Shown here piece after piece: positions 1 to 64,000 of a stretch of 64,000 nucleotides of DNA. Made by a program: the position numbers and the translations under genes. The notes below the pieces were generated by a model. That model was not told where the DNA came from and ran no database searches. It worked only from the letters and a program-made list of their open reading frames with translations. The stretch comes from Natronococcus amylolyticus DSM 10524 (GTDB taxonomy: Archaea > Halobacteriota > Halobacteria > Halobacteriales > Natrialbaceae): NCBI RefSeq assembly GCF_000337675.1, contig NZ_AOIB01000027.1, positions 1-64,000 on the forward strand, read 5' to 3'. Every line of letters starts with the position of its first letter. The first letter of the stretch is position 1.

Positions 1-15
1 GTGTATAAGAGACAG
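1..15. other. Untrimmed Nextera/Tn5 adapter (non-genomic)
   Basis: The first 15 bases, GTGTATAAGAGACAG, are identical to the 3' end of the Tn5 mosaic-end sequence used in Nextera libraries. They interrupt the TrmB-like reading frame that runs to the left edge. I infer a contig end with residual adapter, so genomic sequence starts at about base 16. Confidence 0.93.
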
Positions 16-665
16 ACGCTCAACAGGATACTGTCCTCATCGGCGATCACGATTCGGCCCGAACGCTGATCGTCGTCGCGGTGTGCCGGCGGAATGGCTG
101 TCACAACGCCGTCGATCGCACCCAGGCGGTCCCGGACGGTCTCGTTTCTGCTGATGACGGTGATCGAGACGCCGTTGGTCGCTTGCTCCTCGAGGGTCCG
201 TTCGATCTCGGACGTAACGAGTTCCGTCAGGCGGGTCCCGAAGACGATCTCCTCGTCAGCCTGCGACAGGAGGTCGACGACGCGGTCGTCGACTCGGTCG
301 CGGCTCCGTACCGTCCAGATGTCCTCCTGGGTTTCCTCCGTCGTCGACTCCTGTTTGACCGAATCGACGAACTCGAAGGCTCGATCGCGTTCCCGCTCGA
401 AGCGGTTTCGAAGCGTCTCTTCGGCCTCGTCGATGCTGACCGGTCGATACCGAATCGGGCTCGACTGCTGGACCTCGAGCAGCCCCCGATCCTCGAGGCT
501 CTCGGCGACGCTGTACACCTGCGATCGAGGGACGTCGGTGACGCTCGCGACGTCGCGGGCGGTTCCCGACCCCAGCCGGTGAAGTGCGATGAAGACCTTG
601 GCCTCGTAGCTCGTGAGGCCGAGTCGCTCGAACGCGTCGATGGCCTCGCTCTCGTCGTCGGTCAC
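16..665 (-). CDS. TrmB-like transcriptional regulator, C-terminus missing
   Basis: About 216 codons read leftward from a GTG start at 665 and run into the adapter. The N-terminus (LGLTSYEAKVFIALHRLGSG, then DVASVTDVPRSQVYSVAESL) is the winged helix of the TrmB family, in which TrmB proteins recognise DNA. The following segment (about residues 65-215) has the look of the PLD-like TrmB sensor region. GTGA at 662-665 serves both as this start and as the stop of the RND exporter upstream, so the two are translationally coupled, and the regulator probably controls the exporter or responds to its substrate. The true C-terminus is off the contig. The ligand cannot be told from sequence. Confidence 0.85.
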
Positions 666-3600
666 GGTTCGTCCTCCCCTGCGTTCTCCGAGACCGTGTC
701 CGTTTCCATTTCGGTTCCGCCGTCGCTCGCGGCCGGCGTCGCGGCTCCCACCCTCGAGCGGTCGAACGAGACGTCCGGACCGAAGTACCGCGTCCACAGC
801 ACGAGCAGCGTCGGCAGGACGATCACGCTCGCGAGGAACGAGTAGATGATCGTCATCCCGGTGATGATCCCGAACTGCCGAAGCGCCGGGAGGATCGCGA
901 AGGCGAGGGTGCCGAAGCCGCCGACGGTCGTCGCGGCGCTGCCCAGCAACGCGCCCCCGGTTCCGGTCACGGTCGTGTGCATTGCCGACCAGACGTTGCC
1001 CTGACGCTCCAACTCGAGCGTGTACCGGGCGCTGACGTGGATGCTGTAGGCCACGCCGAGCCCAATCGTGAGGCTGGTGATCATCCCCGTCAGCACGTTG
1101 AACGGCATCCCCACCAGATACATCGTGCCCAGGATCCAGCTGACCGCGAACGCGACCGGGAGCAGGGTCACCGCCCCCAGAGTCGCGCTGTTGCCCGTCA
1201 GCCAGTACGCGACCGTCAGGAACGCGAAGACGGCCACGAGTGTGATCAGCAGGCTCTGCAGGACCGTCTCGAGCAGGTCCTGTTCCACGATGTAGTTCAC
1301 GATCGGATCGCCGGTGGCGAAGGCGTTGAGTTCGCCCTCACCCGCGTCGAGGTTACGCTCGTCGCCCGTGCCGGCGGCGTCGAGATCGCCGGCGATCGAT
1401 CGTAGCTCGGTGGTGACGTCGCCGACGTTCGCGCCGCCGTCGGTCGCGACGATCAGCCGAACCGACTCGTACTCTCCGTCGGTGGTCCGGTGGATGACTG
1501 TGCTCGCTTCGTCCTCGTTGACCTCGAACAGCTCGTCGTACAGCGCCTCGACGTCCTGGTCGGGAGTGCCGTCGCCGGTCGTATCCGCAGCCTGGAACGA
1601 CTCGTTGAACGACTCGTTCTCGGCTGCGGTGTCGTCCATCACGGACAGCGGTCCTTCGACGTCGGCCTCGCCGTTCGGTAGCGTGTAGACGACGTCGCTC
1701 TGGGAGGCCTCGTCCTGGGTCTCGTTGAGCTGCTGTAAGGCCCCATCGTCGGTTATCCCGCCCTCGACCAGTATCTGTGCCTCCGTGTCCTCGCGCTGGA
1801 AGTTGTCGTTGATGTACTCGAGGTCGTCGGCGGCCTGGTACTCGCCGGGCGCCATCGACCCCGGCAGGTGTTCGGTCCAGCCCGGTGGACTCTCCGCGAG
1901 GAAGTCCTCCTCCTCGAAGCTGGTGTCGACCTGGGCCGCCCCGTAGACGCCGCCCGCCGTGAGCAGAAGGGCCGCGATCAGGACGATCACCGGGATCTTT
2001 CGGGCCGCGCTCGAGCCGAGTGTCAGCGCGCTCGTGAACCCGCCCTCGCGGGTCCCGAACGCGCGCTTGCGACGGTCCCAGCCCCGGGATTCGAGCAGCG
2101 AGTCGATCTCGACTTTCAGCGCGGGAATCAACGCGCCGAAGATGATCAGCGCGGCGATGATTCCGAACGCACTGATGATTCCGAACTCCTGGATCGGAGC
2201 GATCGGACTCACGAGATTCGCGAGGAAGCCGATCGCCGTCGTCGCCGTCACCCAGACGAGCGCGACGCCGACGCCGGCCAGCGCGATCGCCATCGAGCCG
2301 CGGACGGTGCTCGTCTTCCCTTCGGCCTCGCGCTGTTCGCGGTGGCGCATGAAGACGTGGATCGCGTAGTCGATCGAGAGCCCGATCAACAGTACGGGCA
2401 CGGCGATCATCATCTGGTTGAACGCGATCCCCGCCCAGCCCATGAAGCCGAACGTCCAGATCAACACGCCGCCGATCCCGACGACCCCAAGGACGATGTC
2501 GAGGGGATCGCGGTAGGCGATCGCCAGCGCGCCGACGACGAACAGTAGCGCCAGCGGACCGACGATCGCGAGGCTGTCGTCCATCGAGTTCTCGATCTCG
2601 TCGGTGATGATCCCGGCGCCGAAGATGACGTACTCCTGTTCGTGCTGGTTCGCGAGTTCGCGGAGATCGAGCTGGGTCTCGAGGGTCGCGTCCATCTCGC
2701 CGCCCATCTCCATGTCGCCAGCGGTCGTCTCCTGGGTGACGATCGTCATCCGGGCGTCGGCCTCGGTCGAGCCGGGCTCGTAGTCAGAGGGCATGAAGCC
2801 GAGCGCCGCGCCCTCGTTGCCGTCGTCGTCCTCGTCCAGTACGTCTCCGATGAGGTCCTCGAACTCCTCGTCGTCCAAGTCCTCGAGGGCCTCGATCTGC
2901 TCGTCGAGCGACGGCGTCTCGTCGTCCTCCTCGAACTCGTCCCAGTCGTCCTCGAGGGCCTCGGCGTCGTCGCCGAGCTGTTCGTACTCGTCCTCGAGGA
3001 CGCCCATCGTCGCGCCGGCGTAGATCCCCTCGAGGGCCTCGTTCAGCTCCTGATACTCGGGAATCTCCTCGGGATCGTCCGGCCGCTGCTCGATCGTCCA
3101 CCGGTTGGATTCGATCTCGCGAGCCTGCTCGGCGAGCTCCTCGTACTCCGCGGTCTGGTCGGCGTCGAGTTCGGCCTCGGCCGCGGCGTTCTCGATCGTC
3201 GCCTCGATCTCGGCTTCGATCTCCGCTGCCGTTTCGTCGTCGCCGGCCTCGGAGGCCTCCTCGTACTCGCGCTGGAGCTCGAGCACTTCGTCGAGACCTT
3301 GCTCAAGCGTCGTCGCACGGTCGTCGAGCGCGGACTCCCGCTGTTCGAGTTCCTGTCCGTCCTCCTCGAGTTCCTGTCCGTCCTCCTCGAGCGCTTGGGC
3401 GTCGGCCTCGAGCTGTTCGTACTCCTCCTCGAGGACGCCGACGGTTGCGCCGAGCGTCACCTCCTCGAGGTTTTGGGTCAGCTCCTGGTAGCCGGGGGCG
3501 CTTTCGGGGTCGTCGCTCGCCTGTTCGATCCCCCACCGGGTGAGGTCGATTCCGAGGGCCTGATCGACGAGTTCCTCGTACTCCGCGGTCTGGTCGGCGT

Positions 3601-4639
3601 CGAGTTCGGCTTCGGTCGCTGCTGCCGCGACCGTCGCGTCGATCTCGTCGTCGGTTTCGGCGACGGCGGCTTCGCCACCTTCGTTTAACGCTTCGCGCTG
3701 GAAGGCAAGCGCCTCGTCGAGCCCGTCCTCGAGTGTCCCGCTTCGCTGCTCGAGGGCGGCTTCGCGGTCCTCGAGTTCCTCGCCGCGTTGTTCGAGTTCC
3801 TGTTGTGCGTCCTCGAGTTCGGCGGCGTCTTCCTCGAGCTGTTCGAACTCCTCTGCGAGTACGCCCACCGTCGCGCCGGTGTAGACCTCCTCGAGGGCCT
3901 CGTTCAGTTCCTGGTACTCGGGAAGCTCCTCGGGCGGCAGTTCGGCCTGTCGCTCGAGGGTCCATCGGTTGGTTTCGACCTCGCGGGCGTCCTCGGCGAA
4001 CGCCTCGTACTCGTCGGCCTGGTCGGCGTCGAGTTCGGCCTCGTCGACCGCCCCGTCGATCGTCGCCTCGATCTCGGCGTCGATCTCGTCGGCCGCGGCC
4101 TCGTCGCCGTCGGCCGACGCCTCCTCGTACTCGCGCTGGAGCTGGGTGACGTCATCGATACCCTCCTCGAGGACGTCGCTGCGGTCCTCGAGTTCGGCCT
4201 CGCGGTCCTCGAGTTCGTCGCCGCGCTCCTCGAGTTCGTCGATCTCCTCGTTCGTGATCGCGGTCATCGCGAGGATGTTCTCGACGCCGGAGATCGGATC
4301 GTCGTCGGCCAGCGTCGCGTTGATCGACTCGTTATCGCGGATCTCCTGTTGGAACTCGAGCGAGGTGATCAGCGATTCCTGCGTGAGGACGTTCCCGCCC
4401 TCGTCTCTGTGTATCAGCTGGACCGAGGTCGTGTTCTCATCGCCTTCCGCGGCGAAGTTGTCGTCCATCTCCTCGAGGGCCTCGGCTTCCGCGGACTCGC
4501 CCTCGAACTGGTCGAGCGAGGAGTCGTCGTCGACCATCGGCATTCCTGCGCCGACGAGCGCCGTGGTCAACAGCAACGCGACGATAACGATCTTGGAGTA
4601 CGATGTGATCAGTTCCGAGAGCCGATACGGAAGGCTCAT
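662..4639 (-). CDS. RND/MMPL-family exporter with repetitive coiled-coil external domain
   Basis: This 1325-residue membrane protein has TM1 at about residues 17-35, a very long acidic external loop to about residue 685, a first block of five or six TMs (about 688-860), a second external loop and a final TM block (about 1130-1300). This is the two-fold RND/MMPL plan. Conserved membrane stretches such as GLSIDYAIHVFMRHREQ and GLGVAYSIHVSARYTLE match the family. The unusual part is the first loop: residues about 139-570 hold three tandem acidic coiled-coil repeats of 143-145 residues, each with an ELDADQ-x-EYE core and a GATxGVL segment. The family exports lipids, drugs or other hydrophobic compounds; the substrate here is unknown. 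It is followed immediately by a TrmB-type regulator with a 4-nt overlap. Confidence 0.88.
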   Translation of the reverse strand: MSLPYRLSELITSYSKIVIVALLLTTALVGAGMPMVDDDSSLDQFEGESAEAEALEEMDDNFAAEGDENTTSVQLIHRDEGGNVLTQESLITSLEFQQEIRDNESINATLADDDPISGVENILAMTAITNEEIDELEERGDELEDREAELEDRSDVLEEGIDDVTQLQREYEEASADGDEAAADEIDAEIEATIDGAVDEAELDADQADEYEAFAEDAREVETNRWTLERQAELPPEELPEYQELNEALEEVYTGATVGVLAEEFEQLEEDAAELEDAQQELEQRGEELEDREAALEQRSGTLEDGLDEALAFQREALNEGGEAAVAETDDEIDATVAAAATEAELDADQTAEYEELVDQALGIDLTRWGIEQASDDPESAPGYQELTQNLEEVTLGATVGVLEEEYEQLEADAQALEEDGQELEEDGQELEQRESALDDRATTLEQGLDEVLELQREYEEASEAGDDETAAEIEAEIEATIENAAAEAELDADQTAEYEELAEQAREIESNRWTIEQRPDDPEEIPEYQELNEALEGIYAGATMGVLEDEYEQLGDDAEALEDDWDEFEEDDETPSLDEQIEALEDLDDEEFEDLIGDVLDEDDDGNEGAALGFMPSDYEPGSTEADARMTIVTQETTAGDMEMGGEMDATLETQLDLRELANQHEQEYVIFGAGIITDEIENSMDDSLAIVGPLALLFVVGALAIAYRDPLDIVLGVVGIGGVLIWTFGFMGWAGIAFNQMMIAVPVLLIGLSIDYAIHVFMRHREQREAEGKTSTVRGSMAIALAGVGVALVWVTATTAIGFLANLVSPIAPIQEFGIISAFGIIAALIIFGALIPALKVEIDSLLESRGWDRRKRAFGTREGGFTSALTLGSSAARKIPVIVLIAALLLTAGGVYGAAQVDTSFEEEDFLAESPPGWTEHLPGSMAPGEYQAADDLEYINDNFQREDTEAQILVEGGITDDGALQQLNETQDEASQSDVVYTLPNGEADVEGPLSVMDDTAAENESFNESFQAADTTGDGTPDQDVEALYDELFEVNEDEASTVIHRTTDGEYESVRLIVATDGGANVGDVTTELRSIAGDLDAAGTGDERNLDAGEGELNAFATGDPIVNYIVEQDLLETVLQSLLITLVAVFAFLTVAYWLTGNSATLGAVTLLPVAFAVSWILGTMYLVGMPFNVLTGMITSLTIGLGVAYSIHVSARYTLELERQGNVWSAMHTTVTGTGGALLGSAATTVGGFGTLAFAILPALRQFGIITGMTIIYSFLASVIVLPTLLVLWTRYFGPDVSFDRSRVGAATPAASDGGTEMETDTVSENAGEDEP

Positions 4640-4802
4640 CCGCTCACCTCGGGCGTACGGGTGGATCGGATTGGGAGGGGCATTCTGTTGTTACGATCCT
4701 ACAAACTCGCCGCATATACCTGTTCGCATCTCCCGACCCGCAGGCGATATCGCCGCTGCTGATCGGGTCGAGGGGCTAAAAGAACGGAACCCGCGCCGAG
4801 AG

Positions 4803-5537
4803 CTACTCGATCGAGACGGTCGTTAGGTCCTCGGCGAAGCGAACGTCGCCGTCGTAGTGGGCGCCGATCGACTCGAGCATCTCCTCGTGCCGGCCCTCCG
4901 TGTGGGGGTAGAGGTGGGTCAGATAGACCCGACCGATCTCCCGGCCGGCCAGTTCGCGTCCGAGCGTTTCGGGCGTCGGGTGGTTCGAGACGTCGACGTC
5001 GTCGGGGAACGAGCAGTCGTGGGCCAGGATCGCGGAGCCCTCCGCGAAGTTCGCCAGCCCCGCAAACGCCTCGCTGTCGCCGCTGAACGTAAAGCGGTCG
5101 TCGAACCGGTAGGCCAGACACGGGAGCGAGTGACGCGTCTCATAGGCGGAGACGTCGAACCCCGCGACCGAGAACTCGCCGGGGTGGACCTCCCGGACCT
5201 GTAACTCGAGTTTGTCCTGCATGTACTCGTGGACCTCGAGCAGGCCGTCGACGAGCGACTTGGTGCCCTGCGGACCGACGACCTCGAGGTGTTCCTCGCC
5301 GGCGAGCCAGCGGGCCTTCATCAGCGGCAGCAGGTCGGCGACGTGGTCGAGGTGGTGGTGGGTGAGCAACACCGTCGAGACGGCCTCGTAGCCGACGCCG
5401 GACTGCTGGAGCCGGTGGAGGATACCGGAGCCGCAGTCGACCAGCAGCGTTCGGCCCTCGTCCTGAACGAGGATCCCCGTCTGGAAGCGTTCGCCGGTGG
5501 GCATCGCGCTGCCCGTGCCGAGAAAGGTGACGCGCAT
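4803..5537 (-). CDS. MBL-fold metal-dependent hydrolase, RNase Z-like
   Basis: This is a 244-residue cytosolic protein starting at MRVTFLGTGSAMPTG. I chose the ATG at 5537 because the family begins exactly there, although the frame stays open 23 codons upstream. It shows the metallo-beta-lactamase metal motif LLTHHHLDHVADL (about residues 63-75), a later FSGDSEA segment supplying a metal-bridging Asp, and a C-terminal YLTHLYPH. The layout matches the RNase Z/ElaC-like branch of MBL hydrolases, but it is shorter than a true RNase Z and lacks a clear exosite arm, so tRNA 3' processing is only one possibility. It runs divergently from the alcohol dehydrogenase gene. Confidence 0.85.
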   Translation of the reverse strand: MRVTFLGTGSAMPTGERFQTGILVQDEGRTLLVDCGSGILHRLQQSGVGYEAVSTVLLTHHHLDHVADLLPLMKARWLAGEEHLEVVGPQGTKSLVDGLLEVHEYMQDKLELQVREVHPGEFSVAGFDVSAYETRHSLPCLAYRFDDRFTFSGDSEAFAGLANFAEGSAILAHDCSFPDDVDVSNHPTPETLGRELAGREIGRVYLTHLYPHTEGRHEEMLESIGAHYDGDVRFAEDLTTVSIE

Positions 5538-5626
5538 GCCCGACTCTGGGACCGCACACCCGATAAGGCTGGCTCTCGGTCGCCGCATTCGCCAGTGATT
5601 ACTCATTCGCCTGCGGACGCTTTGGT

Positions 5627-6688
5627 ATGCGCGCTGCAGTACTCGAGGCCTACGGCGAGCCCCTGTCGATCGAGTCGGTCGAGGATCCGGAGCCCGAACC
5701 CCACGGCGTCGTCGTCGACGTCGAGGCCTGCGGAATCTGCCGGAGCGACTGGCACGCCTGGCAGGGCCACGGCGAGTGGGCCGACGATCAGGTGCCGATC
5801 GGACAGATACTGGGCCACGAACCCGCCGGAACCGTCGCCCGCGTCGGCGACCGCGTGAGTCGATTCGAGCCCGGCGACCGCGTCGCGATCCCGTTCAACC
5901 TCGGCGAGGGTTCCTGTCCCCAGTGTCGAAACGGCCACGGGAACGTCTGTGAGGACGGCTACGCCCTGGGCTTCGAGGAGACGGTCCCCGGCGCGTTCGC
6001 CGAACAGGTCAGCGTTCCCCACGCCGACTTCAACGCCGTGGCGCTTCCCAACGGCGTCTCGACGGTCGAGGCGGCCGCGCTGGGCTGTCGCTACGTCACG
6101 GCCTTCCACGCGCTGGCCCACCGGGCCGACCTCGCGGCCGGCGACTGGGTCGCCGTCCACGGCTGCGGCGGGCTCGGCCTCGCAGCCGTCCAGATCGCGG
6201 GCGCGCTCGGAGCCAACGTCGCGGCGGTCGACATCCGCGAGGACCCCCTCGAGCTGGCGACCGAACTGGGTGCCGACGCCACGGTAACTGCGGGCGACGG
6301 CGTCGACGTCCCGGCCGAGATCGAGTCCGCGACGGACGGGGGCGCCCACGTCTCCGTCGACGCGCTCGGCCGCGCCGAGACCTGCCGGAACAGCGTCGAC
6401 TGTCTCCGCACTCGAGGCACCCACGTCCAGATCGGGCTCACCACCGACGCCGAGCGCGGCGAGGTGTCCCTCCCGATCGACGAGATCACCCGCTGGGACG
6501 TCACGGTCGTCGGCTCGCGGGGGATGCCGCCCTCGCGGTACGACGAACTGCTTCGGTTGATCGCGTCGGGCCGGCTCGAACCCGACGCGCTCGTCACGAG
6601 GGAGGTCGGGCTCGAGGATGTCTCGGACCGGCTCGCGGCGATGTCCGACTACGAGACGCGGGGCGTCGAGGTCGTCACGGAGCTCTGA
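5627..6688 (+). CDS. Zinc-dependent medium-chain alcohol dehydrogenase
   Basis: This 353-residue MDR-superfamily protein is an NAD(P)-dependent alcohol/aldehyde oxidoreductase. The catalytic-zinc part is visible as CGICRSDWH (Cys35 and neighbours) and GHEPAGTV (His in the GHE motif). The structural-zinc loop reads EGSCPQCRNGHGNVC, with three Cys and a Glu where bacterial enzymes have the first Cys; Sulfolobus ADH is known to use Glu there, so the site is probably intact. The Rossmann motif GCGGLGL lies near residue 177. The substrate cannot be inferred. Confidence 0.92.
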   Translation: MRAAVLEAYGEPLSIESVEDPEPEPHGVVVDVEACGICRSDWHAWQGHGEWADDQVPIGQILGHEPAGTVARVGDRVSRFEPGDRVAIPFNLGEGSCPQCRNGHGNVCEDGYALGFEETVPGAFAEQVSVPHADFNAVALPNGVSTVEAAALGCRYVTAFHALAHRADLAAGDWVAVHGCGGLGLAAVQIAGALGANVAAVDIREDPLELATELGADATVTAGDGVDVPAEIESATDGGAHVSVDALGRAETCRNSVDCLRTRGTHVQIGLTTDAERGEVSLPIDEITRWDVTVVGSRGMPPSRYDELLRLIASGRLEPDALVTREVGLEDVSDRLAAMSDYETRGVEVVTEL

Positions 6689-6702
6689 GTTCGACTCGAG
6701 CG

Positions 6703-7608
6703 CTACCGATCGACCCTGCCGCGGGCGCTGATCGCCCGGTCGGCCGGGGTGAACAGGAACCGGTCGTACGTCCCCGCGTACGATCCGAACAGCGGTTCGT
6801 GATCGTCTATCTGAATCCCGATAACGGGAGGGGGATCTTCGACGTACCGTTCGGCCGCGTCGTTCGGATCGTAGACGGCGAAAACGACGTCGGCGTCGTT
6901 CACCTCGTAGTCGTACAACAGCAGGTAGTGGCCGTTGAGGACGTCCTCGCCGGAGATCGTTATCCCGGCCGATCCGAACTCGTCGATCGCGGCCCGAAGC
7001 TCGCGCGCCTGCGTTTCGTAGTCGATCCAGTCGGGACTGAGAAGCGCCCACCGCCGGAGCCACGACTCGGCGTCCAGGAACTGCTGGCGATGGAACCGTT
7101 CGATATCGTCCCGAACTGGCGCGACCGCATCGTCCTCGAGCGGTTCGTTCACGTGGCCGATCTGGCTGGCGGAGTCGCGCTCGAGCGGGACGGCGGCCGG
7201 CTCCTCGCAGTACCACTGCGCGGCCGCGACCATCCCGTAGCAGTACCCCTTCGTTCCGAACAGTCGATTGGCGTTCGTGTAGATCTCGTCGACGACCGTC
7301 CCGAGCCGCGGCCCCGAGTCGGCCTGCAGGGTGTCGGTCACTCGCGTCCCCAGTGGAGTCTCGAGTCGGCCCGTGAGTTCCTCACGGAGCTCGCGCCTCG
7401 AAACGAACTCCGTCGGCTCCGGCGGGACCGGGGGCGTCGCGTAGTTCTCGAAGCCGAACCCGTCGATGCGAGGATCGAACTCCTGTCCGTCGGTCGAGTC
7501 CATGTCCGACGTCGACTGCGACCGTTTCAGCGACGCTGCCGAGAGCGCGCCGACGCCGGCTGACAGCGAGAGACCGCAAAGCAGGGCGCGTCGAGTGATT
7601 CGCGTCAT
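6703..7608 (-). CDS. Tat-exported papain-like (C39-type?) protein
   Basis: This 301-residue protein begins MTRITRRALLCGLSLSAGVG, a twin-arginine signal without a lipobox, so it should be exported folded. The mature part has GYCYGMVAAAQWY (about residues 121-133), GHYLLLYDYEV (about 226-236) and VYDPND (about 245-250). The order Cys with small residues, then Gly-His on a beta strand, then Asp/Asn is what papain-fold and C39-like peptidases or acyltransferases show. That assignment is an inference from motif order; I do not recognise a named family. It stands alone, convergent with the alcohol dehydrogenase gene. Confidence 0.7.
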   Translation of the reverse strand: MTRITRRALLCGLSLSAGVGALSAASLKRSQSTSDMDSTDGQEFDPRIDGFGFENYATPPVPPEPTEFVSRRELREELTGRLETPLGTRVTDTLQADSGPRLGTVVDEIYTNANRLFGTKGYCYGMVAAAQWYCEEPAAVPLERDSASQIGHVNEPLEDDAVAPVRDDIERFHRQQFLDAESWLRRWALLSPDWIDYETQARELRAAIDEFGSAGITISGEDVLNGHYLLLYDYEVNDADVVFAVYDPNDAAERYVEDPPPVIGIQIDDHEPLFGSYAGTYDRFLFTPADRAISARGRVDR

Positions 7609-7889
7609 AGTTTCGGAAAGTTGTGAAGTGAGTTCGAGCCGTCGGTCGCTCGAGTTCGGCTGCGGCGTGCGGTCGCGAGCGGAACCCCGAGGGGCTTGGA
7701 CTCCGAGTCGGAGGTCACGTTCCGTGTCGCCACGCGACGCGGGTCGTCTCTTTTTCCCACCGAACAGGAGTATATACGTACGACTTGCGGGTGCAGGCAG
7801 CCATCCCGGTTGCCGACCGCACGAACGGCCGTTTCACTTTCGCCCCGCTGGCCAAACCCTCTTACACCGCGGCCTCCCAGATCAGGGTG

Positions 7890-10655
7890 ATGGACGGGAT
7901 CGACGGGCTCGAGTTGCCGATCGCCGACGAGGAGTTGCCCTTCGACCCGGACGCCGTCACGATCGAGGACCGCGACGTCTTCGAGCTGCTCGAGCCCGCC
8001 GTCCAGGAGTGGTGGCTCGAGGAGTTCGGCGAGTTCGTTCCCGAGAACGACGGCTTCTTCACGCCGCCCCAGAAGGGAGCGCTCCCGAAAATCGACGCAG
8101 GGACGAACACGCTCGTCTGTGCTCCGACAGGTTCGGGGAAAACGATGGCGTCGTTCACCGCGATCATCGACGAACTCTACCGCCGGAGTCGGGAACACGA
8201 GGACGGCCTCGAGAACTCCGTTTACTGCCTCTACGTTTCGCCGCTGAAGTCATTGGCAAACGACATCCACCGCAACCTCGAGGTGCCCCTCGAGGGGATC
8301 GAGGCCGTCGCGGAGAAGCGAGGGGAAGCGGTCGGCGAGATCCGCCACGCCATCCGCCACGGCGACACCCCCTCGAGCGAGCGCCAGAAGATGCTCGAGG
8401 AGACCCCCCACATCCTGAACACGACGCCGGAGACGCTGGCCATCCTGCTGAACTCCCCGAAATTCCGCGAGAAGCTCCGCACCGTCGAGTACGTCATCGT
8501 CGACGAGATCCACTCGCTTGCGGGCGGCAAGCGGGGAACGCACCTCTCGGTGAGCCTCGAGCGACTCGAGACGATGGCCGCGGGCGAGATCACGCGAATC
8601 GGCTGCTCGGCGACGATCGACCCGCTCTCGCAGGTCGCGGAGTTCCTGGTCGGCCAGGAGGAGCCGAGGGGCGCTCCCCGGGTGTACGAGATCGTCGACG
8701 CCCGCTTCGCCCGCGAGTTCGACATCGAACTCGAGTCGCCGACCGACGACCTGATCCACACCCCCCGCGAGGTCGTCCAGGACCGTTTCTACGAATCGCT
8801 CCACGAGCACGTGCAGAACCACACGAACACGCTCGTCTTTACGAACACCCGCTCGGGCGCCGAACGGGTGCTGCACAACCTCCGGGAGCGTTTCGACGCC
8901 TACGACGAGGCGAACTCGGGCTGTCACCACGGCAGCCTCTCGAAGGAGGTCCGCCAGGACGTCGAGGGTCGGCTGAAGGCGGGCGACCTCGAGGTCGTGA
9001 CGTCCTCGACCAGCCTCGAGCTGGGGATCGATATGCCCCACGTCGACCTCGTGGTGCAGGTCGGCTCCCCGAAATCGGTCGCCGCCCTTCTCCAGCGGAT
9101 CGGGCGGGCGGGCCACCGTGTCGGCCAGACCGTCACGGGTCGAGTGATCGCGCTGGATCGGGACGAACTGCTCGAGTGTGCGGTCATGTTGAAGAAGGCC
9201 GAGGACGGGTTCGTCGACTCGGTGTCGATCCCCAGAAATGCCCAGGACGTCGCGGCCCAGCAGGTGTACGGAATGGCGATCGCCGAGATCCGTCCCGAAT
9301 CAGAAGTGAGGGGGATCCTTCGGCGTGCGTACCCTTACCGGGAGTACGGCGACGAGAAGTGGGAGTCGCTCTGCCGGTACCTCACCGCCGACTACGCCGG
9401 CCTCGAGGAGAAGAACGTCTACGCGAAGATCTGGCGCGACGAGAACGACCCGCCCGGCGGCGAACACCACCACGAGGGGTTCCCCGTCGGCGAGCCCCTG
9501 ATCGGCAAGCGCGGCCGGCTCGCGCGGGTGATCTACATGACCAACATCGGCACCATTCCGGATTCGTTCACCTGCGACGTCCACACCCGCGCGAGCGACG
9601 AGTGGGTCGGCCAGTTAGACGAGAACTACCTCGATACCCTGGAGAAGGGCGACGTCTTTGTCCTCGGCGGAAACCACTTCGAGTACCGCTACCGCCGAGG
9701 GTCGAAGGTGTACGTCGACCACACGAGCGCCCGACCGACGGTCCCCTCGTGGTACTCCGAGCGACTGCCGCTCTCCTACGACCTGGGTTGCGAGATCCTG
9801 GCGTTTCAACGCCAGCTACTCGAGCACTACGAGACGGGCGGTCCCTCGCGCGTTCGCGGGTGGCTGCGCGGGTTCCCGCTCGACGACGACAGCGTGCGGG
9901 CGATCGCGCGGCTATTCGACCACCAGCTGCGGTACGCGGGCGTCGAAAGCGTCAGCACGGACGAGCGACTCGCGATCGAGGTCGAGCGCGATCGCAACGA
10001 GTACGAGCGTCGCTACTACGTCCACTCGAACTACGGGCGGAGGGTCAACGACGGCCTCTCCCGGCTGCTGGCCTACCACTGCGCACAGGAGGCGACGGCG
10101 AACGTCAAGGTCGCTGTCGCCGACAACGGCTTCGCCCTCTCGATGCCGCTGAATCGCAAGATCGATCTCGAGGAGATCCTCGACGATCTCGATCCCGATG
10201 ACGTCCGCGAGGATCTGCGCGCTGCCCTCTCGGGGACCGACCTGCTCCAGCGGTACTTCCGGATCAACGCCACGCGCGCGCTGATGATCCTCAAACGGTA
10301 CAAAGGCTACGAGAAATCGGCCAGCGAGCAGCAGGTCTCGAGCGAGATGCTGCTGGGCTTCGCGCAGGATCTCGAGGGGTTCGCGGTGATCGAGGAAACC
10401 TACCGCGAGATTCTGGAGGACAAGCTCAACGTCGCCGAGATCGAGGGGATCGTCGCGGCGATCGACTCCGGCGAGCTGTCGGTCGAGCGCCAGCTGCTGG
10501 ACTCGCCGACGCCGCGGGCGTTCGGGCTGGCGACCCTCTCGGCGAGCGACGTCGTCCTCGCCGAAGACGAGAGCGCGGCCCTGCAGGCGTTCCACGAGCG
10601 CGTCCTCGAGGAGATCGGCGATGAGTCACTCGGGCGGCTTTCGACGGAGAATTGA
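7890..10655 (+). CDS. lhr: Lhr-type ATP-dependent DNA/RNA helicase
   Basis: This 921-residue superfamily 2 helicase shows the Q-like motif FTPPQKGALP, Walker A APTGSGKTMAS (about residue 77), motif II VDEIHSLAGGKRG (DEIH), motif III GCSATI, motif IV LVFTNTRSGAE, motif V STSLELGIDMPHVDLV and motif VI QRIGRAGHRVGQ. After the RecA folds come a winged-helix region and the roughly 350-residue Lhr-core domain, so the length fits Lhr-core. Lhr proteins are 3'-5' translocases on single-stranded DNA, linked to repair and replication restart. I chose the ATG at 7890 because the frame upstream is low quality and the family starts near this point. Confidence 0.93.
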   Translation: MDGIDGLELPIADEELPFDPDAVTIEDRDVFELLEPAVQEWWLEEFGEFVPENDGFFTPPQKGALPKIDAGTNTLVCAPTGSGKTMASFTAIIDELYRRSREHEDGLENSVYCLYVSPLKSLANDIHRNLEVPLEGIEAVAEKRGEAVGEIRHAIRHGDTPSSERQKMLEETPHILNTTPETLAILLNSPKFREKLRTVEYVIVDEIHSLAGGKRGTHLSVSLERLETMAAGEITRIGCSATIDPLSQVAEFLVGQEEPRGAPRVYEIVDARFAREFDIELESPTDDLIHTPREVVQDRFYESLHEHVQNHTNTLVFTNTRSGAERVLHNLRERFDAYDEANSGCHHGSLSKEVRQDVEGRLKAGDLEVVTSSTSLELGIDMPHVDLVVQVGSPKSVAALLQRIGRAGHRVGQTVTGRVIALDRDELLECAVMLKKAEDGFVDSVSIPRNAQDVAAQQVYGMAIAEIRPESEVRGILRRAYPYREYGDEKWESLCRYLTADYAGLEEKNVYAKIWRDENDPPGGEHHHEGFPVGEPLIGKRGRLARVIYMTNIGTIPDSFTCDVHTRASDEWVGQLDENYLDTLEKGDVFVLGGNHFEYRYRRGSKVYVDHTSARPTVPSWYSERLPLSYDLGCEILAFQRQLLEHYETGGPSRVRGWLRGFPLDDDSVRAIARLFDHQLRYAGVESVSTDERLAIEVERDRNEYERRYYVHSNYGRRVNDGLSRLLAYHCAQEATANVKVAVADNGFALSMPLNRKIDLEEILDDLDPDDVREDLRAALSGTDLLQRYFRINATRALMILKRYKGYEKSASEQQVSSEMLLGFAQDLEGFAVIEETYREILEDKLNVAEIEGIVAAIDSGELSVERQLLDSPTPRAFGLATLSASDVVLAEDESAALQAFHERVLEEIGDESLGRLSTEN

Positions 10656-10814
10656 GAGACGCCGGGACGGGTCCTTACCGACGGCAGTTAACAGTGGAAG
10701 CGGTCGCGTCACTCACGACAGGTCGGACGGGCCTCGAGTCGCCGATCCGCTCGCTACTCCGAGACGTTGCGCGAACCGAACACGTAAACAGTGGAAACCG
10801 CGTTAGTAGGAACC

Positions 10815-11336
10815 ATGAGCGACGACCCCCCGAACTGGGAGTTCAAGGACCGTGACATCGCGATCCTCTGCGAGCTCGCGGAGGACCCGCAGCTCTCCTC
10901 ACGGGAGCTGACCGACGTACTCGAGACCGACTACGACATCGACGTCTCCCACGTGACCGTCAGTGAGTCGATCCGCAGGATGCGAAACGAGGGCGTCTTC
11001 CGGGAGGCGATCATCCCCAACGAGGAGTACTACATCTTCGCGCTGTTCGAGTTCAAGTTCAACACCGACGGCTTCGCCGACGGCTGGCGCGAGGCGATGG
11101 AGCACATCCGCGAGGACAAACACACCCTCTTTTTCTTCCTCTCGGACGGGGAGTACCAGTGGAAGACGGTGATGATGTTCCGGAACCGCGAGCAGGTGTC
11201 CCGGTGGATCCACGACTGTTACACCGAGTACGGCGACGTCATCGCCAACGTTCGTAACTCGGCGGTCCACAACGTGCTCAAGTTCCGGACCGATCCGGAG
11301 ATCTACGAGGACCTCGGCGAGGAGTACGACGCCTAA
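10815..11336 (+). CDS. Winged-helix transcriptional regulator, Lrp/AsnC-like N-terminus
   Basis: This 173-residue protein starts MSDDPPNWEFKDRDIAILCE. Residues about 10-65 form a winged helix with the Lrp-style order helix, SSRELTDVLE, VSHVTVSESIRRMRNEGVF. The C-terminal part (about 70-160) is rich in aromatics (YYIFALFEFKF, TLFFFLSDGEYQW) and does not look like a canonical RAM domain. The role is unknown beyond DNA binding. The start at 10815 is preferred over an upstream in-frame ATG at 10791 because the conserved region begins here. The gap before it contains two copies of AACAGTGGAA (10690 and 10787). Confidence 0.82.
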   Translation: MSDDPPNWEFKDRDIAILCELAEDPQLSSRELTDVLETDYDIDVSHVTVSESIRRMRNEGVFREAIIPNEEYYIFALFEFKFNTDGFADGWREAMEHIREDKHTLFFFLSDGEYQWKTVMMFRNREQVSRWIHDCYTEYGDVIANVRNSAVHNVLKFRTDPEIYEDLGEEYDA

Positions 11337-11385
11337 GAGCGATCGTCTCGAGCGACGTCGTCGAACCCGCCCCCGGACGATCGAG

Positions 11386-12177
11386 CTACGACTCGACGAG
11401 CTCCCGCAGCCGCGGCAGGACCTCGGTCACGTCCTCGCGGCGGACCACGTCAACCGCCGCGTCACACGGGGTCGACTCGAGGTTGATCACGCCGACGGTC
11501 GCGCCGCTCGAGGCCGCCCGCCGGGGGAGCGAGGCCGCGGGCTCGACGACCAGCGAGGAGCCGATCGCGAGGAAGACGTCGCTCTCGCGGGCCAGCGACT
11601 GTGCGCGCTGGATCACGGCGCCCGGAAGCTGTTCGCCGAAGAGCACGACGTCGGGCTTGTAGACGCCGCCGCAGTCGCAGGTCGGCGGAAGCTCGCCGTC
11701 GGCAGCCCGCGCGAAGATCGGCTCGCCCTCGCGTCGTCGGCCGCAGTCGGTACATCGAACCCGGCGGGCGTTGCCGTGAAGCTCGAGCACGGAACCCTCG
11801 CCGTCGACGTTCGGCGCGTCGGTCTCGCCGTCCCGAGCGGCGACCGCCGCGTCCCGATGGAGGCCGTCCGTGTTCTGGGTACAGACCGCGTCGAGGTAGC
11901 CGTCGCGCTCGAGCGCGGCCAGCGCCTCGTGGCCCGCATTGGGTTCGTACTCGCCGCCGAACATCGCCTCCTGGAGCTCGAGGCGGTCCGCCCAGAACCC
12001 CTCCGGGTCGCTCCGGAAGCGGCCGTAGGTGAACTGTCCCTCGTCGAAATGGTCCCAGACGCCGTCGTCGCCCCGGAACGTGGGGATTCCCGAGGGCGCC
12101 GAGATGCCGGCACCCGTGAGGACGGCCGCGGTGTCGGCGGTTCGAATCGCCTCGGCGAGCGTCTCGAGGTCGTCCAT
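11386..12177 (-). CDS. Sir2-family NAD-dependent protein deacylase
   Basis: This 263-residue sirtuin has the NAD-binding motifs GAGISAPSGIPTFRG (about residues 22-36), TQNTDGLH (about 101-108) and catalytic His in ELHGNARRV, then a zinc module with CTDCG and TCDCGG, followed by KPDVVLFGEQLP and the GSSLVVEPAASLP segment. All family hallmarks are present. The second metal pair is CxC rather than CxxC, which is common in archaeal sirtuins. Sirtuins remove acetyl or acyl groups from lysines using NAD, for example on chromatin proteins such as Alba. The start at 12177 (MDDLETLAEAIR) fits the family; it diverges from the P450 gene. Confidence 0.93.
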   Translation of the reverse strand: MDDLETLAEAIRTADTAAVLTGAGISAPSGIPTFRGDDGVWDHFDEGQFTYGRFRSDPEGFWADRLELQEAMFGGEYEPNAGHEALAALERDGYLDAVCTQNTDGLHRDAAVAARDGETDAPNVDGEGSVLELHGNARRVRCTDCGRRREGEPIFARAADGELPPTCDCGGVYKPDVVLFGEQLPGAVIQRAQSLARESDVFLAIGSSLVVEPAASLPRRAASSGATVGVINLESTPCDAAVDVVRREDVTEVLPRLRELVES

Positions 12178-12278
12178 ACCGAGGACCTGGTGTCGGATCG
12201 ACAAAAGCGAGACGAAAACCGCGTTCCTCGAGCGGATCGACCCATACAATAGAGTAGCCCTAACCGCAACTCGTACCC

Positions 12279-13628
12279 GTGCGATCCGATACATCTTCGT
12301 CGTCCGACGGACAGCCGCCCGGCCCCGACGGTCTTCCGCTGGTTGGCAACCAGCTGGCGTTCGTTCGCGACCCGTACGGGTTCATGACCCGCACCGCCCG
12401 CGAGTATGGCGATATCGCCTCCTGGGAGGAACCCACGGGCCGGGTCTATCAGCTCAACCACCCGGACCACATCGAACAGGTGCTGGTCGGGAACAACCAG
12501 CACTACGTCAAGGGCGAGCAGTTTCAGCATATCCTCAGACCGGTCACGGGAAACGGCATCCTGAACAGTGAAGGGGCCGTCTGGCGCCGGAATCGACACC
12601 TCATCCAGCCCGCGTTCGCGCCCGACCGGATCGAGGAGTACGCCGAGATGATGACCGCGTTCACCGAGGACGCACTCGAGGCGTGGGCGGACGGCCAGAC
12701 CCGGCTGTTCCACGAGGACATGATGGAGCTCACGCTGCGAATCGTCGCCCGGGCGCTGTTCGGCGTCGACATCGACGACCACGTCGACACGATCGGCGAC
12801 GTCCTCGAGGAGTTCATGCTCGCCAGCGAGAGCCTCTCGCATCTCGTCCTGCCGCCGGGGATACCGGCACCCTCCCGGCGGCGTATTCGGCGTGCACGCG
12901 AGAAGCTCGACGCCGTCATCTACCCCTTGATCGAGCACCGGCGAACGAACCCCACTGACCGGGGCGTCATCTCGAAACTTCTCGAGGTAACCGACGAGCG
13001 CGGAACCGCGCTCTCGGACGAGCAGATCCGCGACGAGGTCGTGACGCTGCTGCTGGCCGGCCACGAGACGACCGCCCTCTCGCTGACGTTTACCGCCCAC
13101 CTCCTCGCGAGGAACCCGGCCGTCGAGGACCGTCTCGTCGCGGAGCTCGAGGCCGAACTCGACGGCGAGGCGCCGACGATGGCCGACCTTTCCAGTTTGT
13201 CGTACACCGAGCGGGTGGTCAAGGAGTCGATGCGGCTCTACCCGCCCGTGCCAGGAATCGTCCGCGAGCCCGTCAAGCCCGACATTATCGACGGCTACGA
13301 GATCCAGCCGGGCTCGACGGTCCGGATGCACCAGTGGGTTGTCCACCGCGATCCCCGCTGGTACGACGATCCTCTCGCCTTCCACCCCGAGCGCTGGACC
13401 GATGAGATGGAGTCCGAGCTGCCGAAGCTGGCGTACTTCCCGTTCGCAGCCGGCCCGAGACGGTGTATCGGGGACCGGTTCGCCATGCTCGAAGCCCGGC
13501 TGATCCTCGCCACGATCTACCAGAACTACCACCTCGAGCTCGTTCCCGGAACGGAGGAACTCGATCTACTGGCGACGATCACCGCTCGTCCGAAACACGA
13601 GATTCCGATGACCGTCCACGAGCGGTAA
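12279..13628 (+). CDS. Cytochrome P450 monooxygenase
   Basis: This 449-residue P450 starts at a GTG. Hallmarks are the proline-rich start PPGPDGLPLVG, the I-helix oxygen-activation motif LLAGHETTA, the K-helix ESMR (ExxR), the PERF-like FHPERW, and the heme-thiolate loop FAAGPRRCIGDRFA whose Cys is the iron ligand. There is no N-terminal membrane anchor, so it is soluble like bacterial P450s. It resembles the CYP102/CYP147-type group broadly; the substrate and redox partner are not evident and no ferredoxin gene is adjacent. ATACAATAG about 26-35 bp before the start may be its TATA element. Confidence 0.93.
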   Translation: MRSDTSSSSDGQPPGPDGLPLVGNQLAFVRDPYGFMTRTAREYGDIASWEEPTGRVYQLNHPDHIEQVLVGNNQHYVKGEQFQHILRPVTGNGILNSEGAVWRRNRHLIQPAFAPDRIEEYAEMMTAFTEDALEAWADGQTRLFHEDMMELTLRIVARALFGVDIDDHVDTIGDVLEEFMLASESLSHLVLPPGIPAPSRRRIRRAREKLDAVIYPLIEHRRTNPTDRGVISKLLEVTDERGTALSDEQIRDEVVTLLLAGHETTALSLTFTAHLLARNPAVEDRLVAELEAELDGEAPTMADLSSLSYTERVVKESMRLYPPVPGIVREPVKPDIIDGYEIQPGSTVRMHQWVVHRDPRWYDDPLAFHPERWTDEMESELPKLAYFPFAAGPRRCIGDRFAMLEARLILATIYQNYHLELVPGTEELDLLATITARPKHEIPMTVHER

Positions 13629-13641
13629 CTCGCATCGAGAC

Positions 13642-14121
13642 TCAGTCCTCCCAGTACTCGACGTCCTCGTCGAGCCGGTAGTAGCCGTGAAGCGAGCGCT
13701 CCCCCTCCCCGCCGGGCGGGGAATCGACGAAGACGCCGAGCTTGTTCATCTCGGGATAGACGGTGACGTCGGGTTCGACCATCGTCGAGACCAGCAGATA
13801 CCGGAGCACCCCGTCGCCGTCGTTGACGACCTGATGGCCGCCGTCTTCGTTCGCCGGAAGCGTCGCGAAGACGCCGTCCTCGAGCGGCTTTTCTCCCTCT
13901 TCGCACCGGAGGATCCCTTCGCCCTCGAGGACGAAGATCGCCTCCTCGTTGGCCGTGTGGTAGTGGTAGGGCCACGATCGTTCGCCGGCCGGCAGCTCGT
14001 ACAGGCTACAGCCGAGATCCGCCGCGTCGACGGCGCTCGAGAGCTGCTTGCGCCGGAACCGTGAGGATCCCCGGTCGTACTCGGTCCACTCGAGGTCGGC
14101 CTCGTTGATCGCCCTTGCCAT
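13642..14121 (-). CDS. Single-domain cupin protein
   Basis: This 159-residue protein starts at [12 protein letters not shown]. The first cupin motif is seen as [18 protein letters not shown] (about residues 53-70), giving two His and a Glu as metal ligands, and the second as the strand pair after [18 protein letters not shown] (His ligand). It is a small metal-binding beta-barrel of the kind found in sugar isomerases, dioxygenases or sensors. The function cannot be named. It is convergent with the P450 gene, with only 13 bp between the stops, and divergent from aspS. Confidence 0.85.
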
Positions 14122-14237
14122 GGGGTGGCAATACAATAGAGGCCACAAAGAGTCCTCGGGGCGGGGTCGCGACACGGATGGGCACATCGGAGGAACGCCG
14201 TTTCGATCGCGGCCGAGACCCCGACTTCGAACGATTG

Positions 14238-14246
14238 CGCTTAAGT
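14238..14246 (+). promoter_or_regulatory. Probable TATA box of aspS
   Basis: GCTTAAGTT sits about 24-32 bp before the aspS ATG at 14270, the usual spacing for a leaderless haloarchaeal transcript. No Shine-Dalgarno sequence precedes the ATG. Confidence 0.5.
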
Positions 14247-14269
14247 TCCGGCGACCGGAATCGGGTGGT

Positions 14270-15574
14270 ATGCAGGACAGAACCTACACTGCCGACGCCG
14301 AGCCCGGCGACGACGCGACGGTCGCCGGCTGGGTCCACGAGATCCGCGACCTCGGCGGGATCGCCTTCCTGATTCTCCGAGATACGACCGGCAAGATTCA
14401 GGTCAAGTTCGAGAAAGACGAGATGGACGACGAACTCGTCGAGACAGGTCTCGGCGTCTCCCGCGAGAGCGTCGTGAAGGTCTCGGGCGCCGTCGAGGAG
14501 GAGCCGCGCGCGCCGACCGGCGTCGAGGTCACGCCGGAATCGCTCGAGGTCATCGGCCCCGCCGACCCTGAACTCCCGCTGGATCCCTCCGGAAAGGTCG
14601 ACGCCGAGCTCTCGACGCGTCTCGACAACCGCACGCTCGACCTCCGGAAGGACGAGGTGCAGGCGATCTTCGAGATCCGCTCGGAGATCCTGCGCGCGGC
14701 CCGCGATGCGTTCCGCGAGTTCCGCTGTACGGAGATCACGACGCCGAAGATCGTCGCCACCGGGACCGAGGGTGGCACCGAACTCTTCCCGATCACCTAC
14801 TTCGGCGAGGAGGCCTTCATGAACCAGTCGCCGCAGCTGTTCAAGCAGCTGATCGCGGGCTCGAACGTCGAGCGGGTCTTCGAGATCGGCCCGATCTTCC
14901 GCGCCGAGGAGCACAACACGCCCCGCCACCTCAACGAGGCGACCTCGATTGACTTCGAGGGGGCGTTCTGCGACGAGAGCGACGCGATGGACGTCGCCGA
15001 GGGCGTCGTCACCGCCGCCTACGAGGCCGTCAACGAGAACTGCAGCGAGGAGCTCGAGGCGCTCGGTCTCGCCGAATCCTTCGAGGTTCCCGACGGCGAG
15101 TTCCCGCGACTCAGCTACGAGGAGGCTATCGAGCGCATCAACGCGACGGGCGAACTCGACGAGCAGCTCGTCTGGGGCGACGACCTGCCGACCGAGGGCG
15201 AGAAGGCCCTGGGCGACGACGTCGGCGGCCACTACTTCATCACCGACTGGCCGAGCGAGATCAAGCCGTTCTACATCCAGGACCACGACGACGACGAGCA
15301 GCTCTCGACGGGCTTCGACCTGATGCACCCGCGCATGGAGCTGGTCTCGGGCGGCCAGCGTGAACACCGCTACGAGCAGCTCATCGAAGGGTTCGAACAG
15401 CAGGGTCTCGACCCCGAGCAGTTCGACTACTACACGAAGATGTTCAAGTACGGCATGCCGCCCCACGCCGGCTTCGGGCTGGGTGGCGAGCGCCTGATCA
15501 TGACGATCCTGGGCCTCGAGAACATCCGAGAGGCTGTGTTGTTCCCGCGAGATCGTCAGCGTTTGTCGCCGTAG
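14270..15574 (+). CDS. aspS: Aspartyl-tRNA synthetase, archaeal type
   Basis: This 434-residue class II synthetase charges tRNA(Asp). It has an N-terminal OB-fold anticodon domain ([18 protein letters not shown]), then the catalytic core with motif 2 ([20 protein letters not shown]) and motif 3 ([11 protein letters not shown]), ending [10 protein letters not shown]. His23 in the anticodon domain and Pro82 nearby are the type of residues reported for non-discriminating archaeal AspRS, which also charges tRNA(Asn) for GatCAB amidation; that is inference. The ATG at 14270 is used because the 74 upstream codons do not look like AspRS. The DNA just past the stop repeats the coding end (see the repeat at 15541). 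Confidence 0.96.
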
Positions 15575-15835
15575 GCGACGAACCTGGGGGCCAGCAAGGC
15601 GTGGCGAACGTAGAGAGCCACGTCTTGCAGGACCGTCAGCGACTGAGCCCGTAGGGCTCGTCGCTGACTTCGAGCGGGAACTCGTCGGGAGAGCAGTGTG
15701 AGTCCGACGGTGTTCCCGCGGGATCGCCAACGTCTGAGCCCGTAAGGGCGAAGACGTGGGAGCCAGCGGAACGAGCGGGGTGAGTTCCGCAGGACCGACA
15801 GCATCCGTCGCCGACCGAACCCGACCCTCTCCTAA
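15541..15835. repeat. Hairpin array echoing the aspS 3' end
   Basis: The last codons of aspS ([10 protein letters not shown] then TAG, 15542-15574) recur downstream: QDRQRLSP then TAG at 15628-15654, [10 protein letters not shown] then TAA at 15713-15745, and a decayed QDRQHPSP at 15790-15813. The first and third copies are 171 bp apart and their flanks (CCAGC, CAGGACCG) also match, so the array is two diverged units of about 171 bp. Copies 1-3 form hairpins around the stop codon: 6-bp arms at 15565-15579, 15-bp arms with one bulge at 15635-15668, and an imperfect stem at 15731-15756. No gene lies in 15575-15870. Confidence 0.85.
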
Positions 15836-15870
15836 TCGATATCGGGAGCGACGGCCTCCAACAGCGGCTG

Positions 15871-17523
15871 TCACTGGGCGGGAACCGTTGATTCGAGGTC
15901 CCGGGTGACGAACTCGTCGAATCGTTCGAGCGCCGCCTCACTGCCGCCAACGATGAGGGTATCGTCCGCCTCGAGAACGAATCCCGCGGTGAGGTCGGTC
16001 ACCAGCTTCTCGTCGCGCTCGACCGCAATCACGGTACAGCCAGTTCGTCTGCGGAGATGGAGGTCGCTGAGACTGTTCCCGGCGAGGGAGGGCGCCTCCG
16101 CTCGAGCGAACCCGAACTGCACCTGGGGCGTGACGATTTCGACTTCCTCGATCAGGTGCGAGGCCAGAATCTCGCCGGTCACCGTCGGCAGGGAGAGGAC
16201 GTAGTCGGCGCCGGCGTTGTACAGCTTCCAGACGGTGTCCGGATCGTCCGCGCGAGCGATGATCTCGATATCGGGATCGATCTCCCTGATGACCAGCGTG
16301 GCGTAGATCGTGGTCGTATCGTCGTCCAGTGCCAGAACGATGGTTTCGGCATCCTCGACGTCGACGTGTTCGTAGGTGTCCGGGTCGGTCGCGTCGCCGA
16401 CGACGTCGACGCCCTCCCGCTCCTCGTGGTCGACGACGGTGGTGTCGATGTCCGCGTCCCGCAGTGTCTCGGTTACCGACCAGCCGACCGTGCCGTACCC
16501 GCAGACGACGACGCGGGACGGGTGGTGGTGGGTCGGGATCGATCGGGCGGTGACGTCCTCGAATCCGCCGTGACCGCCCGCGACGAGGAGAATGGTGTTT
16601 TCCTCGAGGACGATGTCCGGATCGGGAGAGATCACGAACTTGCCGCCGAGCCAGACGCCGACGATCGTGATCCCCTTCCGGTCGAAGACATCGGCCTCCC
16701 TGATCGTGCAACCGGCGAGATCGCTGCCCTCCTCGATCAGGAGTTCGGTGATCTCGTACTCGTTCTCGACCTCGATCACGCTTCGGAGCTTCTCGGCGAA
16801 GGAAATTGTCGCTCGCATCCCGAACGCCTCGCCGAGTTGCTGACGAGCCAGTACGATCTCGTCGGCGCCGGAGTACTCGTGGTACGTCGCCGTCTTGTAG
16901 TCCCGGACGACGCTGATGATCCGCATCTCTGGGCTGATCCGGAGCGCCGAGAGTATGATGGTCGGGTTCGCCTCGTCGTCGACGTCCGCGACGAGACCGC
17001 GGGCTTCCGCGGCGTTCGCGTCCTGGAGCGTCCGGATCTCCTCCGGGTCCCCGTGGACGGCATCGATTCCCCGGTCGTCGAGCGCCGAGACCACCTCGGG
17101 GTTGGGACTGACGAAGAGGTAGGGGATCCCGACCTCGTCGAGTTCCTGCCGCAACACGTCGTCGAGCGTCGAGTGGCCGCAGACGATCACGTGATCGGTG
17201 AGATCGCTGGTCGTCGGCGGCCCCGACTCGAGGGCCTGTCGAAGCAGCGGGATCGCGAACAGCGGCAGCCCGAGGAAAACGAGCAGGACGCCGGTGAGGT
17301 TCATCCCGATCACCATGACGTTCAACACCGCGCTCTCCCACGGCGCGTGGCCGCCGAACCCGGCGGTCGTGAGCGATTCGATGACGACCTGCACGGCCTT
17401 GTAGAAGGGAATTTCACGCCCTTCGAAAGTCAACATCGCCCACTGGTACACCGTCGAGTAGGCGACGATGATCGCAGCGACCGTCAGGAGTGCATACGAG
17501 ATTCGGCGGCGCCAGTCCTCCAT
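15871..17523 (-). CDS. Two-TM ion channel with duplicated RCK (TrkA-N/TrkA-C) domains
   Basis: This 550-residue protein has two TM helices (about residues 9-27 and 66-92) around a pore loop ESLTTAGFGGHAPW, where a canonical K+ channel would have TVGYG. It is followed by two RCK units. The first nucleotide-binding fold begins DHVIVCGHSTLDD and the second RVVVCGYGTVGWS, the latter with an intact GxGxxG; TrkA-C domains end each half (about 270-330 and 470-545). The plan matches ligand-gated MthK/Kch-like channels for K+ or a related cation, but selectivity is uncertain because the filter is atypical. It diverges from an Lrp/RCK_C regulator across a 224-bp AT-rich gap, with the imperfect palindrome TTATTC/GAATA at 17579-17596. 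Confidence 0.87.
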   Translation of the reverse strand: MEDWRRRISYALLTVAAIIVAYSTVYQWAMLTFEGREIPFYKAVQVVIESLTTAGFGGHAPWESAVLNVMVIGMNLTGVLLVFLGLPLFAIPLLRQALESGPPTTSDLTDHVIVCGHSTLDDVLRQELDEVGIPYLFVSPNPEVVSALDDRGIDAVHGDPEEIRTLQDANAAEARGLVADVDDEANPTIILSALRISPEMRIISVVRDYKTATYHEYSGADEIVLARQQLGEAFGMRATISFAEKLRSVIEVENEYEITELLIEEGSDLAGCTIREADVFDRKGITIVGVWLGGKFVISPDPDIVLEENTILLVAGGHGGFEDVTARSIPTHHHPSRVVVCGYGTVGWSVTETLRDADIDTTVVDHEEREGVDVVGDATDPDTYEHVDVEDAETIVLALDDDTTTIYATLVIREIDPDIEIIARADDPDTVWKLYNAGADYVLSLPTVTGEILASHLIEEVEIVTPQVQFGFARAEAPSLAGNSLSDLHLRRRTGCTVIAVERDEKLVTDLTAGFVLEADDTLIVGGSEAALERFDEFVTRDLESTVPAQ

Positions 17524-17747
17524 TGTCGTCGAGTATCAGACGGGCGCTAATAGCCCTTCCGTAAATATGGGCCAATATTATTCGCATAGGGGAATATAGT
17601 CCCAGCCTAATTGCGGATTCGAAAGCTACAACGTTCGATAGAACCGTGCGATCGGGCGAGGCGCCCACAGGACGTCTTGCCAGGGTTGTGGACAGGGGCA
17701 GCGAATCGAAAGGGAGGAACCATTTGCCCCGTCGGCGTACTTCCCCT

Positions 17748-18491
17748 ATGGGCATTCGTCTCGACGACGTCAACAGGCGCATCATCCACGCGCTGATGCA
17801 GGACGCACGGAACACCTCGGCTCCGACGATCGCCGAGGACGTGGGCGTCTCGCCGGCGACGATCCGAAACCGGATCGACCAGCTGGAGAACGCGGGCGTC
17901 ATCCGTGGCTACCACGCGAACGTCGACTTCGAAGCGGCGGACGAGATGCTCACGACGCTGTACACGGCGACGGCCCCGATCGAGGAGCGCCCGCGGCTCG
18001 CCCAGCAGGCGCGAACGATCCCCGGCGTCGTCAACGTTCGCGAGTTCGTGGCGGGCGAGAAGAACCTCCACGTCCTCGCTACCGGACCGGACGTCGAGGC
18101 GCTGAACGACGTCGCCCGCGAGCTGACGAAACTCGGCCTCGAGATCGACGACGAGAAGCTCGTCCGGACCGAGCAGTTTCAGGCCTACCACGCCTTCGGA
18201 CCCGAGGAAACCCACCAGCAGTTCTCGGACTACATCAGCCTCGCGGGCGGGAACGAGGTCGTCGAGATCACCGTCGACGACGACGCGCCGATCGTTGGCA
18301 AGTCGCTGGAACGGGCCGACGACGAGGGACTGCTCGAGGACGACACGCTCGTGGTTTCGATCGAGCGAACCGACGACGTCCTGACGCCGACGGGCAGCAC
18401 CGAGGTTCGCGCCGGCGACATCCTGACGGTCCTCTCCCGAAGCGACTTCGACGAGTCGGCTCTGCGAGCGTTCGAGGGGGTCGGCAACTAA
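17748..18491 (+). CDS. Lrp/AsnC-type regulator fused to a TrkA-C (RCK_C) domain
   Basis: This 247-residue protein has an Lrp helix-turn-helix at about residues 5-58 (DVNRRIIHALMQDARNTSAP, VSPATIRNRIDQLENAGVI), an Lrp-like alpha/beta middle (about 60-150), and a C-terminal RCK_C domain from about residue 165 (VVEITVDDDAPIVGKSLERA, ending LTVLSRSD). RCK_C domains in Ktr/Cpa transport proteins bind small ligands, including c-di-AMP in bacteria. Coupling one to a DNA-binding domain, divergent from a channel that carries the same domain, suggests it senses the same ligand and controls cation transport. The start at 17748 is chosen because conserved HTH sequence begins there. Ligand and targets are inference. 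Confidence 0.87.
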   Translation: MGIRLDDVNRRIIHALMQDARNTSAPTIAEDVGVSPATIRNRIDQLENAGVIRGYHANVDFEAADEMLTTLYTATAPIEERPRLAQQARTIPGVVNVREFVAGEKNLHVLATGPDVEALNDVARELTKLGLEIDDEKLVRTEQFQAYHAFGPEETHQQFSDYISLAGGNEVVEITVDDDAPIVGKSLERADDEGLLEDDTLVVSIERTDDVLTPTGSTEVRAGDILTVLSRSDFDESALRAFEGVGN

Positions 18492-18492
18492 C

Positions 18493-18621
18493 GCGGCCGT
18501 CGAACTCGATCCCGAACGGGACCGCCGATTCCGCGAGTCGGCCTGCTCGGTTCCGAAGCTGTGGGCGGTGAAGACCTCGTTCCGGGGCTACCGCGACTGT
18601 GAGGTGTCGCAGTTCACGCAT
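18493..18621 (+). pseudogene. Decayed coding fragment, unknown family
   Basis: Directly after the regulator stop, one frame stays open for 43 codons with strongly GC-biased third positions, as in real genes here. It encodes a stretch containing ERDRRFRESACSVPKLWAVK and YRDCEVSQF. No start codon is present and codon bias vanishes after about 18621. It is probably the remnant of a gene whose 5' end was lost. I do not recognise the family. Confidence 0.4.
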
Positions 18622-18697
18622 GCGTTCTCCGTTCTTATACTCCGTTCCGGAATCGAGAGTAGGATTAATAATGGTATACCTGTAACGTCTACCAAGG

Positions 18698-18838
18698 ATG
18701 GGGGTACTTGACGCGCTACGAACCGGCAGACGCGGCACAGAGCTGTACGAGTGCAGAAACTGCGGTCGGAAGCTCGACGCCGACAGCGACGAGTGTCCTC
18801 ACTGCGGATCGAGCGAAGTTGCATACTACGTGTTCTGA
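18698..18838 (+). CDS. Small zinc-ribbon protein (46 aa)
   Basis: A 46-residue protein starts MGVLDALRTGRRGTELYECR and carries CRNCGRKL and CPHCGSSEVAYYVF, two CxxC pairs that form a rubredoxin-type zinc ribbon. TTAATAATGG at 18664-18673 is a good TATA candidate at leaderless spacing. Such mini zinc fingers are common in haloarchaea and mostly uncharacterised. It sits between the ion regulator and the APC permease genes. Confidence 0.8.
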   Translation: MGVLDALRTGRRGTELYECRNCGRKLDADSDECPHCGSSEVAYYVF

Positions 18839-18954
18839 ACCCGTTACAGTCGGCTCCGAAAAGCATGCGTTTCGAACGCTCGCAACCGGTCTCACGGGGG
18901 ACCGCGGAAGAATCACGACGCGGCGACGTGTTCCGGCGACCGAAACCGCTCCGG

Positions 18955-21237
18955 CTACGCCGAGAGCCGTTCGGCGACCGCCTCGGTGACCTTCCAGTGG
19001 GTCTCGTACGGCCCGCGGACCATTATAACGTTGCCGTCGGTCTGCTCCTGGACCGTCTCGGCGATCGAGCCGTACAGGATCTTCGAGACGCTGCTCTTCT
19101 CCGAGACGCCCGCGCAGATCGTGTCATAGCTATCGACCTCCTCGAGGATCGCCGACTGCGCGTCCTCGGAGATGAGAACCTTGCTCTCGTAGTTCTCCGG
19201 CTCGAGGCCGGCCGTCTCCGCGATGTCTTCGATCACGGCCTCACCGCGCTCGACTGGATCGTCGTCCTCGTCTCCGTCGCCGGGCGACTGGACGTTCAGC
19301 AGCGTCGGCGTCGTTCCCGAGAGCGTCGCGAACTCGGCCGCGCGCCGCGCAGCCACCGGCGCGTGCGGACCGGGGCCGGCGAGCGCGACGACGTCGCCGA
19401 TCTCGTCGCGTCGGAGGTTGGCGATCGTCACGTCACACGGAGCGTTTTTCAGCACCGGGTCGATCGTCGATCCGAAGATGAACTCCTTCGTCCCCCGGCC
19501 GTGTCCGCGGTCGCCGAGTACCACCTGGTCGGCGGCTTCCTCCTCGAGCACCGTCAGCAGCGTCTGGCCGATGTCGCGTCCGAGGATCGCCCGCGTCCGC
19601 AGACTGATGTCGAGATCGGCGGCCGCCTCGCGGGCGCTTTCGAGCAGTTCGCGCTGCGTTTCGACGCGTTGCTCCTCGAACTCGAGTTCCTGCTCGAGGG
19701 CCGTCTGGGTCGGCACCCGGGTGATGTTGACGGCGACGATCTCCGGCGTTTCGCCCTCGGAGTGGGTCCGCGCGCTGACCGCGGCGAGCCGGAGCAGGTT
19801 CTTCTGAGTTTCTGGGTTCGCGATCGGAACGATGACCCTGTACCGTTCCTCGTCGATGTCGAGGCTGCTCCCCTCCGAACCGCTGACGATTGCGTCGCCG
19901 ACGAGGCTCTGATCGATATCCTGGCGTCGAGCGTACAGGAAGTACCAGACGATCCCGAGGACGATGATTCCAATCCCGATTCCAATGACGGCGAGGTTCA
20001 TCTGTGTGATGACCAGCACCGAGAGCGCGATGCCGGCGATCGGTACCCACGGATAGAGGACGCTCGGGATCTCGAAGTCCGGCTCGTAGTCCTCCGGCTC
20101 CGCGCGCCGGATGACGACGACGGCGGCGTGGACCAGCGAGTATGCGATCAGGAAGCTGAAGCTGGCTACCTCCGCCAGCACCTCGATGATCGCATCCACC
20201 TGCAGGCCGGCAGCGACCAGCAGGCCGGTGAGGAGTCCGGTCGCGATGACCGCCCGGTGGGGCGTTCGGAACCGGCTGTGGGTCGTGTTCAGCCAGTCGT
20301 GCATCAGGTTGTCCCGCCCCATCGCAAAGACGACCCGCGCCGCGGCGAGCACCGACGAGTTCGAACTCGAGATCGCCGCCAGCGCCGCGGCGGCGACGAT
20401 CGCGGCGACGCCGGCTGCACCCATCGACACCTCGGCGACGTCACCGACCGGGACGAGCGAGTCACCCAGTTCGTCGAACGGGACGACCCCAGTACTGACG
20501 ATCATGACGACCACGTACAGCAGGGTCACCGAGACGACCGAGAGGATCATCGTCAGCGGGATGTTCTTGCCCGGATTCTTGACCTCCTCGGCGACGGTCG
20601 CGATGATCTCGAAACCGAGGAACGTGACGAAGACGAGTCCGGTCGTCGCGATGATCCCGCTCGGCCCCGTCGGCGCGAACGGCTCGAGGTTCGCAGCGTC
20701 GATGTAGAAGAAGCCGACGACGAGGTAGACGATGATCACGACGAGCTCCAGCCCGATCATGATGTTCTGGAACGACCCCGACTCCTCCGTTCCGTAGTAG
20801 TTGACACCGACGAGCAATGCGAGGCCGAGCAGGCCGAACAGAACTACCAGTGCTCGCCCGCTGAGAAGCGGGATCGGCTCGACGATGTACTGGCCGAACC
20901 CGATCATGTAGAACGCGCTCGCGAACATCAGCCCCGTCCACATCCCCCAGCCGACGATGCTGCCGAAGAGGCTGCCGAGCGCGCGGTTGACGTAGTGATA
21001 GCTGCCGCCGGCGATCGGCATCCCGGTCGCCAGCTCGGATAGCGAGATCGCCGCGAGCAGGGCGGCGAGTCCGGCGATCGCGAAGGAGAGTGCACTCGCC
21101 GGGCCAGCGCCCTCCGCGGCGATTCCGGGGAGAATAAAGATGCCGGCGCCGATCATCGTCCCGCCGCCCATCGTCATCGCCTCGGTGAAGCCGAGGTTCC
21201 GGGCGAGTTCGCCTTCGCTGTCGCTCACGAGTACCAC
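18955..21237 (-). CDS. APC-superfamily amino-acid/cation permease fused to two UspA domains
   Basis: This 760-residue protein begins with an APC permease (about residues 1-440, twelve predicted TMs) showing the family's TM1 GGGTMIGAGIFILPG and the TM6-8 segment FLGFEIIATVAEEVKNP. Two UspA domains follow. The first (about 460-615) has the ATP-binding pattern GDRGHGRGTKEFIFGSTID; the second (about 618-755) has a degenerate version GVSEKSSVSKILYGSIAET. APC-Usp fusions are typical of haloarchaea and are thought to regulate uptake by nucleotide or stress signals. The substrate is unknown. It lies within the cation-transport block and is transcribed away from the first antiporter pair. Confidence 0.92.
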   Translation of the reverse strand: MVLVSDSEGELARNLGFTEAMTMGGGTMIGAGIFILPGIAAEGAGPASALSFAIAGLAALLAAISLSELATGMPIAGGSYHYVNRALGSLFGSIVGWGMWTGLMFASAFYMIGFGQYIVEPIPLLSGRALVVLFGLLGLALLVGVNYYGTEESGSFQNIMIGLELVVIIVYLVVGFFYIDAANLEPFAPTGPSGIIATTGLVFVTFLGFEIIATVAEEVKNPGKNIPLTMILSVVSVTLLYVVVMIVSTGVVPFDELGDSLVPVGDVAEVSMGAAGVAAIVAAAALAAISSSNSSVLAAARVVFAMGRDNLMHDWLNTTHSRFRTPHRAVIATGLLTGLLVAAGLQVDAIIEVLAEVASFSFLIAYSLVHAAVVVIRRAEPEDYEPDFEIPSVLYPWVPIAGIALSVLVITQMNLAVIGIGIGIIVLGIVWYFLYARRQDIDQSLVGDAIVSGSEGSSLDIDEERYRVIVPIANPETQKNLLRLAAVSARTHSEGETPEIVAVNITRVPTQTALEQELEFEEQRVETQRELLESAREAAADLDISLRTRAILGRDIGQTLLTVLEEEAADQVVLGDRGHGRGTKEFIFGSTIDPVLKNAPCDVTIANLRRDEIGDVVALAGPGPHAPVAARRAAEFATLSGTTPTLLNVQSPGDGDEDDDPVERGEAVIEDIAETAGLEPENYESKVLISEDAQSAILEEVDSYDTICAGVSEKSSVSKILYGSIAETVQEQTDGNVIMVRGPYETHWKVTEAVAERLSA

Positions 21238-21408
21238 CTACCCGAGACGGGAGTCGGGCGAGCCGCAGTTGTTAGATTTCGATCCGTCGCGCCGCGTATC
21301 AGCCGTAGGGAGCGGTGAGCGAACGGCACGAGAGAACAACGACCGAACTCAGACAATGACACAGTGGGTCAACAGTAGGTATTCCGGATAAATACGTTCG
21401 GACTCGTA

Positions 21409-21531
21409 ATGTGCAAGCGGTGAACGACGACCGCCGATCTGGATACGGCGATTTTCCGAAGAACGTGCGGCTGCGCCCGGCGAACTCCTCGTGAGAGATC
21501 TCGTCGGTAAGCAGCGCGGCCAGCACTGCGA
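21409..21531 (-). pseudogene. Duplicated C-terminal tail of an antiporter (relic)
   Basis: The minus strand encodes LAALLTDEISHEEFAGRS and RTFFGKSPYPD, nearly the tail of the antiporter gene at 25809-27470 (LEALLTEEISHEEFVGRS, RTFFEDPPYPD). DNA similarity extends past the stop into the shared AATGTGCAAGCGG (21409 here, 25790 there). No transporter body is attached, so this is a relic. The rest of the 21238-21745 gap holds a 22-bp match to the IS6 relic (around 21622) and nothing else I can identify. Confidence 0.75.
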
Positions 21532-21745
21532 TCGCAACGGAGATCGAGCTCGTCGGACCGACGTCCTCTGTAGCGATTCCGAAACGTACGAAGATCCGAG
21601 TCTTCTAGAGGGGAGCGTACTCAGCCGCCTGACCGGCGCCGTTCCGTACGGTGATCACCAACCGATCACCGTCTTTGTCCTTGGTGGATCATGCGGTGGA
21701 CTTTTCAGCCCTTCAAGGAAAGCAGGGGTAGTGGTGAACTGAGAG

Positions 21746-23500
21746 ATGGTCGACGTCGGCCTCGCGAGTGATGTAGCTATTATCCTTGTCGCTGCTGCAC
21801 TCGTCGGGGTTCTTGCGGTTCGATTGGGACAGCCGACGATCATCGGATATATTCTTACCGGCGTCGTGATCGGCCCGGTCGGACTCGGACTCGTAGAGCC
21901 AAGCATCATTACGGACACGATGGCCGAACTCGGTCTCGCGTTTCTGTTGTTTTTGCTCGGCATCAAGATGCGAATCGACGAAATCCGCCATCTCATCGCA
22001 CCGATTGTCAAGATCTCGATTCCACAGATGGTCGCGGTCGGAGCTGTTGGGTTCGGTTTTGCAGTCCTCCTCCCGTTTTCGTTCGAGGAGGCGGTGATCA
22101 TCGGGCTGGCCGTGGTGTACAGTTCGACGGCCGTCGTGATCAAAATGCTCAACGACAAGGGCGAGGCGACGTCGCTGCACGGCAAGATCGACGTCGGCGT
22201 ACTCCTCGCCCAGGACATCGTCGTCGTCATTATTCTCGCGGTGCTGGCCGCAGGCCGGCCCGACGGTGTCGCCGACGTCGCGGTAACACTCGGAATCGTG
22301 ATGGTGCTCGTCACGATCACTACCGTCGCGGCGATCGCCGCCTCCAGATACGTGCTCCCGTCGCTCTTTAGACAAATCGCCGACGATACGAGGCTGCTCT
22401 TTCTCGTCGCTATCTCGTGGCTCTTTCTGTTCGTTCTCGTCTCCGACCAGATCAACCTCATCCTGTCACCGATCGGGATCGACGCGTACCTCTCCATCGA
22501 GATGGGGGCGTTCCTCGCCGGGCTGGCGATCGCCCAGCTGCCCTACAGCAAGGATCTCCAGGGACTCGTCAACCCGTTGACAGACCTGTTCGTGATGGTG
22601 TTTTTCGTCTCCGTTGCTCTCGACTTCGAAGCAAGCGATCTCCTCGCGTACTGGCAGGAGGCCGTCGTCGTCGCCGTCGGATTGATGATCGTCAAATTTG
22701 TCGTCTTCTTCCTCCTCCTCAACTGGCAGCGGTTCGATCTCGAGACGACGTTCCTCGGCAGCATCGGGATGATCCAGGTCAGCGAGTTCGGGATCGTCGT
22801 CGCCGTCGCTGCGGTCGAGAGCGAGCCGCCGTTTATCGGTCAGGCGGAGCTCGGCTTCATCACCCTCGTCGCGCTGATGACCATGAGCGTCTCGGTGTAC
22901 TTCATCCAGTACAACCGACAGCTGTTCGAGCGCGTGGAGCCGTATCTCTCGCGATGGGAGCAATCCGATCCCGTCCAGCCAGCTGATACGGAGTATCGAA
23001 ACCACGTCGTTGTCATCGGCTACGACGAGATTGCACGCAGGGCGTTGCGAATCCTCGAGGAGCAGTACGACCAGATCGTGGTCATCGACCGAAACGTCGA
23101 GCACGTCGAAGCGATCGAAGACGCGGGATACGATGCGCTGTTCGGTGATTTCAAGTACGCGAAGATTCGCAAGGACGCCGGCGTGAAGTACGCCGACTTC
23201 GTGTTCTCGTCGTCGGATCAGGTGGAGATCAACGAAATATTGCTCAGAGAGACGACGGAGGAAACGACGGTATTCGTCGAGGCCAGGACTGTCGAGGAGG
23301 CAGCGCAGTTGTACGATGCTGGCGCCGAGTACGTCGTTCTGGCCCCGCAGCTCGGCATCGCACAGTTCATCGAGTACCTCGAGTCGTACGTCGGGGACAG
23401 ATCGACCTTCGACCGAGAGATCGCTGCCGACATGGAGCTGTTGCGAAGCGGGCAGCTGTTCCCCGACATCACGGACCGGGTGGGTGGTGACGATGACTGA
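21746..23500 (+). CDS. CPA2-family cation:proton antiporter with RCK domains (pair A, first gene)
   Basis: This 584-residue protein has about twelve TMs (residues about 8-385) of the KefB/NapA fold, including GYILTGVVIGPVGLGLV, the KefC-like acidic motif DVGVLLAQDIVVV (Gln-Asp) and EMGAFLAGLAIAQLPY. A TrkA-N domain (about 415-530) and a short tail follow. The nucleotide-binding loop reads VVIGYDEIARRAL, so the GxGxxG is lost. It probably exchanges K+ or Na+ for H+. The downstream antiporter gene starts within its last codons (8-nt overlap, ATGACTGA), so both are likely translated together and may form one transporter. Confidence 0.9.
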   Translation: MVDVGLASDVAIILVAAALVGVLAVRLGQPTIIGYILTGVVIGPVGLGLVEPSIITDTMAELGLAFLLFLLGIKMRIDEIRHLIAPIVKISIPQMVAVGAVGFGFAVLLPFSFEEAVIIGLAVVYSSTAVVIKMLNDKGEATSLHGKIDVGVLLAQDIVVVIILAVLAAGRPDGVADVAVTLGIVMVLVTITTVAAIAASRYVLPSLFRQIADDTRLLFLVAISWLFLFVLVSDQINLILSPIGIDAYLSIEMGAFLAGLAIAQLPYSKDLQGLVNPLTDLFVMVFFVSVALDFEASDLLAYWQEAVVVAVGLMIVKFVVFFLLLNWQRFDLETTFLGSIGMIQVSEFGIVVAVAAVESEPPFIGQAELGFITLVALMTMSVSVYFIQYNRQLFERVEPYLSRWEQSDPVQPADTEYRNHVVVIGYDEIARRALRILEEQYDQIVVIDRNVEHVEAIEDAGYDALFGDFKYAKIRKDAGVKYADFVFSSSDQVEINEILLRETTEETTVFVEARTVEEAAQLYDAGAEYVVLAPQLGIAQFIEYLESYVGDRSTFDREIAADMELLRSGQLFPDITDRVGGDDD

Positions 23501-25295
23501 CGTCGCACTGCTCACCGCGATGGCGATTCTGTTCGTCGTCGCCGGCCCAGTACTGCTGATCGCGAAGGGGTTGCGGCTGTCGATCATCCCATCGCTCATC
23601 CTGGCCGGACTGTTCGTCGGACAGCTGGGTCTCATCGACGGGGCGCTCATGCTCGAGCTCGCCCGGCTCGGAATCGCGTTTCTCGTCTTCACCTTCAGTG
23701 TACAGATCCACACCGAAGAGGTTCGGACGGTCGTCTCGAACACCGAAGTCGTCGCGATCGTTCAGGCGTTCGTCCTCGGTGTGCTCGGAATCCTCTTCGC
23801 GCTCGTGGTCGGCATCGTCCTGGAGTCCGGCGTCGTCCCGGGCGTAGGGCTCGAAGAGCCAGTGACGGTCGAACAGGCGCTTTTCGTCGGGATCGCGGCC
23901 GCGCTCTCGTCGGTGATCGTCGGAACCGCGCTGTTCGCCAAACCGCAGTCCGACATCGTTCACGACTACCTCTCGAGCGAGATCGATTCGGTCAGCGACT
24001 TCCTGGCGGTGTTCGTCTTGCTCGTCGTCAGCGCCGGCACCTTCGCGCTGGATCCGATCGCGACGCAGTTCGGGTACGGCGTCATGCTTCTCGGTGCGGC
24101 GATCGTCATCAACCGCTATCTGTTCGGGATCATGGAACGGCTCGCCAGCGGTTCGGACGAGGCGATGCTCATTAGCATCGTGGCGCTGTTGATCGTCTTC
24201 CTCGCTGCCGCGGACTTCCTCGATACCTCTATCGTCGTCGGCGCGTTCGCCGCCGGGCTGGCAGTCAGGGATAACCCCGTCGAGTACTCGGAGGTGTTCA
24301 ACGGATTGAACTCGATACAGGAGTTCTTCGTCGCGATCTTCTTCGCCACGGTCGGGGCGCTAGTGACGCTCCCCTCGCCGCTGGCGGTAACGGCCGATCC
24401 ATCGGCGACGCTCGGCCCCTTCGTCCCGGTCGCCACGATCGCGCTCGGGCTCGTGGTGTTGACGGTCGTGATCAAACCGATCGTCATCGGCGTTCTGCTC
24501 GTGTACAACGGGTACGACAGGCGGTCGGCGACGGTTACAGGGCTCACTCTGGACCACGTTGGCGCGTTCAGCGTCATCGTGGCTATCGAGGCGCTCATTC
24601 TCGGGCTCCTGATCGAGCCGGTGTTCGAGGGGATCATCCTCGCAGCAGCAGTGTCGATGATCCTATCGAATCTTACCCACACGTACGACGAGGAAATCTA
24701 CGGACTCCTGGTCGATCGAGGCTGGCTCGGTCAGCCGTATCACGATGTCGACGACTGGAACTCCGTCCCAGAGGACATGTCCGATCACGTCGTTATCGTT
24801 GGGTACGGCCGACACGGCCGACGACTCGTCGAGTTCTGCGAGGAGGTCGACCAGCCGTACGTCGTGATCGAGAACAATCCGCAGGCACTGCCCGATCTCC
24901 GGGCTAACTGCGGTGCCTACGTGTTCGCCGACGCGATCGAGCCGGAAACGGCGGACGCATCCAACCTCGAAGCGGCGCGGCTGGTTATCTCCACAGCCGA
25001 CTCGAAACCCCTCACGGAGCACTTCCTGTCGTTTTCCGATACCGTCGACGTCATCGTCCGAACCAGGGAGTTGCCGATGGCCGCCGACCTCATCGAGCGA
25101 GGGGCCACCTACGTCATCGTCCCGGACCTCCTCGCGGCCGACCAGCTCGCCGACAGCCTTGGAGCACTCTTGAACGGAGAGTACGATCCCGACGAACTAC
25201 GGGCAGAGAGTATGAGCGAACTAAACCCCGAACGTGCACCACCTCGTTTTTCCACCGCGGAATCGACATCGCACACCGGAGAGCCCAACAGGTAA
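23493..25295 (+). CDS. CPA2-family cation:proton antiporter with RCK domains (pair A, second gene)
   Basis: This 600-residue protein starts at ATG 23493, inside the previous gene. Residues about 5-400 form the antiporter membrane domain (LSIIPSLILAGLFVGQLGLI; VVGAFAAGLAVRDNP), with Ser-Asp in EIDSVSDFLAVFV where KefC-type proteins have Gln-Asp. A TrkA-N domain with an intact nucleotide loop, VVIVGYGRHGRRLVEF, starts at about residue 430; of the four antiporters here it is the only one with a complete GxGxxG. The C-terminal 40 residues are low complexity. The pairing suggests that this subunit binds nucleotide for both partners, which is inference. Confidence 0.9.
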   Translation: MTDVALLTAMAILFVVAGPVLLIAKGLRLSIIPSLILAGLFVGQLGLIDGALMLELARLGIAFLVFTFSVQIHTEEVRTVVSNTEVVAIVQAFVLGVLGILFALVVGIVLESGVVPGVGLEEPVTVEQALFVGIAAALSSVIVGTALFAKPQSDIVHDYLSSEIDSVSDFLAVFVLLVVSAGTFALDPIATQFGYGVMLLGAAIVINRYLFGIMERLASGSDEAMLISIVALLIVFLAAADFLDTSIVVGAFAAGLAVRDNPVEYSEVFNGLNSIQEFFVAIFFATVGALVTLPSPLAVTADPSATLGPFVPVATIALGLVVLTVVIKPIVIGVLLVYNGYDRRSATVTGLTLDHVGAFSVIVAIEALILGLLIEPVFEGIILAAAVSMILSNLTHTYDEEIYGLLVDRGWLGQPYHDVDDWNSVPEDMSDHVVIVGYGRHGRRLVEFCEEVDQPYVVIENNPQALPDLRANCGAYVFADAIEPETADASNLEAARLVISTADSKPLTEHFLSFSDTVDVIVRTRELPMAADLIERGATYVIVPDLLAADQLADSLGALLNGEYDPDELRAESMSELNPERAPPRFSTAESTSHTGEPNR

Positions 25296-25435
25296 TCTTC
25301 TCCGCCCGAACGTCTGGTATCGACTTTATCAGCGTATAAGTGGAAGCAACGACAGGTACGTCTTCTCTCCTCACGAGTCGCTCAAACACAATGAGACAGA
25401 TTAGGCGTGGAACACCGTGTAGTGGAGTCGTCTGT

Positions 25436-25790
25436 CTAAACTGGGATTCTCTCCGACCGTTCTGTCGGCATCAACTCTCGGCTGAGCAGCGTCTGTACGG
25501 TGCTCCGTGGTTTGTCTCTCAGAGCGTACCGCGACGTTTTGGTGCCCACCTACGAGTGACGAAAACGCTCGAGTCGGATGTCGAGCGTACGAAACCACGT
25601 TTCGACGAGGTTTCGTTCGACGGAGTCTCCTCGGTCGTTCAACCCGAACCGGACAGGGACAGTCCGATAGCCAAACTGAGCGACGAAAAACGCTGCCTCG
25701 GAGGGATCGTGTTTCTCGCGGAGTCCTACAGGAACGCAGCCGCCTGATCGGCGCCGTGGCGTCCGAACACCTGGACGTCGAGACGACTCC
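25436..25790 (-). mobile_element. Degenerate IS6-type (haloarchaeal ISH) transposase relic
   Basis: Reading leftward, the minus strand encodes LDVQVFGRHGADQAAAFL, then a frameshift, then GLREKHDPSEAAFFVAQFGY, RNLVETWFRTLDIRLERFRHS, an in-frame TAG, and VGTKTSRYALRD. This is the order of the DDE core in haloarchaeal IS6-family transposases (FxRxG-TD, then FLVD-x-GY, then RN-E-WF-RTL-x-R-DRF). With one frameshift and one stop it is dead. I found no terminal repeats. It fills most of the 25296-25808 gap between the two antiporter pairs; AATGTGCAAGCGG at its right end also flanks the tail relic at 21.4 kb. Confidence 0.72.
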
Positions 25791-25808
25791 CAATGTGCAA
25801 GCGGGACG

Positions 25809-27470
25809 CTACGATTCCTGATCCGGGTACGGCGGATCCTCGAAGAACGTCCGGCTGCGCCCGACGAACTCCTCGTGAGAGATCTCCTCGGTGAGCAGCG
25901 CCTCGAGGTCGTCGCCGGCCCGCTCGGCCGTGATCGCTTCGGGGTAGACGACGCCGGTTGCCTCACGCTCGAGGAACGCCTCGGCGTCGTCGGCCGAATC
26001 GATCCGGACGACCCGCGGCGTGTCGCCCTCGAGGTCGGCGATCGCCTCGGCGCGGGCGAGTTCGGGCGACAGCGAGACGACGAGCGCCGCCGTCTCGAGT
26101 CCCGCCACGTCCCAGGTCCGGTCGTTCAGCACGTCGCCGTAGACGTAGTTGTCGGCGAGTTCGCGGACGTCGTCGAACCGCGCCGGGTTGTCCTCGACGA
26201 CCACGATCGGTCGATCGAGCTCCGAGCAGGCCTCGAGGACGTGCTCGCCGCCGTGTTCGAAGTCGGTGATGATGACGTGATCCTCGAGTCCCTCGTCGAC
26301 GTCCGTTTTCTCGCCGATCGGTTTGCCGACTGCGCGGACGACTCCGCGCTCGCGGAGCCAGCCGTTGATCTCCTCGGCGTTGCGGGCTGTGTACGTCGCC
26401 GCGATCCACGTGATCGCCGCCGAGAGCACGATCGCGTCGAACAGCGGCCGCGCGATCGTCTCGGCGACGAGCGCCTCGATCGCGATGAAGAGACTGAAGA
26501 CGCTGACCTGGTCGAGCGTTAGCCCCGTCATGACGGCCGTCCGCCCGTCGAATCCCCCGCGGAGCAGGAGGAATCCGACGATCAGCGGGTTGAGGACCAG
26601 CGTGGCGAGGACGAGCACGACCGTGTATCCGACCGTCTCGAGCGTCGGGATCGCCAGCAGGGCGCCGACGGTGACGAAGAAGATCGGCGTGAAGAAGTCC
26701 TCGAGGTCGTCGATCGTGTCGACCAGCTCGAGCGAGTGGGGGTAGTCGTCGGCGACGGCGATTCCGGCGGCGAACGCGCCGACGATAATCGAGAGGTTCG
26801 CGGCTTCGGCGAGCGCGATGAAGCCGATCGCGAGCGTGATGCCGAACAGCATCATCACCTCGGAATCTCCCTGAAGCCTGCTCGTGATGCGGTGGAAGGC
26901 GAGGTATCGCACGCCGAGTGCGAGCGCGAACAGCCCCGCGCCGACCGCGAGCTGGGTGGGAGCCGGTTCGGCCGCGTAGACGAACGCGCTCAGACCCAAC
27001 ACGACCAGAACGCCGAGCAGATCCTCCGTGAAGTGGATCGATTCGGCGACCTGCGCGTGGGTCGGTCGAACGCCCTCGTCGGTGTCGAGGTAGCTGGTCG
27101 CGACGAGCGACGAGCTCAGGGCCGCGGCGACGCCGAAGTAGACGGCGTTCAGCGGATCGACGCCGAACGCGAGTGCGCCGGCGACGGCCAGACCGCCGAC
27201 GACGACCGCCTGCACGACGCCGATGGCGACGCTCGTTCGCCCGGTCGACCGGAACGCCTCGAGGTCGACGTGGGTGCCAAAGAGGAAGACGAGGAAGGCG
27301 ATTCCCCACTGGGCCAGATCGAGGAGTTCGCTCTCGTCGATCGCGAAGCCGATGAGAATCCCGGCCAGCAGGTAAAACGGCAGGACGGGGAGATCCCGCT
27401 GGGCGGCGACGAGCAACAGTCCCGCCGCGACGGTGAAGATCAACGTCAGCGCGAACAGGATCTCATACAT
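25809..27470 (-). CDS. CPA2-family cation:proton antiporter with RCK domain (pair B, second gene)
   Basis: This 553-residue protein starts MYEILFALTLIFTVAAGLLL. The antiporter domain (about residues 3-375) includes LPVLPFYLLAGILIGFAI, an Asp-containing SIHFTEDLLGVLVVL (Glu-Asp at the motif position) and SIIVGAFAAGIAVADDYP. The RCK-like domain (about 400-510) has VIITDFEHGGEHV in place of GxGxxG, so nucleotide binding is doubtful. The start at 27470 overlaps the upstream antiporter gene by 8 nt (ATGTATGA). Its tail, LEALLTEEISHEEF, is the source or sibling of the relic at 21.4 kb. Confidence 0.9.
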   Translation of the reverse strand: MYEILFALTLIFTVAAGLLLVAAQRDLPVLPFYLLAGILIGFAIDESELLDLAQWGIAFLVFLFGTHVDLEAFRSTGRTSVAIGVVQAVVVGGLAVAGALAFGVDPLNAVYFGVAAALSSSLVATSYLDTDEGVRPTHAQVAESIHFTEDLLGVLVVLGLSAFVYAAEPAPTQLAVGAGLFALALGVRYLAFHRITSRLQGDSEVMMLFGITLAIGFIALAEAANLSIIVGAFAAGIAVADDYPHSLELVDTIDDLEDFFTPIFFVTVGALLAIPTLETVGYTVVLVLATLVLNPLIVGFLLLRGGFDGRTAVMTGLTLDQVSVFSLFIAIEALVAETIARPLFDAIVLSAAITWIAATYTARNAEEINGWLRERGVVRAVGKPIGEKTDVDEGLEDHVIITDFEHGGEHVLEACSELDRPIVVVEDNPARFDDVRELADNYVYGDVLNDRTWDVAGLETAALVVSLSPELARAEAIADLEGDTPRVVRIDSADDAEAFLEREATGVVYPEAITAERAGDDLEALLTEEISHEEFVGRSRTFFEDPPYPDQES

Positions 27471-29181
27471 CGGTCCCACCTCCGGTGCTGGCGGGTTCGC
27501 CCGTCCGTCTCGGCTCGCTCCGGGCCCGAGCGTTGAGTTCCTCGAGGCGGTCCTCGAACGCCTCACGGTCGTCGAGCGTCCCGAGCAGGTCCGCAAGCTC
27601 CTCGCCCATGAGCCCGCGCTCCATGACCACGTAGTCCGCCCCGGCCTCGGTGAGCCGCGTGGCTTCGAGCTCGGTGTTGGCTCGCACGATCGAAAGCGTC
27701 TCCGGGGACTCCTCGACGAGGCGCTCGTTGACGTCGACCCGGTCGGCGACGGTGATCAGGACCTCCGCGCCGGCGAGGTTCGCCTCCTGGCGGATCTCGC
27801 CGTGTCTGGCGTTGCCGAAGATGAAGCCGTGGTCGGCCTCCTTGAGCTCCTCGACGTGTTCGGCCCGGTCCTCGACGACGACGATCTCCTCGACGTGTTC
27901 GTCCAGTACGTTCATGAGTTCGTTCGAGAGTCGGTTGTAGCCGACGACGACGGCGTGGTTCTCGTACTCGACCGGCTCGGCCTGAATGGGGTTGTCCCGC
28001 TCGAAGCGCTCGAGGTACGGCTTGACGTACGCGTAGATCTCGCGGTTGTACCGGACGTAGTACGTCGAGATCGGCATCGTGACGAGCGCCATCAGGCTGA
28101 AGAAGCCGAGCAGCCCCTCCTCGATGAACCCTTCCTCGACGGCGAGGGCACCCAGGACGACCGAGAACTCGCTGACCTGCAGCATCGAGATCGTTCCCAG
28201 GAAGGAGGTCTCCATGTCGAAGTTCTGGCTGTAGAACAGCCCGAAGACGATGAAGAAATTGATGACGATCAGGGCGACGCTCGCGATCAGCGCCTCCTGC
28301 CAGTAGGCGAGCAGCTGGTCGACCTCCATCTGGAGGGCGATGCTCGCGAAGAAGACCGCGATGAAGAAGTTCGTCGCGGGTCGCATCCGCTCTTTGAGCT
28401 CCGTGCTGTACGGAAGCTGTGCGAGCGCGAGCCCTGCGAGGAACGCGCCGATCTCGACGGAGAGGTCGAGCATTTCAGCAGTGAAGATAAAGAGGAACGC
28501 CCAGGCGATGCCGACCGTAAAGAGCGTGCTCTTGTTCGCCGCGCTGGCCCGCAACAGCGCGGGCAGGAAGTACTTGCTCGCGAGGTAGGCGACGACGCCG
28601 ATGACGCCCATCAGGAACAGCACCTGTCCGATGTTGAACGCGACCTCGGTGACGTCGTCGACGGTGCCGACGGCCAGTATCGCCAGCGCCATCACCAGGT
28701 AGATGTCCTGGAAGATGAGGATCCCGACGTCGGTCTTGCCGTACAGCGTCTTCAGGTCGTCCTTGTCACCGAGCACCTTGACGATGATCGGCGTCGCGCC
28801 GAACGTCGTCGCCAGCGCGATCATCAGCGATTGATAGAGCGTAAAGCCGAGCAAGAGTGCAACGCTCGTCGAGGCGATCGCCTGCAGTATCGCCTGGCCG
28901 ACCGCGATCGCCCCGACGGGACGCATGATCTCCTTGATGTCGTCGAAGCGCATCTCGATCCCGAGCAGAAACAGCAGGAACCCGAGTCCGAGTTCGGCCA
29001 TCACCTCGATCAACTGATCCTCGGCGACGATCCCGAGGCCGATCGGCCCGACGACGACGCCGGTCATGATGTAGGCAACGATCGTCGGCTGCCCCGTCAG
29101 TCGGGCGATATAACTCAGTAGCGTTGCCGCGGCGATCAACAGCGCAAAGTCTGCCGCGAGTGCGATCCCTCCGGTCGGCAT
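27463..29181 (-). CDS. CPA2-family cation:proton antiporter with RCK domains (pair B, first gene)
   Basis: This 572-residue paralogue of the 21746-23500 product has a twelve-TM antiporter domain with VAYIMTGVVVGPIGLGIV, DVGILIFQDIYLV (Gln-Asp) and IGAFLAGLALAQLPY, then a TrkA-N-like domain with a degenerate loop VVVGYNRLSNELM. Upstream, GAGGAGG (minus strand, 29189-29195) is a strong Shine-Dalgarno sequence, unusual in this window; it lies inside a 30-codon mini-ORF that ends 3 nt before the ATG. The gene order first-type then second-type, with an 8-nt overlap, is the same as in pair A. Confidence 0.9.
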   Translation of the reverse strand: MPTGGIALAADFALLIAAATLLSYIARLTGQPTIVAYIMTGVVVGPIGLGIVAEDQLIEVMAELGLGFLLFLLGIEMRFDDIKEIMRPVGAIAVGQAILQAIASTSVALLLGFTLYQSLMIALATTFGATPIIVKVLGDKDDLKTLYGKTDVGILIFQDIYLVMALAILAVGTVDDVTEVAFNIGQVLFLMGVIGVVAYLASKYFLPALLRASAANKSTLFTVGIAWAFLFIFTAEMLDLSVEIGAFLAGLALAQLPYSTELKERMRPATNFFIAVFFASIALQMEVDQLLAYWQEALIASVALIVINFFIVFGLFYSQNFDMETSFLGTISMLQVSEFSVVLGALAVEEGFIEEGLLGFFSLMALVTMPISTYYVRYNREIYAYVKPYLERFERDNPIQAEPVEYENHAVVVGYNRLSNELMNVLDEHVEEIVVVEDRAEHVEELKEADHGFIFGNARHGEIRQEANLAGAEVLITVADRVDVNERLVEESPETLSIVRANTELEATRLTEAGADYVVMERGLMGEELADLLGTLDDREAFEDRLEELNARARSEPRRTGEPASTGGGTDV

Positions 29182-29184
29182 CTC

Positions 29185-29277
29185 TTAGGTCCTCCTCATA
29201 GCAATCGTAGTCGACCGCTCGTCCGCGACCGTCGTCGTTCGTCGCTCGTCGTCGATACGCTCTCGGACGACACTCAT
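29185..29277 (-). CDS. Candidate 30-codon leader/coupling ORF
   Basis: A 30-residue, highly charged ORF (MSVVRERIDDERRTTTVADE...) starts in an ATGA overlap with the upstream propeller gene and ends 3 nt before the antiporter ATG at 29181. Its last codons contain the GAGGAGG ribosome-binding site. The arrangement suggests translational coupling rather than a functional peptide. Evidence that it is translated is only positional. Confidence 0.35.
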   Translation of the reverse strand: MSVVRERIDDERRTTTVADERSTTIAMRRT

Positions 29278-30785
29278 CGTCGCTCGATCGTCGTCCCCTC
29301 GCCGCCGACGGCGACGCCGAGTCCGTCGCCGAGCGCGATCGCCTCGAGCCCTCCCTCCGCGTCCGCGTCGGCTCGTTCCCAGTCGTCGGTCGGGTCGTCG
29401 CGCTCGTAAATCGCTCCGTCGGCGGTACAGACGGCGAGCCGGTCTCCGGCTCGAGCGATCCCCGACAGCGCGTCCTCGCAGACCCGCTCGGGGGTCCACC
29501 GCGAGCCGTCGTAGCGGTGGACGACGCCGGCGTCGGTACAGAGGTGACAGGTGTCGTCCTCTCCTGCGGCGAGCCCGGTCGGCGTGCCGTTGGCGTCGTC
29601 GATCCCGATCGGCTCGAAGCTTTCGCCGCCGTCGTCGGTCGCGAAGACGCCGTCGTTCGTGTCACAGCAGTAGCCGACCTCGCCGTCGAGGACGACGTCG
29701 CTCAGGCTCGAGCCGCTTCCTGGCTGCAGGGGCTCGTCCCAGCTGCAGTCGCCGTCGCGGTACCGGCCGCCAAGTACCTCGCCCGAGCCGTTGATCAGAA
29801 GGACCGTCTCGTCGCCCGCAGCGCCCGCGACCGCGATCCCCGCGAGGTTGTCGGTGCGGTCGCCGGGCGCCGAGAAGTCGGTGTGGCGACCCGAGTCGAG
29901 CTCGAGCCGGCCGACGGCGCCCCCGTCGCCGGCGACCCAGGCGACCTCGCCGTCCTCGGTCGCGTCGACGCCGTGTAGCGCCTGGCCCTGGGCCGCGGGA
30001 CCGTCCTCGAGGGTAATGGACCACTCCTCGCCGTCCGTCATCGTGACAACGCCGCCCTCCCCGACGGCGACGGCGCTCGAGCCCGCGACCGCGGTATCGA
30101 GCAGGGTCGCGTCGGTGGGCGCGTCCGCGTGTCGCCACTCGGGTTCGGCCTCGGGCTCGGAACCGGTCTCATCTTCGTCGTGCGGTTCGGACGGCGACGT
30201 GGCATCTGCCGCCGCTGGTTCGGGCTCGCCGGCCGATTCGTTCGGGTCGGGTTCCGGCGCGGCTGCACCTGCCGACTCGGTCGACGGTTCGGCGTCGGGC
30301 GTCGGCTCGCTCGAGGGAGCCGGCTCCGACTGCGTCTCGGGTTCGGCTTCGACTCCCGGTTCGCGGTCGTCCGTCGGCGAGTCCTCGAGTGACTCCCGTT
30401 CGCGCTCGTTCGGAGAGTCGGCTCGAGCGCCCGGCTCGGCCGGCGGCGGGCCGAGGGAGTCGGCGCCCGACTCCGGGGCGGACCGGTCCTCGGGTTCGAT
30501 CCGCTCATCTCCGTTTCGCTCGTTTCCGTTCGACTCGCTCTGCTCCGCGAGCGCCGCGTCGGTCGGCGACATCGAGTTTCCGCTCGCGTCGTCGCCGCGT
30601 CGCGTGATGTAGAGGACGATCGGCGGGACGATGTAGCAGGCGAGCGCCAGGAGGACGAACCCGCGGTGGACGAACGAGAGGAGCCCGAACGCCGTGAGTC
30701 CGGCCGTCGCGACGGCGTGCATCCAGGTCTTCGTGTACTGCTGGAAGAACCGGCCGAAACCGCTGGGTTCCGTGTTCGTCGCCAT
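29274..30785 (-). CDS. Membrane-anchored acidic protein with BNR/photosystem-II-stability-like beta-propeller
   Basis: This 503-residue protein has two predicted TMs near the N-terminus (about residues 27-65), a long disordered Glu/Pro/Ser-rich linker (about 75-225), and a C-terminal domain of repeated short beta blades, such as VAVGEGGVVTMTDGEEW, AWVAGDGGAVGRL and GVFATDDGGESFEPI, that resembles the Ycf48/BNR propeller class. Both a GTG (30788) and the ATG at 30785 are possible starts; the ATG is preferred. It leads the antiporter pair B operon, joined through overlapping reading frames, so it may be an accessory or sensor. No catalytic residues are evident. Confidence 0.75.
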   Translation of the reverse strand: MATNTEPSGFGRFFQQYTKTWMHAVATAGLTAFGLLSFVHRGFVLLALACYIVPPIVLYITRRGDDASGNSMSPTDAALAEQSESNGNERNGDERIEPEDRSAPESGADSLGPPPAEPGARADSPNERERESLEDSPTDDREPGVEAEPETQSEPAPSSEPTPDAEPSTESAGAAAPEPDPNESAGEPEPAAADATSPSEPHDEDETGSEPEAEPEWRHADAPTDATLLDTAVAGSSAVAVGEGGVVTMTDGEEWSITLEDGPAAQGQALHGVDATEDGEVAWVAGDGGAVGRLELDSGRHTDFSAPGDRTDNLAGIAVAGAAGDETVLLINGSGEVLGGRYRDGDCSWDEPLQPGSGSSLSDVVLDGEVGYCCDTNDGVFATDDGGESFEPIGIDDANGTPTGLAAGEDDTCHLCTDAGVVHRYDGSRWTPERVCEDALSGIARAGDRLAVCTADGAIYERDDPTDDWERADADAEGGLEAIALGDGLGVAVGGEGTTIERR

Positions 30786-30788
30786 CAC

Positions 30789-30875
30789 TCAGCCCCACCC
30801 GTCCTCGGGGAGAGGACTCTCGCTGTCGCTGTCGACCACCGGGTCGACGGGCCGCGGCGAGGACTGTGCGTTCAT
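30789..30875 (-). CDS. Candidate 28-codon ORF at the head of the propeller-antiporter operon
   Basis: The minus strand encodes a 28-residue acidic peptide (MNAQSSPRPVDPVVDSDSES...) whose TGA is directly followed by the GTG/ATG start of the propeller gene. Position and codon usage are compatible with a tiny real gene or a leader peptide; there is no homology to support it. Confidence 0.3.
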   Translation of the reverse strand: MNAQSSPRPVDPVVDSDSESPLPEDGWG

Positions 30876-30979
30876 TGCGCGTTCCTTGACACTCCGAACG
30901 GAAAAGCCGGGACCATGAAGTGTCCTGAGCCGCCGCCGTCGAACCTGTAACGTTATACCGGGCGAGTGACAACCGGGTG

Positions 30980-31810
30980 ATGATGCGCGAGGAGGCGACG
31001 GCGTTCGTGCCGGGCCACGTAACCGGATTCTTCAGCGCCCATCCGGACGAGGACCCGACGAAGGCCGGCTCACGGGGGGGTGGACTGACGCTGACCGACG
31101 GCGTCGAGGTGACCGTCGAACCCGCAACCGAGACGACGGTCGTCCTCGACGGCGAACCGATCGAGATCGATCCGGTACGGACGGTCCTCGAGGCGCTCGA
31201 GGTGCCGGCCCGGGTCGAGGCCGAGTCCGACCTCCCGCTGGGGGCCGGCTTCGGCGTCTCGGGGGCGATGGCGCTGGGCACGGCGTTCGCGGCGAACCAG
31301 GTCTTCGAGCGACGGCGCTCGCGGAACGAACTCGTCGCGGTCGCCCACGCCGCGGAGGTCGAGGCCGGAACGGGCCTGGGCGACGTCGTCGCGCAGGCCC
31401 AGGGCGGGATCCCGATCCGGCTCGAGCCGGGCGGCCCCGCGGTCAACGAACTCGACGCGGTTCCCGCCCGGGCGCGGATCGAGTACGTCGCGTTCGGCGA
31501 GCTCTCGACGGCCGACGTGCTCGCCGGCGAGACGGCGAAGCTCTCGCGGGCCGGCGAGGCGGCCCTCTCCCGGCTCGTCGAGGAGCCCACCCTCGAGTGC
31601 TTCATGGACGCCTCCCGTCGGTTCGCCCGCGAGGCCGAGCTGTTGACGCCGACGCTCGAGTCGACTATCGAGGAGGTAACCGAATCCGGCGGGCAGGCGT
31701 CGATGGCGATGCTCGGAGAGACGGTCTTCGCGCTCGGGACCGGGCTCTCCGACGCCGGCTACGAGCCGTCCGTCTGCCGGACCCACCCCTCGGGTGCGGT
31801 GCTGAAGTAG
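30980..31810 (+). CDS. Pantoate kinase (GHMP family), CoA biosynthesis
   Basis: This 276-residue archaeal pantoate kinase phosphorylates pantoate to 4-phosphopantoate, the first step of the archaeal variant of CoA synthesis. It has the GHMP ATP-loop PLGAGFGVSGAMALGTAFA (about residues 80-98), an N-terminal VPGHVTGFF, and the HAAEVEAGTGLGDVV segment. The phosphopantothenate synthetase gene follows 41 bp downstream, its known partner. GTG 30977, ATG 30980 and ATG 30983 are tandem starts; a TATA-like CGTTATACC at 30951 fits any of them. Confidence 0.9.
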   Translation: MMREEATAFVPGHVTGFFSAHPDEDPTKAGSRGGGLTLTDGVEVTVEPATETTVVLDGEPIEIDPVRTVLEALEVPARVEAESDLPLGAGFGVSGAMALGTAFAANQVFERRRSRNELVAVAHAAEVEAGTGLGDVVAQAQGGIPIRLEPGGPAVNELDAVPARARIEYVAFGELSTADVLAGETAKLSRAGEAALSRLVEEPTLECFMDASRRFAREAELLTPTLESTIEEVTESGGQASMAMLGETVFALGTGLSDAGYEPSVCRTHPSGAVLK

Positions 31811-31851
31811 GGATCGGTCGGCTTTTCATCGACGGTCTCGAGGGATCGATC

Positions 31852-32631
31852 ATGACCGACTACGACACCGTCTCCGCCGACGTCGAGCACGAGGAGGAGA
31901 TCCCGGAGGACCACCCCAGATACCAGGACCTGCTTACCCGTCATCGGATCGAGAAAGGTGTCGAGAAGGGGATCACCCACCTGCAGGGGATGCACGCCGA
32001 GGGGCGGGGCAGCGCCTTCGACTACCTGCTCGGCGAGGAGACGATTCCCAGCGCGGACGAGGCCGAACGGGCCGCCGCGGCCCACCTGCTGCTCGCCGAT
32101 CGGCCGGTGCTCTCGATCAACGGCAACGTCGCCGCGCTGGTGCCCGGCGAGATGGTCGAGCTGGCCGACGCCACCGGTGCCTACCTCGAGGTCAACCTGT
32201 TCAACCGCACCCCGGAGCGGATCGAGGCGATCGCCGACCATCTCCGCGAGCACGGCGCCGAGGACGTGAAGGGGCTCGAGGCAGACGCCCGGATCCCGAA
32301 CCTCGACCACCAGCGCGCGAAGGTCGACGCCGACGGGATCCACGCGGCCGACGTCGTGATCGTCCCGCTCGAGGACGGCGACCGCGCGGAGGCCTTAGAG
32401 GCGATGGGCAAGACCGAGATCGTGATCGACCTCAACCCGCTCTCGCGGTCGCCGCAGGTCGCGGAGGTCCCGATCGTCGACAACATCATTCGCGCGGTGC
32501 CAAACGTCACCGCTCACGCGCGGGACCTGGCGGGAGCGGAGGAGGCCGAACTCCGGACGATCGTCGAGGAGTTCGATCGGGAGGCTGCGCTCGAGGAAGC
32601 GGAGCATCGGATACGAAACGGCGAGCTCTAG
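31852..32631 (+). CDS. 4-phosphopantoate--beta-alanine ligase (phosphopantothenate synthetase)
   Basis: This 259-residue archaeal phosphopantothenate synthetase joins 4-phosphopantoate and beta-alanine using ATP. It shows the family segments HPRYQDLLTRHRIEKGVEKG, SINGNVAALVPGEMVELA, EVNLFNRTPERIEAIADHL and IVDNIIRAVPNVTAHARDL. It directly follows the pantoate kinase gene, replacing the bacterial PanC/CoaA route. The ATG at 31852 (MTDYDTVSADVEHEEEIPED) is chosen because upstream codons are out of character. Its stop overlaps the convergent gene at 32628. Confidence 0.92.
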   Translation: MTDYDTVSADVEHEEEIPEDHPRYQDLLTRHRIEKGVEKGITHLQGMHAEGRGSAFDYLLGEETIPSADEAERAAAAHLLLADRPVLSINGNVAALVPGEMVELADATGAYLEVNLFNRTPERIEAIADHLREHGAEDVKGLEADARIPNLDHQRAKVDADGIHAADVVIVPLEDGDRAEALEAMGKTEIVIDLNPLSRSPQVAEVPIVDNIIRAVPNVTAHARDLAGAEEAELRTIVEEFDREAALEEAEHRIRNGEL

Positions 32632-33290
32632 AAGCGGTCGGTGATTCGCGGCGAGACGGCGTCGCGACCGTCCTCGGTTTCGATTATGTGGTCGTCGTCG
32701 CCGTCGACGAGCGGCACTCGGGATTTGATAGAGGCGGTGAGCTCCTTGACGCGGTAGTACGACAGCGAGAAGTACTCGCTTGCCCGTCGGCTGAACGAGC
32801 CGTCGACCTCGTAGCGGATGTCACAGTCCTCTCCTCGAAGGGTCTCACCGTCGTCGTCGATCAGCCAGCGTCGAGTTAGCTCGACGCCTTTCTCCGCGTC
32901 GTAGCCGCGGGCGACGTAGTGTCTGTAGGGGTGGCGGATCCAGGAACACTCCCAGTGGGCGTAGATGTCGACTCCTTCGGCGTTCTCGAGTTCGTGGAGG
33001 ATGACGTGGAGCTGGTACGACGCCAGCGGCGACGGCCGCCACACCCACGATCCCTCGGCGGTGTTACCGTCCATCCGAACCTTCACCGCGGAGATCGGGT
33101 TGCGCGAAAAGCCCAGGTCGTCGAGCAGCGCCTCGATTTCCTCCTCTGAACACTGGGCGGTCAGAACGTACTCGTCGGCTGTGGTGTGCGTGACGGCGTA
33201 CCCGCCGAAGGTGCCCCGTAGAAGATAGTGGATCTGCGGGTAGATAGTTCGCCGAGCGGCATTGATAGCATCCTCTCGATAACCCATATG
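32628..33290 (-). CDS. Conserved-looking haloarchaeal hypothetical, N-terminus uncertain
   Basis: From the ATG at 33290 this gives a 220-residue soluble protein with several WRP- and Tyr/Trp-rich strands (GSWVWRPSPLASYQLHVILH; DIYAHWECSWIRHPYRHYVA). The frame continues upstream with a Cys/His-rich stretch, CTHRSPACDSVES then GDCGHCLPNIDIDFD, that looks like protein but has no start codon before about 33512. Either the gene starts at an internal ATG or its 5' end is damaged. No family recognised. It is convergent with phosphopantothenate synthetase and overlaps its stop by 4 nt. Confidence 0.6.
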   Translation of the reverse strand, partial: HMGYREDAINAARRTIYPQIHYLLRGTFGGYAVTHTTADEYVLTAQCSEEEIEALLDDLGFSRNPISAVKVRMDGNTAEGSWVWRPSPLASYQLHVILHELENAEGVDIYAHWECSWIRHPYRHYVARGYDAEKGVELTRRWLIDDDGETLRGEDCDIRYEVDGSFSRRASEYFSLSYYRVKELTASIKSRVPLVDGDDDHIIETEDGRDAVSPRITDRF

Positions 33291-33437
33291 ATCGAGCAAT
33301 GCGTCGAAATCGATATCAATGTTCGGCAGGCAGTGGCCGCAGTCACCGCTCTCGACTGAATCGCAAGCGGGCGAACGATGCGTGCATACGCCGGTAGAAC
33401 GGTTAGGGAAATTCCGGTCGGTACTACGTACACTCAG

Positions 33438-33716
33438 ATGAACGCGACGGACAACGGAGATGTCATTACGAGGCGCACGCTCGACACCGATCGGGAGACG
33501 CCGGCGACGCAAGTCGCCGAACTCGTGGCGGAGCTCGAGGACCGGGAGGTGACGGATCTGTCGCCGATCTACTACACGGTCAGCGAACTGCTCGCGGATC
33601 TCTTTTCCTCGCCGCCGCGGGCGACGGCCGACGCCGCCCTCGAGTTCACCTACGAGGGGTACCAGTTCCGGGTCCGGCAGGACGGGACGACGACGGTGAC
33701 GAACGCCGACGGCTGA
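33438..33716 (+). CDS. HalOD1 output-domain protein (92 aa)
   Basis: A 92-residue protein with the haloarchaeal output domain 1 pattern: VAELVAELEDREVTDLSPIY, LLADLF, then LEFTYEGYQFRVRQDGTTTV, about 75 residues in total. HalOD1 domains occur alone or fused to receivers and are thought to act as output or partner modules in haloarchaeal signalling. The ATG at 33438 (MNATDNGDVITRR) is preferred over an upstream in-frame ATG. No partner receiver gene is adjacent. Confidence 0.8.
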   Translation: MNATDNGDVITRRTLDTDRETPATQVAELVAELEDREVTDLSPIYYTVSELLADLFSSPPRATADAALEFTYEGYQFRVRQDGTTTVTNADG

Positions 33717-33740
33717 TTCGGGCTCGTCGTAGTCGCGGGT

Positions 33741-33757
33741 CGGTTATTATAAAACCG
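33741..33757 (+). promoter_or_regulatory. TATA box of tyrS inside a short palindrome
   Basis: TTATTATAAAA (33744-33754) lies about 30 bp before tyrS and is framed by CGGTT/AACCG arms, so a DNA-binding factor on the palindrome could cover the promoter. A GAGGT at 33773 provides a possible ribosome-binding site. Confidence 0.6.
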
Positions 33758-33781
33758 TTCGCCGGGTGCGATGAGGTAGAG

Positions 33782-34762
33782 ATGGACGCCTACGAGCTGA
33801 TCACGCGAAACGCCGAGGAAGTCGTTACCGACGAGGAGGTGCGCGAGCTCGCGACCGAGCCCGAGGGCAAGCGCGTCTACGTCGGCTACGAGCCCTCCGG
33901 CGTGTTACACCTGGGACACCTGCTGACGGCCAACAAACTGATCGACCTCCAGGACGCCGGCATGGAGGTTGTCGTCCTGCTCGCGGACGTTCACGCCTAC
34001 CTCAACGGGAAGGGGAGCTTCGAGGAGATCCGCGAGACCGCAGCGCAGATGCAGGCGCAGTTTACCGCCTACGGCCTCGACGAGGAAAACACCGAGTTCG
34101 TCTACGGGTCGGAGTTCCAGCTCGACGAGGAGTACACCCTCGACCTCCACGAACTCGAGCTCTCGACGACGATGAACCGCGCCCAGCGCGCGATGGCCGA
34201 ACTCCAGTCGGGCGAGACCGCCAAAGTGAGCCACCTCGTCTACCCACTGATGCAGGCGCTGGACATCGAGTACCTCGACCTCGACCTCGCGGTCGGCGGC
34301 CTGGATCAGCGCAAGGTCCACATGCTCGCCCGCGAGGAGCTTCCCGAACTCGGCTACGACGCCCGGCCGTGTCTCCACACGCCGATCGTCGCCGACCTCA
34401 CCAGCGGCGAGGGGAAGATGTCCTCGAGCGAGGGGATCACGATCTCGATGGAGGACTCCACCGAGGAGGTAGAGGAGAAGGTCAACTCGGCCTTTTGCCC
34501 GCCGACGCGCGACCCCGAGGGCGACCTCGAGAACCCCGTTCTCGAGCTGTTCGAGTACCACGTCTTCCCGCGCTTCGAGGAGATCGTCGTCGACCGTCCC
34601 GAGAAGTACGGCGGCGATCTGACCTACGAGGCGTACGAGAGCCTGGCCGCGGACCTCGAGTCCGGCGAGCTCCACCCCGCCGACGCGAAGGGCACCCTCG
34701 CGAGCTACCTCGACGAGCTGATCGCACCGGGCCGCGAGAAGCTCCGCGAGCTGCGAAGCTAA
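33782..34762 (+). CDS. tyrS: Tyrosyl-tRNA synthetase
   Basis: This 326-residue class I synthetase of the archaeal/eukaryotic type attaches tyrosine to tRNA(Tyr). The HIGH motif is HLGHLL (about residues 43-48), the KMSKS motif is GKMSSSEG (about 218-225), and the tyrosine pocket segments VGYEPSGVLHLGH and GGLDQRKVHMLAREELPELG are intact. Length fits archaeal TyrRS, which lacks the bacterial S4 domain. Confidence 0.96.
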   Translation: MDAYELITRNAEEVVTDEEVRELATEPEGKRVYVGYEPSGVLHLGHLLTANKLIDLQDAGMEVVVLLADVHAYLNGKGSFEEIRETAAQMQAQFTAYGLDEENTEFVYGSEFQLDEEYTLDLHELELSTTMNRAQRAMAELQSGETAKVSHLVYPLMQALDIEYLDLDLAVGGLDQRKVHMLAREELPELGYDARPCLHTPIVADLTSGEGKMSSSEGITISMEDSTEEVEEKVNSAFCPPTRDPEGDLENPVLELFEYHVFPRFEEIVVDRPEKYGGDLTYEAYESLAADLESGELHPADAKGTLASYLDELIAPGREKLRELRS

Positions 34763-34816
34763 CACACGGTTCCGCGGGCGCCGAACGGCTCGGCCGTCGC
34801 GCCGTCGCCGCTCGGC

Positions 34817-34987
34817 TCAGAACTCGACCGCACCGATCCACGGCTCGTCGCCGCAGTACTGACACTCGAACGTCGTCTCGTACTCCTCGCAGGGCTCGTG
34901 GACCCCGCGTCCACAGGTCTCGCAGGTTGTGATTTCGCCGTCGTCGGGTTGCGTCCCGCAGGTCGTACAGCGCGTGCCGATTTTCAT
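34817..34987 (-). CDS. Small double zinc-finger protein (56 aa)
   Basis: This 56-residue protein, starting MKIGTRCTTCGTQPDDGE, has CTTCG, CETCG, a His/Cys pair in VHEPC, and CQYCG: eight metal ligands, enough for two zinc sites in a treble-clef or RING-like arrangement. It ends in an aromatic tail (EPWIGAVEF). Ligand spacing suggests a cross-braced B-box or ZZ-like fold rather than a simple ribbon; that is inference. It is divergent from birA. Confidence 0.75.
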   Translation of the reverse strand: MKIGTRCTTCGTQPDDGEITTCETCGRGVHEPCEEYETTFECQYCGDEPWIGAVEF

Positions 34988-35151
34988 TGTTTTGTGCTAA
35001 CTCACCTCATTCATTTGGCGCTCCGAGAGCGAGCGACAAAAACCTCCGGATCCGACGGTCGAACGACCGGTCACGGCGAGAGAGGATCGAACCGCGGACC
35101 GCTCGAGAGCCGATCCAGCCGATTCAAGTGCGGTCCCGTTCCTTCCCCGGT

Positions 35152-36090
35152 ATGAACGAGACGCGACGAGCGATCCTCGAGGCGATCGGCGACGGGCCCG
35201 TGTCGGGCCCCGACCTCGCCGAGGAGCTCGACATCTCCCGGGCGGCCGTCTGGAAGCAGATCGACGCGCTCCGCGAGGCCGGCTTCGAGATCGAGGGCGG
35301 ATCGACGGGGTACGAGCTAACCGACGTCGCGGCCTACAACGCTCCCGCGGTCGAGTTCGGGCTCGAGGCGCCGTTCTCGATCGACTACCACGACGCGATC
35401 GGGAGCACCAACGACCGCGCCCGTGAGCTGGCGACCGAGGGCGCGATCGACGTCGGCGTCCTCGCGGACGAACAGACCGGGGGCCGGGGTCGACTGAAAC
35501 GCGAGTGGACCGCTCCGTCGGGGGGCGTCTGGTTAAGTATCGTCCTCCGGCCGGAGGTCGTGCCGGCTCGCGCGTCCCTATACACGCTCGCGGCGGCGGT
35601 CGCGACCGCACGGGCGGCTCGAGAGGCCGGCGTCGACGCCCGGATCAAGTGGCCCAACGACGTCGTCGTTCCCGTCGACGATAAGGGCGGATACCGCAAG
35701 CTCGCAGGAATTCTCACGGAGATGGAGGGCGAGACCGACCGCATCGCGTGGCTCGTTGTCGGGATCGGCGTCAACGCGAACATCGACGGCGACGCCCTTC
35801 CGCAGGAGGCGACGTCGATCCGCGCGGAGGCGGGCGACGTCGACCGACGCGTCTTCGTCCAGCGACTCCTCGAGGAGTTCGACCGCCTTCGGACCGACCT
35901 CGAGGCGGTCGTCCCGGCCTGGCGCGAGCTGGCGCTGACGCTGGGCCAGCGCGTCCGGGTCGAGCGACCGACCGACGAGCTGATCGGCGGAGCCGTCGAC
36001 GTCACCGACAGCGGGGCGCTCGTCGTCGAGACCGACGACGGCCGGGAGACGGTCTCGGCCGGTGACTGCGAGCACCTGCGGCCGACCTAG
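35152..36090 (+). CDS. birA: Biotin--protein ligase with N-terminal repressor HTH
   Basis: This 312-residue bifunctional BirA has an N-terminal winged helix (about residues 3-58; DLAEELDISRAAVWKQIDAL), the catalytic biotinyl-AMP core (about 75-265) with GGRGRLKREWTAPSGGVW and KWPNDVVV, and a C-terminal SH3-like domain. It activates biotin and attaches it to biotin-dependent carboxylases; with the HTH it may also repress biotin genes. The bioYMN transporter lies 10 kb downstream and is the obvious target. The ATG at 35152 is the family start. The stop overlaps the convergent Usp gene by 4 nt. Confidence 0.94.
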   Translation: MNETRRAILEAIGDGPVSGPDLAEELDISRAAVWKQIDALREAGFEIEGGSTGYELTDVAAYNAPAVEFGLEAPFSIDYHDAIGSTNDRARELATEGAIDVGVLADEQTGGRGRLKREWTAPSGGVWLSIVLRPEVVPARASLYTLAAAVATARAAREAGVDARIKWPNDVVVPVDDKGGYRKLAGILTEMEGETDRIAWLVVGIGVNANIDGDALPQEATSIRAEAGDVDRRVFVQRLLEEFDRLRTDLEAVVPAWRELALTLGQRVRVERPTDELIGGAVDVTDSGALVVETDDGRETVSAGDCEHLRPT

Positions 36091-36590
36091 ACGTCCGAGG
36101 GCTCCGGCGTCTCTCCTTCGGCCGTCTCGGCCTGGCGTTCGGATTCGGGAATCGGTTCGTCCTCGCCCAGTCTGACCGTCAACACCGGGACAGGGCACTG
36201 TCTGACGACCCGCTCGGCGACACTGCCCAGCAACAGGCGGTCGATCCCGCCGCGGCCGTGTGTGCCCATAACGACGAGATCGCAGCTGTCGGGCGTCGCC
36301 TCCCGGACGATCACCTGACTCGGCGACCCCTCGAGGATCTCCGTCTCGACCGCAACATCCGGCGGCGCGAGCTCCTCGACCCGCGCGAGCGCGCCCTGAC
36401 CCTCCGAGCGCAGCGCCTCCCCGATGCCCTCCCAGGCGGTCTCCATCGGTAGCCCGCCGTAGCTGGCGACGTTGGCGACGTAGATCGCCTTCACCGTCGC
36501 GTCGTGAGTTCGGGCGAGCTCGAAGGCGTACTCGAGCGCGCGCTCGCCCTCCGGCGAACCGTCGGTCGGGACGAGAATGCAGTCGTACAT
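36087..36590 (-). CDS. Universal stress protein (UspA family)
   Basis: This 167-residue protein begins MYDCILVPTDGSPEGERALE, the UspA Asp-containing start, and has the ATP-binding motif VVMGTHGRGGIDRLLLGSVAERVV near residue 108-131 (G-x2-G-x9-GS). The Glu-rich C-terminal tail after about residue 145 is extra. It is a cytosolic stress or nucleotide-binding regulator; the specific role is unknown. Confidence 0.92.
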   Translation of the reverse strand: MYDCILVPTDGSPEGERALEYAFELARTHDATVKAIYVANVASYGGLPMETAWEGIGEALRSEGQGALARVEELAPPDVAVETEILEGSPSQVIVREATPDSCDLVVMGTHGRGGIDRLLLGSVAERVVRQCPVPVLTVRLGEDEPIPESERQAETAEGETPEPSDV

Positions 36591-36592
36591 CT

Positions 36593-36610
36593 GTTACCAC
36601 GTGGCATAAC
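36593..36610. promoter_or_regulatory. Palindrome in the uspA promoter
   Basis: GTTACCACGTGGCATAAC has a perfect 8-bp core (CCACGTGG) and GTTA/TAAC outer arms, directly before the uspA start. A second GTGGTA half-site follows at 36631. It is a candidate operator for stress regulation. Confidence 0.4.
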
Positions 36611-36768
36611 ACGTCGTGAGTAATAACGTTGTGGTAGTATCGAGGGATTCTCTTACGAATACTGACACGGAAACGAGGAGAGAACTCGAGGAACGGCGAC
36701 GGCACCGTGGGCTCGAAGGAGGGTGCTAGTGGGATCGACTCGAGCGAACGAAAGAAGGCCGCAGCGGC

Positions 36769-38472
36769 TTACAGGCGCTTGCTGACGTAGGGACCGTCCT
36801 GCGTGTACCCCAGCTTGTTCCGGTAGTACTCTCGAGCGCCGATCCCCGAGATGACGCTCAACTTGTCGTAGCCGGCATCGGCCGCGAGCTCCTCCGCCCG
36901 GTTCATCAGCCGGCGACCGTACCCCTTGTGCTGGTGCTGGTCGGTCTCACCCTGGTCGCCCATGGCAACCTCGCTTCCGTAGACGTGGAGTTCGCGGACG
37001 ATGGCGGCGTTCTCGAGCTCCGGCCGGATCCGGTCGCCCGTTATGGCCGAGGGAAGGCCGTCCGCGGTGCCGCCGTCGTTGGGAAACCGGAGGCGACAGA
37101 AGCCGACGAGGAGGTCCTTCTCGAAGTCCTCGAACGAGATGAACTGCTCCGTGCCGCCGCAGGCGTCGTAGTTCATGACGTCGAGCTCGACGTTTTCGGG
37201 CACTTCATCGTTCATTCCGGCCTCGCGACAGCGGATGCAGTCACAGGACCAGCCGTGTTCGTCCATGCGCTGTCGGGCGAGCTGTCGCAGATTCGACTTC
37301 CAGACGCCGGCGTCGATGTAGTCCGCCGGAATGTCCCGCTGGACCCGCTGGAGGCGCGTGTACCGGGGGATCATGTCCTTGATTTCGGCGACCAGGTCGG
37401 CAGCCTCATCGTTCGTGAGGGGGTCGAACTCACCCTCGTGCCACCAGTCGTAGGTCGCGGTCCCGCGAACGATCAGCGTCGGATAGATCTTGAGGTAGTC
37501 GGGTTTCCACTGCTCCTGCTCGAACAGCCGACGGAAGTCCTCGAGACACATCTCCTTGGACATCCCCGGCTGGCCGGGCATCATGTGGAACCCGACCTTG
37601 AAGCCCGCGTTGCGGAGCCGGCGGTTGGCATCGATCGACGCCTGTGCGCCGTGGCCGCGGTGCATCTCCCGGTTGATTCGCTCGTAGGTCGTCTGCACGC
37701 CGACCTCGACTTTCGTCCCGCCGAGGTCGAGCATGCGGTCGATCTGCTCGGGGTCACACCAGTCGGGCTTGGTCTCGAACGTCGTCCCGATGTTCCTGAT
37801 GTCGTTGGTCTCGTTCTCGGCAATGACGTCCTCGAGGTACTTCCACTCGTACTCCTCGGGATCCTCGGCGAAGCTGACGCCCTCGGCGGGCTCTGGCTCC
37901 TTGTCGACGTTGTAGTCGTTCATCGCCTCGAGGGCGCGCTTGACGAACCACTCCTGGTAGTCGTGGCTGCGGGCGGTCATCGTCCCGCCCATCAGGATCA
38001 GCTCGACCTTGTCGACGGGGTGGCCGATCTCCCGGAGCTGTTCGAGCCGCAGCGTCACCTGGCCGTACGGGTCGTAGTCGTTCTGGACGCCACGGGCTGC
38101 CGCGGGCTCCTCGCCCGTGTAGCTCTGGGAGGAGGAGAACTCCGAGTCGGGGCCGCCGGGACAGTAGAGACACTTCCCGTGGGGACAGCGCTCGGGCGAG
38201 GTCATGATCGCGACCGGCGAGACGCCCGAGGCGGTCCGGACGGGTTTGCGCCGAAGCACAGACTCGAGTTCCTCGCGGTGCTCCTGGGGCGCGTAGTCCA
38301 GCAGCTCGGAGTTCTTCGGCACCTTCGGCGCCGACTGTTCCGAACACGCCTCGAGCTTGGCCTTTTCGACCTCGCCACGGTCGATCTCGCCCGCGAGAAT
38401 TCGCTCGACGAGCGTCTCGCAGACCTTCTCGAACGCGTCGGTTTCGGTCGGTTCGGGCGTCTCGGTACTCAC
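36769..38472 (-). CDS. elp3: tRNA U34 carboxymethyltransferase Elp3 (radical SAM/GNAT)
   Basis: This 567-residue Elp3 makes 5-carboxymethyluridine at wobble U34 of tRNAs. The radical SAM cluster motif is ERCPHGKCLYCPGG (CX4CX2C, about residues 98-112), followed by the SAM barrel (MGGTMTARSHDYQEWF; VEVGVQTTYERINREMHRGH), a zinc-binding CDCIRCRE, and the C-terminal acetyl-CoA-binding GNAT domain (HKGYGRRLMNRAEELA). The GTG at 38472 begins exactly at the conserved N-terminus (VSTETPEPTETDAFEKVCET). Confidence 0.95.
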   Translation of the reverse strand: MSTETPEPTETDAFEKVCETLVERILAGEIDRGEVEKAKLEACSEQSAPKVPKNSELLDYAPQEHREELESVLRRKPVRTASGVSPVAIMTSPERCPHGKCLYCPGGPDSEFSSSQSYTGEEPAAARGVQNDYDPYGQVTLRLEQLREIGHPVDKVELILMGGTMTARSHDYQEWFVKRALEAMNDYNVDKEPEPAEGVSFAEDPEEYEWKYLEDVIAENETNDIRNIGTTFETKPDWCDPEQIDRMLDLGGTKVEVGVQTTYERINREMHRGHGAQASIDANRRLRNAGFKVGFHMMPGQPGMSKEMCLEDFRRLFEQEQWKPDYLKIYPTLIVRGTATYDWWHEGEFDPLTNDEAADLVAEIKDMIPRYTRLQRVQRDIPADYIDAGVWKSNLRQLARQRMDEHGWSCDCIRCREAGMNDEVPENVELDVMNYDACGGTEQFISFEDFEKDLLVGFCRLRFPNDGGTADGLPSAITGDRIRPELENAAIVRELHVYGSEVAMGDQGETDQHQHKGYGRRLMNRAEELAADAGYDKLSVISGIGAREYYRNKLGYTQDGPYVSKRL

Positions 38473-38574
38473 TACACGGAGTTGGTCCCGGAGCGTGAAT
38501 AAGCGTGTCGGACTCGCTACCCTTCGGCTCGAGAGCAGCACGGCTTTGACCGCTCGCCCGCAACGGTACCCTGA

Positions 38575-39027
38575 ATGCGCGAGATCGAGCTCTCGTACAC
38601 CGTCGAACCGCCGGCCGAGCAACTCCGCGAGCGACTGACGCCGCGTTCGATCCTCGACTACGCGGACGTCTACGAGGTTCGATCCTGCGAGCCGACCGAC
38701 GACGGGGCCGAGGCAACGGTCGCGATCGACGGAACCGAGATGACGGTGGTATTTTCGGCGCTCGAGAACGGGTACGCCTACCGCTTCGTCGACGGCGGGA
38801 TGTTCGAGGAGCGGTACTCGAGAGTCACCGTCGAGGACGGCGAGGAGGCCCGCGTCACGGCGACGGCCAGGTACACGTTCGACTCGATCTGGTCGTTCGT
38901 GCTCGATCGGCTGGGCGCGAAAACGGTGCGTCGAGAGCTCGAGCTGACGATCACGAACCTGCTCGAGGACGTCTCGGGATCCGAGACGGGAGACGACGGG
39001 CCGGAAACAACGGGCGACAGAGACTGA
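38575..39027 (+). CDS. Conserved haloarchaeal protein, SRPBCC-like
   Basis: This 150-residue protein begins MREIELSYTVEPPAEQLRER. It has alternating beta strands and a final long helix (FDSIWSFVLDRLGAKTVRRE), compatible with a START/SRPBCC-type ligand-binding fold. The acidic C-terminal tail (about residues 132-150) is disordered. No motif gives a function. It is divergent from elp3. Confidence 0.7.
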   Translation: MREIELSYTVEPPAEQLRERLTPRSILDYADVYEVRSCEPTDDGAEATVAIDGTEMTVVFSALENGYAYRFVDGGMFEERYSRVTVEDGEEARVTATARYTFDSIWSFVLDRLGAKTVRRELELTITNLLEDVSGSETGDDGPETTGDRD

Positions 39028-39077
39028 ACCCGCGTCGCCGTGCCGACGGACGACGATCGTCGTCGACGGTTCGCGGC

Positions 39078-39515
39078 TCAGCGCTCGTACTCGAGGTCGC
39101 GATCCCGGACCGACTCGCGTTCGTTTTGTCGTTCGCGTCGCCAGCGATCGGCGTCCTCGAGGCTCTCGGTCTCGAGGAGCCGATCGAGCTTGCGCTCGAA
39201 CTGCTCGTCGGTCAGCTCGCCCGCCGCGTACCGATCGCGGAGTCGCTCGAGGGCGTCGCGGGCCGACGGCTCCTCCGCTTCCGCCTCCTCGAGCGTCTCG
39301 GGGTCGATTTCGTCTTCGGTCCACCACTCTCGAACGTCGTCCTCGTCGCCGAACAGCAACGCGACCATCGGGACAACGACGATATACCCGAAGAGCAGCG
39401 CCGCGAGCCACCACCCCTGGCCGGTGAACATCGCGGCGAGCCAGATCCCGGTCACGAGCGTCGCCGTCACCTCCGTGGCGTTCTCGCGGAGCCGTGTCTT
39501 CGGATCGGCGCCCAT
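39078..39515 (-). CDS. Two-TM protein with C-terminal SHOCT domain
   Basis: This 145-residue protein has two TM helices (about residues 15-55) and a C-terminal SHOCT motif, ALERLRDRYAAGELTDEQFE then RKLDRLLE (about 88-115), followed by a charged tail. SHOCT domains are short oligomerisation modules often found on small membrane proteins. A common haloarchaeal architecture, function unknown. Confidence 0.85.
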   Translation of the reverse strand: MGADPKTRLRENATEVTATLVTGIWLAAMFTGQGWWLAALLFGYIVVVPMVALLFGDEDDVREWWTEDEIDPETLEEAEAEEPSARDALERLRDRYAAGELTDEQFERKLDRLLETESLEDADRWRRERQNERESVRDRDLEYER

Positions 39516-39599
39516 ACCCTACGTGTGATAGCGACTGCCAAATGCGTTTCTGACCGGCGCTACCGCTGATCGGGTCGTGGACGACGGAGAAGGGTGCGA

Positions 39600-41723
39600 T
39601 TACGCGAGCGTCTCGCCGAGCGCCTCGAGTGCGGCCTCGTGGACGGCGTCGCGCTCGCCGGGCAGGAACTCGACGTGGCCGTCCCGCCCGCCGACGACGT
39701 GGACGCCGCCGTTCGGAACCCGTTCGGCGATCGCGTTGCCGAGGGCCCGAACGTCGATCGCTTCGGTCGTCCGGACGTGCAGTTCGTCCTCGCCGATGCC
39801 GAGCGTGGCGGCCGACTCCTCGCGCTCGCGGCGGTGGAGCGCGTCGAGCAGCAGGATCGTCGTCGGGAAGTCGTACCGGTGGGTGAACGCGTCGGTGTCG
39901 AGCACGGTGACGGTCAGCCCGTCGACCTCCTGCACCGAGCGGTTCTCTCGCGCGGTTCCCAGTTCGGTCTCGAGCTTGTCGCGGAACTGCTCGGAGACGT
40001 GGGCCGCGAGATCGGCGTTCCCGTCGAACAGCAGGTCCGCGACGAGTTCGCGCTTGTCCTTGTAGCTCTGGTAGAACGCTTCCAGCGCGACGGCCTCGCG
40101 TCGCTCGGAGATGTCCGTCTCGTCGTAGCCGGCCTCGGTGGCCAGCTCGAGGTACGCCTCGGGGGCGTTCTCCCAGTAGCTGATCGCCGGCAGGTGCTCG
40201 AGGTCGTCACGAACGTCGTCGTTGACGTGGGCGGCGACGTTCGCGGCGAGGGCGGTCGAGGTCAGGTCGGCGACGTCGGCGCCGCTGACCGAGGGCGCGA
40301 CGGCCGCCGAGACGGCGTCGACGATCTCCTCGTCGGCGCGGCTGTCGTCGATTACCAGCGCCTCGGCGCCGTACAGCGAGAGCAGCTCGTAGCCGTCGGC
40401 GGACTCGACGGTCGAGCCGGTGCCGACGAGTACGACCAGCGGCAGCTGCTCGTCGTGGCGGTCGCGGGCCTCGAGCATCGAGGTGACGTCGTCGGTCGCG
40501 GCGTCCATGTCGTACACCCGACCCTCGAGCGGTCGGCGCTCGAAGTAGTGGTACTCGGCGTCCTCGCGGGTGTGTTTCTCGCGGATCAGCGGGAGCGCGG
40601 CGCGCTCGATGGCGGCGCCGGCGACGTAGCCGTCGGCGGTCGCGGCGTGGCGAACGACGACGGGTCGGGCCTCCATGATCGCACGCCGGATCGCCGTCGC
40701 GGCGTCGCCGATCTCCTCTTCGACGGCCGCGACCGCGTCGTGGTCGGCAAGCGGGGCGACGTCGGCGGGACGGGCCTCGCGCTCGATCGCGCTCTCGAGG
40801 CGGTCGACGACCGTCTCCCGGGCCTCGTCCTCGAGGATCTCGAGGGTCTCGGTCTCGACCTGCAGGTCGCCGTGGTGGCGCTCGATCTCGCCCTCGAGGG
40901 CGACGATGTCCTCGACCTCGACGTCGGGATAGGCCCGAACGCCGGCCTCCTCGAAGGCCGCACACTCGACGGTGCCGGTCTCGTCGCGAAGCTCGAAGAC
41001 CGTCGGACCGGAGGTCTGGCGGACGCCGGTGATCTCGCCCTCGAGGCGGACGACGCTGCCGACCTGGTTCTCGATGGCGTCGATCGTCGTTCGCTTCAGC
41101 GCCGGTTCGGCCTCCGGCTCGGCGTCGGCGACGTCGTCGGTCGTCGGCGCCGAGGCGGTGGCAGACTCGGTCACAACGGAGCCGCTCTCGGCAGCGACCG
41201 CCTCGGCACCGCCCGTCGACGGACTCGCCTCGTCGCTCGGACCGGTATCGTCGGCGCTCGCGCTCGGTTCGGCGCCCGAATCAGGCTCGGGGTCAGGTTC
41301 GGGTTCGGAGTCGGTCTTCGAGCCGTCGGGATCGTCGTCGGCCTCCTCGGGCAGGAACTCGTCGTCGGCTGTCTCGACCAGGTGACCGCGGAACTCGCGT
41401 TCGCGCTGGCGGATCGACCAGCCGAGGTCGACGTTGCCGTTGTCCCGGACGTCGAGCACCTGGACGAACACCTCGTCGCCGGGCTCCCAGTCGAGACTCT
41501 CGAGTCGCTTGTCCAGTTCGCTTCTGTGCAACAGACCGGTTACGTGGTCGCCGATATCGATGAAGACACCGAAATCGGCGTAGCCGTCGACGGTTCCCCG
41601 GTAGTAGCGACCAGGGGTGAGCTGCGAGGGGGTGGTTCCGCGGAACTCGAAGACCGCGTCCTCCTCGTGACTCTTGCAGATCTCGCCGTCGACAGACGTG
41701 CCGCAGATGATACAGTTACCCAT
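39600..41723 (-). CDS. S1/OB/DHH-domain protein, RecJ/Cdc45-like with degraded metal motifs
   Basis: This 707-residue protein begins with a zinc knuckle (CIICGTSVDGEICKSH), then an S1 RNA-binding domain (about residues 35-105; YYRGTVDGYADFGVFIDIGD), an acidic disordered linker (about 115-205), an OB fold (about 215-280; VVRLEGEITGVRQTSGPTVF) and a DHH-type domain. Motif I reads RHAATADGYVAG where active RecJ-like proteins have (H/D)xDxDG, and the expected DHH motif reads VIDDSRADEE. The key Asp/His ligands are missing, so catalysis is doubtful. It may be a Cdc45-like structural protein or act in nucleic-acid processing; that is inference. Confidence 0.8.
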   Translation of the reverse strand: MGNCIICGTSVDGEICKSHEEDAVFEFRGTTPSQLTPGRYYRGTVDGYADFGVFIDIGDHVTGLLHRSELDKRLESLDWEPGDEVFVQVLDVRDNGNVDLGWSIRQREREFRGHLVETADDEFLPEEADDDPDGSKTDSEPEPDPEPDSGAEPSASADDTGPSDEASPSTGGAEAVAAESGSVVTESATASAPTTDDVADAEPEAEPALKRTTIDAIENQVGSVVRLEGEITGVRQTSGPTVFELRDETGTVECAAFEEAGVRAYPDVEVEDIVALEGEIERHHGDLQVETETLEILEDEARETVVDRLESAIEREARPADVAPLADHDAVAAVEEEIGDAATAIRRAIMEARPVVVRHAATADGYVAGAAIERAALPLIREKHTREDAEYHYFERRPLEGRVYDMDAATDDVTSMLEARDRHDEQLPLVVLVGTGSTVESADGYELLSLYGAEALVIDDSRADEEIVDAVSAAVAPSVSGADVADLTSTALAANVAAHVNDDVRDDLEHLPAISYWENAPEAYLELATEAGYDETDISERREAVALEAFYQSYKDKRELVADLLFDGNADLAAHVSEQFRDKLETELGTARENRSVQEVDGLTVTVLDTDAFTHRYDFPTTILLLDALHRREREESAATLGIGEDELHVRTTEAIDVRALGNAIAERVPNGGVHVVGGRDGHVEFLPGERDAVHEAALEALGETLA

Positions 41724-41825
41724 CTACACGAACCAAGCAGTTTCGCCCTAAAACGGTTGTCGGAATGCGTTCGGGGCAGTACCGACCGATCCGCGCGCGA
41801 AACGACCGCCGGAATCGGCCGTCGT

Positions 41826-42089
41826 TCACTCGAAGACCGGGGAATCGTCCTCGAGCGCCTCGACGTCTTTGACGATCTTGCGGACGTCTTCGGGGAACAG
41901 CGACACCTGTACCTCGTTGCCGTCCTCATCCTCGAAGACGAGCTTGACCCGCTTGTCGCCGAACTCGCGGGCACCGGCCTCCTCGACGCCGAACAGCTTG
42001 ACCGTCGCGGACTTGTTCGTCGGACCGACGTTCTTGATCGATCCCTCGTTCAGTTCGACCATGAACTCCTCGAGCGAGAGTGAGAGCAT
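41826..42089 (-). CDS. Small conserved haloarchaeal protein (87 aa)
   Basis: An 87-residue acidic protein with a beta-rich middle ([39 protein letters not shown]). The ATG at 42089 is favoured because an AT-rich TTTTTTGTA lies about 20-28 bp upstream; the ATG at 42062 would also give a sensible protein. Function unknown. Confidence 0.7.
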
Positions 42090-42241
42090 ACACCGTCGTA
42101 GGAGCCCCGTACAAAAAACGCCACGGCATCGCTCCGCGGGTTACCGGCTCGTCGTTCCGGTCGTCGCCTGCGGTCGCAGGCGGCCCACGGCAGTTCCCGC
42201 GGCCAGTTTTAAGACAGTCTCCGACCAACCGTTGGCCTGCT

Positions 42242-42970
42242 ATGGAACTCACCTGGCACGGTCACTCGACGTGGCACGTCACCGTCGGCGACACCGACCT
42301 GTTGATCGACCCGTTCTTCGACAACCCGAAGACGGGCCTCGAGCCGTCGGACGTCGACGAACCGGACTACGTCCTGCTCACGCACGGCCACGCCGACCAT
42401 ATTGCCGACGCGGGCGAGTTCAGCGACGCGACGCTGGTCGCGACCCCCGAGCTCGTCTCCTACTGCGAGGAGGAGTTCGGTTTCGAGGACGCCGTCGGCG
42501 GGATGGGGATGAACCTCGGCGGGACCGTCGAGTGTGACGACGCGTTCGTCACGATGGTCCGGGCAGACCACACCAACGGGATCATGACCGAGTACGACGT
42601 CGACGCGGGGATGCCCGCCGGCTTCGTGATCTCGGATACGAAGCCGACGCAGGTCGCCGACGAGGAGTCAACAACCTTCTACCACGCGGGCGACACCTCG
42701 CTGATGACCGAGATGCGCGAGGTCGTCGGTCCCTACCTCGAGCCCGACGCCGCGGCGGTGCCGATGGGCGATCACTTCACGATGGGGCCCTGGCAGGCCG
42801 CCGTCGCCGTCGACTGGCTCGACGTCGACCACGCGTTCCCCCAGCACTACGACACGTTCCCGCCGATCGAGCAGGACCCCGAGCAGTTCGAGAGCGAGGT
42901 CGCGGGGACGGGCAGCGACGCCGAAGTCCACGTCCTCGAGGCCGACGAGCCGTTCGAACTCGAGAGCTGA
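42242..42970 (+). CDS. UPF0173-type metal-dependent hydrolase (MBL fold)
   Basis: This 242-residue protein starts [20 protein letters not shown]. The metal motif [13 protein letters not shown] (about residues 47-59) plus later [10 protein letters not shown] and FPQHYDTFP supply the His/Asp set of UPF0173 beta-lactamase-fold hydrolases, which are widespread in archaea. The substrate is unknown. CCAACCGTTGG at 42228-42238 is a palindrome just before the start. Confidence 0.9.
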
Positions 42971-43073
42971 GCCGGCAGACCGATACAGTCCATTTTTCGG
43001 CGGAAACTCGAACCGGACGGTGTTGCCCCCGAGAACAACGTTTACGGCGACGGCAGTGGTTGTCCCGACTGCG

Positions 43074-43469
43074 ATGTCGAAACAAGTCACCACCGTCTCC
43101 GAAGAGGGGTTCAGCGCGACGAACGAGATCGGCGAGTTCAAGACGACGATCGACGCCGAGGGCGAGGAGGCGCCGGACACCCTCGAGAGCCTGCTGGCGG
43201 CGTACGCCTCCTGTTACGTCCCCGCGCTGCGCGTCGGGGGCCAGCAGCGCGACGCCGGCGACCTCGGTCGAATCGAGATCGAGTCGACGGGCGAACTCAA
43301 CGACGACGACAAGCTCGAGTCGGTCCACTTCGACATCCGCGTCGAGGCCGACGTCGACGACGACACCGGCCAGAAGGTAATCGACCGCGCCTTCGAGCTC
43401 TGTAAGGTCCACGACGCGCTGAAGGACAGTCTCCACGCAGACACCGACTTCGAGGGCAGCGCCTTCTAA
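43074..43469 (+). CDS. OsmC/Ohr-family protein
   Basis: This 131-residue OsmC-fold protein has the first reactive Cys in AAYASCYVPALRVGG (about residue 47) and the second in FELCKVHDAL (about residue 111), the peroxidatic/resolving pair of hydroperoxide-reducing OsmC proteins. It probably reduces organic peroxides. The ATG at 43074 is the family start (MSKQVTTVSEEG). Confidence 0.88.
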   Translation: MSKQVTTVSEEGFSATNEIGEFKTTIDAEGEEAPDTLESLLAAYASCYVPALRVGGQQRDAGDLGRIEIESTGELNDDDKLESVHFDIRVEADVDDDTGQKVIDRAFELCKVHDALKDSLHADTDFEGSAF

Positions 43470-43526
43470 AATCGAGCAGTACTTCTTTCGTGATTGCCGG
43501 GAGCGTAGATCGTATCCCGCCGTTTC

Positions 43527-43720
43527 GAGTCCCGGACCAGACGAATCACCCGTGTCGGTGCCGTCGGTGCACTCCTCGCGCTGAGCGGTTGCATCGACGA
43601 CCGATCCAAACGCACTGTTCGACCAACGAACCCGACACGGTGACAGTCGTGCCCTCGACCGACGGCCCGGTCGTAATCGGTTCGTCGGTCACTACCGTCT
43701 CGAGCCGGTCGAGCGACTGA
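43527..43720 (+). pseudogene. Truncated, frameshifted lipoprotein remnant
   Basis: Codons 43527-43643 encode TRRITRVGAVGALLALSGCI, a haloarchaeal lipoprotein signal with a twin Arg and the lipobox LSGC, then stop. A +1 frame continues as NEPDTVTVVPSTDGPVV and SSVTTVSSRSSD to 43720. There is no start codon upstream and no mature domain, so this is a relic. The rest of the 43470-44112 gap holds the 48-bp repeat and nothing else identifiable. Confidence 0.5.
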
Positions 43721-43799
43721 TTGGCGAATTACGGGTGGCTCCGATCGGCGATGGATCTCGCCGTTCGGGTCGAGCGGAAAGGGAAGGAAGCCGCAAAAC

Positions 43800-43955
43800 G
43801 GAAGCGGGGTCTGACCCCCCTGATCAAGGTGACTGTCTTGGGTGAACGGAAGCGGGGTCGAACCCTCCACGTCGAAGGTGGGGTCTTCGGGGAACGGAAG
43901 CGGGGTAGACTTCCTGATTCGAAGACGGGGCCTTCGGAGCACGGCAGCGGGCTAC
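43800..43955. repeat. Tandem repeat, about 48 bp, 3.3 copies
   Basis: GGAAGCGGGG starts at 43800, 43848 and 43896 and as a decayed GGCAGCGGGC at 43943: steps of 48, 48 and 47 bp. The units share the core GAACGGAAGCGGGGT and diverge between. Being a multiple of 3, the repeat could once have been coding (TPLPF on the minus strand or GERKRG on the plus), but no convincing gene contains it. Confidence 0.8.
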
Positions 43956-44112
43956 GGATGCATTCTGGTACGTCCGTCCACTGCCTACTTCTTCGTAGTG
44001 GGGATACCGCATTAGAGCTACCGCCAACATACATTGGTATTTATACGACGAGTCGGTCAAACACACTCCGATCGACGGTAGATTCAAGCCTCGTTCGCGA
44101 GAGGTAGCCGCC

Positions 44113-44613
44113 ATGCTTCGCTCGTTCGAAGGGACGGAACCCCAGGTCGCCGACTCGGCGTACGTCGACGAGAGCGCGGTCGTGATTGGCAACGTCGTCG
44201 TCGAGGCCGACGCCAGCGTCTGGCCGAACACGACCCTCCGGGGCGATCACGGCCGGATCGTCGTCGGCGAGGGCGCGAACGTCCAGGACAACGCGGTCCT
44301 CCACGAGGATGCCGAGCTCGAGCCCTACGCCACGGTGGGTCACAGCGCGATCGTCCACGACGCGACCGTCCGCGAGCGCGCGCTGGTCGGAATGAACGCC
44401 GTCGTCCTCGACGGCGCTCGGATCGGTAAGGGTGCGGTCGTCGCGGCCGGTAGCGTCGTCACGGAGGGAACCGAGGTCGAGCCGGAGACGCTCGTCGCCG
44501 GCGCGCCCGCCGAACCGAAAGCCGAGGTCGACGATCCGCGCCTCGAGGAGACGGCGGACCGATACGTCGAGCTCTCGAATCGTCACGCCGAGGGCTCGGA
44601 ACGACTCGATTGA
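44113..44613 (+). CDS. Gamma-class carbonic anhydrase-like hexapeptide protein
   Basis: This 166-residue left-handed beta-helix protein has hexapeptide repeats from about residues 15-135 and three His at carbonic-anhydrase-like positions (AVLHED; VGHSAIVHD). In gamma-CAs these bind one Zn/Fe at the trimer interface to hydrate CO2. The Glu/Arg set RGDHGRIVVGEG is also conserved. It lacks the acidic loop of Cam, so it is the CamH/YrdA-like type, whose activity varies. Confidence 0.9.
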   Translation: MLRSFEGTEPQVADSAYVDESAVVIGNVVVEADASVWPNTTLRGDHGRIVVGEGANVQDNAVLHEDAELEPYATVGHSAIVHDATVRERALVGMNAVVLDGARIGKGAVVAAGSVVTEGTEVEPETLVAGAPAEPKAEVDDPRLEETADRYVELSNRHAEGSERLD

Positions 44614-44684
44614 GCCCAGGATCGCCCACCGTCGACGCTGCGGCGAGGGAAACGCTGATACGCACACCCGCGCAATCGACGGCC

Positions 44685-45149
44685 ATGAGCGACACCTCGT
44701 GGACGGACCGGATCGTCGGCGAACGGATGACCGTCGATCAGGAGTTCTCCGCGCGCGTCCAGGACTCGCGGTTCTCGAGCCAGCAGTGGAGCCTGATCAT
44801 GACCGCGACGGAGTTCGAGATCGAGGACGCCGACGACCCCGAGCGGGCGCGGATCGTCGCCAACACCGAGAAAGTCGACCAGATCATCCCCGAACTCGAG
44901 AACGTCGAACGACAGATGGGGGCGATGGGCGGCCAGGGCGGCGGCGGTGGCGGCGCCTCGAACTCGTCGGGCGGGGTCGTCGACTCCATCCTCGGCGCGC
45001 TCGGACTGGGCGGAGACGGCGGCGACAAGGAGGAAGAGCAGCTCCGGGCGGCCGAGCAGCTCACCCAGGAGTACGCCGAGCAGCTCCAGTCCCAGCTCGA
45101 GTCGAAGGGGCGATGGGAGTCGGTCCGGCAGGCTGCCGCCGACGACTGA
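44685..45149 (+). CDS. Conserved haloarchaeal protein (DUF5799-like)
   Basis: A 154-residue protein starting MSDTSWTDRIVGERMTVDQE, with a globular N-terminal part (about 1-75), a Gly-rich segment (about 82-110), and a helical tail with Gln/Glu-rich coil. From memory it resembles DUF5799; this was not verified. Function unknown. Confidence 0.8.
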   Translation: MSDTSWTDRIVGERMTVDQEFSARVQDSRFSSQQWSLIMTATEFEIEDADDPERARIVANTEKVDQIIPELENVERQMGAMGGQGGGGGGASNSSGGVVDSILGALGLGGDGGDKEEEQLRAAEQLTQEYAEQLQSQLESKGRWESVRQAAADD

Positions 45150-45197
45150 GACTACCGGCGATCCGTCCCGTCTGCTCGTACGGACTCCTGTACGTTA

Positions 45198-45241
45198 GTT
45201 CCGGAGCGACCACGCCCCGTGCCTGCGGTTGCTCCGGGAAC
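45198..45241. terminator. Bidirectional hairpin between convergent genes
   Basis: GTTCCGGAGC (45198-45207) pairs with GCTCCGGGAAC (45231-45241) with one bulged C, between the stop of the DUF5799-like gene and that of the 45260 gene. Probably a shared terminator; no T-tract follows. Confidence 0.45.
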
Positions 45242-45259
45242 TCGTCACAACAGACCGTA

Positions 45260-45400
45260 TCAACCCGCGTGAAAGAGCGTGAACTCGCTCGCCTCGTAGA
45301 TGTTGATCAGCTCCACGACGAGTTCGTCGTAGGACTCGTCCTCGATCCGCAGCCCGTCCAGCCGTTCGACGGTCTCCTCCTCGAGTTCGACAGTGGGCAT
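45260..45400 (-). CDS. Small antitoxin-like protein (46 aa)
   Basis: A 46-residue protein begins MPTVELEEETVERLDGLRIE and continues SYDELVVELINIYEASEFTL. A beta strand followed by two helices and the pattern of hydrophobics resemble VapB-like/ribbon-helix-helix proteins (DUF7557-type in haloarchaea, from memory). No toxin gene is next to it, so the antitoxin role is unproven. Confidence 0.7.
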   Translation of the reverse strand: MPTVELEEETVERLDGLRIEDESYDELVVELINIYEASEFTLFHAG

Positions 45401-45512
45401 ACCAGTCCGTTCGTCGCCGAGGAGCAAAAGCCTCGCGGAGAGCTATCACACCACATTACTCGATCAGGGCCGAGCCACAGGGTCTTTAGGTGGCCCACCC
45501 CTCCGTCGGGGT

Positions 45513-45803
45513 ATGACCGACGACGTCGACACGACCACGATCACGATTTCGACCGACGACGACGAGACCGACGAGGTAACGCTCCCCGCCGGTCTCATCG
45601 ACCTCCTCGCCGAGGGCGACCAGGACGCCGCCGAGACCGTCGGCGACATCACCCTCCTCTCGTTCGCCAGCCGGGCTCACCACATCGTCCACCACGGCGA
45701 GGGCTCGGATCCGGAGCTCGAGGCCCAGGAGGAACGCATCATGGACCAGTTCGAGGAGCGGTTCGGCCAGACCTTCGCCGAAGCGACCGGTCACCAGCAC
45801 TGA
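45513..45803 (+). CDS. Conserved haloarchaeal protein (DUF7545-like, 96 aa)
   Basis: A 96-residue acidic protein starting MTDDVDTTTITISTDDDETD. The middle (VTLPAGLIDLLAEGDQDAAE) and the helix FASRAHHIVHHGEG are typical of a small haloarchaeal family. Function unknown. It precedes the biotin-transport operon on the same strand, with 96 bp between. Confidence 0.75.
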   Translation: MTDDVDTTTITISTDDDETDEVTLPAGLIDLLAEGDQDAAETVGDITLLSFASRAHHIVHHGEGSDPELEAQEERIMDQFEERFGQTFAEATGHQH

Positions 45804-45851
45804 TTGTCGACCTTCCTTTCGATGTGACCGTCCCAGCAGCTACGGCTGGCG

Positions 45852-45865
45852 CGGTTCGTGAACCG
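45852..45865. promoter_or_regulatory. Candidate operator upstream of bioY
   Basis: CGGTTC-GT-GAACCG is a perfect inverted repeat 34 bp before the bioY start, just upstream of the AT-rich stretch GTTTTGATC that is the likely TATA region. The position suits repression by the HTH-containing BirA; binding is not shown. Confidence 0.4.
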
Positions 45866-45899
45866 AAGTTTTGATCACGGTTTACGGCGGTGGTGACGT

Positions 45900-46481
45900 A
45901 TGGCAACCGAACAGGGAGACGTCGACCTCGTCGACGGCGACGTCGTCCACGCGTTCGCTCGAGCAGCCCTGCTCGCGACACTCCTCGGCGCGGTGGCACC
46001 GATCGCGATACCGATCCCGTTCTCTCCGGCGCCGATCACGCTGCAGGTGCTGTTCGTCTTTCTCGCCGGGCTGTTGCTCGGCCCGCTCTGGGGGACCGTC
46101 TCGATACTGCTGTACCTCGCCGCCGGCGCGATCGGGCTCCCGGTGTTCGCGGGGATGGCCGGCGGGCTCGGCGTCCTCGTCGGGGATTCGGCCGGCTATC
46201 TCTGGTCGTACCCCCTGGCCGCCGGCCTGATCGGCCTGCTCGTCCACCGCGGGACCGATCTGCGGGATCCCGCCGAGGTTTCGACGCCGCTCGTCGTCGT
46301 CGCGCTCGTCACCGCGACCGTCCTCATCTACGGGATGGGCGTGGGTTACATGGCCTGGCTGCTTGAACTCGAGCTCTGGGAGGCAATTACGGTCGGAGCG
46401 CTGCCGTTTATTCCGGGTGAGGTGTTGAAGATCGCCGCCGCGGTCGCGATCGTCGAGAGCGGTCGGATCGACACCGTCTGA
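45900..46481 (+). CDS. bioY: Biotin ECF transporter S component BioY
   Basis: This 193-residue membrane protein has six TMs and the BioY signatures GAVAPIAIPIPFSPAPITLQ and GLPVFAGMAGGLGVLVGDSAGYLW. It binds extracellular biotin with high affinity. The ATPase gene overlaps its stop by one base and the EcfT gene follows, giving a complete group I biotin ECF transporter. Confidence 0.94.
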   Translation: MATEQGDVDLVDGDVVHAFARAALLATLLGAVAPIAIPIPFSPAPITLQVLFVFLAGLLLGPLWGTVSILLYLAAGAIGLPVFAGMAGGLGVLVGDSAGYLWSYPLAAGLIGLLVHRGTDLRDPAEVSTPLVVVALVTATVLIYGMGVGYMAWLLELELWEAITVGALPFIPGEVLKIAAAVAIVESGRIDTV

Positions 46482-47209
46482 TGCTCGAGTTTCGCTCCGT
46501 GTCGTTCGGCTTCGACGACGTCGGCGTGCTCGAGGACGTCTCCCTCTCGATCCCCGACGGCGAGTTCGTCGTCCTCGCGGGAGCGAACGGCAGCGGGAAG
46601 ACGACCCTGCTGCGTCACTGCAACGGGCTCCTGAGTCCCGACGAGGGGACGGTGCTGGTCGACGGCACTTCCGTCGAAGACGACGTCATCGGCGCCCGAA
46701 CGAGCGTCGGGATGGTGTTCCAGCACCCCCGCGACCAGTTCGTCGCCGCGACCGTCGGCGACGACGTCGCCTTCGGCCCCGCGAACCTCGGCCTCGGGCG
46801 CGAGGAGATCGATCGGCGCGTCGCCGAGGCCCTCGGGGCCGTGAACCTGCGGGGACGCGAGGACGAACGGATCGACCGACTTTCGGGCGGCGAGCAGTCC
46901 CGGGTGGCTATCGCGGGCGCGCTCGCGATGGAGCCGACCCACCTGGTGCTCGACGAACCCTTCACCGGACTCGACGAGCCCGCGCGCCGTTCGGTGGTCG
47001 GTCGACTCGAGGCGCTGGCTGCCGACGGCACCGGGATCCTGCTCGCGACCCACGACCTGCGGGACGTGCTCGGGCTGGCCGACCGCGTGATCGCGATGGC
47101 CGACGGACGTGTCGTCGTCGACGACCGCCCCGACCGGGCCCTTGAGGAGCTGGATGGACTGCCGGTTCGCGTCCCCCGAGCGCGGGCGGACCTCGAGGAG
47201 CGATGCTGA
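46481..47209 (+). CDS. bioM: Biotin ECF transporter ATPase
   Basis: This 242-residue ABC ATPase has Walker A GANGSGKTTLL (about residues 33-43), Q-loop MVFQHPRDQF, signature LSGGEQSRVAIAGAL, Walker B HLVLDEPFTGLDE and the switch His in LLATHDLRD. It powers BioY. Its start overlaps bioY by 1 nt and its end overlaps bioN by 7 nt. Confidence 0.94.
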   Translation: MLEFRSVSFGFDDVGVLEDVSLSIPDGEFVVLAGANGSGKTTLLRHCNGLLSPDEGTVLVDGTSVEDDVIGARTSVGMVFQHPRDQFVAATVGDDVAFGPANLGLGREEIDRRVAEALGAVNLRGREDERIDRLSGGEQSRVAIAGALAMEPTHLVLDEPFTGLDEPARRSVVGRLEALAADGTGILLATHDLRDVLGLADRVIAMADGRVVVDDRPDRALEELDGLPVRVPRARADLEERC

Positions 47210-47907
47210 CCTACGAGCCCGGCGAGACGGTCGTCCACGATCTGGACCCCCGGAGCAAGCTCGCGGTCCAGATCGGCTTCGCGGCGACCGCGCTCGCTCA
47301 CACCGCGCCGCGCGCGCTGCTCGGGCTCTCGGTCGTTACCGCGGTCGTGCTGGCGCTCGCGCGGGTCCCCGTGGTGCGGACGCTGTACGCCTACCGGTTC
47401 GCGCTGGTGATCCTCGCGCTGGGTCCCCTCGTCGCTGCCGCGACCCTCGGCCCGCCGTGGATCGACCTCGAGGCCGGCCTCGCCACCGCGCTCGCGAGCT
47501 ACCGTGTGCTGCTCATCCTGCTCGTCAGCGCCGCCTACGTTCGGACGACCCCCGTTCGGGAGTCACGAGCCGCGATCCAGCGGACGGTCCCGGGCAAGCC
47601 CGGACAGCTCCTCGGGATCGGCGTCGCGCTGGTCTTCCGGTTCCTGCCCGTCGTGCAGTCGGACCTGCGGACGATTCGGGACGCGTCAGCCGCGCGGCTC
47701 GGCACCGAACGGAGCGCCCGCGAGCGCGCGACGACGATCGGCCTCCTCGGACTCTCGCGGACGTTCGACCGCGCCGATCGACTTTCGCTCGCGCTGCGAG
47801 CGCGGTGTTTCTCCTGGAATCCCACGCTGCCCGCGCTCGCGTTCGCCCGGCGGGACGCTCCCACGCTGGGTGTCGCGGTCGCGTTGCTCCTGACGGCGTT
47901 CCTGTAA
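47203..47907 (+). CDS. bioN: Biotin ECF transporter transmembrane component
   Basis: This 234-residue EcfT protein has five or six TMs and the coupling-helix motif RTFDRADRLSLALRARCF (about residues 184-201), whose Ala-Arg-x ends contact the ATPase. It begins inside bioM. The transporter is complete with a single ATPase, as in bacterial BioMNY. Confidence 0.93.
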   Translation: MLTYEPGETVVHDLDPRSKLAVQIGFAATALAHTAPRALLGLSVVTAVVLALARVPVVRTLYAYRFALVILALGPLVAAATLGPPWIDLEAGLATALASYRVLLILLVSAAYVRTTPVRESRAAIQRTVPGKPGQLLGIGVALVFRFLPVVQSDLRTIRDASAARLGTERSARERATTIGLLGLSRTFDRADRLSLALRARCFSWNPTLPALAFARRDAPTLGVAVALLLTAFL

Positions 47908-48024
47908 CCCGCTGGCCGGGTCGAAACCCCGGCTGTCCGGTTTTCTGGCCGCAACACTCCGGGAACGGAGAGGAGCTGGGCGAGCCGGAATTATTAACCT
48001 CCAGCCGATCGATTCGGCTAGTGA

Positions 48025-48297
48025 ATGGCGCTTCGCCCCGGCGACATGGTCCGCGTACGTCCGGATCGACTGCCCGACTCGATCGAGCGGGAACTCCCGC
48101 AGGCGGAAGCAGCCGTCGGACGGGTCCTCGAGACGAGCGACGTCTCGCTGGTCGACCTCGAGTGGTACGTCGACTACGCGAGCGGCGCGGTGATGGACGG
48201 CGTCCTCCCGAAGCGCCGCAGCGACCTGCTCTGTCTTCCGACCGACGCCCTCGAGAAGATCAGCCACGACGAGTATATGGAACGACGGACGCCCTGA
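48025..48297 (+). CDS. Conserved-looking 90-residue hypothetical
   Basis: A 90-residue soluble protein, MALRPGDMVRVRPDRLPDSI and onward, with short beta strands (VSLVDLEWYVDYASGAVMDG) that could form an SH3-like barrel. GAATTATTAA at 47990 is a TATA candidate. Function unknown. Confidence 0.7.
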   Translation: MALRPGDMVRVRPDRLPDSIERELPQAEAAVGRVLETSDVSLVDLEWYVDYASGAVMDGVLPKRRSDLLCLPTDALEKISHDEYMERRTP

Positions 48298-48363
48298 TCC
48301 GATCTAGGCTCGCGGTTCGAGGTGTCGGTCGATTCCGGCGAGCACGTCTCGAGCGTTCGCACC

Positions 48364-49407
48364 TTACGCCGCCGACCCGTGCCACTCCCGACTGAAGAGA
48401 TCGAAGGCGATCTTAGCCGCCCCGAGGATGACGGGACCTACGAACAGCCCGACGGCGCCGAACATCGCGACCCCACCGAAGATTCCGAGGACGATCACCG
48501 CGGCACTGAGAGCCCCACTCTTTCCGATGATAGCCGGGCGGAGGTACATGTCGGAGACGCTGACGAACGTCCCGTAGCCGACCAGTGCCAGGGCCGCCAG
48601 CGGTCGCCCGGCGGCGACGAGGTAGATCGAGACCGGAACCCAGATTCCGAACGCGCCGACGAGCGGGAGCAAGGCCAGCACGAACGTCGCGACGGTGAGC
48701 AGGACGACGCCCGGGACGCCGAGCACCCAGAGGCCGATCCCGAGTAACACGGCCTGGATCACGGAGACGATCACGTTGCCGACCACCGACGCCCACATGA
48801 GCCGGTCGAGTTCGGCGAACAGTTCGTCCCTGGCGCCGTCGCTGATCGGAACCACGGTCTGGAGCCAGTCGACCAGGCGGTCACCGTCCCGGAGCAGCCC
48901 GAAGAGGACGAACATCGTCACCGTTAGCCCGAACGCGATCGACGGCAGCCCGCCGAGGAACTCGAGGGTCCCGGTGACCGCGCCGTGAAGTCCGTGCAGG
49001 CCGTCGTCGATCTGGCCCTGGTTGGCCTCGTAGGCCGCGATGGCGGCTTCGGGATCGAGCTGGTAGCCGAAGCCCTCGAGTTCGTTCTGGATCGCCACCG
49101 TGTCCAGCCCCTGCTGTTGGATCGTCCCCACGAGCTCCGACGCCTGTCGGATCGCGACGACGAGGATGTACAACACCGGAATCACGAGTACGAGCAGCGA
49201 GCCCACGATTAACGTCAGCGCCGACGCAGTCGGGCTCAGGACTCGCTCGAGGGTCGTCTGGAACGGCGCGAGTGCATAGGCGAGTACGACCGCGAGCAGG
49301 ACGTACTGGAGGTAGGGAAGGACGAGCAACGCCGCGAGGATTCCAGTCACCAGCGCGACGATTCCGAGGGCGGACTGTTCGGTCAGTCCCCCGTTTGTCT
49401 CGGTCAT
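48364..49407 (-). CDS. AI-2E-type (PerM/TqsA-like) permease
   Basis: This 347-residue protein has about eight TMs in the AI-2E exporter family plan: paired N-terminal helices, a soluble cytosolic loop (about residues 85-160), then four to five helices with SVIQAVLLGIGLWVLGVPG and LLPLVGAFGIWVPVSIYLVA. Members export AI-2 or, in TMEM-like relatives, exchange Na+ for H+; the haloarchaeal substrate is unknown. It is the last core gene before the accessory island. Confidence 0.9.
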   Translation of the reverse strand: MTETNGGLTEQSALGIVALVTGILAALLVLPYLQYVLLAVVLAYALAPFQTTLERVLSPTASALTLIVGSLLVLVIPVLYILVVAIRQASELVGTIQQQGLDTVAIQNELEGFGYQLDPEAAIAAYEANQGQIDDGLHGLHGAVTGTLEFLGGLPSIAFGLTVTMFVLFGLLRDGDRLVDWLQTVVPISDGARDELFAELDRLMWASVVGNVIVSVIQAVLLGIGLWVLGVPGVVLLTVATFVLALLPLVGAFGIWVPVSIYLVAAGRPLAALALVGYGTFVSVSDMYLRPAIIGKSGALSAAVIVLGIFGGVAMFGAVGLFVGPVILGAAKIAFDLFSREWHGSAA

Positions 49408-49545
49408 GGCGCGTCAATGTTCCCGCTGGGCAAAGAGCGTATCCGATTCACCCTCGAGGGATGATACTCCGAAACGAACGCGGGGGGAGCGGTCGCCAAC
49501 GAGCCGAGGCGGCGTGTCCGTACACCGATTCGAACCGATGTTGCA

Positions 49546-49695
49546 GTGAGCACCGACGACGGTCTTACGGCTGAAACTACGGACTCCGACGAGGAACGGG
49601 ACGAAAACACGGCCGACCCGGTGATCGACCGCTCGAGTCAGACGTCGAACTCGAGTGCGGCTGGCAGTCGAGTCCAAAGGGCCCCGGATCAGTGA
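49546..49695 (+). CDS. Candidate small acidic protein (49 aa)
   Basis: A GTG-initiated 49-codon frame with normal codon bias (VSTDDGLTAETTDSDEERDE...) looks like the disordered N-terminus of a haloarchaeal protein that then stops. It may be a truncated gene cut by island insertion. An imperfect palindrome, ACACCGATTCGAACCGATGT (49522-49541), lies just before it. Otherwise the 49408-49753 gap is empty. Confidence 0.4.
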   Translation: MSTDDGLTAETTDSDEERDENTADPVIDRSSQTSNSSAAGSRVQRAPDQ

Positions 49696-49753
49696 TAACG
49701 CACAACAAGCTTATTACGAATCATGCATGATTGGGGGACAGAGGTGGGATGGA

Positions 49754-49954
49754 ATGAAAGCTCGTCAACTGGACCCGACTGATAGACGCGTCCTCGAACG
49801 GAACTACGACTACGCGCAGAAGAACGTTCGAGTGCTTTCGACGTGGTACGACTGTGAGACCAAACGGATGATCGAGCTGCTCGCCGAGAACGGGATCGAC
49901 CTCTCGGCGAACGACGAACAGCGATTCGGACCGTACTATCGAGAAGCTCGGTAG
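49754..49954 (+). CDS. Hypothetical small protein (66 aa)
   Basis: A 66-residue helical protein starting MKARQLDPTDRRVLERNYDY and ending ANDEQRFGPYYREAR. An upstream AT-rich stretch (CTTATTACG, 49710) could be the promoter. No family recognised; it lies at the left edge of the island before the integrase gene. Confidence 0.6.
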   Translation: MKARQLDPTDRRVLERNYDYAQKNVRVLSTWYDCETKRMIELLAENGIDLSANDEQRFGPYYREAR

Positions 49955-50143
49955 CGCCATAGGCGGCGAGCGCACTCGTCGCTCGCGAATTTGCTCGTGG
50001 TAGAAGAATCGACGGAGAGCGCGGATCGTAGTTGGTGCGAACTCCTTCTGAGCCAAATCTCTTCAGAGCGGAGCTCCGACTCCCGTACTCGTTCGATAGA
50101 AAAAGCCGGTGGAGAGCTGTGAACCCGAGGTTCAAAGCTACAC

Positions 50144-50149
50144 TTTTAA
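50144..50149 (+). promoter_or_regulatory. TATA box of the left integrase gene
   Basis: TTTTAA lies 26-31 bp before the ATG at 50175, consistent with a leaderless transcript. Confidence 0.5.
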
Positions 50150-50174
50150 CACTACTGCGTGCGACGAACGCGCT

Positions 50175-51386
50175 ATGGCCGCTGATACGCGACGCCGAAT
50201 CGATCGGCTTCGAACTCGCGCCGAGGACAGCAATGAAATTGACGCCGACGATCGCGAGTTGCTGATCGATTTCTCTGATCGGCTCGATCTTCTCGCACAG
50301 ACCTACTCCGATTACCGTCACGAGAAGCTGCTTCGCCACGGCGTGATCATGGCCGAAGAGCTCGACGTCTCGCTCTCGGACGCGATCGAGGACCGCGATA
50401 CTGCCGAGACGATCGTCGCCTGGATCAACCGCACCTACAACAACGAGGAGACGAACCGAGACTACCGCGCTGCTCTCCGCGTCATCGCAAAGCGCGTGAC
50501 CGACGGCGACGACTGTCCCGATGCTGTCGAGTGGGTCCCGACCAGTACGTCTCGAAACTACGACCCGACCCCAGACCCGCGCGACATGCTCCGTTGGGAG
50601 GACGACGTCCAGCCAATGATCGATAAGTGTTACAACGCGCGCGACGCGGCGATGATCGCACTCCAGTTCGATGCTGGCCTCCGCGGCGGTGAGTTCAAGA
50701 ACCTCGCCGTCGGCGACGTCCAGGACCACGATCACGGCCTCCAGGTCACGGTCGAAGGCAAGCAGGGCCGACGAACGGTCATGCTGATTCCGTCGGTCCC
50801 GCATGTCCACCGCTGGCTCGACGCCCATCCCGACCGCTCCGATCCCGACGCGCCGCTGTGGTCGAAGCTCCACCAGGTTGAGGCAATCTCCGATCGGATG
50901 GTCTCGAAGATTCTCGACGAGGCAGCTGATCGTGTCGACGTTACCAAGCCCGTCACGCTGACGAACTTCCGAAAGTCGAGTGCTGCGTTCCTCGCCTCGA
51001 GGAACCTCAATCAGGCCCATATCGAAGAGCACCACGGCTGGGTCCGCGGATCGAAAGTCGCTGCGCGCTACATCTCGGTCTTCGCCGAAGAGAGCGACCG
51101 CGAGCTCGCCCGACTCCACGGAATCGACGTCTCCGACGACGAGCCTGACTCGATCGCACCGCTCGAGTGTACGCGATGCGGACGTGAAACACCCCGAAGC
51201 GAACCCCTCTGCGTCTGGTGCGGTCAGGCGATGGATCCGCAGGCTGCCGTCGAACTCGACGATGTCGACGGACGCGTGAACGAGAGTCTGGCCGAACTCT
51301 CGCCCGAGAAGGCTAGGCGCCTCCTCGATGTCGCCGACGCACTCGACGATCCTGATGTTCGAAACGCCCTGCTCGACGAGCGATGA
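50175..51386 (+). CDS. Tyrosine recombinase/integrase with C-terminal zinc ribbon
   Basis: This 403-residue site-specific recombinase has an N-terminal helical core-binding domain (about residues 45-110) and a catalytic domain (about 140-310): box I Arg in ALQFDAGLRGGEF, a beta-turn Lys in VEGKQGRRTV, box II as TNFRKSSAAFLAS (Thr where HxxR has His), HHGWVRGSKVAARYI with His/Trp and the nucleophile Tyr. A zinc ribbon (CTRCGRE, CVWCGQ) and a helical tail follow. The form is common in haloarchaeal viruses and islands. It probably integrates the island; no att sites were found. Confidence 0.9.
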   Translation: MAADTRRRIDRLRTRAEDSNEIDADDRELLIDFSDRLDLLAQTYSDYRHEKLLRHGVIMAEELDVSLSDAIEDRDTAETIVAWINRTYNNEETNRDYRAALRVIAKRVTDGDDCPDAVEWVPTSTSRNYDPTPDPRDMLRWEDDVQPMIDKCYNARDAAMIALQFDAGLRGGEFKNLAVGDVQDHDHGLQVTVEGKQGRRTVMLIPSVPHVHRWLDAHPDRSDPDAPLWSKLHQVEAISDRMVSKILDEAADRVDVTKPVTLTNFRKSSAAFLASRNLNQAHIEEHHGWVRGSKVAARYISVFAEESDRELARLHGIDVSDDEPDSIAPLECTRCGRETPRSEPLCVWCGQAMDPQAAVELDDVDGRVNESLAELSPEKARRLLDVADALDDPDVRNALLDER

Positions 51387-51409
51387 ATCTGTAGTTGCTA
51401 TATCAACCA

Positions 51410-51574
51410 TCAGTATCCCTCCTCGTCTAACTTCTCGAGTAGGACCTCGGCATCTTCGGCGAACGGCACATCCTCCTCGATGCACATCTTGAGGACGTCA
51501 CGTTTTTCGGCGAGGGTTTTCCACGCGTCCTCGCTGTCGGGTTGTGGTGGACCCCCAGCATCGAGACTACTCAT
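51410..51574 (-). CDS. Small hypothetical in a phage-like operon (54 aa)
   Basis: A 54-residue acidic protein starting MSSLDAGGPPQPDSEDAWKT, with a helical second half (LEKLDEEGY end). Its ATG overlaps the previous stop by 8 nt (ATGAGTAG). Last gene of a four-gene minus-strand operon. Function unknown. Confidence 0.65.
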   Translation of the reverse strand: MSSLDAGGPPQPDSEDAWKTLAEKRDVLKMCIEEDVPFAEDAEVLLEKLDEEGY

Positions 51575-51851
51575 CACTAGTCACCTGCTTGCGGACGTGC
51601 GCTTGTTCCCACTCCGGGCGATCCGAGAGGGCGATACAGGTTCGGACTTTGCCAGCGTACTCGATGAAGACGACGTCGCCTTCCGGGTCGTAGAACGCCT
51701 CCGCGTCGTCGGCGCTGGGGTAGTGAACCGGGACAGCATCGTCGAACGCCCCGCGCGGGTCGCGGTAGGGCGTTCGCGAGCGCTCGAACCAGCTCTCGCT
51801 GACGTGGTTATCCCAGCGCTCGGCAAGCTTGGTGGGCGAACGCTCGCTCAT
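51567..51851 (-). CDS. Hypothetical protein (94 aa) in the same operon
   Basis: A 94-residue protein starting MSERSPTKLAERWDNHVSES. It is alpha/beta, with VVFIEYAGKVRTCIALSD near the end. It overlaps the upstream gene by 4 nt (ATGA) and the downstream one by 8 nt. No family recognised. Confidence 0.7.
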   Translation of the reverse strand: MSERSPTKLAERWDNHVSESWFERSRTPYRDPRGAFDDAVPVHYPSADDAEAFYDPEGDVVFIEYAGKVRTCIALSDRPEWEQAHVRKQVTSDE

Positions 51852-52843
51852 CGCTCACCCCGCTCGCGTTTGTAGTCGGCCGGATCGGGTCCGTGGACGA
51901 CGGTATCGGTCGGGCCCGACGCGGTCGTCATCCGAACATCGGTGTTCTCGTCGACGCGCTGGAGGATCGACGCACGCCAGGTGTGGTTGACTGCTGATTG
52001 GAGAGCTGCATCGACTTCCGAGTTTTCGGTCTTTTCTTTGAGTGCCTCGAGTGCCGAGCAGACGTCGTCGATCTCGTCGACTATCTCGCGGTCACCGATC
52101 TGGAGCCCGCCGTCCGGCCCTTCGGTGATCGTCTCGCGTCGGTAGACTTCCTCAAGGTTGCCGCCGTCTGTTCGGAGTTCGCGATCGTCGTTGTCCTGGC
52201 TGAACCCGTTCTCGGCAAGGATATCGGCCGGCGATCGGCCGTACTTCGATCGATCCTCCTCAATCTCGAGTACCTGCTTTGCACAGGTCTTGCAGAGTCG
52301 AGCGTGAAGTTCCGAGTCAGGGATGTTGTCGGGGTCGAACGTCCATGGTATCGCCGATCGTTCGTGCTGGCACGCCGAATCCGGGTTGTCACGAGTGCAG
52401 TCCTCGGCGGGGATATGGATCGCCGATGCGCGTCGGCCCTGGAACTGAATCCAGAACGGTACTTCGGCGCGGACAGCGTCAACGTCGATCCCGCCGTCGG
52501 TCACCAGCTTGCTTGCGCGTTTGAAGGTCGCGTCCGCGGGAACCGTCTCTCGGCGTGGCCCCTCGAGTTCGGTGACACAATCTTCGCAGACTGGCGCGTC
52601 GTACTCCTCGGGGACGTACCGAAGGTCCTCGGTGCTGCGTTCGAGTGGCGTCTCGATCTCTGTCCCGCACGCGCACTCGTGAGTCTGCCCGTCGAACTCC
52701 GTACTGGCATGCCAGCAATTGTTCTCGAGGACCCAGCGGTCGATATCGTGGTCGGTAGGGGTACCAATTCGATTCTCGAGTTCCTTGAGCCGGCAGCGCT
52801 GACACAGGTAGGGCCGGCTTCCGCAATTCGAGCAGTTACTCAT
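51848..52843 (-). CDS. Cys-rich zinc-binding protein (331 aa)
   Basis: This 331-residue protein starts MSNCSNCGSRPYLCQRCRLK, a run of CxxC pairs. Further Cys/His groups follow: HECACG, CEDC near residue 88, CQHE and LCKTCAKQVLE near residue 205, so several zinc sites are likely. The C-terminal third (about 240-331) is a helical acidic region. It resembles uncharacterised haloviral and plasmid proteins; no enzyme motif. The start at 52843 gives an 8-nt overlap with the upstream gene (ATGAGTAA). Confidence 0.75.
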   Translation of the reverse strand: MSNCSNCGSRPYLCQRCRLKELENRIGTPTDHDIDRWVLENNCWHASTEFDGQTHECACGTEIETPLERSTEDLRYVPEEYDAPVCEDCVTELEGPRRETVPADATFKRASKLVTDGGIDVDAVRAEVPFWIQFQGRRASAIHIPAEDCTRDNPDSACQHERSAIPWTFDPDNIPDSELHARLCKTCAKQVLEIEEDRSKYGRSPADILAENGFSQDNDDRELRTDGGNLEEVYRRETITEGPDGGLQIGDREIVDEIDDVCSALEALKEKTENSEVDAALQSAVNHTWRASILQRVDENTDVRMTTASGPTDTVVHGPDPADYKRERGER

Positions 52844-53105
52844 CGGAATCGGCCTCTGTCGTGGATCGAGCAATCAGAACCTCATCGATGCCATCATCGA
52901 CGAGGTTATTCGTGTCGGTCGTCGACCGCTCAATTGGACGGGACTGGGCTCCTATCCGATCTCCCGTCCATGCTGCCGCGTCTTTTGGCGGCAGCGCTTT
53001 CAGCAAGCGATCAATGTCTGTAGTGGCATCTCGACCGTGAGTGCGGTCGACTATTCCGCGGTTCGTGGGGCAATTCCTATTTGCCCTGCTGTCTTCGTTT
53101 CGCAT
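52836..53105 (-). CDS. First gene of the small minus-strand operon (89 aa)
   Basis: An 89-residue hydrophilic protein starting MRNEDSRANRNCPTNRGIVD. It is low complexity and probably largely disordered, with one helical segment around DIDRLLKALPPKDAAAWTG. It heads the four-gene operon 53105-51410 and diverges from the PhiH1-repressor-like gene. Function unknown. Confidence 0.6.
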   Translation of the reverse strand: MRNEDSRANRNCPTNRGIVDRTHGRDATTDIDRLLKALPPKDAAAWTGDRIGAQSRPIERSTTDTNNLVDDGIDEVLIARSTTEADSDE

Positions 53106-53130
53106 GGCTTCTGAAACCCTTGTAGGGGCT

Positions 53131-53190
53131 GGAAGCCACCCCGGCGTGTCATCAGCACGCCGGACTTTTCACATCCGATGGGGGGCTTCC
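53131..53190. promoter_or_regulatory. Nested hairpin in the divergent control region
   Basis: An outer stem GGAAGCC (53131) / GGCTTCC (53184) encloses a perfect 8-bp stem CCGGCGTG / CACGCCGG (53141-53163). It lies in the probable 5' UTR of the operon starting at 53105 and upstream of the regulator gene at 53298. It may be an operator, a transcript regulator or part of an att or ori site. Confidence 0.5.
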
Positions 53191-53297
53191 GTTAGGCAGT
53201 ATTTACTACACCGACTTAATGATACCGCTGCTGGGGTAGTTACACTTGCCCAGCGATGATTCTATATGCTCCCGTACCGTTGATAACATATGTCCGT

Positions 53298-53645
53298 ATG
53301 GTGAAATCCAGGTCAATGCGACTTCAGCTCCCGACCGACCGTCTTATCCTCGAGCAGTTGCTCGAAGGTCGGAATTTGGCTGCCAACATCGCTGAGAATG
53401 TCGACCGGAGCCGTAACTACATCAACAAGCGGATGGGCCATCTCTTTGACTACGGACTTGTCACAAAGGTTGGACCGGTTGACGGGACGGGACTCTATGA
53501 GATCACGCCAAAGGGGCTTGCCACCTTGCGGTTGATCGATGAGTATGACAGTGGTGGTGAATTTGAGAATCTCGTTGAGGAACGTGCGGAACTTATCGAG
53601 GTTCGTCCTCCGGCAATCGTCGATGAGGGTGCCGACGAATCCTAA
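53298..53645 (+). CDS. PhiH1-repressor-like winged-helix regulator
   Basis: This 115-residue wHTH protein (about residues 8-80: PTDRLILEQLLEGRNLAANI, NYINKRMGHLFDYGLVTKVG) matches the pattern of the halovirus PhiH1 repressor family common in haloarchaeal proviruses and plasmids. CTATATGC at 53262 is a good TATA box for the ATG at 53298. It likely controls the divergent operon across the hairpin-rich 192-bp gap. Confidence 0.8.
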   Translation: MVKSRSMRLQLPTDRLILEQLLEGRNLAANIAENVDRSRNYINKRMGHLFDYGLVTKVGPVDGTGLYEITPKGLATLRLIDEYDSGGEFENLVEERAELIEVRPPAIVDEGADES

Positions 53646-53673
53646 TACCAAATCGCTCGTTCCCGACATAGCA

Positions 53674-53692
53674 CTCTCCGCTTCGAGGAGAG
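53674..53692. terminator. Hairpin between convergent genes
   Basis: CTCTCC (53674-53679) pairs with GGAGAG (53687-53692) and is followed by AATTATTAAA. It sits between the stops of the wHTH gene and orc1, so it can terminate both. Confidence 0.45.
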
Positions 53693-53707
53693 AATTATTA
53701 AATACCC

Positions 53708-53722
53708 CTTGGAATTCCGAAT
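53708..53722. repeat. CTTGGAATTCCGAAT repeat, 3' side of orc1
   Basis: A 15-mer one base away from the copy at 54824 and matching the first 13 positions of a copy at 56510. It ends 2 bp before the orc1 stop codon (53724-53726). Function unknown. Confidence 0.6.
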
Positions 53723-53723
53723 A

Positions 53724-54788
53724 CTACTTTGAACTAAGTACCTCTGTTCCGACTCTCGCAACCGGATCAATCTCTTCGTCGACCACCCAGTAGAGCCGGT
53801 CTCGAGTCGGCCCATCGTAATTGATGAGATCGTAAGCCTGGAGCTTCGGCAACTTCCCGCGACGCGCCCGCTTCCCAAGTGGCTGCACCGGTGAGCCGGA
53901 GTACACCACATCGGCACTTGCCTCGTAGCGATCGTGTAACTCCTTGCCCGTGATTTCCCCAGCCTCGTAGATGATCGCGTACAGCACCTGATGATGATAC
54001 GGCAGCGACTGCAAGTTCAACCGCCGAATCCGGCGCTTCGCCCGCTCGTAGGAATCCGCAACGTCGCGATCACGGATCCGATGGTGCCCGCGCTCGTGTG
54101 CGAGTTCGGCGGCAGCCCGGAGTGACTGGATTCCTTCGCGAGCGACGCCGGCGACCTCGTCGGCGATCGCCTCGAGTTGCTCTCGCCTTACAGGATCGCC
54201 GTGCAACCCCTGTTGTGCTCGGCGTTCGAGGATATCCGCCAGCTCATCGACACCGTAGCGGTCGAGCTTGAGGTGGCCCTGATCAAGGCGGTGGCCGTCG
54301 GTTACGTCGAGACGCGAGAGCCAGTCAGTCGCGTCGTGGACGATCGCAACAACAGTCACGTTCTCGATTGCGAGCAGCTCACTGATTGCGTTCGTCTGTG
54401 GGAGGTCCTCACCTTCGTCTAGGACGACGATGGTCTCGCCAGTGATCGCATCGCGAAGTTGTCGACAGACATCGGTCGCTGGGACTGTCTGCGCGACATC
54501 GTTCGAGCCTTCCGGGAGCTCCTCGAGGACACACCGGAGTACGTCGCCGGTCGTTTTCCCAAGCGAATCAACGAATACGCGAGTGATATCGGTCTGTGTC
54601 TCGAGATGGTTGACTGCGTTTCGTGCGAGCAGCGTCTTCCCCACACCACTGGGTCCGGAGATTAGAACGTCCGATGCTCGAGGGTGCGTCGTCGTAAAGC
54701 GCCGGAGTAACTGCTCGGTTTCGGCCTCCCGATGCAACGGATCTGGCGGTAAAAAAGAGTCGTCAAAGACCCGTGTATCAGCGATCAT
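53724..54788 (-). CDS. Orc1/Cdc6-type AAA+ protein
   Basis: This 354-residue member of the Orc1/Cdc6 initiator family has Walker A SGPSGVGKTLLARNAV (about residues 45-60), Walker B TIVVLDEGEDLPQ, a sensor-1 region (VTVVAIVHDATDWLSRLD), an AAA+ lid and a C-terminal winged helix (about 270-350). Such paralogues on islands can initiate replication from a nearby origin or serve copy-number control. The start at 54788 has a TATA box (CTTTATAACC, minus strand, 54811-54820) at leaderless spacing. I found no ORB-type repeats close by; the flanking CTTGNAATTCCGAAT repeats are the only candidates. Confidence 0.9.
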   Translation of the reverse strand: MIADTRVFDDSFLPPDPLHREAETEQLLRRFTTTHPRASDVLISGPSGVGKTLLARNAVNHLETQTDITRVFVDSLGKTTGDVLRCVLEELPEGSNDVAQTVPATDVCRQLRDAITGETIVVLDEGEDLPQTNAISELLAIENVTVVAIVHDATDWLSRLDVTDGHRLDQGHLKLDRYGVDELADILERRAQQGLHGDPVRREQLEAIADEVAGVAREGIQSLRAAAELAHERGHHRIRDRDVADSYERAKRRIRRLNLQSLPYHHQVLYAIIYEAGEITGKELHDRYEASADVVYSGSPVQPLGKRARRGKLPKLQAYDLINYDGPTRDRLYWVVDEEIDPVARVGTEVLSSK

Positions 54789-54810
54789 ACCGATCTGGTC
54801 AGTTTGATAG

Positions 54811-54820
54811 GTTATAAAGG
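54811..54820 (-). promoter_or_regulatory. TATA box of orc1
   Basis: On the minus strand CTTTATAACC is centred about 27 bp before the orc1 ATG. A CTTGTAATTCCGAAT element (54824-54838) abuts it on the upstream side, so a factor binding there could control the promoter. Confidence 0.55.
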
Positions 54821-54823
54821 CTG

Positions 54824-54838
54824 CTTGTAATTCCGAAT
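54824..54838. repeat. CTTGTAATTCCGAAT repeat, orc1 promoter side
   Basis: The second copy, in the same orientation as the one at 53708, placed immediately upstream of the orc1 TATA box. Together the two bracket the gene. A third partial copy (CTTGCAATTCCGA) lies at 56510-56522. Confidence 0.65.
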
Positions 54839-54907
54839 GTAGTTCGAGAAACAATGGGGTGACGATCACTTGAGAAGGAACTGATCTCGCCAGTAGCCAG
54901 TTTTTGA

Positions 54908-55168
54908 GGGTGTCATGGAACGGTTTGCATAGCCCTTTTTCGACTACCCGACAGATGGTACATACAGACGCGCACGTACCTTTTTCCACCTCGGGATTCC
55001 TCACTGCGTTCGGAACCGCTCGGCGCAAAAATCTACGCTAAAAAGGCCGCTCCCGCTGGTCGCTCGCGGGTGCTGCGCTTTCGTCTCCACCGCAGCGGTA
55101 CCGCCTCCGCCTGTACGTACCGCCTGTCGGGTAGTCGAAGAGGGTGTGCGAACCGTTCTATGACACCC
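54908..55168. mobile_element. 261-bp MITE with about 65-bp inverted ends
   Basis: The left end GGGTGTCATGGAACGG and the right end (reverse complement GGGTGTCATAGAACGG) continue as inverted repeats of about 65 bp with a few mismatches and a 2-nt gap, through CGACTACCCGACAG and GTACATACAG. TTGA flanks both ends (54904-54907 and 55169-55172), a likely 4-bp target duplication. The interior has no ORF. This is a non-autonomous DNA transposon; a matching transposase was not seen in the window. Confidence 0.88.
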
Positions 55169-55185
55169 TTGAAGAGGGGAGGGAA

Positions 55186-56322
55186 TTAGGCGAACAGGCT
55201 AGTGATCTGACCGAAGACGTCACCTAGAATCGAACCCCTCCCATCGCCCTCATAGGATTCCTCGAGAGCAACATCGCCGTTGGCGTCTTCGACGATGACT
55301 GTGTCTCCTTCCTGGCTCCAGACCTGGTTCTGAATTCCCCAGTGGAGAATGTCATCGCTGTCGTTGCTTTCGTCACCGCCGGTGAATATTTGAACGCTGC
55401 CGCCTGCTTCGAGTGTGAATCCACTCGGGAACGAATACGCGGAGGCACCGCCTGGGGTGTCGACCATCCCCTCGTCACGACGGTCTTGCATGGACCATCC
55501 GGTAAAGTCGATGGCCGCGTCCCCTTCGTTCTGAAGCGTCACGTACTCGTCGTCTGGTTCAACGTTTTCACCAACGTTGATATCGCCTAATGTGAGCGTT
55601 GCATCACCCGCAGTAGTGATATCTTCCTCGTCCTCTTCCTCCTCGTCCTCTTCCTCTTCTTCTTCTTCCTCCTCTTCTTCTTCCTCCTCGTCCTCTTCCT
55701 CCTCTTCTTCTTCCTCCTCTTCTTCTTCCTCCTCTTCTTCTTCCTCCTCGTCCTCTTCCTCCTCTTCTTCTTCCTCCTCGTCCTCTTCCTCCTCTTCTTC
55801 CGGCTCAGACTCAGCGGTGTCCGCAGGTTCGAACTGGCCTGCGATCTCTCCGTCTGGGCACTGCTCTGTGTGGACGGTGAGTGTGATCATGCCTGCCCGG
55901 AGACCCTCGAGAATATCTTCGGCCGATTGGTCCTCTTCGCTTCCCTCAGCGACCATTTCACCGGTTGGAGAACCTTCTGCGACCACCTGATCTCGAACGA
56001 CTCCCTCAGTGACTGAGCCTTCGAGATCGCGCTCTGAGATAACCGAGCCTTCGACTGAGAGACTGTAGTGTGTTGCTCGATTGAGGCAATCAACGTAGAT
56101 TCCGTAGTGGGATTCGCCAGATTCCGTGTCTACGGTTAGAGTGACTTCCCCCGAGGCATTCGTCTCGACTGGAGGTTCCACACCGTCGCCAGTGAGCGTA
56201 GCGACAAACGTTTCCTCGTGCGAGGAGGCAGCTGCCGTTCCGGAGAATCCGAGACCGGCAACACCGATACCGATTGCGGTCAACACTTTTCTTCTATCTG
56301 CGGTTGGATTGTATTGAGTCAT
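55186..56322 (-). CDS. Tat-exported protein: CHRD domain, poly-Glu linker, lamin-tail (LTD) domain
   Basis: This 378-residue protein has a Tat signal (TADRRKVLTAIGIGVAGLGF, cut near residue 32), a CHRD-like domain (about 35-168; ETFVATLTGDGVEPPVETNA, ITLTVHTEQCPDGEIAG), about 60 Glu/Asp residues in one run, and an LTD immunoglobulin-like domain (about 240-365; DEYVTLQNEGDAAIDFTGWS). LTD and CHRD domains are found on secreted archaeal proteins and often bind polymers or nucleic acids. The Glu run is encoded by a 30-bp DNA repeat (see the repeat at 55618). No enzyme residues seen. Confidence 0.85.
   Translation of the reverse strand: MTQYNPTADRRKVLTAIGIGVAGLGFSGTAAASSHEETFVATLTGDGVEPPVETNASGEVTLTVDTESGESHYGIYVDCLNRATHYSLSVEGSVISERDLEGSVTEGVVRDQVVAEGSPTGEMVAEGSEEDQSAEDILEGLRAGMITLTVHTEQCPDGEIAGQFEPADTAESEPEEEEEEDEEEEEEEEEDEEEEEEEEEEEEEEEEEEEDEEEEEEEEEEEEEEDEEEEDEEDITTAGDATLTLGDINVGENVEPDDEYVTLQNEGDAAIDFTGWSMQDRRDEGMVDTPGGASAYSFPSGFTLEAGGSVQIFTGGDESNDSDDILHWGIQNQVWSQEGDTVIVEDANGDVALEESYEGDGRGSILGDVFGQITSLFA
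55618..55800. repeat. Poly-Glu-coding microsatellite (30-bp unit)
   Basis: The coding strand is built from GAG/GAA/GAC; on the plus strand a 30-bp unit starting TTCCTCCTCGTCCTCTTCC repeats exactly at 55681, 55741 and 55771, with similar flanks. Such arrays expand and contract easily, so length probably varies between strains. Confidence 0.85.
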
Positions 56323-56518
56323 AGCTTGTCATTACCATCTAAGTGGTATTCTCAGATGGATGGAAATCACTAACAACAGTAGTTACTTATTTGTAACTTC
56401 TTATTTCGGACAGGTCAAAATACCACTATTTACTGTGGTCTGAATGATAGTATACGGAACCGTCAAAATTGAGAGAGTGTGCGATGGTAGGACGCCTATA
56501 TGAAATCCGCTTGCAATT

Positions 56519-56574
56519 CCGACCTCCGTAGAACAACACCGGGTTTCCGGTGACGATCACCGCCAGCGCCTCGA
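56519..56574 (-). pseudogene. C-terminal fragment of the 57561 gene family
   Basis: The minus strand encodes VTGNPVLFYGGR, which matches the end of the 57561-57785 product (TTGNPVSFYRGP). The CTTGCAATTCCGA repeat touches it. No longer homology remains, so it is a relic in the 56323-56670 gap, which otherwise only holds the promoters of its neighbours. Confidence 0.55.
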
Positions 56575-56670
56575 GGCGAACACGTCGCGGATTATATAAA
56601 AGGGGCGACGGGTAGCGTTTCGGAAAGTTCTGGAGTAGGGTTGAAAACCAACTTCTAACAGAACAGTCGC

Positions 56671-57279
56671 CTACTCTGCAGCTTCGACCGTGTTGAGGAT
56701 GTTCTGGGAGAACTGCTCGTCGGAAATCTCGCCGGCATTGTACTGCTCGGCCCACTCGGTCTCAACGGTGAAGTGCCCTGCCACCTGAGAACCGTCGACA
56801 CTCAGCATTTGGACCTCGAGTGCTTCCGAGGGCGGGTCTCCTTCTTTGACGTACGAAGCATACCCACCGGAGATCGCACCGACCTCGGCAGCCATCTGTT
56901 CTGCCGTTCCGCCCTGTTCGGCTTCGACAGTTAGGAAGCCATAGTCTTCTTCTTCGTCGTAGTCGACGACGGTTCCACCATAGACGACGTCCAACGTCGC
57001 TGCGAACTCGTCGGCACTCATCCCGTCGTCTGCTTCCTCTTCTTCCTCGACCTCTTCTTCGACTTCTTCTTCAGCCTCATCGGTCTCTTCTTCGGCCTCC
57101 TCAACCTCCTCACCATTGTCCTCTCCGTTTTCAGCTCCGTCACTGTCGTCGTCTCCGTTGTCATCGTCGGGCGTGCCGTCTTTACCGTTCTCGGACTCGT
57201 CGCCAGCACAGCCAGCGAGCGCTGTAGTCGTCAGTCCACCAATTCCTGCAATTGCCTTGCGTCGTGTAATATCAAACAC
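56671..57279 (-). CDS. Tat lipoprotein with acidic linker
   Basis: This 202-residue protein begins MFDITRRKAIAGIGGLTTTALAGCAG: twin Arg, hydrophobic core and lipobox LAGC, so it is a Tat lipoprotein. A Glu/Asp-rich linker covers about residues 28-87; the C-terminal domain (about 90-202) is alpha/beta (LEVQMLSVDGSQVAGHFTVE) and ends in a helical hairpin like SHOCT. Possibly a surface-bound relative of the LTD protein, but without its domains. Function unknown. Confidence 0.8.
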   Translation of the reverse strand: MFDITRRKAIAGIGGLTTTALAGCAGDESENGKDGTPDDDNGDDDSDGAENGEDNGEEVEEAEEETDEAEEEVEEEVEEEEEADDGMSADEFAATLDVVYGGTVVDYDEEEDYGFLTVEAEQGGTAEQMAAEVGAISGGYASYVKEGDPPSEALEVQMLSVDGSQVAGHFTVETEWAEQYNAGEISDEQFSQNILNTVEAAE

Positions 57280-57459
57280 TGTTATACCACGTTCTCCCCA
57301 CCACGGGGAAGGCGTCTCGCCCGCTGTGATACGGGATACATCGCCGAAACGTGAAGGCGAATGGGTGGGGGAGTGAACCGCAGAAAATTGTCTCTAGCCT
57401 ATGCAGTTAATCGTACCGATCTTTCATTAGTGCCGACATGCTATCGGGCCTGATTAGTC

Positions 57460-57501
57460 TTAACCAACGCCACCCGAACAGCCACTCCGAGCGTTGGTTA
57501 A
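57460..57501. repeat. Inverted repeat TTAACCAACGC...GCGTTGGTTAA (left copy)
   Basis: Perfect 11-bp arms around a 20-bp spacer, 60 bp beyond the end of the left operon (57561). A further perfect hairpin, AGCACTC-GA-GAGTGCT, follows at 57508-57523. The same inverted repeat recurs at 59881-59920. The rest of the 57280-57560 gap holds nothing identified. Confidence 0.85.
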
Positions 57502-57560
57502 TACGACAGCACTCGAGAGTGCTCACAAAAACCAACGGAAAAGAGCGTTACAGTGGCAGT

Positions 57561-57785
57561 CTACGGTCCGCGGTAGAAAGACACCGGGTTTCCGGTGGTG
57601 GTCTCGCTGCCAGTGTCGATCGCAACGTCCTCAACGGGCTCGCGGCCGACCTGCCGCCACGTCTCGCCGAGTTGCTCGTACTCGACACGCCAGTACTCGC
57701 CCGCCTCGTCGGGTTCAAACACGAACTTCCGACGGACGCCATCGGTACCGGTCCACGCAACCGTCTGTTCCCGGACAGCGTTCAT
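57561..57785 (-). CDS. Small hypothetical (74 aa) in the island operon
   Basis: A 74-residue beta-rich protein starting MNAVREQTVAWTGTDGVRRK and ending TGNPVSFYRGP. The ATG at 57785 overlaps the SWIM gene stop by 4 nt (ATGA), which decides the start. A fragment of its C-terminus recurs at 56.5 kb. Function unknown. Confidence 0.75.
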   Translation of the reverse strand: MNAVREQTVAWTGTDGVRRKFVFEPDEAGEYWRVEYEQLGETWRQVGREPVEDVAIDTGSETTTGNPVSFYRGP

Positions 57786-58117
57786 CGCGACCACCGCTTT
57801 CGTTGGGCGACTAGCGTCTGATCAACGTCCGCATCCGCCGGCGGGTGGATGCGCTCGAGGGCCATGAGGACTCTCGCCGCGTGCTTACAGCGGTTGATCT
57901 CTCCACTGCCGGGCTCGCCACGGTACTGCCAATCCGAGCAGGTACACCGCCCTTCCTGTAGGTCGACCGTGTATTCCGAGTAGTCGTTTGAGCCGGTACC
58001 GACCTTCCACATGCCGGGAGAGATAGGCCAGATTCCCATTGGCTGCTCGGCACCGCGGCGATCGCGGGTGAGCGTCGCCTCGTCAATGCCGACCGGCGTG
58101 TGTTTCGCGGTCGCCAT
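57782..58117 (-). CDS. SWIM zinc-finger protein (111 aa)
   Basis: A 111-residue protein with the SWIM motif CTCSDWQYRGEPGSGEINRC followed by KHAARVL (CxCx(n)CxH, about residues 58-82). SWIM domains bind DNA or proteins, for example in recombination mediators. Here it is a stand-alone module in an island operon. The start has a 1-nt overlap with the preceding gene (TAATG). Confidence 0.88.
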   Translation of the reverse strand: MATAKHTPVGIDEATLTRDRRGAEQPMGIWPISPGMWKVGTGSNDYSEYTVDLQEGRCTCSDWQYRGEPGSGEINRCKHAARVLMALERIHPPADADVDQTLVAQRKRWSR

Positions 58118-58329
58118 TAGCTCGTGGCCTCCTGGCGTTCGTCAACCTCGATAATTTCGCTGTCGTCCGGGATCTCGTCTGGATCGGCGACCGCCCGCGC
58201 TTCGGCGAGCAAGCGTTGATTGCGAGCGCCGGCGGTCTCGAGTGCTTCGGCGCGCTCGGCGACGGTCTCGAGATCTTGCGTCTGGTACATCGGCTCGATC
58301 TCGCGGTCCTTGTCGGGCCCGCCAAACAT
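58117..58329 (-). CDS. Hypothetical helical protein (70 aa)
   Basis: A 70-residue protein starting MFGGPDKDREIEPMYQTQDL. Mostly helical with a possible short coil (ETVAERAEALETAGARNQRL). It overlaps both neighbours by 1 nt, so the operon is translationally coupled. Function unknown. Confidence 0.7.
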   Translation of the reverse strand: MFGGPDKDREIEPMYQTQDLETVAERAEALETAGARNQRLLAEARAVADPDEIPDDSEIIEVDERQEATS

Positions 58330-58625
58330 CAGAACCCCTCCGGCGCGCGGTGGGTGGTCTCTAACCAGCCGCGGCGATCCTGAACGAACTCCATCCAGGC
58401 GGCGAGTGGCCGTCCCTCGAACTGCTCGACGTGCTCGGGATCGCTGTCAACGTAGTCGCCGACCTCGTAGTCTGGGCCGACGTCGTAGACTTTGACGGTG
58501 GCCTGGGCAGGGTAGTGAATGTGCGCGCAGTTCTCCTCGTCAACGCCGACGACGAAGCCGATCTTCGCCGCGAGGGAGTCGACCGTGTCCGCAACGCTTT
58601 CCTTCGGTTGGGTGATAGTCGTCAT
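58329..58625 (-). CDS. First gene of the left island operon (98 aa)
   Basis: A 98-residue protein starting MTTITQPKESVADTVDSLAA. The beta-rich middle (CAHIHYPAQATVKVYDVGPD) might bind a ligand. It heads the four-gene minus-strand operon that ends at 57561. A GGTCTT/AAGACC palindrome at 58627-58643 directly precedes the ATG. Confidence 0.7.
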   Translation of the reverse strand: MTTITQPKESVADTVDSLAAKIGFVVGVDEENCAHIHYPAQATVKVYDVGPDYEVGDYVDSDPEHVEQFEGRPLAAWMEFVQDRRGWLETTHRAPEGF

Positions 58626-58626
58626 T

Positions 58627-58643
58627 GGTCTTGTGCTAAGACC
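58627..58643. promoter_or_regulatory. Palindrome at the left operon start
   Basis: GGTCTT-GTGCT-AAGACC is a perfect inverted repeat immediately before the ATG at 58625; CGGGCG/CGCCCG follows a few bases further upstream. It is a possible operator or mRNA hairpin controlling translation. Confidence 0.4.
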
Positions 58644-58726
58644 GAGGTCGGGCGTTGCACCGCCCGGCCGAGATTTTCCCGGCTTCCTCGATCTCTATTC
58701 TACAGTATATCGGCCAGCACCTTAAT

Positions 58727-58776
58727 TATTACGATTCGTTTATTCGAATCGCAATTCGTTGATACTGATCGTAATA
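58727..58776. promoter_or_regulatory. Nested palindrome between divergent island operons
   Basis: TATTACGAT (58727) and ATCGTAATA (58768) are perfect 9-bp arms; inside lies CGATTCG...CGAATCG. The region is AT-rich and sits between the start codons of two divergent operons, so it is a candidate operator or switch. Confidence 0.5.
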
Positions 58777-58809
58777 CTCATGTTACGAAGCGTCATATTT
58801 ACGGCTGTG

Positions 58810-59256
58810 ATGAGTGCAGTAACTGGCAACGTGACTCTCGAGACTGGCGATCTAAACCCAACAGATCGTGCGATTCTAGATGAGCTCCGCAATGGTCGAT
58901 GTACACCTGCGTTTGTAGCTGAGAAACACAGCTACTCGAGTGGGAATGTCCGCAACCGAATGACACACCTCGCGAGCCACGATCATGTTGAGGGAATCGG
59001 CGGCGGACTGTACCAACTCGTCGACGACCCATGTGACGACACCGAACCTGATCCGTCTCACTCGGAGGAATACGTCCAGGAGCTTGAGGCGCGCAACCGC
59101 GATCTTGAGCGCGAGGTTGATCGGCTTCGCGAGCAGTCCGGAACCACTGTCGACACCGACTCCGTCTGCGACGACCTCAAGCGCGCCTTGGAGAATCGCG
59201 AGTGGGGCGCAGTCGAAGACGCGGCAAGCCGACTCGGGTGCGAGTTCCATAACTAA
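58810..59256 (+). CDS. Winged-helix protein with C-terminal coiled coil (148 aa)
   Basis: From MSAVTGNVTLETGDLNPTDR, residues about 15-65 form a winged helix (AILDELRNGRCTPAFVAEKH, then SSGNVRNRMTHLASHDHVEG) like those in haloarchaeal proviral regulators. Residues about 85-115 are a coiled coil (VQELEARNRDLEREVDRLRE). It is probably the regulator of the divergent pair. An upstream in-frame ATG at 58759 exists but lies in the palindrome. Confidence 0.8.
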   Translation: MSAVTGNVTLETGDLNPTDRAILDELRNGRCTPAFVAEKHSYSSGNVRNRMTHLASHDHVEGIGGGLYQLVDDPCDDTEPDPSHSEEYVQELEARNRDLEREVDRLREQSGTTVDTDSVCDDLKRALENREWGAVEDAASRLGCEFHN

Positions 59257-59374
59257 CGACGATCACAACCAGCTCGAGGAGACTCGCCAGCAGACGGTCC
59301 TCGCGAACACGGAGGGTTGTTCTATCGAGCAGTTCAAGACGGCCCTCGACACGCTTGATGACACGAACGTCTAG
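59249..59374 (+). pseudogene. 41-codon gene lacking a start codon (ATA for ATG)
   Basis: In frame after the regulator gene, codons encode THDD-like TNDDHNQLEETRQQTVLANT then EGCSIEQFKTALDTLDDTNV and stop. The expected start is ATA at 59249-59251, in the 8-nt overlap ATAACTAA that matches the ATGAxTAA overlaps elsewhere. It may be a start-codon mutation, a rare ATA start, or a sequencing error. Confidence 0.5.
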
Positions 59375-59379
59375 CGTGA

Positions 59380-59595
59380 CTCGAGGAACACTCTGGGGTC
59401 TACGAGGAGCTCGAAGGCCCCTGGAGCGAGGTACTCGGGACATTCGTCAAGTCACTCAACGAGAGGATTGAGGGGAACTGACAGCACCTCGAGGCCGAGA
59501 TCGAGACGGAGGTCTACGAGAACACGGTGATCCGTCATGGTGAGGTCGAATCTATCCACAGCCGTACCGTCGGCGCGGGGGAGCACTATGAGTGA
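59380..59595 (+). pseudogene. Interrupted gene with an internal TGA
   Basis: One frame encodes LEEHSGVYEELEGPWSEVLG and TFVKSLNERIEGN, then TGA at 59479-59481, then QHLEAEIETEVYENTVIRHG and SIHSRTVGAGEHYE, ending at TGA 59593-59595. It has no start codon. The smooth frame across the stop suggests a recent nonsense mutation in a 71-codon gene. The next gene starts in a GTGA overlap with its end, as expected for an operon. Confidence 0.6.
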
Positions 59596-59873
59596 GAATT
59601 TTCATCACTGAGTATGAACGCCTCACAGAGCGGGTGGACGAACTCCAGAACGAGCGTGATCGCTTACAGCGGCAACTCGCGGCTACGAACAGTCGTATTG
59701 ACGAGGTCACTGAGTTAGTCGAGTACGTCGACGAACAGCGAGAGCTCGAGTGCTATCGCGAACGCCGCGAACGTATGGTTGATCAAGCTGGTGTCCTCAC
59801 TCGAGCGAAGTGGTGGCTTACCGGCGTCCCTGTCGACGGTGGTCGCGGCGATGACGACGAGCTCGAGGAGTGA
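59592..59873 (+). CDS. Coiled-coil protein (93 aa)
   Basis: A 93-residue protein from GTG 59592 (MRIFITEYERLTERVDELQN). Residues about 8-60 are a strong coiled coil (ERDRLQRQLAATNSRIDEVT). The C-terminus is acidic. Last gene of the right operon; the inverted repeat at 59881 begins 7 bp after the stop. Confidence 0.65.
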   Translation: MRIFITEYERLTERVDELQNERDRLQRQLAATNSRIDEVTELVEYVDEQRELECYRERRERMVDQAGVLTRAKWWLTGVPVDGGRGDDDELEE

Positions 59874-59880
59874 TCCGACT

Positions 59881-59920
59881 TAACCAACGCTGAGGCGTCT
59901 ATCGGCCGATGTTGGTTAAG
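59881..59920. repeat. Inverted repeat TTAACCAACGC...GTTGGTTAA (right copy)
   Basis: The second copy of the element at 57460, arms 9 bp, total 40 bp. The two copies flank a 2.4-kb divergent operon pair. The TATA-like GATTATAGAA (59921-59930) of the next gene abuts it. Confidence 0.85.
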
Positions 59921-59969
59921 ATTATAGAACCCGTAGGGATTTTTCCGGACGGCGTCAGTAGCTCGTTCC

Positions 59970-60209
59970 ATGACTGACGACGTCAGGATCTATGAGTGTC
60001 CGTCACCCGACTGCTCGAGGACGTTCGGGGCGATAAAAGAGTTTACCGAGCATATCGACACCGAGCACGCCGGCGAGTACCAGCGCGATGACTGGCCCGA
60101 CACACCGGCCGGCCGGCAGGCGCGTCGCGATCGAAAAATGGCGACGAGGAGTGACGACCAGCTTATAAATCATAAAATCGTAGTAGACGACTCGACTGAT
60201 TCGACTTGA
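59970..60209 (+). CDS. C2H2 zinc-finger protein (79 aa)
   Basis: A 79-residue protein with CPSPDCSRTFGAIKEFTEHI followed by DTEH (CX4CX12HX4H, about residues 10-34) and a basic tail, the usual form of single C2H2 fingers in haloarchaeal viruses and plasmids. It is probably a DNA-binding regulator. The repeat at 59881 lies in its promoter region. Confidence 0.85.
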   Translation: MTDDVRIYECPSPDCSRTFGAIKEFTEHIDTEHAGEYQRDDWPDTPAGRQARRDRKMATRSDDQLINHKIVVDDSTDST

Positions 60210-60220
60210 GGTGAATTCGA

Positions 60221-60685
60221 CTATAGATTTCTGCCGTCTGCCAGCCCCATTCGGTAACAGTCTATAGCCATCTCTACTGCGCGTTCGAATGAAACGACGT
60301 TTTGGCTTGTTTCCCGCAGCTCCGGCACGGATTCGCGACTGTCGTCGCTCTCGGAGAGGTCAACGATATAGGGCAGAGACGAATCAATTTCGCCCTCCTC
60401 GCGATCCTCATAATACGTCTTCAGCTTCCCGTGTGCAGCTTTAATCTGGCCGATTGTGCGTTCATCGTCGAGCCCATCATTGAACTCCTCTGGTGGAATC
60501 CCCATGTGCCTTTTGTAGATTTTTTGGTACGTAGTCCTCGAGAATTGATGGTTTTCAGCCCAATCTACGAACGTGGTTTGTGCATCCCATTCTTCCTCCA
60601 TTTCTTTGGCTTCGCTCTCCCAGTTTTGATTTGTGAAGTTGCAATCGCGGATCACAAGCGAGTCAGCAGTCTTGTCGTTGCCCAT
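60221..60685 (-). CDS. Hypothetical protein (154 aa)
   Basis: A 154-residue protein starting MGNDKTADSLVIRDCNFTNQ. A helical centre (SRTTYQKIYKRHMGIPPEEF) and an acidic C-terminal part; it may contain an HTH-like segment at about 45-65. Codon usage is less GC-biased than in the core genes. No family recognised. Confidence 0.6.
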   Translation of the reverse strand: MGNDKTADSLVIRDCNFTNQNWESEAKEMEEEWDAQTTFVDWAENHQFSRTTYQKIYKRHMGIPPEEFNDGLDDERTIGQIKAAHGKLKTYYEDREEGEIDSSLPYIVDLSESDDSRESVPELRETSQNVVSFERAVEMAIDCYRMGLADGRNL

Positions 60686-61081
60686 TCTCGATCCCTGATT
60701 GAATAGCTCATATCATAAGTGTTGTGGTGAAGCCCTTCTATAGGACTTATGCGCTATTATTGCAGCCCTATCGGGAAAAACATGTTCGTCCCTGTGGTCT
60801 TTTGATCTCGGTATGCTGGTAAGGCGAAGAACATGTACTCGTCGACCTGCGCTGTGTATCTCGCACGGCGCTACAAGCATCATATGGAATTGGCAGGTAC
60901 TCCAGCGGTCAGTACGCATGCTGCATGTAACGGAATCCAGAGAAGCCCCTGTCTCTGGTAAAGCGTCGACACCAATGTTGTGTGTTATACCTTCAGACGA
61001 GCGTCGTAGTTCACCACAAACTGCGACGTTGACCGACCAATTTACCCATCTCGCTTATAAACTACGTCACTCATAGAATCC
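60686..61081. other. Gene-free gap with promoters only
   Basis: This 396-bp stretch holds the promoter of the 60685 gene on the left and that of the integrase gene on the right (CTTATAAAC, 61050-61058, about 28 bp before the ATG). An 87-codon frame at 60813 shows no coding bias. I see no tRNA or repeat. Confidence 0.6.
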
Positions 61082-61699
61082 ATGCCAAGCAATCCCGACG
61101 TTGAGCACTCTGATGAGTTCAGCCGGGCCCGAACGTGGCTCAAGCCGAATCAGGTTGAACGGCTTCGAGATGTCTGCCTATCTGACGCCGTCGCACCCTA
61201 CCTTCAGGACCGGAATGAGACGATCGTCGCACTGCTCTATGATGCTGGCCTTCGCGCCGGCGAGCTGTGCGCTCTCGAAGTAAATCACCTCAATCTCGAA
61301 AACGGAACCGTCTATCTTCCGAGTGCGATCCAAAAAGGCTCACCACCGCCAGCGACTCTCGAACTCAAGCCTGAGACGGTTCGACTACTCCATCGATATC
61401 TTCGGGACCGATGGAAGGATACTCCTGCCCTCTTTCCTACCCGCTCAAGCGACCGGATCACGACACGATCCCTACAGCGGCTCATAGAAAAACTCGCTGT
61501 CGAAGCGAACGTGCGGCCGCTGCTCGCAGATGGCGGTATAGGAGAGCCGACGGACGCTACTCCGCACACGCTTCGGCACTCTGTGGCGTATCGAATCATC
61601 CAGATCGACGGTGGTCGGCTCGAGGACGTACAACTTCGACTCCGTCACGCGAATAGACAAACCACGGATCAAATCTATAGCCATTTGATCCCTCGATAA
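61082..61699 (+). CDS. XerC/D-like tyrosine recombinase, short form
   Basis: This 205-residue catalytic-domain recombinase has all six active-site positions: Arg in LLYDAGLRAGELC, Lys in AIQKGSPPPAT, HTLRHSVAYR (HxxR), RLRHANRQTT (His) and the nucleophile Tyr in DQIYSHLIPR. It lacks the N-terminal core-binding domain, like the short recombinases of archaeal viruses and casposon-like elements. It lies at the right edge of the island, opposite the longer integrase at 50175, and may act in a separate inversion or excision reaction. Confidence 0.92.
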   Translation: MPSNPDVEHSDEFSRARTWLKPNQVERLRDVCLSDAVAPYLQDRNETIVALLYDAGLRAGELCALEVNHLNLENGTVYLPSAIQKGSPPPATLELKPETVRLLHRYLRDRWKDTPALFPTRSSDRITTRSLQRLIEKLAVEANVRPLLADGGIGEPTDATPHTLRHSVAYRIIQIDGGRLEDVQLRLRHANRQTTDQIYSHLIPR

Positions 61700-61835
61700 C
61701 CTGTAAGAGAGGGTTCCATGGATCGATTTTCATAGATCTGTTTTCCATTACCCCTTTCAGTGAACCAGGCCGACAGTAGGTGTCCGATTCAGGACAGTAT
61801 AAAAGTTTAAATGAAATAGTTGGTGATTTGATATC

Positions 61836-62570
61836 GTGTCCCTCCACTTAACGAATGCAGTACGTGGCGGAATCGATCGGGCAACGACCCGAACTGGTGG
61901 CATACTGTTCGGTGTATTAATCGTCCTGCAGTTGCTAACGATCGCGTCGTTCAACACCCTTCTGGCATCTGTTGCCCCACCTGAAGCGATGGAACAGTTC
62001 GGACTTATTTTACCGATTTCGGGTTCGGTCGCCGGCATCTTGCTCCTCGGGACGTATCTAGTAATGGCTGTGTACTTCGTGGTCGTTGCGCGAGCTTTCG
62101 CTCGCCCAGCACACAAGCTGTCGTCGATCCCAAGCGAACTTTACAGCCGGCGAATCGGGCGAGCCACGCTTTCAATGATCGTTGCAGGAATTATCGTATT
62201 CGTCTCGATTATGATCGGGTTCTTCTTATTGATTATACCAGGGATCTTCCTCTCGGTTTGTTTCCTGTTCTTCCTGTTCGTGATTGGCGTTGAGGATCGT
62301 GGCGTCATCGCCAGCCTCAGAGAAAGCTGGGATCTCTCACGAGGGAATCGTCTTAAATTGGCTGTGGTCGTGGTCTTCCTCGGAGCTATCGGTGCCAGTA
62401 TCGGGATGATCGGGGCAATCTTCGAACTGATCGGCGTGCCTGTTGCTGGTGACCTTCTCTCTATTCTTGTGAACGCTGTCCTGTTCATTTTCATCTATGG
62501 CCTGCTGGCAGACGCTTACCTCCAACTCTCGGGGGAAAGTGAGAGAAAGGGAGTCTCTGACGCACTATAA
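61836..62570 (+). CDS. Conserved membrane protein (DUF7847-like), GTG start
   Basis: This 244-residue protein has about six TMs (first LFGVLIVLQLLTIASF) and a SLRESWDLSRGNRLKL loop typical of haloarchaeal DUF7847-type proteins (from memory, not verified). TATAAAAGTTTAAAT (61799-61813) before the GTG supports leaderless transcription. Function unknown. Confidence 0.8.
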   Translation: MSLHLTNAVRGGIDRATTRTGGILFGVLIVLQLLTIASFNTLLASVAPPEAMEQFGLILPISGSVAGILLLGTYLVMAVYFVVVARAFARPAHKLSSIPSELYSRRIGRATLSMIVAGIIVFVSIMIGFFLLIIPGIFLSVCFLFFLFVIGVEDRGVIASLRESWDLSRGNRLKLAVVVVFLGAIGASIGMIGAIFELIGVPVAGDLLSILVNAVLFIFIYGLLADAYLQLSGESERKGVSDAL

Positions 62571-62646
62571 CCACCAATCTACGCGCGATTTTCGAGGGAA
62601 AGGATGAAATCAATTCGCAGGTAGATTATGACCTCCTCAGAAACGA

Positions 62647-63114
62647 CTATGCTTCTGATCCGAGCGGGTGCGTTCGATCAATTCGATTGTTAATCCACTC
62701 GCCAATGAAACCACCGATTGATCCGATTACCACCATTACAACCGTCAGAATGCCGAAGGTGACCACACCCGCCCCAACTGAAGAGACGACCATCAGCCAA
62801 GAGTCACCGACAGCATCCACAAGGATTGAATGGCCCCACCAGTCAACGACTGTCGCTCCACTCTGCCAGAAGAGAATAGGGATTCCTCCAGTTAGCCCGG
62901 TTACCATGCCTGCATGGGTTCCTTTGATTGGCTGTGACTGGTATAGATACCCTGAAATTATGCATACAACGAACAATGGCATTGCTTGAACGGGATCAGG
63001 CGTGAGTACCCAATTAACCCCGAAAGTAAATGGAATCGAAATAATTCCGAGGAGGGCTGCTGTGCGAAACTGCCCGAAATTTGTGTTCTTGCTGGATCTG
63101 AGGAGTGAGGTCAT
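62647..63114 (-). CDS. Four-TM membrane protein (DUF5518-like)
   Basis: This 155-residue protein has four or five TMs and glycine-rich turns (GMVTGLTGGIPILFWQSG; VTFGILTVVMVVIGSIGGFI). From memory it resembles DUF5518 proteins of haloarchaea; this was not verified. No catalytic residues. Monocistronic. Confidence 0.75.
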   Translation of the reverse strand: MTSLLRSSKNTNFGQFRTAALLGIISIPFTFGVNWVLTPDPVQAMPLFVVCIISGYLYQSQPIKGTHAGMVTGLTGGIPILFWQSGATVVDWWGHSILVDAVGDSWLMVVSSVGAGVVTFGILTVVMVVIGSIGGFIGEWINNRIDRTHPLGSEA

Positions 63115-63421
63115 GTTTGTTCATCCACCAGTTCGTCCTACTGACACAAACATATTTCTCCCCTCAGGTGAGCTATTTTCAGGCTGAACGATATGTGCTT
63201 CACCTCCACGTAACGCTAGCAAATATCTAGAAGCAGGACGTGATTCGAGCGACAACCTATGCCTGCATTAGCGCCCCGAGTTGCGCAGAATGCTAGCGAA
63301 CAGAGAAGTCGGTTGTCCCACGGATTCACAACCAGAGTGGATAAGCAACTTCACATCAATTCCGGAAAAGTCATTGAGACTAGTGGCCAAAATCGTTTTT
63401 GTGGTGTGCGGTCAGCACCTC
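63115..63421. other. Intergenic region without identified features
   Basis: This 307-bp AT-richer gap separates two minus-strand genes. It contains an open 73-codon frame on the plus strand without coding bias. I see no repeats, RNA genes or promoter beyond that of the 63114 gene (AATATATTT-like stretch). Confidence 0.5.
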
Positions 63422-63616
63422 TCAAAACTCGGGTTCAAAGAGGTCCTCAATCGAGCAGTCGAAATATCGGGCAAGTTTGAACGCTAATTCCAGTGATGGG
63501 TTATATTTCGACTTCTCGATCGCGTAGATCGTCTGCCGACTTACATCAACAGCTGCAGCGAGTTCTTGCTGGGTGATTTCCTCTTCGGCACGTTTGACCC
63601 GGAGATTGTTGTCCAT
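63422..63616 (-). CDS. Xre-family helix-turn-helix regulator (64 aa)
   Basis: A 64-residue Xre/Cro HTH protein: MDNNLRVKRAEEEITQQELA then VDVSRQTIYAIEKSKYNPSL and FDCSIEDLFEPEF. The pattern (TQxELAxxVxVSRQTIxxIExxKYxPSL) is the one found next to DUF2178 membrane proteins, and the adjacent gene fits. Together they are often thought to form a membrane-coupled regulator. The start at 63616 is preferred over the upstream ATG at 63655. Confidence 0.9.
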   Translation of the reverse strand: MDNNLRVKRAEEEITQQELAAAVDVSRQTIYAIEKSKYNPSLELAFKLARYFDCSIEDLFEPEF

Positions 63617-63623
63617 CAGTGCG

Positions 63624-64000
63624 TTACAACCGTTGGTGGATCTCTGTCCCTCCAAGTATTACAAATACCGTCATGATCGCGATCAACGCAAGGTAATCAA
63701 GTTCAGTCGGCGCTACACTATCTGTTGCTGCGTAGCCCGTGTAGATCACAACAATTGAGACTAACAACGTGATTCCAGTGCCAGTGAAAGCGAGATCGAT
63801 ATTCTGAACGTCGCGTTCGTCAACCACACCAGATGTTCCCTTCTGCGTCTGGACGTAGTAGCCTAGATTTCCTCCCAGAACGACTGCAGCAGGTGTCACT
63901 AAGAGACCTGTAACGGTGGGATTGGCGAACGGACTTCCTATAATCATACCCAATACCGGCAATAGAAGTGCGGAAGCAAGGAACAACAGGAGATTGTACT
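63624..64000 (-). CDS. DUF2178-like membrane protein, 5' end off the window
   Basis: At least 125 residues with three or four TMs (SPFANPTVTGLLVTPAAVVL; IALMTV-type last helix) read leftward and stay open to the window edge; TTG at 63986 is only an internal option. Partner of the Xre regulator 7 bp downstream. Function unknown. Confidence 0.75.
   Translation of the reverse strand, partial: YNLLLFLASALLLPVLGMIIGSPFANPTVTGLLVTPAAVVLGGNLGYYVQTQKGTSGVVDERDVQNIDLAFTGTGITLLVSIVVIYTGYAATDSVAPTELDYLALIAIMTVFVILGGTEIHQRL

Follow-up and report, generated by a model that had tools for sequence, protein, structure and literature searches.

Two convergent gene pairs in a 64,000-nucleotide stretch of DNA from Natronococcus amylolyticus DSM 10524 (referred to below as the window) encode members of two sister families of CPA2 proteins with a TrkA_N (RCK) domain. 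We term these families F, encoded by the first gene of each pair, and S, encoded by the second, and each type was found only beside its partner. Judging from comparison of the sequences, we consider it probable (with a probability of roughly 0.7) that each pair encodes one obligate heteromeric, most likely heterodimeric, CPA2 antiporter. This suggests that a kind of transporter thought to consist of two identical halves has here become one of two different halves. We found no earlier description of a paired or heteromeric CPA2 system in the open-access literature, although one may exist elsewhere.

Two families encoded side by side

Pair A (A1 and A2; 21746-25295, plus strand) and pair B (B1 and B2; 25809-29181, minus strand) are convergent, and their features are listed in Table 1. 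All four proteins matched Na_H_Exchanger (PF00999), with E values from 1e-23 to 2.5e-52 and scores of 84-178 bits against a curated cut-off of 26.2, and all four also matched TrkA_N (PF02254) above its cut-off. PF00999 was matched at ten places in the host genome, six of which are the four window genes and a third F-S pair on another contig (C37). Among the matches listed, the closest named relatives at the locus were Natronococcus sp. A-GB1 and A-GB7, with 97% and 92% identity to B2, respectively.

The first-pass annotation had described two pairs on opposite strands, each with an 8-nt overlap, with a QD membrane motif in the first genes, SD or ED in the second, and a GxGxxG nucleotide loop surviving in one protein of the four. 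The coordinates bear out the pairs and their overlaps, QD was seen in both A1 and B1, and the loop is intact solely in A2. The second genes do carry SD (A2) and ED (B2), but the Ser of SD is specific to this genome, and seven of nine clade members have Asn at that position.

Table 1. Genes, motifs, junctions and a gene relic at the antiporter locus, in positions of the window
Feature	Position	Strand	Remarks
Decayed B2-type 3' end just upstream of A1	21401..21517	-	81% identical to 25785-25901; encodes ALLTDEISHEEFAGRSRTFFGKSPYPD
A1, F subunit of pair A	21746..23500	+	584 aa; CPA2 domain and degenerate RCK (TrkA_N) domain
A1 Q156-D157	22211-22216	+	QD motif
Shine-Dalgarno-like GGTGGTGA	23483..23490	+	within A1 3' end, before A2 start; cf. 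family consensus
A1/A2 stop/start overlap, ATGACTGA	23493..23500	+	8 nt
A2, S subunit of pair A	23493..25295	+	600 aa; CPA2 and RCK with intact GxGxxG
A2 loop GYGRHG	24801..24818	+	sole intact GxGxxG nucleotide loop among the four window proteins
B2, S subunit of pair B	25809..27470	-	553 aa; ED; position-8 Asn; loop lost (DFEHGG)
B1/B2 stop/start overlap, ATGTATGA	27463..27470	-	8 nt
B1, F subunit of pair B	27463..29181	-	572 aa; QD; position-8 Lys replaced by Asn; degenerate loop GYNRLS
Shine-Dalgarno-like GGAGGTGGGA	27474..27483	-	within B1 3' end, before B2 start; cf. family consensus

About 50 haloarchaeal genomes yielded a collection of 108 complete pairs, and in every one of these F preceded S on the same strand. 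Because many of these loci had been picked through matches to S, the count was redone on 59 haloarchaeal genomes drawn evenly across the class, regardless of pairing. The system was present in 12 of the 59, with 23 F and 23 S genes, and by their coordinates all of these genes (23/23 F, 23/23 S) lay next to their partner, in the order F-S. Within the collection, the two unpaired F genes (L134 and L135) sit at contig ends, and the sole unpaired S gene (L133) is chimeric, joining F to S, and contains a stop codon. Comparison of the window with genomes of the same genus gave dN/dS values of about 0.06-0.26 for all four window genes, which indicates that all four are maintained by purifying selection. 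In most comparisons, amino acid change was faster in S than in F.

In a tree of transmembrane domains containing 33 F, 33 S and, for comparison, 19 single haloarchaeal CPA2 proteins, F formed one clade (support 100/99) and S another (100/100). In this test, which the first-pass annotation had proposed, first genes group with first and second with second, each group having 100% support against the 19 single proteins. When RCK domains alone were used, F remained apart as one clade (100/99); S was one group except that the C-termini of single CPA2 proteins, which are perhaps non-homologous there, fell inside it. Separate F and S trees resolved the pair lineages A (9 pairs), A' (29), B (21), C (36), C' (4) and D (9), with window pair A in lineage A and window pair B in lineage B. 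The two trees agreed in lineage for 107 of the 108 pairs; the remaining pair, L132, forms a long branch.

Pairs of the same type also occur in Nanohaloarchaea (from a scan of named genomes, among the matches listed) and, again among the matches listed, in single MAGs of halophilic bacteria that carry the labels Salinibacteraceae, Gemmatimonadetes and Bacteroidetes, for which binning errors are possible. More distant F-S pairs, with 25-27% identity and a 4-nt overlap, were present in at least five MAGs labelled Verrucomicrobiota. In a sample of 145 Verrucomicrobiota genomes the system was found in six, and F adjoined S in 6/6. The named haloarchaeal hosts were mostly haloalkaliphiles, as judged by their names.

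AlphaFold2 models of A2 (pLDDT 86.7) and B2 (pLDDT 85.1) adopted the fold of NapA and KefC, in which two broken helices cross, with Z scores of 36 and 37 to NapA and of 34 and 32 to full-length KefC, respectively; for F, the same fold is indicated by a full-length sequence match to KefC (E = 2e-27). KefC, a CPA2 K+/H+ exchanger from E. coli (PDB 8bxg, 8by2 and 9emb), has a C-terminal RCK domain and is a homodimer with a QD site and paired RCK domains (PMC11150392). It shares QD, SEF in TM12 and SSTA in TM5 with F of clades A and A'. However, both protomers of KefC come from one gene, whereas the window system comprises two diverged, always paired genes; KefC binds AMP in both RCK domains, whereas F lacks the nucleotide loop; it is gated by glutathione and KefF; and it has a TM11 Lys that is missing from most F and from two S lineages. 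NapA, a Na+/H+ exchanger from Thermus (PDB 4bwz and 5bz2), resembles both S models in its transmembrane fold and shares its DD pair with S of clade C. Unlike S, it has no RCK domain, and it keeps the TM11 Lys pairing with the first Asp, whereas S of clades B and C has the acid without that Lys. Among solved RCK domains, the one nearest to S in sequence (E = 4e-6) belongs to YbaL, a putative K+ efflux protein of E. coli (TrkA_N structure 3fwz), which differs in being a single gene. YbaL was also the best NCBIfam match of A2, but at 87 bits it lay far under the 700-bit equivalog cut-off, and across the KefC, KefB and YbaL equivalogs the best score was 175 bits, against cut-offs of 700-804.

Gene junctions, nucleotide loops and ion sites

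The overlap seen in both window pairs goes beyond chance, since it was exactly 8 nt in 90 of the 108 homologous pairs; in the rest the overlap was 4-17 nt, with short gaps in a few. Where the overlap was 8 nt (90 pairs), the junction consensus was GGAGGTGAGATCGATGACTGA, in which a Shine-Dalgarno sequence and the S start both lie within the last codons of F. The junction bases GGTG...CGATG..TGA were common to 90-100% of these 90 pairs, single positions of the GGTG being conserved in 91-99%. A strict motif was present in 58 of the 108 pairs, compared with 0.7% of matched windows within F genes. With its start overlapping the F stop, S would be made by translational coupling, and a ribosome-binding site in the last codons of F would favour one-to-one synthesis of F and S.

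The nucleotide loops of the window proteins read GYDEIA in A1, GYGRHG in A2, GYNRLS in B1 and DFEHGG in B2. Across the collection, GxGxxG was intact in 0 of 108 F proteins, where the usual form was GxDxxT, and in 84 of the 86 scorable S proteins outside clade B; in S of clade B it was lost, as in B2. Loss of the loop is patterned and not random, i.e., it affects all F and, among S, essentially clade B alone. In Verrucomicrobiota the loops were GMNTLG in F and mostly GYGSAG or similar in S, while S of Nanohaloarchaea had a partial loop, GYDIQG. There is an analogy here, between different folds and with no whole homology claimed, to RCK gating rings with unlike halves and to heterodimeric ABC transporters with one degenerate nucleotide site, in that two homologous halves are joined and one of them is without a nucleotide site. 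In KefC, AMP is bound by both RCK domains and the RCK dimer clamps the transporter (PMC11150392). Unlike KefC, an F/S complex would have at most one nucleotide-binding half.

For the ion site, we used the residue numbering of KefC (PMC11150392) and the CPA motif of PMC6181914, i.e., X6-D7 with Arg or Lys at position 8 (wording in PMC9408914). F had Q6-D7 and the TM12 SEF nearly without exception, and D7 was present in all S and in all F but one. The F proteins of clades A and A', including A1, had the Kef pattern SSTA together with the TM11 Lys, while those of clades B, C, C' and D had GATP with Asn replacing this Lys (with one exception in C); B1 accordingly kept QD but had GAT and Asn. Because the TM11 Lys contacts a TM5 Ser in KefC (PMC11150392), the joint change of SSTA and Lys makes structural sense. 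The Kef-like combination of QD, SST and Lys was found in F of clades A and A', and S differed from it at position 6 in clades A, B and C.

In S, the essential Asp was invariant in 78 aligned sequences, Verrucomicrobiota included, and most lineages kept Q/D/N/E-D, SEF and the crossover motif SS[TS]. The TM12 Glu was lost in 15 of 21 clade B S proteins and in window A2. At position 6, S proteins of clades A', C' and D had Gln and most of those of clade A had Asn; the residue was Glu in clade B and Asp in clade C. At position 8, pair A had Lys and pair B Asn, and Asn also occupied this position in all or nearly all F of clades B, C, C' and D, in all S of clade B and in most S of clade C. Position 6 of S was acidic in 100% of cases where the Lys had been lost, compared with 2% where it was kept, and no basic residue that might compensate for the lost Lys was evident in the core. 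The change from Lys to Asn at position 8 departs from the published CPA motif, so that transport by those subunits is not assured. The model of PMC6181914 associates electrogenic exchange with an acidic residue at position 6, and pair B may therefore differ from pair A in stoichiometry.

Within its clade, window A2 was unique in having Ser at position 6 and Ala in place of the TM12 Glu, most clade A S proteins having Asn and Glu at these positions. The ion site of S may have changed recently, and in this strain alone.

A probable two-gene antiporter and its alternatives

An F/S complex would be an elevator-mechanism cation/proton antiporter resembling the KefC homodimer, but built from two diverged halves. 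F would provide a Kef-like QD ion site, essentially unchanged, and S a second carrier domain in which the essential Asp is kept and the neighbouring residue (Gln, Asn, Glu or Asp) varies by pair lineage. As in KefC, the RCK domain of one half would pair with that of the other; nucleotide would be bound in the usual mode by the S half alone, so that each complex would have a single regulatory site. This site, too, would be lost in clade B, to which window pair B belongs, and control there would have to differ. Ion or charge stoichiometry probably differs between the pair lineages (A, A', B, C, C' and D), in cells holding molar K+ in saline, often alkaline water, and the ion would be K+ (by the QD motif) or Na+. 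A more specific proposal is that the halves carry different ion sites, Q-D in F and, in S of clades B and C, an acid pair without the usual Lys, with possibly a different proton stoichiometry, in an obligate heterodimer with one nucleotide switch in S that occurs in Haloarchaea, Nanohaloarchaea and several bacterial phyla. In this full form we put it forward tentatively, as a possibility that we lean somewhat against.

We judge a heterodimer to be most likely because independent homodimers should sometimes occur apart, and should not lose a regulatory site one-sidedly. F and S might nevertheless be separate homodimers with complementary specificity or stoichiometry, co-expressed from one operon as both are needed together. 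In each of them the CPA2 domain is complete and includes the essential Asp, both window S proteins model as complete CPA2 folds, and obligate co-expression would give much the same genomic record. KefC, NapA and NHA2 are homodimers, as to our knowledge are the CPA exchangers of known structure. However, no orphan F or S was seen in the 23/23 haloarchaeal and 6/6 Verrucomicrobiota cases, order and overlap have stayed fixed over great divergence, and the RCK loop is always lost in F, so that we regard separate homodimers as unlikely. Mutual-information covariation between F and S across 135 non-redundant pairs gave top couplings that were scattered, the effective number of sequences being only 39. 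No gene that fuses F to S was found.

A different division of labour, with F as sole transporter and S as a non-transporting regulatory or chaperone-like subunit, would fit the near-universal Kef-like QD/SEF of F beside an S that varies at position 6, evolves faster in most comparisons and has in places lost the TM12 Glu. It is harder to reconcile with the invariant essential Asp of S and with the ion-site and crossover motifs retained in most S lineages, and we think it quite improbable.

Since the protomers are identical in homodimeric CPA exchangers, cooperation between them is hard to test; a natural two-gene CPA2 antiporter, in which the ion site of each half could be mutated independently and just one RCK domain binds nucleotide, would offer a direct test. 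In the plasmid records that we checked, F and S were both annotated "cation:proton antiporter", as if independent. Neither was found alone here, however, and a two-gene antiporter would change this annotation. For salt-in halophiles, the pairs point to a diversified system of K+ or Na+ handling.

Age of the window pairs and their surroundings

Pairs A and B lie in different clades, each found in many genomes, which indicates that they split long ago and have been inherited as pairs. On the evidence of the trees they are old paralogues, the lineages appearing to have duplicated as whole units. The first-pass annotation had favoured a duplicated paired CPA2 antiporter over four independent ones. 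The paired origin stands, given the position-wise monophyly and the lack of orphans, but the duplication is old and was not a local copy event. Four independent antiporters are ruled out by the same two results. That a recent local duplication with inversion produced the window pairs is very improbable indeed: the identical overlap length, the convergent layout and the B2-type relic beside A1 might suggest it, but the trees contradict it, in that many other pairs separate clades A and B, each clade spans several genera, and B1 is nearer to the B genes of other species (up to 98% identity) than to A1 (about 41%). The relic, also present in two other Natronococcus genomes, is left over from an earlier rearrangement of the island.

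Where two pairs were neighbours, 21 of 28 cases were convergent; 17 of these were A' facing C and three were A facing B, the latter all of Natronococcus type. At one locus (L078:1547-17816) pairs A', A, C and B stand in a row over about 16 kb, making eight CPA2 genes, and the arrangement in the window may be what is left of such a larger island after trimming.

In a related genome (L133:4032-5747), a clade-B-type pair has collapsed by an in-register deletion into one F/S chimeric gene with a TAG stop. Another haloarchaeon, probably Natronocalculus amylovorans, has an in-frame TAG in F beside an intact S (L129:4353-5522), which could be a sequencing error or natural loss of F.

No third gene was clearly conserved beside the pairs by a crude clustering of ORFs, the list of which contains many spurious GC-rich frames. 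An APC-Usp transporter adjoins 19 pair loci in no fixed orientation; its relative in the window (18955-21237) is an amino acid permease fused to Usp domains. Also near the window antiporters is an AsnC/Lrp-type regulator with a C-terminal TrkA_C domain (17646-18491), a candidate ion-responsive regulator.
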